A stretch of DNA of 33,643 bases from a virus. Of the stretch, positions 1 through 33,643 are shown piece by piece. Location: IMG/VR virus record IMGVR_UViG_3300046001_002224, positions 1 through 33,643 of that record; one strand, given 5' to 3'. Numbering within the stretch: the stretch's first letter is position 1; every line of letters starts with the position of its first letter. Both the position numbers and the translations under genes were made by a program. A model generated the notes under the pieces. That model did no database searches. It saw only the letters and a list, made by a program, of their open reading frames with translations, and was not told the DNA's origin.

Positions 1-126
1 AGCGTACATCGTAGTCAGTAGTATTGAAGTCAGTTTCAATACGTGCTAATATTTCAGTGCCTGTATAGTCATGGTCTAAAGTAGAATAGTTTAAGTCACC
101 TAGCTTAGCGTCACCTATTAAGTCTT
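1..126. repeat. Left copy of the 126-bp terminal overlap
   Basis: Bases 1-126 are identical to 33515-33640. Both copies lie inside one reading frame, and joining 1 to 33514 keeps that frame open. This is best explained as assembly overlap of a circular or circularly permuted genome rather than a biological terminal repeat. After the repeat the copies diverge: the last three bases of the window (cct) do not match 127-129 (taa). Confidence 0.95.
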
Positions 127-475
127 TAATGTTTACAACGTCACCATAAAACGATACTGTATAGCTTTCTCCGTTAGTAGATTTAATCTCAGACTTCTCT
201 AGTTGTATCTTACCTGTTCTAAATGGTATATGATCTATTTCTATTCTTGAATCCCTGCGCTTATTGTGGTCGATTACACCATCTAAGTCATTATTGAAAT
301 AGTACTCAAAGATTTGATTGTTTCTATCTGAACATGGTATTGTAAACGTTTGTGAGAAGTCTGTAAATACTTTACCTATATCTGTAATGTTTTGAACAGT
401 TGAGTTGACTACAATTTGTTCGTCACTGAATAAGTCTAGTATTTGATTCTCTACATAAATCTGTACACTTCGCAT
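1..475 (-). CDS. Tail/baseplate protein, N-terminal part of a gene crossing the join
   Basis: This is the first 158 codons of a 785-residue protein whose remainder lies at 31632-33514. The start ATG at 475-473 shares one base with the TAA stop (477-475) of the upstream gene, so the two are translationally coupled. The product begins MRSVQIYVENQILDLFSDEQ. No stop occurs down to base 1. From 475 to the GTG at 33491 across the join is 498 nt, exactly 166 codons. It resembles a large tail-associated protein conserved in Bacteroidota siphoviruses, but I cannot name the domain. Position between other tail genes and the tape measure supports a tail-tip or baseplate role. Confidence 0.85.
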   Translation of the reverse strand, partial: MRSVQIYVENQILDLFSDEQIVVNSTVQNITDIGKVFTDFSQTFTIPCSDRNNQIFEYYFNNDLDGVIDHNKRRDSRIEIDHIPFRTGKIQLEKSEIKSTNGESYTVSFYGDVVNIKDLIGDAKLGDLNYSTLDHDYTGTEILARIETDFNTTDYDVR

Positions 476-1509
476 TACATTACATTGTTTATGATGTCAT
501 TAGCATATTCAAACTCAATAGCATAGTTGATAACCTTATCATTGATTTTCTTCATCTTCTCAATTGATTTAGTCTTCATCTTTACAGGTTTGTTATCTAA
601 TAATATAACCTCAGAAAGCATTAACTGTTGTATTGCTTCGGAGTTGTTTTCTTCAACCCAACCCGTGTTAACTTTAACAGTAGCTGTTCCGTTGATATTC
701 ATAAACTTATTGTAACCTACCGAAGTATTATAGATAGGTGAGTCAGGCATTAACTGCCAATCTGAACCACTTACTTCTATGTTATCTCGCTTAGCCTTAA
801 AGAATATTAATCGTTGCCATACACCAAACTTATTAACGAAGTCACATTCGATAGGGGTGTATCTTGGTTCGCATTGAGTAGTGAATGTAAATGTTGCTAG
901 TGTTACTGAGCCTGAAGTGTTAAAGATGCTTAATGTATTACCCGTGGCAACATAAGAAGTATGCACCATTGGAACTTGCTTAATCACTCCCGATAAAGCT
1001 ACGTTAGTAGTAGCCCCCGTTCCTAATTGTGTGTATCTCGCTTCAAGTGTAGTAAGTGAGTTAACGAATACTGATACACTACCACCGTTATCATTCTCCT
1101 TTACATAGAAATCACCTGTTGACATGAATACATTATTGTAGATAGGATTTGAACCCTCCTCGAAATATCCATAACCATCAAAGCAAATGAACTCAGTTGT
1201 TGCGCTTAACACTCCATTAAGATAAGTCTTAGCAGTACAATAACAATAGTTAGCAACAGGCACAACAGCTTCTGAAGTAATCTCAGTGAATGAAGTATGT
1301 GAAATATAATTCCTTACAAATGGTGACACATTGAAGTAAACCGTTGTAGCTACTGTTGATGGTATCGGCTTACTAAGTGTTAATGTTGGAGTAGCTGGAA
1401 TACTTGCTGGTGAGTTCCAAATATATAAATCACATCTTACCGAATCGTTAGCTGAACCCGTTACTGATACGCTACGTGGTGAACGTGCAAATAGTTTTTC
1501 TAGTGCCAT
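475..1509 (-). CDS. Probable tail-tip/baseplate structural protein
   Basis: 344 residues, soluble and rich in Thr, Ser, Val and aromatic residues, as in beta-sandwich virion proteins. The C-terminal third (phrases such as KFGVWQRLIFFKA and NTGWVEENN, ending in EFEYAND) resembles a conserved Bacteroidota phage structural protein, from my memory of the family. Its ATG overlaps the stop of the 1509-2669 gene and its stop overlaps the start of the 785-residue protein, so it sits inside a coupled tail cassette. No enzymatic motif is seen. The exact tail position is inferred from context only. Confidence 0.7.
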   Translation of the reverse strand: MALEKLFARSPRSVSVTGSANDSVRCDLYIWNSPASIPATPTLTLSKPIPSTVATTVYFNVSPFVRNYISHTSFTEITSEAVVPVANYCYCTAKTYLNGVLSATTEFICFDGYGYFEEGSNPIYNNVFMSTGDFYVKENDNGGSVSVFVNSLTTLEARYTQLGTGATTNVALSGVIKQVPMVHTSYVATGNTLSIFNTSGSVTLATFTFTTQCEPRYTPIECDFVNKFGVWQRLIFFKAKRDNIEVSGSDWQLMPDSPIYNTSVGYNKFMNINGTATVKVNTGWVEENNSEAIQQLMLSEVILLDNKPVKMKTKSIEKMKKINDKVINYAIEFEYANDIINNVM

Positions 1510-2669
1510 TATTGTTTAACTTTTACTAATCTATATGATGTCTTTACTGATAGGTTGTTTGCACTTACATATGTTATTCTAGGAATAAAATCTACTTTTT
1601 CAGGTATCGCTATTAGATAGTCCATATCATCAAAATATAACGTACCAAACTGTAACTCAAAAGGAAATCTTAAACGTGGTGATTCCGTCCATGGTTTATA
1701 GTAGAAATATCCATCTGCTGAACCTGTTGTTGCCCCTCTAAGATTTGCTGTGATTCTATCAATAAATACTTTACTACCTGTTGGAACAGAATAAGCAGCA
1801 CAATACGATTGTCCTAAACCTGCATCAATAGTCCAAAATATATTAGCGGGTGTTGCCGTATGTCTTAGTGTGATTAATCCAACATTGATAGTCGAACCAT
1901 TATCGAAGTATGCAAAGTTTGAACGCCAAATATTATGACCTAGCGCATACGTTCCAGCACCTGTAACGGCTATACTGCCAAACGTATAATCTGTATCGGT
2001 ATCAGTTGCCATGTAAGAATAGTAAACTGTTCCTGTATCTGCACCTGCTACAACAATTTCACCTGCTGCTGCCGTTGCAACAAATCCTGTATAAACACCG
2101 CCTGAACTCCACAAATCTTCAGGAACAGAACCTGTATCAACATCAGCATTAAACCCATCTTTTATAGTTACGTTATGACCTTGTACTAATCCATTAGCTA
2201 GATTAAGATTAAAGTCAATAGGACGTGTTACAAGTGTATCAGCATCTTGTTGAATAGATTGGTTAAGATTGCTAGTTAATGATTGGTAAGAACCTAGTAA
2301 AGTTTGTAATCTTAGGTATGTTTGATTGCTTGCTGAAGTATTCTCAAATCTAACTCTAAAGTATCTACGTGTTACGGTAATACGATGCACTTCATTTACA
2401 TTAGCTGCTACTGCATAAGTTAGTGTAGAATCCCAATTAGTACCATCAATAGAGAAGTCAACGTATAGTATGCCTACTTGGTCAGTCTTACAAGCTACAA
2501 CTACTGAGGTATAACCACTAGCATCTTCTGAAGTTCCTGTAAAAGTAGCTCCAGCATTTAATAAAGTAGAGGTACTGTTAACTGTCGATGTTGAACTATT
2601 AGCTAACATTCCATCAGTCAACCCCTCTAGGTATGTTGTCCTATATTCAATATTGTATCTAGTTGCCAT
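1509..2669 (-). CDS. Virion structural protein, probable tail or fibre component
   Basis: 386 residues. The N-terminal roughly 140 residues have an alternating beta pattern (TSVVVACKTDQVGILYVDF, then SIDGTNWDST) seen in phage fibre or baseplate beta-sandwich domains. The rest is Gly/Thr-rich beta structure without a motif I can name. The start overlaps the gp10-like gene by 11 bp and the stop abuts the next tail gene. A role in the tail tip or host contact is likely from context. It could also be a tail decoration protein. Confidence 0.6.
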   Translation of the reverse strand: MATRYNIEYRTTYLEGLTDGMLANSSTSTVNSTSTLLNAGATFTGTSEDASGYTSVVVACKTDQVGILYVDFSIDGTNWDSTLTYAVAANVNEVHRITVTRRYFRVRFENTSASNQTYLRLQTLLGSYQSLTSNLNQSIQQDADTLVTRPIDFNLNLANGLVQGHNVTIKDGFNADVDTGSVPEDLWSSGGVYTGFVATAAAGEIVVAGADTGTVYYSYMATDTDTDYTFGSIAVTGAGTYALGHNIWRSNFAYFDNGSTINVGLITLRHTATPANIFWTIDAGLGQSYCAAYSVPTGSKVFIDRITANLRGATTGSADGYFYYKPWTESPRLRFPFELQFGTLYFDDMDYLIAIPEKVDFIPRITYVSANNLSVKTSYRLVKVKQ

Positions 2670-3168
2670 ATTTCTTTAAAGTATATTCTAAAAACTCATC
2701 TATATCTAATCCGAATGCTTCTATCACATCGTCACCTAATCTCTTATAGGCTAATTCAAAAGGACGGGTAAAGAAAAGACTTGGTTTGATTCCATTGTTA
2801 AAGACTGACCTAGCAATTAGGTAGCTTAATGATTTATGTGTGATGAATCGTCCTTTCTTATCTCTACCCTTTATTCCTTTTCTCTTAATCCACGCTTCAA
2901 ATACATGAGCAGGTGGTTGTTTATTTGTATAGCTAAACGGTGTATTGTACTTCTTCTTCTTACCGCTAACTCCTTGGTCTTGAAATTGACCGTAGATAGG
3001 CATTTCAAAGCCTAATTCAAAGCTATTAGCACTAACCTTTAGAAAGCTACTCATCTCGTTATAAAGTGTCTTAGATGCGTTCTTTTTATTCCTAGTTAGA
3101 TTCTTCCTAGCTTCGGTAATAACGTGCTTTCTAAAAGCGTTTAACTCATCCTCTACGTTAGATAGCAT
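2659..3168 (-). CDS. HK97 gp10-like tail completion protein
   Basis: 169 residues, basic, with an N-terminal helix rich in Lys and Arg. The motif YGQFQDQGVSGKKKKYNTP and the downstream PPAHVFEAWI fit the HK97 gp10/tail-completion family, where the YGxFxDxG segment is typical. Such proteins terminate the tail at the head-proximal end. Its ATG (3168-3166) lies 8 bp upstream of the stop of the -1 frame of the chaperone-like gene, so translation is probably coupled. Followed by tail structural genes. Confidence 0.65.
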   Translation of the reverse strand: MLSNVEDELNAFRKHVITEARKNLTRNKKNASKTLYNEMSSFLKVSANSFELGFEMPIYGQFQDQGVSGKKKKYNTPFSYTNKQPPAHVFEAWIKRKGIKGRDKKGRFITHKSLSYLIARSVFNNGIKPSLFFTRPFELAYKRLGDDVIEAFGLDIDEFLEYTLKKYGN

Positions 3169-3906
3169 TCTTTCTCTTTAATCGTTTTAATTCAAGTTTG
3201 TTCTTTTGGTCTTCAAATACTAAGAAGTTCAAACAAGCTAATAATGGAAGTCTTGTAACTTCGTCAAATTTTGTAAGGTCACCTCTAGCGATTGCGTATA
3301 TAGATTGATACCATCCCCAGGACTTGTTGAACTGTTCTTCTTCTGAGTAGCCATCTTGATTGCTTCCACCTCCAAAGAGTGTAGCGTAGCCATCAGTAAT
3401 TCGTTGTTTAAATTGTAAAAAAAAACCATCGCACCCATTACGACATCAAGTGGTGCATACTGCATAACCTCCGAATAAGTAGCAGTACCTTCATACGGTT
3501 CAATCTCGTACTTATCACCTTTAGTCTTTACAATAGGTCTAAACATAACCGCCATAGCTTTGTGCATTGTGTCCCACTCAGCTATGTTAGTTTCTATGTC
3601 AATGTACTCACCGTATTCTATATCTTCTAAGCAAGGAATGAATCCAAACTCCTTACCTCCTAACTCAAATCTATGAATGAATTTCTTTTCATCGTTAAAC
3701 ATTTCGTTAAGATGTTCAACCGTTTCATTAATTGATCTTGCATTAAAGTAAACAACCTGAGATAGTTTAATCTTACAGAAGATACTAATCATCTTTTGAT
3801 TGATAAACTCCTCTGAATCTTCTTTATCTACCAAGCGCATAAACAACTGATACTGTTCAAGTGTAAGGTCATTAAGTTTAGATGGTATAGTAATCTCTAC
3901 ATTCAT
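3158..3906 (-). CDS. Frameshifted long form of tail-chaperone-like protein (gpGT-like)
   Basis: A -1 slip on nine T (3425-3417 read on the minus strand) joins codons 1-163 of the 3238-3906 gene to an overlapping frame of 86 codons ending in TAA at 3160-3158, giving about 249 residues. The -1 extension reads like real protein: an acidic stretch (DGYSEEEQF), an aromatic core (KSWGWYQSIYAIARGDL, then FDEVTRLPLL) and a charged helix (FEDQKNKLELKRLKRKNAI). It contains no ATG. The only plausible internal initiator is a GTG five codons upstream of the slip point. This matches the gpG/gpGT layout of tail assembly chaperones, but sits just after terminase rather than next to the tape measure. Confidence 0.6.
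3238..3906 (-). CDS. Tail-assembly-chaperone-like protein, zero-frame short form
   Basis: 222 residues starting MNVEITIPSKLNDLTLEQYQ. The N-terminal part (FGFIPCLEDIEYGEYIDIET, then MHKAMAVMFRPIV) recalls a protein family found beside tail genes in Bacteroidota phages. After the T9 run the zero frame adds about 59 residues (from YNLNNELLMATLHSLE to the end, including GDGINLYTQSLEVTLQ) before TAA at 3238. Both frames after the slip look protein-like, as expected for a gene making two products. Function as a tail assembly chaperone is inferred from the frameshift architecture and neighbours, not from a recognised motif. Confidence 0.75.
   Translation of the reverse strand: MNVEITIPSKLNDLTLEQYQLFMRLVDKEDSEEFINQKMISIFCKIKLSQVVYFNARSINETVEHLNEMFNDEKKFIHRFELGGKEFGFIPCLEDIEYGEYIDIETNIAEWDTMHKAMAVMFRPIVKTKGDKYEIEPYEGTATYSEVMQYAPLDVVMGAMVFFYNLNNELLMATLHSLEVEAIKMATQKKNSSTSPGDGINLYTQSLEVTLQNLTKLQDFHY
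3417..3425 (-). promoter_or_regulatory. T9 slippery sequence for -1 frameshifting
   Basis: The minus strand reads ATG GTT TTT TTT TAC in the zero frame. Slipping back one base gives the codon TTA and then an open frame of 86 codons. A homopolymer of U heptamers is a standard -1 slippery site. No downstream stimulatory hairpin was established. A homopolymer-length error in the assembly is the main alternative. Confidence 0.6.
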
Positions 3907-3938
3907 ATTATTATAACTAAAATTGTTTAATTCTGTTG

Positions 3939-5144
3939 TTAATAGATAGCGTAGTTACCTCGGTTGGGGTTTTCTAACTGATAAGTAACTGCATAACGTA
4001 TAGCATCAATAGCATGGTTAAAGTTATCTATTGGAGTTTTAGACTTCTTTTCTAACCACGAGTAGTTATTAAGTTCTTTGTGTAACTCTATGCTTTCAGG
4101 GTCAATAATTAGATCGTAGTCTTGTAGTATTGAGATACCATGAGTAACAGAACCTTGACCTTTGACTGCTTCAAGTATGTTTAATCCTTTAGCTCTAAGT
4201 TCGTTTATTAGTCGTGGTTCAGCGCTATCAGCAATGGTTAAACTATCTCCAGCAACACGCTTGTTAATATCATATAAGTCTGAAGTAGTTAATCCCGTCT
4301 GATATAAGTGTAGCTTAATGTATATCTTCTTATTAGTCTTATCAATAGATGTTTCAACTAATGTACTAGGGTCATTACTAAACCCATAATCTTGACCGAA
4401 TACTGAAGTGCCTACATTAACAAAGTCACCTATCTTCCAATTGGTAAAGATAACACCTTCAGCTTTATCTAACCAACCACCCATTATCTGATGCTTAAAC
4501 TTCTCAGGTCTATGCGCTTTGATTTGCTCTATCTGGTCAAGGAATGATTTAGACAGGTTATCAATGTTATCCAAGTAGGTTGTATGTATGTAGGTAGTAT
4601 CACCATTCACTAATGTACTACCTTCTTGAATACCTTTAGACTCGAAGAACCTGCTAAATATCCAGTGTTCTTTCGTTGTTGGGTTAAGTATCAGTATTAC
4701 CCTATTCTGTTTTGTTCTATGCCGAATAGATAAGTCAATTTTATCGAATACATCCTCATCTGTTAACTCTTCAGCCTCATCTAATACCCAAGTTGTTACG
4801 CCTTGTAATGATTTAAGATTAGCTGTCTGAGTTCCTGAAGAAGTCTTAATACCTTTGAAGATAATCTTACTCCCTGTTACAGTATTTATAATCTCATCTT
4901 TAGTGATTACAAAGTTAGCAGTCAATCCCATTAGTTCAATCTTCTCAATGAACTCAGGAATGATTGAGATATGAGCAGAAACTAAAGTATATCTAGTGAA
5001 TAGTATTACATGGTCACTTTCAAATGTAAGCAACTCTATAAATGAAGTTACACTAAAGGACTTAGAACTACCTCTACCTCCTGTTACTATAAAATATCTA
5101 CTATCAGAACCTAGATTCTTATACTTATCATTTAGAGTTACCAA
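3939..5144 (-). CDS. terL: Terminase large subunit (ATPase and nuclease)
   Basis: 401 residues; drives genome packaging at the portal. The N-terminal ATPase has a Walker A (GGRGSSKS, about residues 22-29), a Walker B (TWVLDEAEE, about 118-126) and a coupling motif in ILILNPTT. The C-terminal RNase H-like nuclease has its first acidic residue in FGQDYGFSNDPS (about 250-261), a second in IADSAEPRLI and a third in HAIDAIRYA near the end. Length and motifs fit the PBSX/Terminase_3 type. It overlaps the small subunit gene by 17 bp and precedes the frameshift gene. Confidence 0.95.
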   Translation of the reverse strand: MVTLNDKYKNLGSDSRYFIVTGGRGSSKSFSVTSFIELLTFESDHVILFTRYTLVSAHISIIPEFIEKIELMGLTANFVITKDEIINTVTGSKIIFKGIKTSSGTQTANLKSLQGVTTWVLDEAEELTDEDVFDKIDLSIRHRTKQNRVILILNPTTKEHWIFSRFFESKGIQEGSTLVNGDTTYIHTTYLDNIDNLSKSFLDQIEQIKAHRPEKFKHQIMGGWLDKAEGVIFTNWKIGDFVNVGTSVFGQDYGFSNDPSTLVETSIDKTNKKIYIKLHLYQTGLTTSDLYDINKRVAGDSLTIADSAEPRLINELRAKGLNILEAVKGQGSVTHGISILQDYDLIIDPESIELHKELNNYSWLEKKSKTPIDNFNHAIDAIRYAVTYQLENPNRGNYAIY

Positions 5145-5406
5145 ACTTAAGATAGTTCTTTATATCGAAATCAATTAGTTCGTGTTGGTTATGTACTGTT
5201 TCTTTTGGTTTGCCAAATAGATGTTCAGCTACAAACATTTTACCACGCTCAAAACTAAGCAAGTCAGCAGCAAAAGCCATTCTTGCTTCATCATCAGTTC
5301 CACCGTATATCTTCTTAATCGTTTGAGTAAAAATATAATTCGCTTTCTCCTCATCCGCTTTAGGCTTTCTACCATTACCAGGTATTGCTCCACCTTTTCC
5401 AGCCAT
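5128..5406 (-). CDS. terS: Probable terminase small subunit
   Basis: 92 residues. The basic N-terminus (GNGRKPKADEEK) and the C-terminal phrase AEHLFGKPKETVHNQHE are typical of short terminase small subunits in Bacteroidota phages, which bind DNA and recruit the large subunit. The gene directly precedes and overlaps terL by 17 bp. No clear HTH can be assigned by eye, so the call leans on position and on similarity remembered rather than searched. Confidence 0.7.
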   Translation of the reverse strand: MAGKGGAIPGNGRKPKADEEKANYIFTQTIKKIYGGTDDEARMAFAADLLSFERGKMFVAEHLFGKPKETVHNQHELIDFDIKNYLKFGNSK

Positions 5407-5429
5407 TGTTTTTAGTATTGTTTAAACAA

Positions 5430-5618
5430 TCAATTCTCACTATACTGCATCTCAGTAAATGTTTCCTTACTAACTTCATTGAACTCTAATAGTTTAGAAT
5501 CACAATCGAAGTACACTACATAAGAATAACCCAAAACCTTAAGATTTGTTTTAAGTGCTTCCCATGTACTCATGTGTAAGTCAGGATTCACTACTGCTAT
5601 GTAGTACTTCATCTTCAT
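5430..5618 (-). CDS. Small protein of unknown function
   Basis: 62 residues starting MKMKYYIAVVNPDLH. It looks like a compact alpha/beta fold with a strand (YYIAVV), a helix (STWEALKTNLKVLG) and a strand (SYVVYFD). It overlaps the upstream gene by 38 bp and lies 23 bp before terS, so it belongs to the terminase-leader operon. I do not recognise it. Confidence 0.6.
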   Translation of the reverse strand: MKMKYYIAVVNPDLHMSTWEALKTNLKVLGYSYVVYFDCDSKLLEFNEVSKETFTEMQYSEN

Positions 5619-5967
5619 ATACTTTCATTACTCGTTTAAGCTCATTGTGAACATCTCTAAAACAATCTGAGCAACTTGTAGAAGGTTTCTTTATCTGAAA
5701 TACTCTATTGTATATCTCGAGTACTTTCAATTGCTTAGACGCTGTTACTTCATTAGTAGTTGTCTTGAAGTATTCAACTAACCAATTGTATTCATGTTCG
5801 AGTAAGCATTGATTATGACGATACGGGAAGATAGCGTTAAGTTTCTCTTTACGTTTATCACATCCACAATCTTCTCCAGCTATAAACTTAACTGCTTTAT
5901 CTATTCCTGTTGCTTCGGTTATCTTAGCGATAGTATCTCCTAAGCCTTTACTTTTTGGTCTTGCCAT
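5581..5967 (-). CDS. Conserved phage protein upstream of terminase, Cys-rich
   Basis: 128 residues starting MARPKSKGLGDTIAKITEAT. It contains a CGC cluster near residue 34, a central Cys and a CSDC motif near residue 100, so it may bind zinc. This N-terminus recurs in Bacteroidota phages just before terminase genes, as far as I remember. A role in packaging or late gene expression is possible but unproven. It overlaps its neighbours on both sides. Confidence 0.7.
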   Translation of the reverse strand: MARPKSKGLGDTIAKITEATGIDKAVKFIAGEDCGCDKRKEKLNAIFPYRHNQCLLEHEYNWLVEYFKTTTNEVTASKQLKVLEIYNRVFQIKKPSTSCSDCFRDVHNELKRVMKVYEDEVLHSSSES

Positions 5968-6121
5968 TATTCTCTTGTATTAATACATTTATAACCATCA
6001 TCTTAGCAGCTAAGTAATGATTATCCATTAGGTTAAAATTATCTTGTTTAGTGCATTCTACTAACTGCGCCCCTGTCGTTTCTAATTGTTCACGCAGGAA
6101 CTTATCTACTTGTTTATTCAT
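5948..6121 (-). CDS. Small unknown protein, 57 residues
   Basis: The ATG at 6121-6119 begins MNKQVDKFLREQLETTGAQL and the frame ends with TAA at 5950-5948. It overlaps the upstream 47-residue gene by 8 bp and the downstream 128-residue gene by 20 bp, which is the packing of a real coupled gene. Predicted largely helical. No family recognised. Confidence 0.65.
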   Translation of the reverse strand: MNKQVDKFLREQLETTGAQLVECTKQDNFNLMDNHYLAAKMMVINVLIQENNGKTKK

Positions 6122-6257
6122 AATTCTTTAGTGCTAATTTAATAATATCTTTCATTTGTTCAACCGCTTCATCATGTGTACATTTAGCGATATGTTTACC
6201 GTCTATAATATCGAATCGAATACTATTGAATAGTTCTAGCAGTGCTTTGTCAATCAT
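6114..6257 (-). CDS. Small unknown protein, 47 residues
   Basis: Begins MIDKALLELFNSIRFDIIDG and ends at TAA 6116-6114. Its ATG overlaps the upstream stop in an ATGA arrangement (6257-6254), supporting coupled translation. It looks like a short amphipathic helical protein with a DGKHIAKCTHDEA turn. Function unknown. Confidence 0.65.
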   Translation of the reverse strand: MIDKALLELFNSIRFDIIDGKHIAKCTHDEAVEQMKDIIKLALKNYE

Positions 6258-6493
6258 AACTTCTCTAATTCTTTCATGACTTCTTGCCAATATTTAGTAT
6301 TATTAATCATTACCCATTCAGCTTGAGTTATCTTGTCCTCAGTAAAAGATAATACATTCTCAAATACAACAGGGTTAGATTTGATAATTTCATCAACTGC
6401 GTTTATAGCGCATTGAATATTTTGACCTCTACACATATCAAAGTCAATAGACATTTTATGTAATAGATAATCAGCTTTCTCTTTTGCCGTCAT
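6254..6493 (-). CDS. Small protein of a YW-box family (three copies in this genome)
   Basis: 79 residues. The N-terminal helix (EKADYLLHKM), the central QCAINAVDEII and the C-terminal KYWQEVMKELEKL match, in the same order, the plus-strand protein at 25490-25759. They match the 7309-7497 protein more weakly. Such small phage proteins are common in Bacteroidota phages and have no assigned role. The start overlaps the sigma-like gene stop by 4 bp. Confidence 0.7.
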   Translation of the reverse strand: MTAKEKADYLLHKMSIDFDMCRGQNIQCAINAVDEIIKSNPVVFENVLSFTEDKITQAEWVMINNTKYWQEVMKELEKL

Positions 6494-7023
6494 AACAATT
6501 CATAATCTTGGTTAAAGTAATCTTCTATATCTTCACCGACTTCTTTACGTAGTCTAGCTTTACAATTCTTAATAGTGTGGAATACTGATGTTAAGGATAT
6601 ATTAGTCTCAGCTTCTATATCTCTCATTGACATTCCACTTATTAAGTAAAGGTCGAACAGTTTAATATCGTACCAATGCCAATTGGATTTAGATGCGTCC
6701 ACTTTGCTTAGTAACTCACCGTACGCTTGTTCACTGTGCAGACTATCTATAAAAGGAAAATCCCCTAAGTCTTCAATGTTTAACTTTTGAATCTTAGAGG
6801 ATTGTTTCTTGTATGAGATAAAAATAGATCGTAGCGTAAAATAAATATAACCTTTATTAACCTGGTTATCCTTTACTATCTTAGCTTCGGTTGTATAGTT
6901 CAAACATCGTAAGTACATTTCTTGTACTATATCTTCAGCGTAATCATTACAGCCCCAAGACTTAACAAGCTTAACCCATTCACTATGATGCTTCGATATG
7001 TAGGACAACCAGTCTGCGTTCAC
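6490..7023 (-). CDS. Sigma-70-like RNA polymerase factor, candidate late regulator
   Basis: 177 residues from the GTG at 7023-7021. Region 2-like sequence is CNDYAEDIVQEMYLR (about 25-39) followed by GYIYFTLRSIFISYKKQ. The C-terminal region 4-like HTH is at about 122-162 (LFDLYLISGMSMRDIEAETN, then SVFHTIKNCKARLRK). The frame stays open further upstream to a TTG, but a TATATTTG box at 7062-7055 would put the transcript start downstream of that TTG, favouring the GTG. It stands at the head of the run into the terminase genes, so control of late transcription is a reasonable inference. An ECF-like factor for a few genes is the alternative. Confidence 0.75.
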   Translation of the reverse strand: MNADWLSYISKHHSEWVKLVKSWGCNDYAEDIVQEMYLRCLNYTTEAKIVKDNQVNKGYIYFTLRSIFISYKKQSSKIQKLNIEDLGDFPFIDSLHSEQAYGELLSKVDASKSNWHWYDIKLFDLYLISGMSMRDIEAETNISLTSVFHTIKNCKARLRKEVGEDIEDYFNQDYELL

Positions 7024-7054
7024 GGTGCTAATATAAGTAAATATATCGAACAAA

Positions 7055-7062
7055 CAAATATA
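7055..7062 (-). promoter_or_regulatory. TATATTTG -7 box before the sigma-like gene
   Basis: An exact match to the Bacteroidota -7 consensus TAnnTTTG on the minus strand, 31 bp before the GTG at 7023. No TTTG or TTG is found at the expected 19-21 bp spacing upstream, and the early operator is absent here, so its activation may differ from the other early promoters. Confidence 0.55.
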
Positions 7063-7099
7063 ATTGCACTAATTATAATAAATGTGTTGTATAGTTGTT

Positions 7100-7312
7100 T
7101 CATTTGTCAAAGGTTTCGTTGTAGTAATCAATTTCAAAGTCATCATTTTGACACTCTAATTCTCTTTCATAACAATAGTTATATCCATTAGTAAACGCAT
7201 CTTCAATCTGTTGCTTCTCCATTTCTTTGGCTTTGTTAAATAAAGATTCTGAATTATAAATATCATATCTAATTTTTAATTCTTCAAATAACCATTCTAC
7301 TGCTGTTTTCAT
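7100..7312 (-). CDS. Small conserved phage protein, unknown
   Basis: 70 residues starting MKTAVEWLFEELKIRY. The MKTAVEWL opening, a central KAKEMEKQQIEDAF helix and an acidic tail form a type of small protein often seen in Flavobacteriia phages. No function is known to me. It overlaps the upstream gene by 4 bp (ATGA) and is the last gene before the sigma-factor promoter. Confidence 0.75.
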   Translation of the reverse strand: MKTAVEWLFEELKIRYDIYNSESLFNKAKEMEKQQIEDAFTNGYNYCYERELECQNDDFEIDYYNETFDK

Positions 7313-7497
7313 GCCTCCATCTCATTAAGTTCATCCATAACATCACCCCAATATTGGAATGCGTGTGAGTTGGCTTCGGTTGGGTCGAGTTGTAGCAAGT
7401 AATGACAAACACTTATAAGGTGCTTACAAGTTACCTTAGAACTCTCTAATCCTTTTGCATCTACCATCTCTTTTGCTTTTAGTTTTGCTTCGGTCAT
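7309..7497 (-). CDS. Small unknown protein, distant YW-box relative
   Basis: 62 residues starting MTEAKLKAKEMVDAKGLESS. A central helix with two Cys is followed by FQYWGDVMDELNEMEA, which resembles the C-terminal YWxxVxxxL box of the proteins at 6254-6493 and 25490-25759. It overlaps genes on both sides by 4 bp, so it is part of one translationally coupled early operon. Function unknown. Confidence 0.7.
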   Translation of the reverse strand: MTEAKLKAKEMVDAKGLESSKVTCKHLISVCHYLLQLDPTEANSHAFQYWGDVMDELNEMEA

Positions 7498-7760
7498 AAC
7501 TCTCTAATATAATCTTCGTTACTCTGATAGTGGTAGTCCAGCGCATCCTGTTCCATCTCTGACCAATCAACATATTCGTACATAGTCTTAGCTAGTATCT
7601 CTAAGTTAACCAAGTCACGGTCTGATTCATGTACAAAGTCAATTGAATGAATCGTAATGTAATCGGGTCTAAGTGTAAAGTCGCAATAACTAACTTCGAT
7701 GTCATCTTCTAATCGTATCTCAAATGATGTTTGAGTGCCTGTGAATCCGTATAAACGCAT
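7494..7760 (-). CDS. Small unknown acidic protein
   Basis: 88 residues starting MRLYGFTGTQTSFEIRLEDD. The N-terminal half looks like beta strands and the C-terminal half like acidic helix (NLEILAKTMYEYVDWSEMEQ). It starts 1 bp after the stop of the 7762-7992 gene and overlaps the next gene by 4 bp. A strongly acidic small early protein could be a binder of a host protein, but nothing in the sequence shows that. Confidence 0.7.
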   Translation of the reverse strand: MRLYGFTGTQTSFEIRLEDDIEVSYCDFTLRPDYITIHSIDFVHESDRDLVNLEILAKTMYEYVDWSEMEQDALDYHYQSNEDYIREL

Positions 7761-7761
7761 C

Positions 7762-7992
7762 TTAATCGTTTTGAAGTGTGATTGAACCGTGGAATGGTTT
7801 AACGTGTTTTTTTAATAAACCTTCACTATAATATCCATCTGATAAAGATATTCCACGGAAAAGGTGTGGTTCTGTTTTTTGTTGATTATTTTCAACTAGA
7901 TAAATTTTACCGCTTTCTATGCCTATTACCAACTGCACTTTATTCCAGTCGATTACTTCTTCTTTGTCTTGATTGTTTACTGTTACTTTCAT
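7762..7992 (-). CDS. Small unknown early protein, first gene of its operon
   Basis: 76 residues starting MKVTVNNQDKEEVIDWNKVQ. Probably a small beta-rich protein. It is the first gene behind the 8015-8022 promoter and its operator, with a leader nearly identical to that of the 17283-17855 gene. No family recognised. Confidence 0.7.
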   Translation of the reverse strand: MKVTVNNQDKEEVIDWNKVQLVIGIESGKIYLVENNQQKTEPHLFRGISLSDGYYSEGLLKKHVKPFHGSITLQND

Positions 7993-8014
7993 AATCCTTT
8001 TAGTTTTGTTTCTA

Positions 8015-8022
8015 CAAATATA
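8015..8022 (-). promoter_or_regulatory. TATATTTG -7 box, early promoter
   Basis: TATATTTG lies 22 bp upstream of the ATG at 7992. The leader between them is shared over 26 bp with the leader before 17855. No -33 TTG is found. The perfect palindrome at 8035-8051 occupies that position instead. Confidence 0.65.
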
Positions 8023-8034
8023 AGTTAAATAATG

Positions 8035-8051
8035 TTTAGAATGATTCTAAA
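8035..8051. promoter_or_regulatory. Perfect 17-bp operator palindrome
   Basis: TTTAGAATGATTCTAAA is a perfect inverted repeat around the central G at 8043, 21 bp upstream of the -7 box end, where the -33 element should be. Derivatives of the same site sit upstream of five other early promoters. Overlap with the -33 position fits either a repressor site or a class-II-type activator site. Confidence 0.65.
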
Positions 8052-8579
8052 TTAGTTCGGCTTAGCATCTATGCAGAATCTAATCCATTCTAAGTGCGAT
8101 TCTTTTGAATCTAATAATTCGTTTGTATCAATTCTACGATACATCTTTCTTTCTTGGTCATGGATAATAAACCTGTGTGCCTTTGCGTGTTCCATTCTTG
8201 TTAGTGGAATAGCATTTTTTGCATCTTCAATATTGTAAGACCAATGATGCATTTCAAATCCTGGCATTGTTGCTTTTCCTAAAAGACTTTTAGCTAAATA
8301 CTTTTCGGGATATTTTTCACGATACTTTCTCATTGCTAATAGTTTAGATTCTGAACTTGGTCTATGCTTTTCTCTATATTCTAAACGATGGTACTTTTCA
8401 CGATGCCTTGCTTGTTCTTTCTCCAATCCTTCAGGAGTAGATATTTTCTTTTCTAGGGTTTGTTTAGAATCTTTCTTAGTACAAGTCTTACATTTCCCTA
8501 AATAACCATCAGCCATTTTAGAATGCTTATAAAATTCTGTCAACTCCTTTTCTTCACTACATTTAAAACATTTCTTCAT
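8052..8579 (-). CDS. HNH-type endonuclease with N-terminal Zn ribbon
   Basis: 175 residues. The N-terminal knuckles C4-x2-C7 and C30-x2-C33 fit a zinc ribbon common in phage HNH proteins. A Lys/Arg-rich linker follows. The nuclease part has H111-H112 (EMHHWSYN), N116, then H131 and H135 in MEHAKAHRF. Such proteins are usually homing-type nickases or endonucleases, and sometimes act in packaging. Here the gene stands alone between the terminator at 8612-8633, with its own -7 box, and the operator of the next operon, which looks like an inserted cassette. Confidence 0.75.
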
Positions 8580-8592
8580 ATTGTTTTTATTG

Positions 8593-8600
8593 TAAATATA
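8593..8600 (-). promoter_or_regulatory. TATATTTA -7-like box with upstream ATTCTAAA half-site
   Basis: TATATTTA lies 14 bp before the ATG of the HNH gene. An ATTCTAAA half-site at 8644-8651 is centred 43 bp upstream of the box, close to the 44 bp seen at three other promoters. The left half of the palindrome is not conserved here. Confidence 0.45.
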
Positions 8601-8611
8601 GTGATAATTAA

Positions 8612-8633
8612 TTAAAAAGGTAGTAAAACTACC
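8612..8633 (-). terminator. Rho-independent terminator after the SSB gene
   Basis: Minus-strand RNA forms GGUAGU-UUU-ACUACC (6-bp stem from 8633 to 8619) followed by UUUUUAAUU. It closes the operon that ends with the SSB gene at 8691. Confidence 0.75.
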
Positions 8634-8690
8634 AACTAATTACATTCTAAATTGAATAAATTAATCAGTAGTTTTACATTTTCATTGTCC

Positions 8691-9044
8691 CTAAAAGGGT
8701 AAATCCAGACTATCCTCCACTTCGTTACTCGGTGCGCTTAGTGTTGGTATGCTCGGTTGCATATTAGCCGCTCCTTCAATTCTCCACGCTTCAAGTGAGT
8801 TGAAATACTTAGCTTCACCTTGTGGGTTAATCCATTCACGACCTCTAAGGTTAAACGATACTTCTACATTCTGTCCTACATTCATTCCATCTAATATACC
8901 GCATTTATCTTGCGTTGCCTGGAATGATATATCTTGTGGGTACATACTAGATGAATCCGTTATTACAAACTCTCTCTTTGAGAATTTATCCGATACTACA
9001 ACAGTCGGATTGATTACTTTTATTACTCCTGTTAATTTAAACAT
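8691..9044 (-). CDS. ssb: DUF3127-type single-stranded DNA-binding protein
   Basis: 117 residues. An OB-fold-like core contains FSKREFVITDSSSMYPQDI, the QDKCGILDGMNVGQNVEVSF segment and GREWINPQGEAKYFNSLEAW, a pattern I associate with DUF3127 of Bacteroidota. The acidic C-terminus EVEDSLDLPF matches the partner-binding tip of SSB proteins. It would coat single strands during replication and ERF-mediated annealing. Last gene of its operon, followed by a terminator. Confidence 0.85.
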   Translation of the reverse strand: MFKLTGVIKVINPTVVVSDKFSKREFVITDSSSMYPQDISFQATQDKCGILDGMNVGQNVEVSFNLRGREWINPQGEAKYFNSLEAWRIEGAANMQPSIPTLSAPSNEVEDSLDLPF

Positions 9045-9051
9045 ACTCTAT

Positions 9052-9276
9052 TTATTTATTTGATTTGTGACGTAAATTATATTCATGGTCTTTAAGATTC
9101 TTATACGCTTTTATTGAATCGCTCTTTAACTTCTTCCACGTTTCACAATGTGAGTAGTCAACATCTTCAACCTCTACTTTTTTAATAACCATTCGCTCTC
9201 TAACTTCATGTTCCAATCCGTTAAACTCATCTAACTCTATCTTAAAGTGTAGATACTCTCTTCCTGATGCTCCCAT
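9052..9276 (-). CDS. Small unknown protein between SSB and ERF genes
   Basis: 74 residues starting MGASGREYLHFKIELDEFNG. Charged and mostly helical, with an NLRHKSNK tail. It touches the ERF gene at base 9276 and ends 7 bp before the SSB start, so it is co-expressed with recombination genes. No motif recognised. Confidence 0.7.
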   Translation of the reverse strand: MGASGREYLHFKIELDEFNGLEHEVRERMVIKKVEVEDVDYSHCETWKKLKSDSIKAYKNLKDHEYNLRHKSNK

Positions 9277-9800
9277 TACTTACTAAGTTTAGTTTTCATT
9301 TCCTCTTTCTTTGCGCTTACTACAACCAAACCACGTTCCGCAGTAGATAAACTTTCCCATCTAGTCTTTAAGTCTTCTAGGTTAGTAGCTAAACTAATCA
9401 CATTAAGTGCAGCAGTTGGGTCTAATTGAATCGGCACGTTGGTCTTAATACTTGCAGCTTGACCATCATCATCAACCGCTTGTAAAGACAATAACGATTG
9501 CAATGTGTAACGTCTGTAATAAGTGATAGCCGAACCCATTGATTGAGGCGTACCGCTTGTTGGTAAGTCAATAAACGATTCTAAACACTCACCGCTTTCG
9601 ATGTCTGCTATTATAGTGAACACACGCCCCTCTTTAATAGGTTGTAACAACACTAAACCTTTCTCTAATAGTATCGGCTCAACCGCCTCGATTAAAGCGT
9701 TTAAATCGGCATAAGTGTTTTTGAAGTGCGGGTTCTTAGCGTTCTTCGCTACCTTGCCAATTTCATTCTTGGCATCATGGATTTTCTGATAAATTTTCAT
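9276..9800 (-). CDS. erf: ERF-family single-strand annealing recombinase
   Basis: 174 residues, near the usual length of the ERF core. It has the hallmark N-terminal NPHFKNTYADLNALIEAV (about 23-40), an EPILLEKGLVLLQP segment, and GSAITYYRRYTLQSLLSL followed by DDDGQAA (about 92-117). ERF proteins anneal complementary strands in phage recombination and concatemer formation. The neighbouring SSB is its expected partner. Confidence 0.92.
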   Translation of the reverse strand: MKIYQKIHDAKNEIGKVAKNAKNPHFKNTYADLNALIEAVEPILLEKGLVLLQPIKEGRVFTIIADIESGECLESFIDLPTSGTPQSMGSAITYYRRYTLQSLLSLQAVDDDGQAASIKTNVPIQLDPTAALNVISLATNLEDLKTRWESLSTAERGLVVVSAKKEEMKTKLSK

Positions 9801-9810
9801 ACTCTAAATT

Positions 9811-10209
9811 TTATAATTGAATACCTAATATTGATAAACTGATTTCATCCCAAGTTGAACTACTTTTGAATCGTTCACTTTCTTCAGTTGAACAATCTAT
9901 TTCTTCCAACTCCATTCCATCACATTCAAGAATTAAAGTAGGTGTTGCCCAATTAGAACATAAGTAAGTGTAATTATCTTTAGTTGGTTTACCATCCTTA
10001 AAGATTACACCACCTGTATAATCCCAATCACCTTGCAAGCCTGCTTCAGCTATTAGATTAGGGTGTGTTTTTAATCTATCTTTAATGATTTCAGCCGCCT
10101 TATCAAAATTAAAGGCTCTTAAAGGAATCCCTAACTTCTTGTTGATTTGTCCTTGTCCTTGTCCGTTTGGATTGAATCCATCCGCAAATGTTAATTCACT
10201 TTTTTTCAT
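9811..10209 (-). CDS. Unknown early protein, first gene of the ERF-SSB operon
   Basis: 132 residues starting MKKSELTFADGFNPNGQGQG. A central helix (FDKAAEIIKDRLKTHPNLI) and a GDWDYTGGVIFKDGKPTKDN beta segment suggest a small globular protein. I do not recognise the family. Its position just before erf suggests a role in recombination or replication. It lies 22 bp downstream of a weak -7 box with an upstream operator. Confidence 0.7.
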   Translation of the reverse strand: MKKSELTFADGFNPNGQGQGQINKKLGIPLRAFNFDKAAEIIKDRLKTHPNLIAEAGLQGDWDYTGGVIFKDGKPTKDNYTYLCSNWATPTLILECDGMELEEIDCSTEESERFKSSSTWDEISLSILGIQL

Positions 10210-10230
10210 ACTCTTTATGTTTTGTTTCTG

Positions 10231-10238
10231 CTAAATTA
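10231..10238 (-). promoter_or_regulatory. TAATTTAG -7-like box of the ERF operon
   Basis: One mismatch to TAnnTTTG, 22 bp before the ATG at 10209, and no TTG at the -33 position. The operator at 10274-10290 is centred exactly 44 bp upstream of the end of this box. A weak promoter with a strong upstream site suggests activation. Confidence 0.5.
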
Positions 10239-10273
10239 CTGCTTAATTCAATACGTTCTACTGTGGTGGCTAG

Positions 10274-10290
10274 TTTAGAATGATTCTAGA
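10274..10290. promoter_or_regulatory. Operator palindrome, one mismatch
   Basis: TTTAGAATGATTCTAGA differs from the perfect site at 8035-8051 by one base. It lies between the stop of the 10298-10516 gene and the promoter of the ERF operon. Confidence 0.65.
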
Positions 10291-10297
10291 TAAGCTA

Positions 10298-10516
10298 TTA
10301 CAGTATGTGCATATATTCAGGCATGCCACATTTTATACAATTTTCACTCATTACCCCATTAAATGAACAAGGCATTTTAATTAAGTCATCACTATTAAAA
10401 TTTTCAAGTTCTTTAGCCTCGTTTACTATTACATAAAACTTAGATGCTGATATATTAATACTAGAATCTGCAATCATACTTCCTAGTTGTTTTTCTATAT
10501 ATTCTACCCCTTTCAT
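10298..10516 (-). CDS. Small unknown protein with C-terminal Cys pair
   Basis: 72 residues starting MKGVEYIEKQLGSMIADSSI. The C-terminus has MPCSFNGVMSENCIKCGMPE, with three Cys and a final His that could hold a metal. It begins 1 bp after the stop of the 50-residue gene upstream. Last gene of the long replication operon. Function unknown. Confidence 0.65.
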   Translation of the reverse strand: MKGVEYIEKQLGSMIADSSINISASKFYVIVNEAKELENFNSDDLIKMPCSFNGVMSENCIKCGMPEYMHIL

Positions 10517-10517
10517 A

Positions 10518-10670
10518 TTATTTATTTATAATTAATTTACGTGCGTCTTCAAGTGCTTGTTGTTGCATTTTATTAAATTTTATTTTTGCCTTTTCCATAT
10601 TATTACTCAATCTTTTCATTGTTTTTAATAAACGCTCACCGCTAACTTTTTTTCCTTTAGTTTGTTTCAT
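10518..10670 (-). CDS. Small basic coiled protein, 50 residues
   Basis: The ATG at 10670-10668 begins MKQTKGKKVSGERLLKTMKR and the frame ends at TAA 10520-10518. Very Lys-rich and helical, which suggests nucleic-acid or protein binding, though no motif proves it. Packed with one base before the next gene and 11 bp after the previous one, which supports its being real. Confidence 0.6.
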   Translation of the reverse strand: MKQTKGKKVSGERLLKTMKRLSNNMEKAKIKFNKMQQQALEDARKLIINK

Positions 10671-10681
10671 CTCTCTATCTT

Positions 10682-11149
10682 TTAATTATTACTTACAAAC
10701 TCATCAAACCATATAACGAAGTCATCGAAGTTACGAACTATAATGTAAATACCTCCTGCACGTTCAATACTCGCTTGGTATTCCTTCTGAACATATGACT
10801 GTCTATCCGCTCCGTACTTAATCTCTATCTTAACTGACCCTCCTCTAATCGTTGCGCTTATATCCGCACTACCTTTAGTTCCTTGTGTTGGAATGTACTT
10901 ACCTTTGAGTTGACGTTCATTCTCGCCTACCTTAATCTTAGCACCTTCAACATACGTTCCTTGAGTGGATATTCTCTCAGCTTGATAACCTTCATAGTTG
11001 ATTATATCAATCACACACTTAGTTAATCCGTTTGCACTATTGTCACTCCATACCTTCTTAGGTATGGCGTGTTCAGGGAATGATGGGTACTTGACCTTCA
11101 TTAGCTTGTAGTGGAAGTCTAGTAGGCGTTGTTTGTTTTGTTTAGTCAT
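10682..11149 (-). CDS. VRR-NUC-like nuclease (PD-(D/E)XK fold)
   Basis: 155 residues. The catalytic pattern is visible: D96 in TKGSADISA, E109 and K111 in VKIEIKYG, then Gln118/Gln121 in SYVQKEYQ and a hydrophobic strand (GGIYIIV). This is the VRR-NUC/resolvase-like arrangement in which a GSxD strand precedes ExK. In a replication operon it probably cleaves branched DNA such as recombination intermediates. It overlaps the Zn-ribbon gene by 4 bp. Confidence 0.8.
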   Translation of the reverse strand: MTKQNKQRLLDFHYKLMKVKYPSFPEHAIPKKVWSDNSANGLTKCVIDIINYEGYQAERISTQGTYVEGAKIKVGENERQLKGKYIPTQGTKGSADISATIRGGSVKIEIKYGADRQSYVQKEYQASIERAGGIYIIVRNFDDFVIWFDEFVSNN

Positions 11150-11367
11150 AGGTCTAAGGGTTTAATACAGTAGTTGAAATGCCTAACAGATGTTATCGTT
11201 TCTGATTTACCACATTCATCACATTTACCTAAATGGCAAGTAGTAACTAAAGACCTTTTTTTCTGCTTTTCGGTTAGGTATTTTTTACCACAATTAAAAC
11301 AAATATACTTCATATACATTTTTTCTAGTTCTTTAATCTTATCAGGTGTAAGTGATATCCAACTCAT
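11146..11367 (-). CDS. Zn-ribbon protein
   Basis: 73 residues. Two Cys knuckles, C23-x2-C26 (CFNC) and C49-x2-C52 (CDEC), with an extra C44 and H45 between them. A structural zinc ribbon for nucleic-acid or protein binding is likely. It overlaps genes on both sides by 4 bp within the replication operon, so it may be an accessory of the nuclease or helicase. Confidence 0.7.
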   Translation of the reverse strand: MSWISLTPDKIKELEKMYMKYICFNCGKKYLTEKQKKRSLVTTCHLGKCDECGKSETITSVRHFNYCIKPLDL

Positions 11368-11717
11368 CTCTCTTTTAATCGTTTAACCTCTAATTCTAAC
11401 CCTTCAATCCTTGCACCTTGCTTCATCATTCTACGCCAAATGAATAGCAGCGAGTTGTAAGTCTTGTGTACTGAATCAATCCTAACTTGATTAGGTAAGT
11501 CTTGTGACTGTTCCTTAATCAATGCTTTCTCAGTTCTGTTAATGATTTGCCTAAGTTCGTGTTCTGCTTTCTGCATTTCGATTCGTAGTAGCAAGTCATC
11601 ATCTTGCTCAGTTCTATTAAGTAGCTTCATAGTGGCATCCTTATCTACTAAACTCTTAATTGTCTGCATACCTAATCCAGTAGATACACGTTCAGCGTTC
11701 CCTAGTGTTGGTGTCAT
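11364..11717 (-). CDS. Coiled-coil protein of the replication operon
   Basis: 117 residues, mainly helical, with a heptad-rich middle (LLLRIEMQKAEHELRQIINR) and a C-terminal EGLELEVKRLKER helix. No enzymatic motif. It starts 5 bp after the upstream stop and overlaps the Zn-ribbon gene by 4 bp. A helicase loader or replication accessory is possible but speculative. Confidence 0.65.
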   Translation of the reverse strand: MTPTLGNAERVSTGLGMQTIKSLVDKDATMKLLNRTEQDDDLLLRIEMQKAEHELRQIINRTEKALIKEQSQDLPNQVRIDSVHKTYNSLLFIWRRMMKQGARIEGLELEVKRLKER

Positions 11718-11722
11718 ATCGT

Positions 11723-11959
11723 CTAAATTACGAATGAGTTACCCTCGTTAATTATAATACCATTAAACGCACCAACCAAGTCGCCTTTACAACCTTGCCA
11801 CATTACATTCTGAATATCAATTTCTAAGTCATATTTAACTTTTATCATTTGCTTATCAAACTCTTTACCATCTGATAACAAAGTTCTAATATCTTCACGT
11901 TGCGATTCGATTACCTTCCTTAGATATTCTAATTCAGCTTTTAATTCTTTCTTTTTCAT
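11723..11959 (-). CDS. Small N-terminal coiled-coil protein
   Basis: 78 residues starting MKKKELKAELEYLRKVIESQ. The first 55 residues are a charged helix and the last 25 a hydrophobic segment (GAFNGIIINEGNSFVI). It overlaps the helicase gene by 4 bp. No family recognised. Confidence 0.65.
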   Translation of the reverse strand: MKKKELKAELEYLRKVIESQREDIRTLLSDGKEFDKQMIKVKYDLEIDIQNVMWQGCKGDLVGAFNGIIINEGNSFVI

Positions 11960-13338
11960 ATCACTCTATTTTTAATTATAAACTTCTTTACTCCGTTGCT
12001 TGTCACTTCTTCATAGTCTAAACCATAGAAGTCACAATATCTTTTAATATCTTTTGTAACCATGTTCTTAGTTTTAGCATCCCACTTCTTAGGAATGTAA
12101 CTAATGTAGTTATCATAGAATTCATTAGCGTTAATATACTCACCTTTATTAACAGCTTTAATACATTCCATTAACTCCTTTGTAATATCCACTTCCAACT
12201 GCTTGTAAGGTAAAGATATTAAATCATAGGTTAACAATCCTTTATCTAAGTATTTCTTTAAGCATTCAATCATGTAGCTGTCAAACCTTGCTTTCTCCAT
12301 TTCATCCCAATCATCATACAACCTATGACCAAAGTATTGTATTGGTGTATGGTTTGCATTAAAGAACGGGCTTAACTCTACTTCAAACTTTCGTGCTTCA
12401 AATGATCCGCCCTTACCTTTGATTGTATAGTTAGTTGTAATCACAACCTTTGGAGAATCTTCAATAGGTAGCTTAATAGTGTCCTTACCTTTATAAGTGA
12501 TACTTATTCCCTCAGTGATTACACTAAACAAATTAATGAATGGAAATCCTTTCTTAACATCATCGAATACCATTACTTGACAATCAGTCTTAATCGCTTG
12601 GTAAGGAAACGCAGCGTCGAATCTAAATGACTTGCCATCCAATGCTTGTACTTTCTTTAGCTTACCAACCATGTTACAAAGTAAACCCTTACCACTCCTT
12701 CCATTCGGTTCATCAGATATAAGTTCATCATTCAATATAACCGCTTTATTGTCACCTCCAGCGTTATAAGAATGAAGTAAGTAACCTATAACAGTTTGTA
12801 GTGTATTATACCTGTCTACATTTTCACCTGCTATCTTCCAAACAAATGTTCTAAACTCGCTTTGATGGTGGTCAGCTTCGATAAAGTTTCTTTTTATTAC
12901 TTGGTCTTCCCAAATTGATAAACCGAAATCAGTATAAGGTTTTAACTTAGCACCATCTTTCGTTACTTCCATCACTCCATTCTGATAAAATAGATATGCA
13001 GTATCTTTAGTATCTCTGATAACTTTGATTTCTTCAGTAGTTAGCATAGATAGATATTGTCTTGTGAATGTAGATGCTTTACCTGTCATTAGATTGTATA
13101 CCCTTTGACCTAAGTCATTATCTAAGATATAATCTAATACAAAGTCTTTAATCTCAAACTCGTCTACAATCTCTAAAAATATACCGTTCTTCTTTATAAA
13201 GTTGAATCCACTAACATCATTCGGTTTGTTCTTTATGAAATTATGATGCTCCAGGAAACGCTTGAAATTATAGTTGTTCAATGCAAGTTTACCGTTTTCA
13301 CTTTCTGAGTAGAATGGCTCTAAATTATTTGAATTCAT
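11956..13338 (-). CDS. SF3-type replicative helicase/ATPase
   Basis: 460 residues. The helicase core lies in the second half: Walker A EPNGRSGKGL (about 210-219), Walker B QVMVFDDV (about 254-261), motif C with sensor Asn in KVVITTNYTI (about 297-306) and an Arg-finger candidate in FEARKFEVELS. The N-terminal 200 residues look like the linker domain of phage primase-helicases but show no primase catalytic triad. It would unwind DNA at the phage origin. The candidate origin and structured leader lie just upstream of this operon. It overlaps the 65-residue gene by 14 bp. Confidence 0.88.
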   Translation of the reverse strand: MNSNNLEPFYSESENGKLALNNYNFKRFLEHHNFIKNKPNDVSGFNFIKKNGIFLEIVDEFEIKDFVLDYILDNDLGQRVYNLMTGKASTFTRQYLSMLTTEEIKVIRDTKDTAYLFYQNGVMEVTKDGAKLKPYTDFGLSIWEDQVIKRNFIEADHHQSEFRTFVWKIAGENVDRYNTLQTVIGYLLHSYNAGGDNKAVILNDELISDEPNGRSGKGLLCNMVGKLKKVQALDGKSFRFDAAFPYQAIKTDCQVMVFDDVKKGFPFINLFSVITEGISITYKGKDTIKLPIEDSPKVVITTNYTIKGKGGSFEARKFEVELSPFFNANHTPIQYFGHRLYDDWDEMEKARFDSYMIECLKKYLDKGLLTYDLISLPYKQLEVDITKELMECIKAVNKGEYINANEFYDNYISYIPKKWDAKTKNMVTKDIKRYCDFYGLDYEEVTSNGVKKFIIKNRVI

Positions 13339-13522
13339 GCAATGTTATTTTAGTGTAGCCATTTGTAGGTTCTAATACATATTCTTTAATCGAAGCAATA
13401 TCTTTGATTAGGTTAAAGATTTTCTTATAGTGGATTACATCGTTTAGATGGATTGTTGCATCACTATATCCAATAATTAGATTTGGATATGCTTCTCGTA
13501 GTCTTTCAATTACTTGGTTCAT
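13325..13522 (-). CDS. Small unknown protein, first gene of the replication operon
   Basis: 65 residues starting MNQVIERLREAYPNLIIGYS. A short alpha/beta pattern, no motif recognised. Its ATG lies only about 16 bp after the T tract of the leader terminator, so its expression must depend on read-through. It overlaps the helicase gene by 14 bp. Confidence 0.65.
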   Translation of the reverse strand: MNQVIERLREAYPNLIIGYSDATIHLNDVIHYKKIFNLIKDIASIKEYVLEPTNGYTKITLHEFK

Positions 13523-13538
13523 GATAAATTAGTTTAAT

Positions 13539-13592
13539 AAAAAAGCCCCTATTATACTCATCGGATACCACCTCGACTTTCTAATAAGGGCT
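13539..13592 (-). terminator. Leader terminator/attenuator before the replication operon
   Basis: On the minus-strand RNA, AGCCCUUAUUA (13592-13582) pairs with UAAUAGGGGCU (13554-13544). This is 11 bp including one G-U, followed at once by a U tract. The wobble exists only in minus-strand RNA; the plus strand would have a C-A mismatch. The loop is 27 nt. It sits between the promoter at 13636-13665 and the first gene, as in transcription attenuation. Confidence 0.65.
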
Positions 13593-13624
13593 AAATAACG
13601 CCTTTAATTCTATAATGTGGTATC
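13544..13624 (-). promoter_or_regulatory. Possible H-type pseudoknot in the leader RNA
   Basis: Besides the terminator stem, GAUACCAC (13624-13617) is complementary over 8 bp to GUGGUAUC (13571-13564), which lies inside the terminator loop. The order a, b, a', b' with connecting segments of 24, 10 and 9 nt is sterically possible for a pseudoknot. The same repeats could instead be protein-binding DNA sites. Confidence 0.45.
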
Positions 13625-13635
13625 GAATAACGAAG

Positions 13636-13665
13636 TAAATATAAGTATTAAATCAATACCACCAA
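13636..13665 (-). promoter_or_regulatory. Promoter of the replication operon (TTG-N19-TATATTTA)
   Basis: TTG at 13665-13663 is followed after 19 bp by TATATTTA at 13643-13636, matching Bacteroidota promoter spacing. The transcript would start near 13629 and carry a leader of about 107 nt. ATACCAC at 13656-13662 lies within the spacer and its inverted copy GTGGTAT at 13617-13623 lies just after the start, flanking the -7 box symmetrically. Confidence 0.65.
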
Positions 13666-13918
13666 CAAAATGAGAAAAATAAATACAACTTTTCTACTTT
13701 TATTCTACTTTTTTCTAACTTTTTTCTGAGTGGTGGCGTGGGTTTGAGGTCGATTAGGAGAAAAAAGGAAAAAAAAACGGAAAAAAAATATTTTTAAGCT
13801 ATAAGGGTTTTTGAATATAAAAAAAGAATAAGAGAAATTTTATTTTTTTCTACTTTTAGCACTCTAGCCCTAGTAAACATTGAGAATAAAATAGTAGAAA
13901 GTTAGAATAAAGCAGAAA
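13664..13918. other. AT-rich candidate replication origin with phased TTCTAC repeats
   Basis: This 255-bp stretch has no gene. TTCTACTTT-like units start near 13692, 13703 and 13713, and a TTCTG near 13724, a spacing of about 10-11 bp; another is at 13848-13857. In the opposite orientation, GTAGAA, GTTAGAA and GCAGAA occur at about 13894-13917. Between lie purine runs of A with a few G. Phased repeats in two orientations beside the helicase operon suggest an origin or a bent regulatory region. Confidence 0.4.
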
Positions 13919-13944
13919 AAAACCCCACCGATCACTCAATGGGG
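13916..13944 (-). terminator. Rho-independent terminator of the repeat-protein gene
   Basis: Minus-strand CCCCA (944-940) pairs with TGGGG (927-923) over a 12-nt loop and is followed by seven U. It lies directly after the stop at 13951. Confidence 0.75.
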
Positions 13945-13950
13945 CTTAGA

Positions 13951-15042
13951 TTAGTTAAAGAACTGTTCAAACTGTTGCGAACCATACTCTCCTTTAGTTA
14001 ACTCTATTATCTTTGCTATGTTCATCTTTCGCTTAGTCAAGTTCTTACGGCTTAGAAACTCCTTAACACCAAACTGACACGCCCCAGTTATAACCCTGTA
14101 ACACTTAACCGCATCTTCAAAGGATAGTACACTTTCTAAAGTCATTCCTTTGTAATCGTCTTTGCTTCGATTACCTATCTTAAATATTAAATCTTCTTTA
14201 GCTTCTTTGATCGTATCACCATGCGAGTAATTTCCGTTACCATCAGTCACAACAAAAAATACTTTCTCAGTTGCATACTTCTTAACCTTCCAAACTAATC
14301 CTTTCTTATGTAAGACCTCACAGAATACACCATCTACTTTGATGTATTTGCCGTTTCTCCATGACAATACATATGGACATTTTCTATTAATGTTGCTTGA
14401 ATCTTTTATTTGAGTACCTCTCAAATCTAAGCTACCTCCCACGGTTAGGTTGTCAGGTAGTACACTCACACTCGTACCTTCCAAATATAAGTCACCTCCC
14501 ACGGTTAGGTTGTCAGGTAGTACACTCACACTCGTACCTTCCAAATCTAAGTAACCTCCCACGGTTAGGTTGTCAGGTAGTACACTCACACTCGTACCTT
14601 CCAAATCTAAGTCACCACCAACAGTTAGGTTGTCAGGTAGTACACTCACACTCGTACCTCTCAAATATAAGCTACCTCCCACGGTTAGGTTGTCAGGTAG
14701 TACACTCACACTCGTACCTCTCAAATCTAAGCTACCTCCCACGGTTAGGTTGTCAGGTAGTACACTCACACTCGTACCTCTCAAATATAAGTCACCTCCC
14801 ACGGTTAGGTTGTCAGGTAGTACACTCACACTCGTACCTTCCAAATCTAAGTAACCTCCCACGGTTAGGTTGTCAGGTAGTACACTCACACTCGTACCTT
14901 CCAAATCTAAGTCACCTCCCACGGTTAGGTTGTCAGGTAGTACACTCACACTCGTACCTTCCAAATCTAAGTCACCACCAACAGTTAGGTTGTCTTTCGT
15001 GATTCCGTACTGTGCTAAAAATTCCCAATCTTTCTTTTTCAT
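13951..15042 (-). CDS. Tandem-repeat (NLTVGG) phage protein of unknown function
   Basis: 363 residues. A short head (MKKKDWEFLAQYGITKD) is followed by ten 20-residue repeats of the type NLTVGGxLxLxGTSVSVLPD (about residues 17-215), then a non-repeated C-terminal domain of about 150 residues (CPYVLSWRNGKYIKVDGVFC, later YRVITGACQFGVKEFL). Only three positions vary between repeats: D/Y/S, D/Y and E/R. The regular pattern suggests a beta-solenoid rod. Similar proteins occur in various phages, to my knowledge without a proven function. It is a single-gene unit with its own promoter, operator and terminator. Confidence 0.85.
   Translation of the reverse strand: MKKKDWEFLAQYGITKDNLTVGGDLDLEGTSVSVLPDNLTVGGDLDLEGTSVSVLPDNLTVGGYLDLEGTSVSVLPDNLTVGGDLYLRGTSVSVLPDNLTVGGSLDLRGTSVSVLPDNLTVGGSLYLRGTSVSVLPDNLTVGGDLDLEGTSVSVLPDNLTVGGYLDLEGTSVSVLPDNLTVGGDLYLEGTSVSVLPDNLTVGGSLDLRGTQIKDSSNINRKCPYVLSWRNGKYIKVDGVFCEVLHKKGLVWKVKKYATEKVFFVVTDGNGNYSHGDTIKEAKEDLIFKIGNRSKDDYKGMTLESVLSFEDAVKCYRVITGACQFGVKEFLSRKNLTKRKMNIAKIIELTKGEYGSQQFEQFFN
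14408..14991 (-). repeat. Ten-copy 60-bp coding tandem repeat
   Basis: The 60-bp units are nearly identical in DNA, with differences mostly at the three variable codons. The unit near 14581-14640 and the first coding unit near 14941-15000 share the same rare variant (ccaccaacag in place of cctcccacgg), so parts of the array were copied internally. Recent expansion by slippage or unequal recombination is likely. Confidence 0.9.
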
Positions 15043-15065
15043 ACTTTATGTTTTTGTTTATGTGG

Positions 15066-15125
15066 TAAAAATAATACATTAATCAATACTAAAATCAGTT
15101 TGTTGTAGTTTATACTCATTCTAAA
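15066..15125 (-). promoter_or_regulatory. Promoter and operator of the repeat-protein gene
   Basis: TATTTTTA (15073-15066) lies 23 bp before the ATG at 15042. An imperfect operator (15109-15125; right half ATTCTAAA exact, left half with two mismatches) is centred 44 bp upstream of the box end. No TTG is found at the -33 spacing. Nothing else is seen in this gap apart from the terminator at 15131. Confidence 0.5.
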
Positions 15126-15130
15126 TAAGC

Positions 15131-15157
15131 AGAAAGCCCTCCACGAATGAAGGGCTT
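15131..15157 (-). terminator. Probable terminator after the 15193-15573 gene
   Basis: AAGCCCT (15157-15151 on the minus strand) pairs with AGGGCTT (15140-15134) over 10 nt, followed by TCTGCTT. The U tract is short and interrupted, so efficiency is uncertain. Confidence 0.55.
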
Positions 15158-15192
15158 AAACTAACCAAAACATCAGGTGCTATGAAAACCTG

Positions 15193-15573
15193 TTACGGTA
15201 AAGATAGGTAAATAATCCGTTCCGATTCACTAAGCCCGTTAAAATTATATTCAGGTATTAGCATTTCTTGTTCACTCGAGTAAATAGCTTGTTTAACTTG
15301 ACCGAAGTATATCTTACCTGCTAACTTACCAGCGAACCTATCATGTAGTTGCATGGCACGTATTAGAGTTATTCCATACACCATCATAATTTTATTTATA
15401 GGCATATCTTTCAACTCAACCCATTCACCATCTTCAAACCATTTACGTGCTATCCTTGCAGCGTGTAGTTGAGATACTTTACATTTCTTTGCAGTCCAAA
15501 CAGCCGACGTTGTATAGTAGTAGCCTATTATACGTTTTCTTTCAATGTCTTTCATCCTTAAATTTTTCTTCAC
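15193..15573 (-). CDS. HTH-containing protein, candidate early regulator
   Basis: 126 residues. A helix-turn-helix-like segment is visible at about 20-45 (TTSAVWTAKKCKVSQLHAAR and following RKWFEDGEW). The rest is helical. The reading suggests DNA binding, and no other larger HTH protein is present apart from the sigma-like factor, so it is a candidate for the early operators. That link is inference only. It overlaps the upstream gene by 32 bp and ends before a terminator. Confidence 0.6.
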   Translation of the reverse strand: MKKNLRMKDIERKRIIGYYYTTSAVWTAKKCKVSQLHAARIARKWFEDGEWVELKDMPINKIMMVYGITLIRAMQLHDRFAGKLAGKIYFGQVKQAIYSSEQEMLIPEYNFNGLSESERIIYLSLP

Positions 15574-15781
15574 ACCATTGTCTAAACGACTGTTGTATCT
15601 TTATCTGTTGTTCCATTGCTTCAGTATCAGCAGTATCTACCATGTGAGAATCGAACGATCTAATTGCATTGATTAGTAAGTTACGTTTCATCTTTGCCGT
15701 TCGTTGCATTGGTATATCTTCTAGGAAGTCAGCGAGTACGGGTAGTACCTGGATTGCTAGTATCTTTGATGTTGTGGTCAT
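15542..15781 (-). CDS. Small unknown helical protein
   Basis: 79 residues starting MTTTSKILAIQVLPVLADFL. Helical, with the phrase MQRTAKMKRNLLINAIRSFD. It starts 1 bp after the stop of the 49-residue gene and overlaps the HTH gene, so it is co-translated with it. No family recognised. Confidence 0.65.
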   Translation of the reverse strand: MTTTSKILAIQVLPVLADFLEDIPMQRTAKMKRNLLINAIRSFDSHMVDTADTEAMEQQIKIQQSFRQWCEEKFKDERH

Positions 15782-15782
15782 T

Positions 15783-15932
15783 TTACTTAATATTAGATAA
15801 TGCGATGTAAAGATTTGATATGGCTATTTGACCATGAAAGAATCTATCAGAAGCAGTAGGTATATTTTCTAATATTCTTTCTAATTGAAAAATCTTGTTT
15901 TCTAATGCCATTTTTAATTCTTGCTTATTCAT
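15783..15932 (-). CDS. Small unknown protein, 49 residues
   Basis: The ATG at 15932-15930 begins MNKQELKMALENKIFQLERI and ends at TAA 15785-15783. Its ATG overlaps the upstream TGA in an ATGA arrangement. Helical. It lies in a chain of coupled small genes from 16311 to 15193. Confidence 0.6.
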   Translation of the reverse strand: MNKQELKMALENKIFQLERILENIPTASDRFFHGQIAISNLYIALSNIK

Positions 15933-16099
15933 TTCACTTCGTTTAATTTGATTCGTCTAATCTCCTGCATTAACTCCACGTTGTAAGTTGTGAAGTGTTG
16001 CTTTCTGTAAGCATCGTTAACTCCCATCGGTGGGGTGTAACTATTCTCTTTAGTCGTTGGCTTGGTCGACTTGTTTAGCCATTTTGCTAGTGGTATCAT
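15929..16099 (-). CDS. Small unknown protein, 56 residues
   Basis: Begins MIPLAKWLNKSTKPTTKENS and ends at TGA 15931-15929. Both ends overlap neighbours by 4 bp (ATGA), strong support for a translated gene. It has a PPMGVNDAYRKQHFTTYNVE segment and a basic C-terminal helix. Function unknown. Confidence 0.65.
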   Translation of the reverse strand: MIPLAKWLNKSTKPTTKENSYTPPMGVNDAYRKQHFTTYNVELMQEIRRIKLNEVK

Positions 16100-16311
16100 A
16101 TTAATTTAATTTGATTAATTACTTTGTCAATAGATCCCTGTACTCGATTACAGTTTATCTTACATTCCTTAACTTGTTTGAATGAATTAGCAACATCGTC
16201 TGAACTAAACTCTTTGCCTTTCTTAGCAAGTGAATGTATCATTTCAGCGTTGTCTAACATGGATTGCCATAACTCTAATTCATTGTAGAGTTGATTTAAT
16301 GATTCTGTCAT
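16096..16311 (-). CDS. Small helical protein, first gene of an early operon
   Basis: 71 residues starting MTESLNQLYNELELWQSMLD. Almost entirely predicted helix, probably coiled coil. It is preceded by a good promoter (TTG-N19-TAACTTTA) with the early operator upstream. Function unknown. Confidence 0.65.
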   Translation of the reverse strand: MTESLNQLYNELELWQSMLDNAEMIHSLAKKGKEFSSDDVANSFKQVKECKINCNRVQGSIDKVINQIKLI

Positions 16312-16335
16312 ATCTTTTATGTTTTGTTTATGGTG

Positions 16336-16365
16336 TAAAGTTAATACTTTAATTCATGTTTGCAA
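16336..16365 (-). promoter_or_regulatory. Early promoter TTG-N19-TAACTTTA
   Basis: TTG at 16365-16363 and TAACTTTA at 16343-16336, 24 bp before the ATG at 16311. The operator at 16379-16395 is centred 44 bp upstream of the -7 box end. Confidence 0.6.
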
Positions 16366-16378
16366 TATTCAAGCGTAG

Positions 16379-16395
16379 TTTATTTTGATTCTAAA
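16379..16395. promoter_or_regulatory. Operator site, right half exact
   Basis: TTTATTTTGATTCTAAA: the ATTCTAAA half is exact and the left half has three mismatches. It overlaps the last codons of the 16380-16511 gene, so coding constraint may explain the decay of one half. Confidence 0.45.
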
Positions 16396-16511
16396 TAAGC
16401 CTTAACTATTGCTTTAATCGGCTCAACGTGTTCTAACTTAACTCTGAACGCTATTGTCTTGGTCGGCTTTCCTTTCGGTCTACCTGCTCCTTTACGTGCG
16501 CCTCCTTTCAT
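16380..16511 (-). CDS. Small basic GARKGAGRP protein, possible ribbon-helix-helix DNA binder
   Basis: 43 residues starting MKGGARKGAGRPKGKPTKTI, then AFRVKLEHVEPIKAIVKAYL. Small proteins with a (G)GARxGAGRPK start and an IAFRV strand followed by helices are frequent in Bacteroidota phages and resemble ribbon-helix-helix or Arc-like DNA binders. Its start overlaps the upstream gene stop by 4 bp. A regulatory role is inferred from the basic head and strand-helix pattern only. Confidence 0.6.
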   Translation of the reverse strand: MKGGARKGAGRPKGKPTKTIAFRVKLEHVEPIKAIVKAYLESK

Positions 16512-16639
16512 TTTGTTTCGTTTATTATCTTGATAATTTCAATCGTGATTTCTCTTACAGAGTCTATTATTGATGATAAATTCTTTGTTGTATCTTCAAT
16601 TATTATTTCACAATCACCTTTTTTTACTCTTATTTTCAT
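16508..16639 (-). CDS. Small unknown protein, 43 residues
   Basis: Begins MKIRVKKGDCEIIIEDTTKN at 16639, 1 bp after the stop of the 16641-16889 gene. A longer open frame extends to 16723 but would overlap that gene by 83 bp, so the shorter start is preferred. A beta-hairpin followed by an Ile-rich helix. Function unknown. Confidence 0.55.
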   Translation of the reverse strand: MKIRVKKGDCEIIIEDTTKNLSSIIDSVREITIEIIKIINETK

Positions 16640-16640
16640 A

Positions 16641-16889
16641 TTAGTTATTGTTAAAATTTTTTTTAGCATAAAAATAAGTCCATCCAAAATGACCTGTACT
16701 TTTAAATTCAGGAGTATAGCCATAAAAATTACAAGACTGTCTTAATACATCTATGTTTTTAGTGTGTATAGGTAAGTCATTATTATTTATAAATTCTATA
16801 CCATTTTCTAATTTATTTAGGATTCTACCTAATTCAACACCTAGAGTAAAAGACTCTGATTTATCTGTAAATTCTATTATTAAGTTCAT
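16641..16889 (-). CDS. Small conserved phage protein, unknown
   Basis: 82 residues starting MNLIIEFTDKSESFTLGVEL. It contains GRILNKLENGIEF and an aromatic C-terminus with Cys (CNFYGYTPEF, GHFGWTYFYAKK). I recall similar short proteins in Bacteroidota phages without function. Follows the 16893-17132 gene by 3 bp. Confidence 0.65.
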   Translation of the reverse strand: MNLIIEFTDKSESFTLGVELGRILNKLENGIEFINNNDLPIHTKNIDVLRQSCNFYGYTPEFKSTGHFGWTYFYAKKNFNNN

Positions 16890-16892
16890 GTT

Positions 16893-17132
16893 TTAATATT
16901 TAATTTTTGGGAATACAATTTCATAATGAGTTCTATGATTTATAGACATTGTAATCAATACAGCAGCTCTGTAATAAGATTTAACCTTGTTATTTTCAAA
17001 AGAAATATAACTTAATTCTATGTTTAATACATCATTAAATCTATCAACTAACTCCTGACCTTCATTAGTCCATTGATTAACTCTTTTAGCTAATCTTTCA
17101 GTCATTAATTTTATTTCAGTTTCAATTTTCAT
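16893..17132 (-). CDS. Small unknown early protein, 79 residues
   Basis: Begins MKIETEIKLMTERLAKRVNQ at 17132. The frame extends upstream to 17189, but the TATATTTG box at 17163-17156 lies inside that extension, so the 17132 ATG is the likely start. An N-terminal helix is followed by beta strands (IELSYISFENNKVKSYY, RAAVLITMSI). Function unknown. Confidence 0.65.
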   Translation of the reverse strand: MKIETEIKLMTERLAKRVNQWTNEGQELVDRFNDVLNIELSYISFENNKVKSYYRAAVLITMSINHRTHYEIVFPKIKY

Positions 17133-17155
17133 ATTCTTTGTTTTTGATTGCCTTA

Positions 17156-17186
17156 CAAATATACGAATAGTTTTGATACTTGCAAA
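17156..17186 (-). promoter_or_regulatory. Consensus promoter TTTG-N19-TATATTTG
   Basis: TTTG at 17186-17183 and TATATTTG at 17163-17156, separated by exactly 19 bp: the best Bacteroidota-type promoter in the window. The ATG at 17132 follows 24 bp later. Confidence 0.75.
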
Positions 17187-17208
17187 CATTTATTTAAAAT
17201 AGTTGTTA

Positions 17209-17225
17209 TTTATATTCATTCTAAA
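17209..17225. promoter_or_regulatory. Operator site, right half exact
   Basis: TTTATATTCATTCTAAA, with two mismatches in the left half. Its centre (17217) is 54 bp upstream of the -7 box end, one helical turn further than the 44 bp at three other promoters. Confidence 0.5.
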
Positions 17226-17254
17226 TAAAAAACCCCATCATTGCTGACAGGGTT
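17226..17254 (-). terminator. Rho-independent terminator after the 17283-17855 gene
   Basis: Minus-strand AACCC (plus a U-G pair) at 17254-17249 pairs with GGGGTT at 17236-17231, followed by TTTTATTT. It directly abuts the operator at 17209-17225. Confidence 0.7.
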
Positions 17255-17282
17255 CTTACTACTTGTACAAATAGATTAAGGC

Positions 17283-17855
17283 TTAAAGTACCTTTACGCA
17301 ACGTGTTTCAGTCGACTGCTTTATTAATGTTAATTCTTTATCATAATCTTCAGATGTCATTATTAAAAGGCTATCAGTAATTTCACCTAACAATCTAGGC
17401 TCTTCTAAATTTTTACTTCTTATTCCGTATCTAATTTCATCATTCGATTCAAAGAAGTTTCTAATATCGCCTTGATTTAAAGATAATACATATTCATATC
17501 CTTGGTTTTCTAACTCAACTAAAAATTCTTTTTCTTTTAATATTTTATACCATTTTTTATTTGGTGCAAATCCATGTCCTGCAATCTCAATAAAATCATG
17601 ATCAATATCAATGGAAATATCTGAACACACAAATTCAAGCTGAGAATTAAGATGCTTTAAAAACAACTTTTCAATTGATGTTTCGTTACCAATCATTTTT
17701 TCAGAAATCAAAGATTGTTCAATTTCCATTCTAAGAAATCTTCCTCTATAATTTCTTGGTTTTTTAGTGTTTGGTTTTTTAGTTTGCACATTATCATTAA
17801 TGTATAATGCTAATTCCTTTAATCTAGCATCATCTTCTTTTAAGAGAAATCTCAT
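17283..17855 (-). CDS. Unknown early protein in its own transcription unit
   Basis: 190 residues from the ATG at 17855 (MRFLLKEDDARLKELALYIN). A longer frame reaches 17909, but the -7 box at 17883-17876 lies inside it. A Lys-rich basic segment (about 24-41) is followed by a helix and a mixed alpha/beta C-terminal half (VCSDISIDIDHDFIEIAGHG). No family recognised. Own promoter, a palindrome upstream and a terminator downstream make it a free-standing cassette, as often seen for early host-takeover genes. That role is only a guess. Confidence 0.65.
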   Translation of the reverse strand: MRFLLKEDDARLKELALYINDNVQTKKPNTKKPRNYRGRFLRMEIEQSLISEKMIGNETSIEKLFLKHLNSQLEFVCSDISIDIDHDFIEIAGHGFAPNKKWYKILKEKEFLVELENQGYEYVLSLNQGDIRNFFESNDEIRYGIRSKNLEEPRLLGEITDSLLIMTSEDYDKELTLIKQSTETRCVKVL

Positions 17856-17875
17856 ATCTTTTAGTTTTGTTTCTA

Positions 17876-17932
17876 CAAATATACAATACTTTCTATACAC
17901 AAAACTCACTTCATGTAAAATATTCTTTACAT
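17876..17932 (-). promoter_or_regulatory. Promoter with upstream ATGTAAA palindrome
   Basis: TATATTTG at 17883-17876, with a TTTG at 17903-17900 at a short 16-bp spacing. A 7-bp inverted repeat, ATGTAAA (17913-17919) and TTTACAT (17926-17932), is centred about 40 bp upstream of the box. It differs from the ATTCTAAA operator, suggesting separate control. Confidence 0.5.
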
Positions 17933-17989
17933 TTTATACACGTTTTGTAAATACTATTTAATGTTATTGCGTATCGCGATTAGCGATTA

Positions 17990-18703
17990 TTACAACTCCA
18001 TAAGTTCATTAACTGCAATCTTACCACCGTACACAACACCACAACCAATCACAGGCTTACGACCTGCTTTAGCATACGACATTGCATAACTATCATGGTC
18101 TATTCCACAACCTACTTGCATACCAAACACCTTAAAGTTAGCACCAACAAACCATTCTGTATATGCTTGTGTATGTAGGTGACCTTGTACTGTTGACATC
18201 ATATCAGCTTTACATTTAGCCTTAGCCGTTCCAGCTTCACCGTGAACGTACTGAACGTCATCAACTACAACTCTATGAGTAAAGTTCCAATTAGGCGTTT
18301 CTAAGACTTCTTTATACACTTTAATCCACTTGGTAGGTATTCCACCTGTTTGTGCCTTACGCATGATTAAACGGTCATGATTACCGATTGTAACATCAGC
18401 GTTCGGAAATGCTTTATACCATTCAGCTATTTTAGATATAGCGAGTTCTAATTCATTACCACCACCCAAACCATCTGCATCGGTTTCGTGATAAGACGAA
18501 TAATGATTGTCGATAACGTCACCGATAAATATAACCTTGTTACATTGGTGTTTAAGATATACTGATTTACAAAACTCTAAATAACCATCCAGGCAAAAAG
18601 GTTCGTGTAAGTCACCAATAACCAATACCCTTGTTTCATCTTTCTGTCTATGCTTTAATATTAGATTGTACTCACTTTCGTTTAATCGTGGTCTATACTC
18701 CAT
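17990..18703 (-). CDS. Calcineurin-like metallophosphoesterase
   Basis: 237 residues with the complete metal-binding set: GDLHEP (30-35), GDVIDNH (61-67), GNHD (107-110), a later His in VHGE (154) and GHLHT (174-178). Such phage enzymes hydrolyse phosphoesters of nucleotides, RNA ends or protein phosphates. The substrate cannot be told from sequence. It is the first gene after the lysis-operon terminator, with no clear promoter between, so it may be read from leakage or from a promoter inside the endolysin gene. Confidence 0.9.
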   Translation of the reverse strand: MEYRPRLNESEYNLILKHRQKDETRVLVIGDLHEPFCLDGYLEFCKSVYLKHQCNKVIFIGDVIDNHYSSYHETDADGLGGGNELELAISKIAEWYKAFPNADVTIGNHDRLIMRKAQTGGIPTKWIKVYKEVLETPNWNFTHRVVVDDVQYVHGEAGTAKAKCKADMMSTVQGHLHTQAYTEWFVGANFKVFGMQVGCGIDHDSYAMSYAKAGRKPVIGCGVVYGGKIAVNELMEL

Positions 18704-18714
18704 AGGTTATAATT

Positions 18715-18734
18715 AAAAAAGCCCATAAGGGCTT
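18715..18734 (-). terminator. Rho-independent terminator ending the late/lysis operon
   Basis: Minus-strand AAGCCC (18734-18729) pairs with GGGCTT (18724-18719) over a 4-nt loop, followed by TTTT. It lies between the endolysin stop (18739) and the phosphoesterase start (18703). Confidence 0.85.
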
Positions 18735-18738
18735 GTGG

Positions 18739-19341
18739 TTACTTTATTTGTGAAATCTCTTGCAAGGTTGTTTTGCCTGTTATTGTTATTCCATGATTCT
18801 TAAAGAAAGAAATAATCTCACTTAGATAGTTGTTTCCACTTCTTGCGCCTGTTGAATAAATCTTAATAAATTGATCTAGTTGACCCGTAAAAACAAAACG
18901 ATAACCAGGTAGGTAAGGCGACTTTTTATAAGTCTTATAGTTCTTTGCTATTTCCTCACTATAAAATGGTTTAATAACTACTAATTTACCCAATGGAAAA
19001 GGCTTAGATAAACCCGCTAAAATCTTATTGAAGTATTTAATCTGCAATTTAATTCCATCTTCTAATGTAGCGCAAGAACTATTTGAACCGTTGTCTGTGT
19101 TTCCAATATTGCCAGGGTTTTTAGTTCGATAGCTTCTTGTTCCTTTCTTAAATCCTTCGTGGTCTGCCATAATAAGACAAAGTAATTTAACTCCTTTTGG
19201 TGCATCAACATTATTCCACGCAGGAATGTACTCTTTTAAAATCTCAGTAGAAAATTCAATTTTCATATCTGATTTAATTGGAGAATCTGGAAAATGCGAA
19301 CCTTCAATGGTTACGCCTTTATACTTTTCATCGAATGCCAT
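18739..19341 (-). CDS. Lysozyme-like endolysin
   Basis: 200 residues. The segment ADHEGFKKGTRSYRTKNPGN (about 59-78) has the catalytic-Glu style of lysozyme/transglycosylase-fold muramidases, with Glu62 the likely acid. The RTKNPGNIG signature that follows is typical of endolysins of Bacteroidota phages. No signal peptide or membrane segment, so release depends on a holin. It is the last gene of the lysis cassette. Confidence 0.8.
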   Translation of the reverse strand: MAFDEKYKGVTIEGSHFPDSPIKSDMKIEFSTEILKEYIPAWNNVDAPKGVKLLCLIMADHEGFKKGTRSYRTKNPGNIGNTDNGSNSSCATLEDGIKLQIKYFNKILAGLSKPFPLGKLVVIKPFYSEEIAKNYKTYKKSPYLPGYRFVFTGQLDQFIKIYSTGARSGNNYLSEIISFFKNHGITITGKTTLQEISQIK

Positions 19342-19346
19342 ACCTT

Positions 19347-19778
19347 TTATTTAGAGAATTTAAACGCTAATATAATCAAAGCAATTAAACCAAGTACAAT
19401 TAATAGAAGATTTAACGTTTTATTGTTCTTAGTTACGGTTTTATATTCAGTTTTCACCTTATACTTAACTACTTCAATACTATCTCGCTTAATCTTGTAT
19501 TCAGTTTTGATTTGGTAGCGTGTTTTAGGCACGAATACTTCATTGTAACGCACTATTGTATCATATTCTGTAACAACCTTTACCCATTCGTTATTAATGA
19601 ATACAGAATCAATCTTTGTAAGCGTTAATGTATCTGTTGTAGGTACAAATTGTACCCCCTTCTTAATTGCTTTCTTGTAATGATACGAAGCCGAGCAACT
19701 AGTCATCCCTAAGAATAGCAAGAATGATATAAGTAACGCCCAAATGAAGGCTAGGAAGTGAGTGAAGTTAATTTTCAT
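19347..19778 (-). CDS. Candidate unimolecular spanin (lipoprotein with C-terminal TM)
   Basis: 143 residues. A hydrophobic N-terminal stretch (about 8-24) ends in GMTSC with Cys28, a lipobox-like cleavage site. The middle is beta-rich and repetitive (EYDTIVRYNEVFVP, TEYKIKRDSIEVV, KTEYKTVTKN). A second hydrophobic helix (LNLLLIVLGLIALIILAF) sits at the extreme C-terminus. An outer-membrane lipid anchor plus an inner-membrane C-terminal helix is the u-spanin layout known from phage T1 gp11. It lies between the holin candidate and the endolysin. The weaker alternative is an ordinary two-TM protein. Confidence 0.65.
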   Translation of the reverse strand: MKINFTHFLAFIWALLISFLLFLGMTSCSASYHYKKAIKKGVQFVPTTDTLTLTKIDSVFINNEWVKVVTEYDTIVRYNEVFVPKTRYQIKTEYKIKRDSIEVVKYKVKTEYKTVTKNNKTLNLLLIVLGLIALIILAFKFSK

Positions 19779-19987
19779 TTTATTATTTTTTTAGAATACG
19801 AATCTAATACTTTTATTCCAGTTGCAACACCTACTAAAGTCAGCCATACATCGTAACGTAAACCTTTATCAATGAAGTCAAAGAAAGCCATGCCAAGTAC
19901 AAACACCCAAGCGCTAAACATTGTTAGACTAGTTCGACTAAATCGACCTTCTTTCTTTAGCGTATCGTTTATAATATCTCGTAACAT
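19775..19987 (-). CDS. Two-TM holin candidate
   Basis: 70 residues. Two hydrophobic helices (LTMFSAWVFVLGMAFF; DVWLTLVGVATGIKVL) are separated by a short charged turn, with a Lys-rich C-terminus. Size, topology and place in the lysis cassette fit a class II-like holin. It overlaps the spanin candidate by 4 bp and the upstream gene by 19 bp. Confidence 0.6.
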   Translation of the reverse strand: MLRDIINDTLKKEGRFSRTSLTMFSAWVFVLGMAFFDFIDKGLRYDVWLTLVGVATGIKVLDSYSKKIIK

Positions 19988-20223
19988 ATCTTTTTCCTTT
20001 TGTCGGGTAGTATAGCGAACTGTTGGTCTTTAACAACAACCGTTCCCGTCAATCCTTTTGGTATAATAGTCTTGTCTTGGTAGCAGTCGATTAGTAAACT
20101 ACGCATCTCCACTACTTCAATCCTTGTTTCTTTAAGGTCTTGGCGTGTGATAAATACCATGTAAATCATAAATGGTAACACTCCAAATTTAACGGAATAG
20201 TCTAATAGTTTTTCAGGTGTCAT
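19969..20223 (-). CDS. One-TM lysis-cassette protein, BhlA/UviB-like holin candidate
   Basis: 84 residues. An N-terminal membrane helix (FGVLPFMIYMVFI) is followed by a charged helix (TRQDLKETRIEVVEMRSLL), the plan of BhlA/UviB-type holin-like proteins, then a short beta tail. It overlaps the two-TM gene by 19 bp. Which of the two is the true holin cannot be told here. One could be an antiholin. Confidence 0.5.
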   Translation of the reverse strand: MTPEKLLDYSVKFGVLPFMIYMVFITRQDLKETRIEVVEMRSLLIDCYQDKTIIPKGLTGTVVVKDQQFAILPDKRKKICYEIL

Positions 20224-20438
20224 TTCTTATATTTTTCTAATTCAACATTAGCCCACGCAAGAACGTCTTTATCCTCCCAAGTTGTGGTGTAAGTAAACCC
20301 TTGTAGAGTTGTACCGTACTTACTGTTAATAAGTATGTCAACACTTGCAGTCTTAGTTTTAAGATTGTCATTTACACTTGTTATTTCAATGCTATCAACA
20401 TCTATTGTAGCGGAAAAGTTTTCTAATTTAATTGTCAT
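20220..20438 (-). CDS. Small unknown beta-rich protein
   Basis: 72 residues starting MTIKLENFSATIDVDSIEIT. Mostly beta strands with a short C-terminal helix (DVLAWANVELEKYKK). It lies between the receptor-binding candidate and the lysis genes, overlapping the next gene by 4 bp. Possibly virion-associated; no family recognised. Confidence 0.6.
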   Translation of the reverse strand: MTIKLENFSATIDVDSIEITSVNDNLKTKTASVDILINSKYGTTLQGFTYTTTWEDKDVLAWANVELEKYKK

Positions 20439-20442
20439 GGTA

Positions 20443-22008
20443 TTAAGATAAAGTTGTTCCTGTTACTGTGAATGTTCGGCATCTAAAAGAATAAGAAGTA
20501 CTTGTTTTTCCTCTTGCATCAATTCTGTGGTCAGACCAAGAAACGATTGCAGAAGAAGTAGAAGAATTATAGCTTGTAGAAGTCCATACTACCGATAAAC
20601 TTGTTATGCTAAAAGGTGAATAATTCCACGCAGTAGAAGCACCGTAGTTTAGTATCGAAAACGCTTCGCATGCATTAGGTATTCTCCATGTACTAAAACC
20701 ACCAACACTTAAAGCTGTAGCATTAGTTAAAGCATTCGCCCAAGTTTCTAATGGAAAAGCACCTTTATACCAACCTAAAACAGTTGAGCCATCGTATGTA
20801 CTCCAATCAATTATAATTCCGTTCGTGTAGGTTTGCGTTCCTACCTCAGAAGTGAAACGGTTTGTATTTCCGAATGGATTGTCTGAGTTTAAAGTAGTGA
20901 AATTTACAAGCCTACCGATTTCTAAATCACCATCATCGTTTGTCGCATAACTCGTTGTTTGTCCCGTTTTCATAAGTTTAGCACCTACGGGAACACTAGC
21001 GGAATCAGGCAACACCACTTGAAAGTCATTACCCACTTGTGTAACACTTGTTGGAGTTACTACACCGCCCGAATCACTTAGTTGTATATCAACAGTCGAA
21101 CCACTTGCAACAGTACCTTCGATTGTTCCGTTTACTTCGAGTGTGGTATCGGGGCATGGAACGCTATCCGCTAGAACAATATCAATGTCGCCACCTGATA
21201 CTATCACATCTTCGGGTATTACTTCTAGTCCGTCTTGCGTAACCGTGACGAATACATCTGTTCCTCCTGAGTACGTTCCTACTAATGCCTCACCAACAAA
21301 CACGTCAACATCTTCACACACAACAGGATTAGGCACTTGAACAACAACACTTCCTTCTGCTAGTATGCTTCCGCTTTCTATTAGTGTGCCGTTAATATAT
21401 TCTATTGTGTATGTACTATCCTGAATAACTTGTATTTCAGTTACACCGCTTGGAATAGTGTTTGAGTATAGCTCGTTACCTAGTGAATCAGTTGTTATAG
21501 CTATTGCATCGTCACATACATTACTTGGAACAGTCGCACCGTCACAAGCAATCATATCGTTAGGTATAATCACATCGAATGTAGCAACCCAACCAGCTAA
21601 GTAGTTTTCAAATCTTTCTGTAAATGGTTGTAAGTCTGGATTACCGTCTAGTTGATATAACGCTTCGAATAAAGTTCCACCCTCTAATACTTTAAGTAAA
21701 CGTAACAATACAGCTTGTTGAGTATTAAGTACATCTTGCTCATTATCATTACCTCTAAATTGACCTATCGCAGTATTGTCAATTGCTTCTTTGGAGATGT
21801 CTACAATATCCATGGCCATAACAGAAATGTTATAACGAATAATATTTTTTTCTATTGTAGCGTTATTTACAACAACGTGAGATAGTGGAAAAATAGTTTG
21901 TTTCTTAAGGTCTACACGGAATATATCACCATAGGTAATAGTGTTGACAAACTCGTCTTGAGCCAACTGAACCCTAATTTTTTCCGTTATGTTGTAAAAG
22001 CCTTGCAT
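20443..22008 (-). CDS. Receptor-binding/fibre candidate with C-terminal DUF1566-like lectin fold
   Basis: 521 residues. The N-terminal roughly 150 residues (ITYGDIFRVDLKKQTIFPL, SVMAMDIVDISKEAI, NYLAGWVATFDVIIPND) look like a conserved virion-attachment module. The middle (about 150-340) is Val/Thr/Gly-rich repeat-like beta structure. The C-terminal roughly 170 residues (GGFSTWRIPNACEA, VVWTSTSY, SYSFRCR) match the Lcl/DUF1566 C-type-lectin-like pattern, suited to binding host surface glycans or proteins. I see no reverse transcriptase or template repeat for variation. Confidence 0.7.
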   Translation of the reverse strand: MQGFYNITEKIRVQLAQDEFVNTITYGDIFRVDLKKQTIFPLSHVVVNNATIEKNIIRYNISVMAMDIVDISKEAIDNTAIGQFRGNDNEQDVLNTQQAVLLRLLKVLEGGTLFEALYQLDGNPDLQPFTERFENYLAGWVATFDVIIPNDMIACDGATVPSNVCDDAIAITTDSLGNELYSNTIPSGVTEIQVIQDSTYTIEYINGTLIESGSILAEGSVVVQVPNPVVCEDVDVFVGEALVGTYSGGTDVFVTVTQDGLEVIPEDVIVSGGDIDIVLADSVPCPDTTLEVNGTIEGTVASGSTVDIQLSDSGGVVTPTSVTQVGNDFQVVLPDSASVPVGAKLMKTGQTTSYATNDDGDLEIGRLVNFTTLNSDNPFGNTNRFTSEVGTQTYTNGIIIDWSTYDGSTVLGWYKGAFPLETWANALTNATALSVGGFSTWRIPNACEAFSILNYGASTAWNYSPFSITSLSVVWTSTSYNSSTSSAIVSWSDHRIDARGKTSTSYSFRCRTFTVTGTTLS

Positions 22009-22016
22009 TTTATTTA

Positions 22017-22024
22017 TATATTTG
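22017..22024 (+). promoter_or_regulatory. TATATTTG -7 box for the plus-strand lipoprotein gene
   Basis: TATATTTG lies 14 bp before the ATG at 22039. A TTG at 21992-21994 is 22 bp upstream, a slightly long but acceptable -33 spacing. Both elements overlap the start region of the minus-strand fibre gene. Confidence 0.6.
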
Positions 22025-22038
22025 TAAAAACATAAAGT

Positions 22039-22332
22039 ATGAAAAAGTTATTATTAGTGTCAGTATTGGGTTTGTTCGCTTGTAACAAGCCAATTATTAA
22101 AGTCAACAACAACGTTAACATGGTTAAGAATGGTTACAAATATCATTACTACCATAATGGAGCATCTATTGACACAAATCAGTTTATCGCTCAAAGTGGT
22201 GATTCTGTTAGGTTGTATTCTGCTATGTCTGTACCTCTTAATCATTATGCTTATCTTATCGTTAACAATGATACTGTTTTGTCGCATAATGGTTTTCAAG
22301 ACACTTGCAACTTGTTTTATATTATTCCTTAA
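22039..22332 (+). CDS. Small plus-strand lipoprotein, moron-like
   Basis: 97 residues. A signal peptide with lipobox (LLLVSVLGLFAC; Cys15) is followed by a mature domain of about 80 residues rich in Asn, Tyr and His, with no known motif. It has its own promoter, is divergent from the fibre gene and convergent with the 22329 gene (4-bp overlap), so it is expressed apart from the late operon. Phage lipoproteins of this size can block superinfection (T5 Llp, TP-J34 Ltp). That role here is inference. Confidence 0.75.
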   Translation: MKKLLLVSVLGLFACNKPIIKVNNNVNMVKNGYKYHYYHNGASIDTNQFIAQSGDSVRLYSAMSVPLNHYAYLIVNNDTVLSHNGFQDTCNLFYIIP

Positions 22333-22787
22333 GGATATACTTCTAGTAGTAAAGATAATGGCTCTGTGCTAGATAAAAGCGCATCTTTTAAAGTTCCACT
22401 TGCATAAGTTCTTATCTTTACTACATTTGAATTTTCTCTGTAAACTCTAACCTCTGTTGTTATTGTTTTTAATGGGCTTGTTGATATAAATAACTTGGTT
22501 GCACCGCCTGAAAAAGCACCCGTACAAGTTAATTCGTAATCACCCACCCCAACTCTAGCAACTGTTACTGTTCCTAATGTATTTCTAAGTGGGAATAGTG
22601 TAGGGTCACTTGTTGAAACTTGTGTTATAATTGCTTTATAGACTGAAGCACCTACCAACTCCAACCCCGTCAACTTTCTACTACCAAACAATCCACCACC
22701 TAAATCCTCACTAACTTCGATTAGATCGGTAGCAGCTAACACACCTGTTGAGTGTGCTGTCATCTCACTTATTCTTACTTCCGCCAT
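22329..22787 (-). CDS. Virion protein, probable fibre or tail accessory
   Basis: 152 residues starting MAEVRISEMTAHSTGVLAAT, then DLIEVSED and SRKLTGLELVGAS. This opening (short beta head, a loop naming an attribute, then SRKLTxxEL) is common at the N-terminus of phage appendage proteins. The C-terminal half is beta-rich. It stands between the connector gene and the fibre gene. Exact role unknown. Confidence 0.6.
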   Translation of the reverse strand: MAEVRISEMTAHSTGVLAATDLIEVSEDLGGGLFGSRKLTGLELVGASVYKAIITQVSTSDPTLFPLRNTLGTVTVARVGVGDYELTCTGAFSGGATKLFISTSPLKTITTEVRVYRENSNVVKIRTYASGTLKDALLSSTEPLSLLLEVYP

Positions 22788-22860
22788 TTTCGTTTAATTT
22801 AGTTAGAAATACAGTTAACTTAATAATGTTTTCTTCTTTTGGTTTATAGTTCTTTCTCAT
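22765..22860 (-). CDS. Tiny coupled reading frame, 31 residues
   Basis: The ATG at 22860-22858 overlaps the connector gene stop (ATGA), reads MRKNYKPKEENIIKLTVFLT and ends at TGA 22767-22765 inside the next gene. The tight coupling is the only support. It may just provide translational coupling. Confidence 0.35.
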   Translation of the reverse strand: MRKNYKPKEENIIKLTVFLTKLNENGGSKNK

Positions 22861-23357
22861 AAGTACCAGCCTGACAAATTAATATCTCTATCGGGGTTTA
22901 TATCGTTATTACTATTCGTGTTGTATTCAGGGAATGTGCTATTATTGTAACACATATAATCTACGAATCTTTTAGTATAGTTTTCAGCTATGCTTCTTTC
23001 TTTCTCAACTAAGAAATCTACCTCTTCTTTACTTACCGTTTCGCTATTCTCACTACCATGCTTATAAACGCCTTTGTTAGCGATTGTATAAGCTGCCCAA
23101 GGTAAATACTCAACCATCGCCCAATGTATCAGCATAGGTTTGATATACGTGTTTACAAGCGTTGTGTAAGGTGAGGCTAAAGTACCCGCAACTATATCAG
23201 TACTAATCTTATTGTAAAGGTCAGTGCCTAAGTAGTTTTGAATGTGAATGTCTTGAGCAATCTTAATGTATTGCACGAATTTATCTACATCAACATTCCC
23301 GTTAAGTGAAGTGCTTTTAGTTAAATCTTCTTTAGTTATAAATAGAGCCTGTGCCAT
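22857..23357 (-). CDS. Probable head-tail connector (DUF6712-like)
   Basis: 166 residues, mostly helical. Phrases FITKEDLTKSTSLNGNVDVD, DIHIQNYLGTDLYNKI and the Trp/Tyr-rich MLIHWAMVEYLPWAAY match a connector-type protein frequent after the portal in Bacteroidota phages, from memory. It starts at the last base of the portal gene. A place in the neck ring is likely. Confidence 0.65.
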   Translation of the reverse strand: MAQALFITKEDLTKSTSLNGNVDVDKFVQYIKIAQDIHIQNYLGTDLYNKISTDIVAGTLASPYTTLVNTYIKPMLIHWAMVEYLPWAAYTIANKGVYKHGSENSETVSKEEVDFLVEKERSIAENYTKRFVDYMCYNNSTFPEYNTNSNNDINPDRDINLSGWYL

Positions 23358-25120
23358 TATTGAAATCTTTTATTTGTTGGTAAAAAACCTTCGTAAGGCA
23401 TATCTTTAGGTGCTGTATAAACTCTTTGATCGTTTACTGCTTTGCCGTCTTTATCCTTATCAGTTAATGGAACAATCTCGCCAGCTTTACGAACTTCAGC
23501 AGGTGTGTACTTCCTAGCTAGTGGTGAATTAGCATCTGACTTTTTAAGATAAGTTTCTCTTACCCATTTATGACCACAAGAACCACCACCTTTATACAAC
23601 CAAATAGAATAAGTGTTAGCGCCTTCAGGACCCCAACCTTCATTAACTACTTGCGAACCCATTTGTATAATATCTTCTTTACGGTAAACTTTATTAGCTT
23701 GAATCATTCGCTTACAGAAGTCACGTGAATCTTCTTTGATGTCACCTGTATATCTGTATCTTGACTTGAATATATTGCCATCTTGTTCACTTGAAGCATT
23801 CGGTCTAGCTGTCCCTGTACTTACAAAATCCCAAACTTTAGATAGTAGGCTTTGTTTAGGATTGTTTAATGATTCTAAATAAGCATCTTCTTGTTCTTCT
23901 AAGTCATAGTTAACATCTTGTGAATCTATAAGCTCCCACCCTTCCATTTCATCGTCAGCGTACTTATCTAATTCATTAAATATCTTCTCATCCACTTGCT
24001 TACTCATAGCAACCTCCTCAGACTTCTGCTCATCAGCTTCAATATCTTCAAACAAGTTTAAACGTCTAAAGAATAAGTCTAAGCTAATATTATTGAACGC
24101 CAATACTTCTGCAATAGCGTCTAAGTGAATGTCTTGTGGTGGTCGTATAACTGTATTATGGAAATACTTAGCAGCTACTTCTATTTCAGCAGCATTAGAA
24201 CTGAATCCTTGCCCGTCAGGTGAAATACCTACAAGCATAGAAGATGTAATACAATGACCTACTAATATCTTGTTTCTACATTCAGTTGATAAGTAGTTGT
24301 AATGGTCGGGCGCATCGTTTAATGGAATATCATCAACCGTAGTTTTTTGTTCCTGGTTGTTGTTGAATGATACTATCACCTTCTGACCTCTAGCACCTGT
24401 TAACTTACCTAGAACCTTCTTAGCTTGAATCTTCTGTTGTTCTTCTGTTGGTACACCATTATTAAAGTTAACTACCTTTGTACCACTAAATCCATTATCT
24501 ACATCATTGATTAAGTACTCAGATATACGCTCTTCTAAAATACAATAGTCTAAGCATGGTTCGTAAGCAACTGCTGAGAAGTATTTACGTCCAACTGATT
24601 GCGCTCCAAATACAATTAACTCAATCCCTTCCTTAGATGTTCCAAACGCTGGGATTCGCTTAGGAGGAAATGCTTTAGTATCTGACCAATTGTCAGAATA
24701 GTAGTAACCTGTTATATTACCATCCTTATCGCACTTCTCAGGTCGAATAAGGTTAATAGGCATATGTTTAACCTGAACTATCTTATTATGTGCCTTATTG
24801 TATATTAACTGATATGCACCTTGTCCTAAATGATACAAATTATCACCCGCTGCTCTTAAGTCGTTAGGTCTAAACAACGATAACATCTGTGCAAAGTCAT
24901 TAGGTCGCTTATTAGCGTTCTTAGCATACAATCCACGTCCGTACATTAGACGAACTATGTTGTTGATAATAGAGCCGTTTGTTGTAGAATTTCGTCTACG
25001 GTCAATAAGCCATGTATAATAGTCGTTATCTTCACCGTATTCAACCCATTTATCTCTACCATCTTCTATAATCTGTGGTTGAGTGTAAGATGATAACTCT
25101 AAAATATGCGTGTTATTCAT
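23357..25120 (-). CDS. Portal protein with C-terminal extra domain
   Basis: 587 residues. Residues about 1-370 form the portal part (RRRNSTTNGSIINNIVRLMY, GRGLYAKNA, QVKHMPINLIRPEKC, SSMLVGISPDGQGFSSNAAE). An acidic linker (about 370-430) leads to a C-terminal domain (SRDFCKRMIQANKVYRKEDI, GWGPEGANTYSIWLYKGGGS, CGHKWVRETYLKK) that looks like a MuF-related or other minor-head domain fused to the portal. The portal forms the packaging channel. The extra domain may enter the head. It overlaps the upstream gene by 8 bp. Confidence 0.85.
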   Translation of the reverse strand: MNNTHILELSSYTQPQIIEDGRDKWVEYGEDNDYYTWLIDRRRNSTTNGSIINNIVRLMYGRGLYAKNANKRPNDFAQMLSLFRPNDLRAAGDNLYHLGQGAYQLIYNKAHNKIVQVKHMPINLIRPEKCDKDGNITGYYYSDNWSDTKAFPPKRIPAFGTSKEGIELIVFGAQSVGRKYFSAVAYEPCLDYCILEERISEYLINDVDNGFSGTKVVNFNNGVPTEEQQKIQAKKVLGKLTGARGQKVIVSFNNNQEQKTTVDDIPLNDAPDHYNYLSTECRNKILVGHCITSSMLVGISPDGQGFSSNAAEIEVAAKYFHNTVIRPPQDIHLDAIAEVLAFNNISLDLFFRRLNLFEDIEADEQKSEEVAMSKQVDEKIFNELDKYADDEMEGWELIDSQDVNYDLEEQEDAYLESLNNPKQSLLSKVWDFVSTGTARPNASSEQDGNIFKSRYRYTGDIKEDSRDFCKRMIQANKVYRKEDIIQMGSQVVNEGWGPEGANTYSIWLYKGGGSCGHKWVRETYLKKSDANSPLARKYTPAEVRKAGEIVPLTDKDKDGKAVNDQRVYTAPKDMPYEGFLPTNKRFQ

Positions 25121-25442
25121 AAACTATAAATTCGTTATCTGTTGTATTCTGAATATACTCACCGTTATTGATTGTATATGTAGTAGCAGATTGATTAGTG
25201 CAAAATATTTTATCTTTGTAAACTACGTTAGCACCGTCTAAAACTGTTAACGTATAAGTATGACCTTCAACTAATGTGATTATCTTAGATATTACAGCGT
25301 AGTAATCTAACTGAGTTATAGTAATAGCGTATGTAACAGAATCTCTAGTTGTTTCATCTGTAATAATCATACTATCCGCAGCGTAAGCACGGGGAATAAT
25401 CTTGAACGTTTGCGATAAAGCAGATTGTTGTAATACTAACAT
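25113..25442 (-). CDS. Small beta-rich virion-associated candidate
   Basis: 109 residues starting MLVLQQSALSQTFKIIPRAY. Alternating hydrophobic strands suggest a beta-sandwich (SVTYAITITQLDYYAVISK, GHTYTLTVLDG). It immediately precedes the portal and overlaps it by 8 bp, so a structural role is likely. Function not recognised. Confidence 0.6.
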   Translation of the reverse strand: MLVLQQSALSQTFKIIPRAYAADSMIITDETTRDSVTYAITITQLDYYAVISKIITLVEGHTYTLTVLDGANVVYKDKIFCTNQSATTYTINNGEYIQNTTDNEFIVYE

Positions 25443-25465
25443 ATACTATTATAACTAAATAGTTG

Positions 25466-25473
25466 TATATTTG
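25466..25473 (+). promoter_or_regulatory. TATATTTG -7 box for the plus-strand gene pair
   Basis: TATATTTG lies 16 bp before the ATG at 25490. No TTG was found at the -33 spacing. The box shows that the ATG at 25463 would lie upstream of the transcript start, so 25490 is preferred. Confidence 0.55.
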
Positions 25474-25489
25474 TTTTAAAATAGATGTT

Positions 25490-25759
25490 ATGAACCCTGA
25501 ACAACGAGCAGAATCATTAGTATATATGATGCAGCAGAATGATAGAGTTATGCCTAATGAGTACGCTATTAAATGTGCTATTATTACAGTTGATACTATA
25601 TTAAGTTATCCTACAAGTTTAACGTATGATATTGTTTGGTATGAATTTGTCAAGACTGATTTAACCTTTACTTATTCTGAACCCATGGAATCGTTTAAAC
25701 TGAATGCTTTAGAGTATTGGTGTAATGTTCGTGAATACTTGGTAAAACAAAAAATATGA
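25490..25759 (+). CDS. Plus-strand YW-box small protein, moron-like
   Basis: 89 residues starting MNPEQRAESLVYMMQQNDRV. It matches the 6254-6493 protein in three blocks: an N-terminal helix with an Ala-x2-Leu pattern, IKCAIITVDTIL in the middle, and EYWCNVREYLVKQ at the end. An apparent paralogue placed against the direction of the late genes with its own -7 box points to gene capture or duplication. Function unknown. Confidence 0.7.
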   Translation: MNPEQRAESLVYMMQQNDRVMPNEYAIKCAIITVDTILSYPTSLTYDIVWYEFVKTDLTFTYSEPMESFKLNALEYWCNVREYLVKQKI

Positions 25760-25917
25760 GGCAAATACAAATAATACAATATATGGCTCAAGTAGTTGAA
25801 GCGTATATTTACAGACTCAAAGGTGTTGAAGTTAAAATAGACTTAATGCAAATTATTAACGACCAGCGTCAATTGAATATGTTGATTGATGCTTATAATC
25901 ATGTGAATAAAGATTAG
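25756..25917 (+). CDS. Second plus-strand small gene, 53 residues
   Basis: The ATG at 25756 overlaps the preceding TGA (ATGA). The product begins MRQIQIIQYMAQVVEAYIYR and ends at TAG 25915-25917. Helical, with an alternative ATG at codon 10. Coupling to the upstream gene supports translation. No family recognised. Confidence 0.6.
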   Translation: MRQIQIIQYMAQVVEAYIYRLKGVEVKIDLMQIINDQRQLNMLIDAYNHVNKD

Positions 25918-25923
25918 TAAACC

Positions 25924-25951
25924 AAAAAACCCCCACCAATTAAGATGAGGG
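25924..25951 (-). terminator. Terminator after the tail-tube gene
   Basis: Minus-strand CCCTCA (25951-25946) pairs with TGGGGG (25935-25930) including one U-G, followed by six U. The wobble is only available to minus-strand RNA, so it serves the 25971-26513 gene rather than the plus-strand pair. Confidence 0.75.
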
Positions 25952-25970
25952 CTTCCTTTACAAAGGAGTA

Positions 25971-26513
25971 TTAAGCCCCTAATACAATAGTCACTCCAGC
26001 AGTAGTCAACAACGCATCTGTTGTAGCTTCCATGAAGTTAGCAGGTACAGGTTCCATTCCTACAAGTGTCAAAGTGTAACCGCTTAAGTCACCCATTGCA
26101 GCACCTGTTGTAATAGTTCCACCTGTTACATCCATACCGTGCTTTAAACCGCACATGAAGTAGTTAGAGTTATTATCTACAACGATAACAGTTGGATTTC
26201 CGTAAGCTAACAATTTCACTTGTTTATGAGTAGCAATGTCTTGCTTAGTCAAGGTTAAGTTTAATGTTTGCTCAAAGTAAGTAGTACCCGTATCTCTTGA
26301 AGTTACAATTGTTTGTTCAAATGAACTAGCCGCCCCTTTAAGGTCGTACTTATATCCGCTCGGTGTACCCGTTACGGTTTCAACAACATCAGTATTAGTA
26401 GAATCATAAGTTACCCCTGTCATGTCACCTTGGTTCATGAAGAAGATAGCCTTAAGCCCACCTACTGTGTCTTTACAAGGAAGTAATCTCCCTAATGATA
26501 AATCACAAGCCAT
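25971..26513 (-). CDS. Probable major tail tube protein
   Basis: 180 residues starting MACDLSLGRLLPCKDTVGGL. The beta-rich body with FEQTLNLTLTKQD, LLAYGNPTVIVVDNN and the end phrase TLTLVGMEPVPANF fits tail-tube-like proteins of Bacteroidota siphoviruses as I know them. It is flanked by two strong terminators, so it could be expressed as its own abundant message. A different head or tail structural role is possible. Confidence 0.65.
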   Translation of the reverse strand: MACDLSLGRLLPCKDTVGGLKAIFFMNQGDMTGVTYDSTNTDVVETVTGTPSGYKYDLKGAASSFEQTIVTSRDTGTTYFEQTLNLTLTKQDIATHKQVKLLAYGNPTVIVVDNNSNYFMCGLKHGMDVTGGTITTGAAMGDLSGYTLTLVGMEPVPANFMEATTDALLTTAGVTIVLGA

Positions 26514-26526
26514 ATTTTTATAGTAT

Positions 26527-26563
26527 TAAAAAAGGGGTAGGCGTTTATTTCACCCACCCCTTT
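26527..26563 (-). terminator. Strong terminator after the major capsid gene
   Basis: Minus-strand AAAGGGGT (26563-26556) pairs perfectly over 8 bp with ACCCCTTT (26538-26531), loop 17 nt, followed by TTT. Confidence 0.85.
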
Positions 26564-26580
26564 CAAGTTATTTAATTAAA

Positions 26581-27534
26581 TTAGTTTGCTCCGTTTGTGA
26601 TACCGTAAGTAACGATGTCAGTAACATTACCGTAGTTAACAGCACCTGTATACTTCATAATGAAACGTACATTTTCTGAACCGTCGATGTCTTCCATGTC
26701 GATAACCTTAACCGCTTGTGTATCGTTTAACAATCCTGTACCGAAATACAAGTTATCCTTGTAAGTAGCGATTGCAACTGTTGAAGTCATACCCTTACAC
26801 ATTACCAAAGGAACTCCGTCAATAGATACAGAACCATCAGTGTACCACATTGTACCCATTGCATTGATACCGTTTGAACCAAGTCCTGAAGTACCGTAAC
26901 CACCTAACGCTTGAATGTAAGCCTTAAAGATAGCTTGTGAACAGTAGATAGCGAATCCTTCATGTCCCCATAAACGGTCAGGAACAGCAGCGATAATCTT
27001 ACGCAATTCAACAATGATAGTTGAAGCAGATACAGCAGCACCAGCAACTTCTTGAGCTGAAGGTAAAGCAGCATCAGCAGCTAATAAAGTTTCAAATCCA
27101 TCAAACTCACCAGCGTTAGCAGTAACACCCGACCAGATAGTTGTTTCCGTCTTAGCAGCAACTTTAGCTGAGATGTGAGCGATTAAGAAGTCAGCGAATG
27201 ACTTAGGTAGTACGTCGTGAGCAGAATAACCCATTGATACCGCATCCCAATCACTTCTGAAGTCAGCCTTACACAATTGTAAATTTACCTTTAATGATTC
27301 AGGTTGTAATGAACGCTCAGTTAATGTAACAGTTGATGTTGGGTCAAAGTCACATCCACCATTCTTAACGATGTCGTTAACTGAGATGTTTTTTAATGTT
27401 TCTTTATACTTGATGTTCGGTTTAATCGTAATCAAGTTTGCATCTAGTGTATTAGCACTTAAGATAGCAGCAGCGATATACTTACCAGCGAATTCACCTG
27501 CGTAAGTAGTAGTCATTGATGTTGTTGTAGCCAT
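26581..27534 (-). CDS. Major capsid protein
   Basis: 317 residues, the size of a compact HK97-fold capsid protein. Typical segments: TTYAGEFAGKYIAAAILSAN at the start, CDFDPTSTVTLTERSLQPES, VNLQLCKADFRSDWDAVSMG, and a C-terminal VRFIMKYTGAVNYGN. No N-terminal delta-domain is evident; the separate scaffold-like gene would supply that function. It lies after protease, scaffold and decoration genes, and is followed by a strong terminator. Confidence 0.88.
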   Translation of the reverse strand: MATTTSMTTTYAGEFAGKYIAAAILSANTLDANLITIKPNIKYKETLKNISVNDIVKNGGCDFDPTSTVTLTERSLQPESLKVNLQLCKADFRSDWDAVSMGYSAHDVLPKSFADFLIAHISAKVAAKTETTIWSGVTANAGEFDGFETLLAADAALPSAQEVAGAAVSASTIIVELRKIIAAVPDRLWGHEGFAIYCSQAIFKAYIQALGGYGTSGLGSNGINAMGTMWYTDGSVSIDGVPLVMCKGMTSTVAIATYKDNLYFGTGLLNDTQAVKVIDMEDIDGSENVRFIMKYTGAVNYGNVTDIVTYGITNGAN

Positions 27535-27561
27535 TTCTTTATATTATTTAATTAGTTCTTA

Positions 27562-27996
27562 TTATGATGGGTCTGTTGCAGTAATACCACCGTTAGCAGC
27601 ACAAGCACCTGAAACTAACCATTGAGAGTTAGATGAGTCAGCAACTAAGTAAACCCAGTCACCGATTGATTCAGCAGAAGCAACGAAGTTAATTTGGTCT
27701 TCCCCAGCAGCAGGAACTCCAGCAACCGTTGAACCCATGTCAGCGATAATACCATTGATGTTGTCACCTTCAGCAGAATCGATAATCCAATTGTCAGTAG
27801 CGAAAGCAGCCCCTACAACAAATCGAAAGTTTAAACCTTCAGCAAGTGTTGGAAGTGTTACTGTTTTACCAGCAGCAGCGTCTAGGATAAAAGTTTTACC
27901 ACTATCAGCAGCAGTAAGTGTTTGAGCAGCAGAAAGAACTTCTACTTTTACTCTTTGACGTGATACGTCATTTGATGTTGTTACAGTTGTACTCAT
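27562..27996 (-). CDS. Probable capsid decoration/head fibre protein
   Basis: 144 residues, Ala/Gly/Thr-rich. The phrase SAAQTLTAADSGKTFILDAA followed by KTVTLPTLAEGLNFRFVV is a beta-fold seen in phage decoration-like proteins. It lies directly before the capsid gene, where decoration proteins are usual. The assignment is by pattern and place. Confidence 0.55.
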   Translation of the reverse strand: MSTTVTTSNDVSRQRVKVEVLSAAQTLTAADSGKTFILDAAAGKTVTLPTLAEGLNFRFVVGAAFATDNWIIDSAEGDNINGIIADMGSTVAGVPAAGEDQINFVASAESIGDWVYLVADSSNSQWLVSGACAANGGITATDPS

Positions 27997-28001
27997 TTTT
28001 T

Positions 28002-28577
28002 TTATTTATATAATTTAGTTAAAATCTTATCTATTGGAGTTTGAGAACTTTTCTTAGCGTATCTAAAAACTTCAACAGCTTGTGCATTTTCAGGGTTGTG
28101 ATTGATTGGTTCAGCAGCAGGTTGATCGTCCGATAACTCAACTTTAGTTAACTCAGCAATCTTGGCTTCTAATTCAGCAATCTTAGCATCTTTATCGTCT
28201 TGTGCTGAAAACTGAGTTTCTTTAACGATTGATTCAATTACTTTCTTAGCAGTTGGCGCTTGTGGTTGTGCCATCTCAGTTTCTTGAGGTGCTTCCACCT
28301 CTACTTCTACCTCAGCTTCTTCTTGCTTTTCATTGATAGCAGCGATAACACCTTCTACTTCAACTACAAGTACACGACCATCTTCTAGTTCGTACTCACC
28401 GATTGGCAATGCAACTTTAGCGTCTTCGGTAATAACGAATACAGGCTGCTCTACCTCGAACATATCCGCTTCGATAACAGTAACTCCATCGTTAAGTTTC
28501 ATTTGCTCTAGCTTAACCTCTACTGCTTTTAAACCTACTTTGCGTAGGATTGTGTTGATTGTTTCCTTCATAATCAT
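28002..28577 (-). CDS. Scaffold-like protein
   Basis: 191 residues, very acidic. A beta N-terminal part (VFVITEDAKVALPIGEYEL) is followed by a Glu/Val-rich stretch and a coiled coil (DAKIAELEAKIAELTKVEL), then a short basic end (ILTKLYK). An acidic, coiled-coil protein between protease and capsid genes is the usual scaffold arrangement. It may be cut by the upstream protease during maturation. Confidence 0.6.
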   Translation of the reverse strand: MIMKETINTILRKVGLKAVEVKLEQMKLNDGVTVIEADMFEVEQPVFVITEDAKVALPIGEYELEDGRVLVVEVEGVIAAINEKQEEAEVEVEVEAPQETEMAQPQAPTAKKVIESIVKETQFSAQDDKDAKIAELEAKIAELTKVELSDDQPAAEPINHNPENAQAVEVFRYAKKSSQTPIDKILTKLYK

Positions 28578-28608
28578 TTAACTATTTAATTTATATTCTG
28601 TTGTAAAT

Positions 28609-28725
28609 TCAACTTCTTACTATCTGAGTTATCGTACTTGTGTGACCTCCGATTAGTGAGCCTACACCTTGACCGCCTGACTTAATTAGGTAGTCTTTTA
28701 GTTTTGGTTTAAGTATTTTTGGCAT
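28609..28725 (-). CDS. Small unknown protein, 38 residues
   Basis: The ATG at 28725-28723, 1 bp after the protease stop, begins MPKILKPKLKDYLIKSGGQG and ends at TGA 28611-28609. Basic start and Gly-rich middle (GGQGVGSLIGG). Placement between protease and scaffold genes supports it. Function unknown. Confidence 0.5.
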   Translation of the reverse strand: MPKILKPKLKDYLIKSGGQGVGSLIGGHTSTITQIVRS

Positions 28726-28726
28726 G

Positions 28727-29620
28727 TTATAGGTTATTGTAAATACTAGCTTCGTCTTTGAAGTTTTTAGCAGCGTATTGTTTATCAACTGCTATTTCTA
28801 ATTTAGGAAACTCAGGTATTGCTGTTTTATAATCTATACCTAATTCTTTAGCTTTAGCTTTAAAGTCGTCAATGGTTTTATTAAAAGCATCCGTTAATTG
28901 AGCCTGTTCATTTAGTAGTTTTAAAGCTGCTTTGCCTTCTGTTCTTACTTTTGAAGATTGTGCAAGAATTGAATTATAATTTTTCTCTAGCTTTGAATAA
29001 GCTGTTTGAACATCCATATAGTCGCTCAACTCAACCTTTTGACTTGACAATACCGCATTCAATTCTTTAATAATTTGTTCTTCCATTGTTTCTGTTTTAC
29101 TTTGTAACTGTTCAAACCCATCGAAACGAGCCTCTATACTATATCCTTTAAACTTACCAGCTTTCACTTCATTCCAAACTTCATTATTGTCAATCTTAGA
29201 CATTAACACCCATTCACCACCTTTAGCATTAAGGTTGTATAAGTTAGATTTATCATGCTTAGAATCTTCAACAACCCAAGATTCGATTACTGTAATCCCG
29301 TCTACCTTTTCTTCATGGTCAGTAGTGAATTTCTTTAACATCATTTTCTTCATAAAGTCTTCAGCGGCTTGTGCGACTGTTTCTTTAGTAAAGTAGATGT
29401 TGAACTTCTTACCACCCATTAAACGAAGTATTCGCTTCTCAGGAACTAAAGCAAACCCAACTACAATACGTCTTTCTTCATCTACTACTTTAAACTCTAC
29501 ATCTTGAGCAGCTAAGGCAACAAAGTTTTCTTCTATTGCAGGTTGGTCTACTAACGAAATAGCAAACACTCCATCGTCTGCTGTTTTCATTGTTAATTCA
29601 ATTTCTTGTATCTTCTCCAT
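28727..29620 (-). CDS. Prohead protease, XkdF-like, with C-terminal coiled coil
   Basis: 297 residues. The N-terminal about 190 residues contain DDGVFAISLVDQPAIEENFV, EERRIVVGFALVPEKRI, KFTTDHEEKVDGITVIESWV, GGEWVLMSKIDN and KGYSIEARF, the pattern of the XkdF-type putative phage serine protease. The rest is a helical tail (LEKNYNSILAQSSKVRTEGK) that could act as a scaffold segment. It would process scaffold and capsid after assembly. Confidence 0.8.
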   Translation of the reverse strand: MEKIQEIELTMKTADDGVFAISLVDQPAIEENFVALAAQDVEFKVVDEERRIVVGFALVPEKRILRLMGGKKFNIYFTKETVAQAAEDFMKKMMLKKFTTDHEEKVDGITVIESWVVEDSKHDKSNLYNLNAKGGEWVLMSKIDNNEVWNEVKAGKFKGYSIEARFDGFEQLQSKTETMEEQIIKELNAVLSSQKVELSDYMDVQTAYSKLEKNYNSILAQSSKVRTEGKAALKLLNEQAQLTDAFNKTIDDFKAKAKELGIDYKTAIPEFPKLEIAVDKQYAAKNFKDEASIYNNL

Positions 29621-29635
29621 AATTAATAAACTATT

Positions 29636-31498
29636 TTATAGCGTTGCTGTTTTAATTTGGTTTCTATCTAGTGATTGAGCAGTTGTTACAGCGCCACTTA
29701 CAACGAATGCCTGAACAGGTGGCTGATTATTCAATCCCTCCATTATTTGATTAGTATTAGAGTTACCAACTACATTAAACGAAGCTGGATTACTTGCTTG
29801 ACCAGCACTTGCGCCAACTCCACCACCAGTTGAAGCACTTACACTACCACCGCCACCTTCAAACTGAGTTGATGAAATCTTCTTAACATTAGCTACACCT
29901 GAAGCAACCACACCAGCCGCTGCAACAGCTCCTAAAGCTAAACCAACAGGTCCAGGTATTGTTGCGGTCATTCCTGTGAATGCTGATACTGCACCCTTGA
30001 TAGTATCAATAGTTGCCATTGCAATATTGAGCTTCTTCTGAGTGTTAAACGCTTTCTTTTGTGCTGCATTAGATTTACCAGCAAATGCACCAACCAAATC
30101 TGATATACCTTGAAGCCCACCTTTAGTAGCGTCAAGTGACATATTCATCATGTTCTTTTTACGTGCAAGTTCGGCTGCATCAGCAGCTTTTTGTTTCTCA
30201 GCTTCAGCAAGTCTAGCAGCTTCATTAACCGCAGCTTCTTTATCTGTTTGCTCCTTTAATAAGTCTAAGTCAAGCGTGTTGTTCTCTAATGTTATCGCTC
30301 GTTTAGTTTCTAAGAATGTAGTCTCTAATGCTAACTTACCAGCGTTCATTTCAGAAATTCTAGCAAGTTCTTCTTCACGTGCCTTAGCCGCTGCATTGTC
30401 AATCTTTACTTCAGGTTGGTTATTAAGTGAAATCTGAGCAGTCTTTAAACTATCTATTGCATCAATACTCGCTTCTAGCTCTTGGTTACGTGCTGTTAAA
30501 CTTGAATTAGTAGACTGTATCTGTTTATTCATCTCAGCATCAGCCTCTTTAATCTGGGTTAATGCGTCTGCAATCTCCTTCATTCTAAGAGAAGTAAACA
30601 ACCCTAGCTTATCTTCAGCAATTGCTTGTTTAGCTGCAATTATTTGTTGTACTAACTTTTCCTTAGTTTCCTTTTGTACTTCTTTAAGTTTTTCCTTCTG
30701 AGCATTAAGCGATCGTATTGCAGCCTTATCTTGTTCTACTGCAATTTCTAGCTCCTTAATCTTAGCTGCATTGATTTCCTTCTGTACCTTGGTAGCGTCT
30801 TCACCCATCGCGATACGTCTAGCACCTTCACGGTCTAATGCCTTTATAGCTTTCTCGCTACTTGTATTCTGTTCTTTAGCAGTTTTCTCTAATGCAAGTC
30901 TATACTTCTCACTCGCAGCAGTTGAACGTTTAAACGCGTCTAGTACCTCAGTGTTTGCCTTGGTTGCAAAGTACATCGCAGCAGCACCGAGAGCCACAAA
31001 TGCGGTTACGATGAGCCCTATTGGATTAGCCATGATTACAGCGTTCAAAGCCTTAAACGCTGGGATAGATTCACGAACCGATTGAATACCTTGAGCAATA
31101 GCCATAGCACTATTGACTTTCAATAACGCTTCCTCTACTTTAGCGCTCTCAGCGCCAAACGCTCCCATTGTACCTTGAGCAAGCTCAAACCCTCCGGCTA
31201 AACCCTGAATAGAACCGCCTAACTTTTGCGACATTGTACCACTCATTCCATCGACTGCCATATCAACGTCGATGATGACTTTCTTCATCTTGCCGACCTG
31301 GGCGGTCATTTGCTTAAACTGTTCTGAAGACGAATCCCCAGCCTGAGCCATTGCGTATAATTGGTCTTCTAACTCGCCTATCTGAGCAGTTAACGGTTGT
31401 ACTTCATCGTATAAGCCACCAACTGCATTTTCTAGCTTTTCTAGTTCAGCTCTACCTTCAGCAGTCTTAACGTCTATTACTATCGTTTTCTTTTCCAT
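29636..31498 (-). CDS. Tape measure protein
   Basis: 620 residues. A long helical N-terminal part (IGELEDQLYAMAQAGDSSSE) leads to hydrophobic segments near 160-180 (NPIGLIVTAFVALGAAAMYF) and 510-540 (PGPVGLALGAVAAAGVVASG), with a coiled-coil centre rich in Lys, Glu and Ala. This is the standard tape measure plan. The length is short, so the tail should be short for a siphovirus. It overlaps the 51-residue gene by 19 bp. Confidence 0.85.
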   Translation of the reverse strand: MEKKTIVIDVKTAEGRAELEKLENAVGGLYDEVQPLTAQIGELEDQLYAMAQAGDSSSEQFKQMTAQVGKMKKVIIDVDMAVDGMSGTMSQKLGGSIQGLAGGFELAQGTMGAFGAESAKVEEALLKVNSAMAIAQGIQSVRESIPAFKALNAVIMANPIGLIVTAFVALGAAAMYFATKANTEVLDAFKRSTAASEKYRLALEKTAKEQNTSSEKAIKALDREGARRIAMGEDATKVQKEINAAKIKELEIAVEQDKAAIRSLNAQKEKLKEVQKETKEKLVQQIIAAKQAIAEDKLGLFTSLRMKEIADALTQIKEADAEMNKQIQSTNSSLTARNQELEASIDAIDSLKTAQISLNNQPEVKIDNAAAKAREEELARISEMNAGKLALETTFLETKRAITLENNTLDLDLLKEQTDKEAAVNEAARLAEAEKQKAADAAELARKKNMMNMSLDATKGGLQGISDLVGAFAGKSNAAQKKAFNTQKKLNIAMATIDTIKGAVSAFTGMTATIPGPVGLALGAVAAAGVVASGVANVKKISSTQFEGGGGSVSASTGGGVGASAGQASNPASFNVVGNSNTNQIMEGLNNQPPVQAFVVSGAVTTAQSLDRNQIKTATL

Positions 31499-31635
31499 AA
31501 CTGCTCTCTTACGATTTGTTTAACCATTTCTTTAAACGTCTTAGGTATCTTGTACCTACCCTTTGCTATCTCAATACGCTCAGATTCAGCGTGGAACTTT
31601 GAGGTGCTTAGCATATCTATAATGTTCTTTATCAT
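31480..31635 (-). CDS. Small basic protein before the tape measure, 51 residues
   Basis: The ATG at 31635-31633 overlaps the upstream TGA (ATGA) and the frame reads MIKNIIDMLSTSKFHAESER, ending at TAG 31482-31480 inside the tape measure gene. Helical and basic (REQLWKRKR). The position is that of a tail-assembly accessory. Function unknown. Confidence 0.6.
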   Translation of the reverse strand: MIKNIIDMLSTSKFHAESERIEIAKGRYKIPKTFKEMVKQIVREQLWKRKR

Positions 31636-33643
31636 TCTGAAATCCTCCTTTGTTTATTCTCAGTTACTCGTTGGTTAGTAAATCCTGTACCTTCAAGTAT
31701 TCTAATTATCCTACATCTATTCTGAGTAATCGTTAAGTACTGAGTAGGTAATGTTACACCCCTAACAACTATTGTTAATGGGAATGTATTAGTTCTAGCT
31801 ACACCTGTGTTAGCAGTACAAGTGAATACAATTGTTTGTTCTCCTGTTGGCGTGGTATCGTCAGGTGTTGCAAACTGAGTTTCTAAAGGTGTACCGATTG
31901 TAATTGTAGTGTCTGAAGAAACACTAAACGCAACATCTAAAGTCTGACTAGCACAATTGATAGTAAACGATTGATTATAGTCTTGTGCATCTCGCCAATT
32001 ACTAAGCAGTACTAACTCCACTTCACCCGTTACTAAGTTTTGCTTCATCTCGTTAATTAGATACTTCTTATCTCTAATTACCATGCTATCATTTAATCGT
32101 ATAGAAGTCATTTCGTTTAATGGAAACAAACACTTTACGTTTAGTATTCTAGTCTTTAGATTATACAAGTTAAGTAAGTAGCTTTCATAATATTTACGGT
32201 ACAAAGTATTATTAACTACATTCAAACTGAGTGAGCTATACTCACTACCAAAGTTTAAGGTATAATCTTCTTGTGCAAAGTTCATATCTTGACCGAACGG
32301 AACATAGCCCGTTATCTGCTCAACTGTTGAACCCGTATCGAAGTAAACAGAAACGTTAACATCTATATAGTCGTACATATACAGTAAAGTAGGCTTAGGC
32401 ACATAGTTTTTATACTCAGGGGATGTTCCTAGGCAATACCCTACTTGTACATTAGTATTCGTAAACTTATTATGTAACGGTGTTTCAAATGGTAACTGTA
32501 TAGTATAATCGCCGCCATCGTATTCAAACGTAGCTGATAAGTCAGAATACTCTCGCTTGAACAAGTCAAAGAACTCACGATTCATAAAAGACAACGACTG
32601 TTGATACTTGAAATTAATGTTCTTGTATAGTTTAGGTCTATTAACTGTTATGCTTTCAAATGAAGTGTAAGGTGTTATGTTCCAATCAATCCCACTGTTA
32701 TAATAAACATCTAAAGGTTCGATTTTAAACGTGGTTAGATTACTACCTGTAACTGTTAGGTTATAAGTATTTACAAGTCCATTAATGAAATCAATTACTT
32801 TCATCTCAGGAGCAAGGAACGCTAAATCAGTAGTTAAAGTTGTGCTTAATGAGGTGTTGGAAGTGTCCGTATATGTATCAGTAAACGGTACATTTGAAAC
32901 TGCTGAGAAGTCAATTAGATTATAACTTAACTGATAACTTACAGTGTTAGAAAACGTCATGGCTGAAGTAGAACGTAGTTTAAATGTAAACGACCTACTT
33001 AGTCCTACATCATTACCCTCTGCTATTACTGAGAATATTTGCGCCCCGTTACCAGGTAAGCTAAACATATAGTTACCACTATCATAAACATCTAAGTAGT
33101 AATCAATAGTTGAGCCTGTGTTAATTTCAACAGATACAAAGTGACTAACGGCAATTGCAGCATCGTAAGGAGCGACAATCAAAGACGATGGTGAAACATA
33201 GCTATACTGTACCGTATCAGCGTAGAGTATATCTGTACTTACACCAGCTTCACCAAACTTTAATCCCTTGCCCTTAGTAAAGAATTGGAATGTTTCCTTA
33301 TTCTTAAACCAAAGATAAGCGTGTCTAAACTGCTTAGTGTCTAGGAATGAACCTGTAAATGTTAGCCCATATTGAGTAGCAATAATATCTAGTATTGACT
33401 TAACTCTTACAGCTGGAAACAACTCGCTAAAATCTATTGGTGAAGTATTTAAGCTAATATCGTTAGCGTCAGCACTTCCATATTGCCACACTCTGTTAGA
33501 ACTAATTAAAGGATAGCGTACATCGTAGTCAGTAGTATTGAAGTCAGTTTCAATACGTGCTAATATTTCAGTGCCTGTATAGTCATGGTCTAAAGTAGAA
33601 TAGTTTAAGTCACCTAGCTTAGCGTCACCTATTAAGTCTTCCT
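31632..33643 (-). CDS. Tail/baseplate protein, main part of the gene crossing the join
   Basis: This is residues about 159-785 of the protein that begins at 475. The frame is open to the window edge; bases 33515-33640 repeat 1-126. Mostly beta-rich. The C-terminal quarter (SFTINCASQTLDVAFSVSSD, TPTGEQTIVFTCTANTG) looks like an Ig-like or carbohydrate-binding beta-sandwich. A large tail-tip or baseplate protein next to the tape measure is the likely role. Confidence 0.8.
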   Translation of the reverse strand, partial: EDLIGDAKLGDLNYSTLDHDYTGTEILARIETDFNTTDYDVRYPLISSNRVWQYGSADANDISLNTSPIDFSELFPAVRVKSILDIIATQYGLTFTGSFLDTKQFRHAYLWFKNKETFQFFTKGKGLKFGEAGVSTDILYADTVQYSYVSPSSLIVAPYDAAIAVSHFVSVEINTGSTIDYYLDVYDSGNYMFSLPGNGAQIFSVIAEGNDVGLSRSFTFKLRSTSAMTFSNTVSYQLSYNLIDFSAVSNVPFTDTYTDTSNTSLSTTLTTDLAFLAPEMKVIDFINGLVNTYNLTVTGSNLTTFKIEPLDVYYNSGIDWNITPYTSFESITVNRPKLYKNINFKYQQSLSFMNREFFDLFKREYSDLSATFEYDGGDYTIQLPFETPLHNKFTNTNVQVGYCLGTSPEYKNYVPKPTLLYMYDYIDVNVSVYFDTGSTVEQITGYVPFGQDMNFAQEDYTLNFGSEYSSLSLNVVNNTLYRKYYESYLLNLYNLKTRILNVKCLFPLNEMTSIRLNDSMVIRDKKYLINEMKQNLVTGEVELVLLSNWRDAQDYNQSFTINCASQTLDVAFSVSSDTTITIGTPLETQFATPDDTTPTGEQTIVFTCTANTGVARTNTFPLTIVVRGVTLPTQYLTITQNRCRIIRILEGTGFTNQRVTENKQRRISE
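33515..33640. repeat. Right copy of the 126-bp terminal overlap
   Basis: Identical to bases 1-126. The three following bases (cct) differ from 127-129, probably an end-of-contig error. Confidence 0.95.

Follow-up and report, generated by a model that had tools for sequence, protein, structure and literature searches.

A candidate recoding site beside the terminase gene

Does a run of nine T in a structural gene of an uncultured virus mark a programmed −1 change of reading frame, and, if so, how would the shift be made and what would the two products do? The DNA considered here, called the window, is the whole of IMG/VR virus record IMGVR_UViG_3300046001_002224, positions 1 to 33,643, which is metagenomic. 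Bases 1-126 are identical to 33515-33640, with three mismatching bases coming next, and this exact 126-nt end overlap shows the record to be a circular genome, complete at ~33.5 kb. The record ends cut the circle inside a tail gene. The features relevant to the question are as follows.

3939..5144, minus strand: terminase large subunit gene (terL; Terminase_3, 9.5e-31), directly upstream of the T9 gene
3158..3906, minus strand: whole trans-frame gene, predicted to give a ~249-aa fusion (~29.2 kDa) beside a 222-aa product (~25.8 kDa)
3238..3906, minus strand: zero-frame ORF of 222 aa, stop at 3240-3238, with the homologous N domain; the open frame is kept and appears to be under selection
3417..3425, minus strand: slippery run of nine T in the phase GTT TTT TTT TAC (A9 on the plus strand), containing the heptamer T_TTT_TTT
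3158..3418, minus strand: −1 extension, 86 codons plus TAA, stop at 3160-3158; predicted all-helical, with an SWGWY motif
2659..3168, minus strand: next gene, 169 aa, phrog_29822 of unknown function, ATG at 3168
29636..31498, minus strand: tape measure protein, 620 aa (tape-measure PHROGs, 5e-8)

Reading the gene from 3425 to 3417 on the minus strand reproduced the phase of the run given in the first-pass annotation, which had also described a −1 slip into protein-like sequence reaching past the zero-frame stop. Up to the slip the zero-frame product has an N-terminal domain of 163 aa, followed by a 59-aa zero-frame tail. Slipping −1 opens LQFKQRITDGYATLFGGGSNQDGYSEEEQFNKSWGWYQSIYAIARGDLTKFDEVTRLPLLACLNFLVFEDQKNKLELKRLKRKNAI, 86 codons that continue beyond the zero-frame stop and overlap the next gene by 11 nt (ATG at 3168, stop at 3160-3158). 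No ATG is present in the −1 frame of the window gene, as had been reported. The gene was likewise correctly placed next to terL and several genes from the tape measure: since the genome is circular, the count is read through the ends of the record, and it gives four intervening genes. Structural genes follow the T9 gene up to the tape-measure gene, and in the window the T9 gene is adjacent neither to that gene nor to any recognised tail-tube gene.

Apart from T9 itself, the window has a single A/T run of nine; it lies at 13769-13777, outside the listed genes, in an A-rich stretch (13769-13849) with A9 and A8 runs (T9 and T8 on the coding strand) that is a possible regulatory region. Elsewhere, at 13951-15042, a 363-aa ORF carries a tandem array (14414-14994) in which a 60-nt unit (LTVGGDLDLEGTSVSVLPDN) is present about ten times and over which antisense frames are also open.

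The run and the frame relation are conserved among homologues

A search with the fused protein recovered 80 viral loci, and in all of those with both halves the C-terminal half lay in the −1 frame behind a T9 or T10 junction. With an N-domain profile and a scan of bacterial genomes the agreement rose to 161 of 161, and after one more scan it stood at 232 of 232 loci, representing 183 distinct sequences in 49 clusters. In a sample of loci picked independently of the T9 gene, with terL of phage P12024L as bait, the T9 gene was present in 74 of 74 complete loci. The pooled collection comprises 252 distinct homologues in 75 clusters (70% N-domain identity), every one with its C-terminal half in −1 and with a junction run of T9 (227 sequences) or T10 (25). 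Two remote branches, long-branch outliers, supply 57 further distinct sequences, a few of which may duplicate ones among the 252, and these too are all −1 with T9 or T10. Among the 252 homologues we found no T8 or shorter run, no other heptamer and no in-frame fusion, and neither TTC nor T7 occurred in the junction of any homologue across the 75 clusters. Across 1,238 kb of related loci, runs of T9 or longer turn up away from the junction only 15 times, whereas every complete homologue has one at the junction; the T9 at the junction is thus, judged from these sequences, not due to chance.

The first-pass annotation had proposed that homologues be searched for an extension carried in −1 after a homopolymer, and had named as evidence against a programmed shift either a run length leaving a single frame or a separate second gene with its own conserved start. 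The extension follows the run in −1 in all of the ~300 relatives (252 distinct and 57 remote), and both of the opposing findings, sought among them, were absent. In all complete homologues the predicted frame relation and slip site would yield two products from one start, as in G/GT pairs. A profile built for the extension alone gave no sufficiently conserved pattern.

The closest view of cultured phages comes from the Nonlabens phages P12024L and P12024S (Inhavirus), which carry true homologues (~27-33% identical) with the junction CTT TTT TTT TAT and the same frames. Like the window, both have a terL neighbour, T9, a −1 extension and a tape measure several genes on, and the SWGWY motif of the window appears as KWGWY in P12024L and KWSWY in P12024S; unlike the window, their zero-frame tail is only ~25 aa (59 aa in the window). 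The gene is annotated in each as two hypothetical genes, gp40 and gp41 in P12024L (12001-12695 in that locus) and gp38 and gp39 in P12024S. Because the P12024L annotation splits one gene in two, its halves entered PHROGs as two families, phrog_32199 and phrog_38404, both of unknown function.

Both frames appear to be under selection

To separate coding in the zero frame from the influence of the overlapping −1 frame, we held the −1 protein fixed and redrew synonymous codons in 1000 simulations for 50 representatives. The zero frame was open for a median of 65 codons in the representatives versus a median of 6 in the redraws, and none of the 1000 simulated means attained the observed mean. Substitution rates, from 45 independent pairs, agreed with this result. 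In the single-frame N part they were 0.072/0.041/0.263 at codon positions 1/2/3, whereas in the 22 codons nearest the slip they were 0.130/0.075/0.088 at −1 positions 1/2/3, indicating that the zero frame is constrained there. Farther from the slip (0.094/0.060/0.154) the −1 frame dominates, and past the zero-frame stop the rates are 0.075/0.056/0.184 at the same positions. Since the −1 WGWY codons account at least in part for a GDG motif seen behind the run in the zero frame, we assessed selection on that frame by its avoidance of stops and by the substitution pattern. By these comparative measures the substitution patterns are those of double coding, with both products under selection. In most genomes, too, the next gene begins in overlap with the −1 stop and not with the zero-frame stop (−4 nt in 100 of 178 and −1 in 24 of 178).

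Given that frame and run are conserved in all homologues and that both products appear to be selected, the comparative data very strongly support a genuine, conserved and hitherto unannotated programmed −1 frame transition, predicted to yield a 222-aa protein and a ~249-aa fusion. No description of this transition was found in the literature searched, whose coverage largely stopped short of subscription papers.

Error, phase variation or two genes

Homopolymers are error-prone and the window is a metagenomic virus record, so that a sequencing or assembly error, or a broken gene, is an obvious reading; yet ~300 distinct sequences, along with independently sequenced cultured phages, have the same run and frame relation, and both frames are under apparent selection. 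These comparative data refute sequencing error and a pseudogene, the probability of which we consider negligible. Replication slippage of the T run could instead toggle the gene between single-frame and two-frame forms, given that T9 tracts can be hypermutable (PMC3711429, PMC1088944), but such phase variation would leave mixed lengths and frames, and the C-terminal half is found in no other frame anywhere. With the frame relation identical in every homologue, phase variation was rejected as scarcely credible.

Also very improbable, if somewhat less so, is the reading annotated in P12024L and P12024S, in which two distinct genes overlap and the second is translated from a start of its own, either non-ATG or coupled. 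The P12024 phages do have TAATG at the zero-frame stop, and the T9-GG variants have a TTG in the −1 frame. This TTG, however, is replaced by TTA, TTC or TTT in many sequences, and 158 of 178 lack an ATG in the −1 frame either upstream of the slip or in the first 40 codons. Moreover, the extensions are homologous from the run onward (F-L-x-F-[KR]), a point that precedes the P12024 ATG. As no start is conserved, an independent start for the second ORF was rejected.

RNA polymerase or ribosome

The heptamer T_TTT_TTT is in phase at every junction listed, as a ribosomal slippage cassette demands, making ribosomal slippage possible. The run also stays at nine T or more (T9 or T10) in all three codon phases, the length expected for transcriptional slippage, which at T runs has a reported lower limit of Tn, n>8 (PMC3711429) and for which nine-nt runs have served as the threshold in many genomes (PMC1088944). 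Phase variants that keep this length include AGT/AAT TTT TTT TTG, ATG TTT TTT TTT TGG and ACT TTT TTT TTT CAT. Most tellingly among these sequences, length appears to have survived a phase change between one locus (L290), CTG TTT TTT TTT GTG, and its sister (L320), GTT TTT TTT TCG. The upstream NTT codon has been lost in at least four lineages, and in each the run is still at least nine, the loss having been compensated.

No stable RNA structure was detected downstream of the run in 25 representatives (mean z −0.5 to +0.2), using 60-nt windows starting 0-60 nt after it and a model that excludes pseudoknots; a downstream RNA stimulator, which not all known −1 ribosomal cassettes require, was therefore not seen. 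The notion that T9 is the U tract of an intrinsic terminator was rejected, there being no terminator-like site at T9. The +1 frame closes 1-3 codons past the run in 50 of 50 representatives, which we did not count in favour of transcriptional slippage because double coding nearly forces this closure.

A run of at least nine in all codon phases and the lack of downstream structure point towards RNA polymerase, as does the weakness of U_UUU_UUU at the ribosome in E. coli, where it is far less shift-prone than A_AAA_AAG (PMC5009743). We slightly favour, at roughly even odds, RNA-polymerase slippage as the principal mechanism, to which ribosomal slippage may add. The run-length argument is suggestive and not decisive, because T at the flanking positions also suits hydrophobic residues, V/L in the zero frame and L/F in the −1 frame, and run length may partly follow such protein constraints. 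The same two products could arise from −1 slippage of the ribosome on T_TTT_TTT alone, in the manner of gpG/gpGT, with the extra T a by-product of the hydrophobic residues. The in-phase heptamer in every homologue would suit this account, the well-studied tail-chaperone shifts are all ribosomal (PMC5009743), and a stimulator need not be strong where only a few per cent is to shift; but a purely ribosomal site does not readily explain why T7, T8, TTC and other slippery heptamers are missing from 75 clusters, why the run persists at nine or more in lineages without the upstream NTT, or why no downstream structure accompanies it. We regard a purely ribosomal shift as a real possibility, with the balance leaning against it. 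The stronger proposal is a transcriptional form of the gpG/gpGT switch, in which a widespread Bacteroidota phage lineage would fix the ratio of its two tail-chaperone-like proteins not by ribosomal frameshifting but through slippage of RNA polymerase on a run that must reach at least nine T; on these sequence patterns it seems to us slightly short of an even bet.

A possible role in tail assembly

The first-pass annotation had likened the gene to the tail chaperones and invoked the gpG/gpGT logic. The G/GT-like, two-product layout stands, whereas significant homology to a known chaperone was not found, and the ribosomal route that this logic assumed may be replaced by RNA polymerase. Pfam gave no match, PDB none by sequence or by fold, and the PHROG matches were to families of unknown function only. 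With the N half and the extension modelled as separate chains, AlphaFold predicted an alpha/beta domain continued by a long helix across the slip site (pLDDT 77.4) and a helical extension (pLDDT 84.8). Fold matches to the N model comprise many uncultured phage proteins, P12024S and R9VW65 of Flavobacterium phage 6H (191 aa, E 2e-4); Foldseek returned one named tail chaperone, as a weak match (E 0.067, TM 0.40). By its length and a marginal profile match (E 0.014), R9VW65 is probably 6H gp10, in the region leading to the 6H tape measure.

Behind the 191-aa gp10 of 6H (10000-10927 of that locus) are ~300 unannotated nt with a protein-like 105-codon ORF in the −1 frame, with no start near its beginning and a stop between the frames; this region may hide a second case of recoding, or it may contain a sequence error. 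Among uncultured phages, proteins of 226-267 aa (e.g. A0A6J5N0W0, 267 aa) match the extension fold, several of them also the N domain, and according to the models these distant relatives may be in-frame fusions. The 'tail protein' family phrog_166 matched weakly in 12 of 47 members (best 4e-4); as a bridge to known tail proteins it was dropped, the window having no match and several control genomes matching.

Chaperones of the G/GT type bind tape measure and tail tube proteins, are missing from the virion and depend on their short:long ratio. Their genes usually, though not strictly, lie between the major tail protein and the tape measure, just before the latter, and the T9 gene instead adjoins terL, as it does away from the tape measure in P12024L. 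In more distant Bacteroidota phages that share the terminase (Riemerella CRP2, Bacteroides BS-TP2 and Olleya Harreka_1) the portal comes after terL, suggesting that the terL neighbourhood is lineage-specific. The terL of Shigella phage Henu10 (OQ791282) scores like a Riemerella-phage terL (48.4% to the window over the same span), and its host label may be wrong.

The programmed shift could be real while its products, encoded beside terL, do something else, for example head-tail completion, packaging or scaffolding. The terL-side position far from the tape measure, conserved in P12024, and the lack of significance in chaperone homology suit such a role; on the other hand, two products with a helical extension are typical of tail chaperones, and the structural genes after the T9 gene lead to the tape measure. 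We consider another role unlikely, though far from negligible, and our best inference is that the pair are tail assembly chaperones following the gpG/gpGT logic.

We propose that the T9 gene would be transcribed with the late operon after terL and give two proteins with 163 residues in common. Most expression would stop in the zero frame (222 aa), while a fraction would slip −1 at T9 and gain the 86-residue helical domain (~249 aa), mRNA carrying an extra U from RNA-polymerase slippage on the nine-T run being read as −1 and ribosomal slippage on U_UUU_UUU possibly adding to this. The shared N domain may bind one partner, the tape measure, and the −1 domain may recruit another, the tail tube, for which a 180-aa protein is a candidate, with slippage setting the ratio. 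To the explanation as a whole, a 222-aa and ~249-aa pair of G/GT-type tail chaperones made by a T9 slip that is at least partly due to RNA polymerase, we assign a probability of about 0.7.

Comparison with known systems

The site points to a conserved recoding event across a large group of Bacteroidota phages, where the two halves of the gene have been catalogued without a function and, for the cultured relatives, as separate genes. It may offer a handle on tail assembly in Bacteroidota phages, and the ~300 sequences, with every phase of the run at a length of nine or ten, form a natural set for comparing ribosomal and transcriptional slippage.

Like lambda gpG/gpGT and the wider group of frameshifted tail assembly chaperones, the locus has one start, two predicted products and a place in a structural operon. 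As in lambda, the −1 shift adds a short C-terminal domain and the zero-frame product runs past the slip. Unlike lambda, in which the slippery heptamer is G_GGA_AAG, the window gene has a nine-T run and not a mixed heptamer, adjoins terL four genes before the tape measure, has a long 59-aa zero-frame tail that appears to be under selection, and shows no detectable sequence homology. The position and the missing homology are the reasons that we did not file the gene as a gpG/gpGT member. If RNA polymerase does slip here, evolution would have arrived at the G/GT logic by a second molecular mechanism.

The nearest parallels for that mechanism are Shigella mxiE and spa13 and Thermus dnaX, in which a nine-A/T run in the coding sequence gives access to a second frame, the run of T. 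thermophilus dnaX being nine A (PMC5009743, PMC3711429, PMC1088944). The extension of Shigella spa13 overlaps the next gene, as does that of the window gene (PMC5009743, PMC3711429, PMC1088944). These three are bacterial genes for which mRNA heterogeneity has been demonstrated, whereas the window gene is a phage structural gene known from sequence alone.

Follow-up and report, generated by a model that had tools for sequence, protein, structure and literature searches.

The window analysed here is a complete IMG/VR virus record of 33,643 bases, in which nearly all large open reading frames lie on the minus strand. The nearest relatives of its portal and terminase are those of the Nonlabens phages P12024S/L and, therefore, the window is considered a tailed phage of flavobacteria. 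Several of its early promoters are preceded by palindromic boxes. The boxes, the promoters and two small proteins proposed to read them are given below, a gap being the number of bases that separate the 17-mer from the following -7 box on the coding (minus) strand.

8035..8051, minus strand: perfect palindrome TTTAGAATCATTCTAAA, directly 3' of the HNH endonuclease stop codon, 12 bp before the -7 box 8022-8015 and overlapping the -33 region
8015..8022, minus strand: -7 box TATATTTG, of the promoter that serves 7762-7992 and the genes from there to the sigma-like gene 6490-7053
8635..8652, minus strand: half-site (A)TTTAGAAT (8644), weak and without a second half, in register at gap 34 to TATATTTA (8600-8593), before the HNH endonuclease gene 8052-8579
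10274..10290, minus strand: box TCTAGAATCATTCTAAA with flank CTTA, gap 35 to TAATTTAG (10238-10231), before the operon of the 9811 gene, the Erf annealing protein and SSB
15109..15125, minus strand: box CTTA-TTTAGAATGAGTATAAA, gap 35 to TATTTTTA (15073-15066), before the repeat-protein gene 13951-15042
16379..16395, minus strand: box CTTA-TTTAGAATCAAAATAAA, gap 35 to TAACTTTA (16343-16336), before the operon 16311-15193, which holds the HTH gene
17209..17225, minus strand: box TTTA-TTTAGAATGAATATAAA, gap 45 to TATATTTG (17163-17156) with -33 TTTG, before the small-gene operon 17189-16380
15193..15573, minus strand: HTH-like protein with a variable N-terminus and a conserved C-terminus (YFGQVKxAIYS)
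16380..16511, minus strand: 43-aa basic protein, by eye a strand and one helix (incomplete ribbon-helix-helix-like), no Pfam match

The 15109 box lies directly 3' of the terminator-like hairpin of the upstream operon, and the 16379 box overlaps the final codons and the stop of ORF 16380-16511. Within the repeat-protein gene, about ten 60-bp tandem repeats (14400-14995, minus strand) encode 20-aa units (TSVSVLPDNLTVGG.L.L.G); the sister phages L004 and L067 carry at this position an unrelated 12-aa repeat, followed by a homologous C-terminal part. The gene 6490-7053 (minus strand), just before the terminase genes, encodes by eye a Sigma-70-like protein, and its positional counterpart in P12024S, gp33, is annotated as Sigma-70 region 2. 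This protein, whose gene follows the 8035 box promoter in the direction of transcription, could serve as a late sigma factor.

All palindrome coordinates given by the first-pass annotation are confirmed, and its proposal that palindromes before early genes form a regulon is borne out by the excess of sites over shuffled sequence and by their coding-strand orientation. Nine sites lie within 3 mismatches of TTTAGAATNATTCTAAA, against 1.03 expected, a number never reached in 100 shuffles, and the oriented motif has 19 matches, compared with 1-5 in shuffles. Five palindromic sites and one half-site stand before coding-strand promoters. The motif is not equally common inside genes, and the regulon claim stands. 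Weak matches at 3527, 8463, 8517 and 23863 are inside genes, look like chance and were discarded.

The gaps of 12, 34, 35, 35, 35 and 45 bp correspond to the centre distances of 21, 43, 44, 44, 44 and 54 bp described earlier, and an on-phase gap to TAnnTTT[G/A] is found at 3 coding-strand sites, against 0.005 expected (200 shuffles). The phasing of the sites, at gaps of 34-35 and 45 bp, upholds the proposed fixed distance, single helical face and class I-like activator geometry. The description of the promoters as weak, several of them without a -33 box, also holds, with a clear -33 TTTG at 17163 only. The -7 box is TATATTTG only at 17163 and 8022; at the sites with gaps of 34-35 bp it is off consensus (by two bases at 10238), and the start sites there are consequently predictions. 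The earlier motif is correct in part. The palindrome is real and well placed; its promoter-proximal half is degenerate in the window, TAAA alone being kept, and the conserved 5' flank, CTTA at three sites and TTA at the fourth, lies outside that motif. Three full sites read CTTA-T[T/C]TAGAATSAnnnTAAA on the coding strand, and three boxes have CTA in place of TTA 3' of the core.

The full element is a 23-bp sequence, TTA-TTTAGAATnATTMTAAA-TTA, that recurs widely, both in other virus contigs and in chromosomes of Bacteroidota. A search of IMG/VR with TTATTTAGAATNANNNTAAACTA, free of any promoter condition, gives 60 stretches in which TAnnTTTG lies downstream mostly at 34-36, 44-46, 55-57, 67 and 77 bp and is hardly ever found upstream (period 10.5 bp, Rayleigh R=0.63, p=1.5e-5). 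A second viral scan, which required only TAnnTTTG anywhere 30 to 60 bp away, gives 73 non-redundant sites with gap peaks at 35-36, 45-47 and 56-57 and nearly empty valleys (period 10.5 bp, R=0.67, Rayleigh p~5e-15). For a small sample of 26 TTTA-N9-TAAA control words from this DNA, R is 0.24 at 10.5 bp. On this analysis, the phasing is that of a protein which would contact RNA polymerase from one helix face at variable whole-turn distances, in the manner of a class I activator. The sites lie upstream of the -33 region and their distances change by whole turns, as in class I-type promoters, activation itself being predicted.

The flanks were not used in the searches and are common to phage and host sites, with TTA before and TTA after conserved at 66-93% per base. 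The 11 out-of-phase sites are without the TT of the upstream flank and without the T at the second downstream position. Twenty virus records picked for a site contain 65 forward matches (at most 2 mismatches) versus 8 for the reversed pattern, the selection explaining about 1 match each. Chance in AT-rich DNA is ruled out as the origin of the boxes by the shuffles, the reversed-pattern control, the flank conservation and the phasing. The arrangement of a box followed by the Erf operon recurs in L028 and L051. Among eight cultured flavobacterial phages, the only convincing case is Olleya phage Harreka_1, which has on-phase boxes with 1-2 mismatches, one in a divergent intergenic region (gap 46 one way and 34 the other way) and one at 26290 (gap 47); the other seven have no such boxes. 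The trait is thus common and far from universal. A literature search for the motif itself or for Fur control in flavophages found none.

The same element was recovered at 113 non-redundant host sites in a scan of the genome collection. Their gaps to the -7 box peak at 46-47 and 56-57 bp, gap 35 being rare. The gene most often found downstream encodes the cytochrome subunit of alternative complex III; NqrA, SdhC, a 4Fe-4S ferredoxin and others are also present. The gap is 46-47 or 57 at the alternative complex III cytochrome and NqrA genes, 36-48 at SdhC and 56-57 at the ferredoxin. Pfam confirmed the names of representative target genes, a CcmE-like protein being without a Pfam match. A heap at gap 30 was set aside as probably coding sequence, because several of its sites are followed by one short conserved peptide (MGDAIKVPIIVRLQGTN...), which we take to be the end of a succinyl-CoA ligase gene. 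Most of the 2-mismatch matches in two complete genomes appear to be chance occurrences.

Within the genus Polaribacter, the exact motif is present in 32 of 40 genomes, compared with 1 match in all for the reversed-pattern control. At 13/13 loci with a recognised feoB (30 loci scored), exactly 4 bp separate the perfect palindrome from the -7 box downstream of it. The TTATAAA version is found at gap 46-47 at ActA (5 loci) and at gap 57 at NqrA (2 loci, consensus -7 box). Across the host loci L364-L390, the perfect palindrome marks feoB and TTTAGAATnATTATAAA marks the act and nqr operons. Sites with 1-2 mismatches in Polaribacter and Flavobacterium include one at a ferritin gene (gap 47) and boxes that cover and adjoin the promoter of a TonB-dependent receptor.

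The candidate binder is Fur. In Riemerella anatipestifer (Flavobacteriales) the Fur boxes are ATTTAGAATTATTCTAAAT / ATTTAGAATTATCCTAAAT, purified Fur shifts the promoter fragments in EMSA and a fur mutant has rhuB derepressed >20-fold (PMC5609570, PMC10986502). The 8035 palindrome and the Riemerella consensus core TTTAGAATnATTCTAAA agree at every position outside the free centre, and the other window boxes have 1-3 changes. The core of the element thus matches a Fur-bound box of the same order, and the same sequence is present at iron-regulated host genes, both of which are expected of a Bacteroidota Fur box. In Elizabethkingia, the quinol:cytochrome c oxidoreductase (complex III-type) operon is 4.1-8.6-fold higher in iron-rich medium, and the siderophore receptors fall. 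The Riemerella boxes and the Elizabethkingia response suggest, therefore, that iron-loaded Fur represses from boxes over promoters and activates from boxes upstream. The proposed activation by Fur in Bacteroidota is based on box position and iron-response data rather than on fur mutants, and the regulation sign assigned from box position on target function and one iron RNA-seq study. It is possible that iron-uptake promoters covered by a box and iron-using genes with a box upstream in phase form a position code for Fur in Bacteroidota. Such a code (activation from an in-phase upstream box, repression from a box on the promoter) would predict the regulation sign from sequence.

The phages appear to borrow this regulator. 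No FUR domain is detected in any of the 20 motif-bearing virus records (the window and 19 others), the controls being positive, and the phages are therefore devoid of a detectable Fur gene. On the other side, 5/5 hosts tested have FUR-domain proteins, 2-4 each. The regulator gene is thus in the hosts tested and its predicted site before the phage genes, as in the capture of a host regulator of the Pho-box type.

With a probability of about 0.7, we consider the palindromes of the window to be phage-borne copies of the site bound by host Fur (the flavobacterial Fur box), mostly placed as upstream activator sites. At the sites with gaps of 34-35 or 45 bp (half-site included), the box would occupy the same side of the helix as it does before the hosts' iron-activated genes for respiration and iron storage, the two distances differing by about one helical turn. 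In Flavobacterium, the -7 box of sigma-A promoters (TAnnTTTG) occupies -12 to -5 (PMC9723704), which places the centres of the phage boxes at approximately -55 to -66 from the start site. From there, iron-loaded Fur would activate weak sigma-A promoters in a class I-like manner, and the activated targets would be early genes (recombination/SSB, regulators and small genes). The predicted Fur box at 8035 overlaps its promoter, a repression-like arrangement also seen at host feoB, where 4 bp separate the boxes from the -7 box. Iron-loaded Fur bound at 8035 would be a repressor. We infer that Fur binds the phage sites, with the signs given above, that the promoters respond to iron during infection and that the activating protein is Fur itself. 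The early genes of this phage, and of many unrelated phages, are probably switched by the host iron status and not by a phage regulator.

The first-pass annotation favoured a dedicated phage regulator. As the sole reading this is ruled out by an element shared with hosts and unrelated phages, and as a claim it is probably wrong, since the element is common to Bacteroidota chromosomes and many virus contigs in which neither proposed protein is found. The operator is not confined to phages with the regulator gene. The better of the two candidates is the HTH protein 15193-15573, which would bind the palindromes and control the early genes, either as a dedicated regulator or as a phage mimic of Fur specificity. 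The evidence for such a role comes from the sister phages, in which HTH and operator are swapped together, even where the structural genes are 76-98% alike. Their operator consists of two direct repeats, ACCACTCATC and ACCGTTCATCACA (ACC..TCATC), 20 bp apart, which end 28-29 bp before the -7 box wherever this box is recognisable (L004:78-120, 3523-3560 and 8641-8680; also L067 and L071-L083). Many late/structural genes of L082 and L083 have that level of identity to those of the window, yet these phages carry the direct-repeat operator; the contig of L083 also holds the other, sister HTH type (L071). The sister HTH proteins are 58-69% conserved among most direct-repeat phages and 30-35% identical to that of the window, the N-terminal part being the most divergent. 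Operator and HTH travel together in this group, which suggests that the HTH protein reads the direct repeat there. However, these operators are direct repeats and not palindromes, no TTTAGAAT box was found in the sister phages that have them, and many virus contigs and host chromosomes have the palindrome with its phasing but yielded no HTH homologue. Searches for HTH homologues in the phage and genome collections gave none. The HTH protein is thus an improbable reader of the palindromes and is more likely linked to another operator. Its AlphaFold model (pLDDT 47) is too poor to interpret. Just before one sister operator, a 215-aa gene (L004:2877-3524) resembles by eye Mom-like DNA modification proteins.

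The phased boxes could be read by a different host regulator, such as a second member of the Fur family or some other redox/iron activator. The hosts have several FUR-domain proteins, and there is a small difference between activated sites, whose proximal half is TTATAAA-TTA, and repressed sites, which are perfect palindromes. However, both kinds of site share one core, iron genes are found at both and the shared core is bound by Riemerella Fur, which makes another host protein a little less probable still than the HTH protein. The weakest candidate, put forward in the first-pass annotation, is the 43-aa basic protein 16380-16511, which as an Arc-like mini repressor on the TAGA-N5-TCTA core would repress the early operons; the core spacing resembles that of Arc operators, the gene was not found in sister phages without the palindrome and its stop codon overlaps a box, but a single helix after a strand with no family match, boxes placed upstream of promoters, poorly for repression, and other virus box loci without the gene (one weak match excepted) make this role very unlikely.

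With Fur retained as the preferred activator, the comparison with the sister phages suggests a wider pattern. The direct-repeat operator is absent from five host genomes and, for this reason, looks phage-specific. We give even odds to a scheme in which a broad set of Bacteroidota phages made host Fe-Fur the activator of early transcription, with a full start only in iron-replete cells, and in sisters a phage regulator took over from Fur, using an operator of its own at almost the same position, as a switch between host-sensed and autonomous control. If the Fur reading is true, a host sensor links the start of infection in abundant marine flavobacteria to iron in the cell, which is a limiting nutrient. 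This reading can be tested in a cultured pair, Olleya phage Harreka_1 and its host.

In Stx1 prophages, the toxin promoter is under host Fur. The likeness is a phage-borne promoter under host Fur, here predicted, whereas a single toxin promoter is repressed there and several early operons are predicted to be activated here. For this comparison, Fur is mentioned in PMC10042803. Cyanophages (S-PM2d, P-SSM2) carry Pho boxes, sites of the host nutrient-sensing regulator PhoB, before their own genes; these phages are lytic and the host protein binds in EMSA, the DNA polymerase promoter included (PMC10976474). The cyanophage boxes concern phosphate and scattered genes, whereas those described here concern iron and a phased set of early operons. 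Compared with the Flavobacteriia Fur regulon of Riemerella anatipestifer (PMC5609570, PMC10986502), the core, the kind of host target and the box over the feoB promoter are alike, whereas the present boxes are in phage genomes and mostly upstream in helical phase, an activating geometry. Metal-bound Fur also activates via a DNA site at Salmonella hilD (PMC3089636), which differs in phylum, promoter type and spacing. As a minor observation on the records, Shigella phage Henu10 (OQ791282.1) matches at the coordinates and identity of Riemerella phage PT15 (ON933637), and its host label looks wrong.
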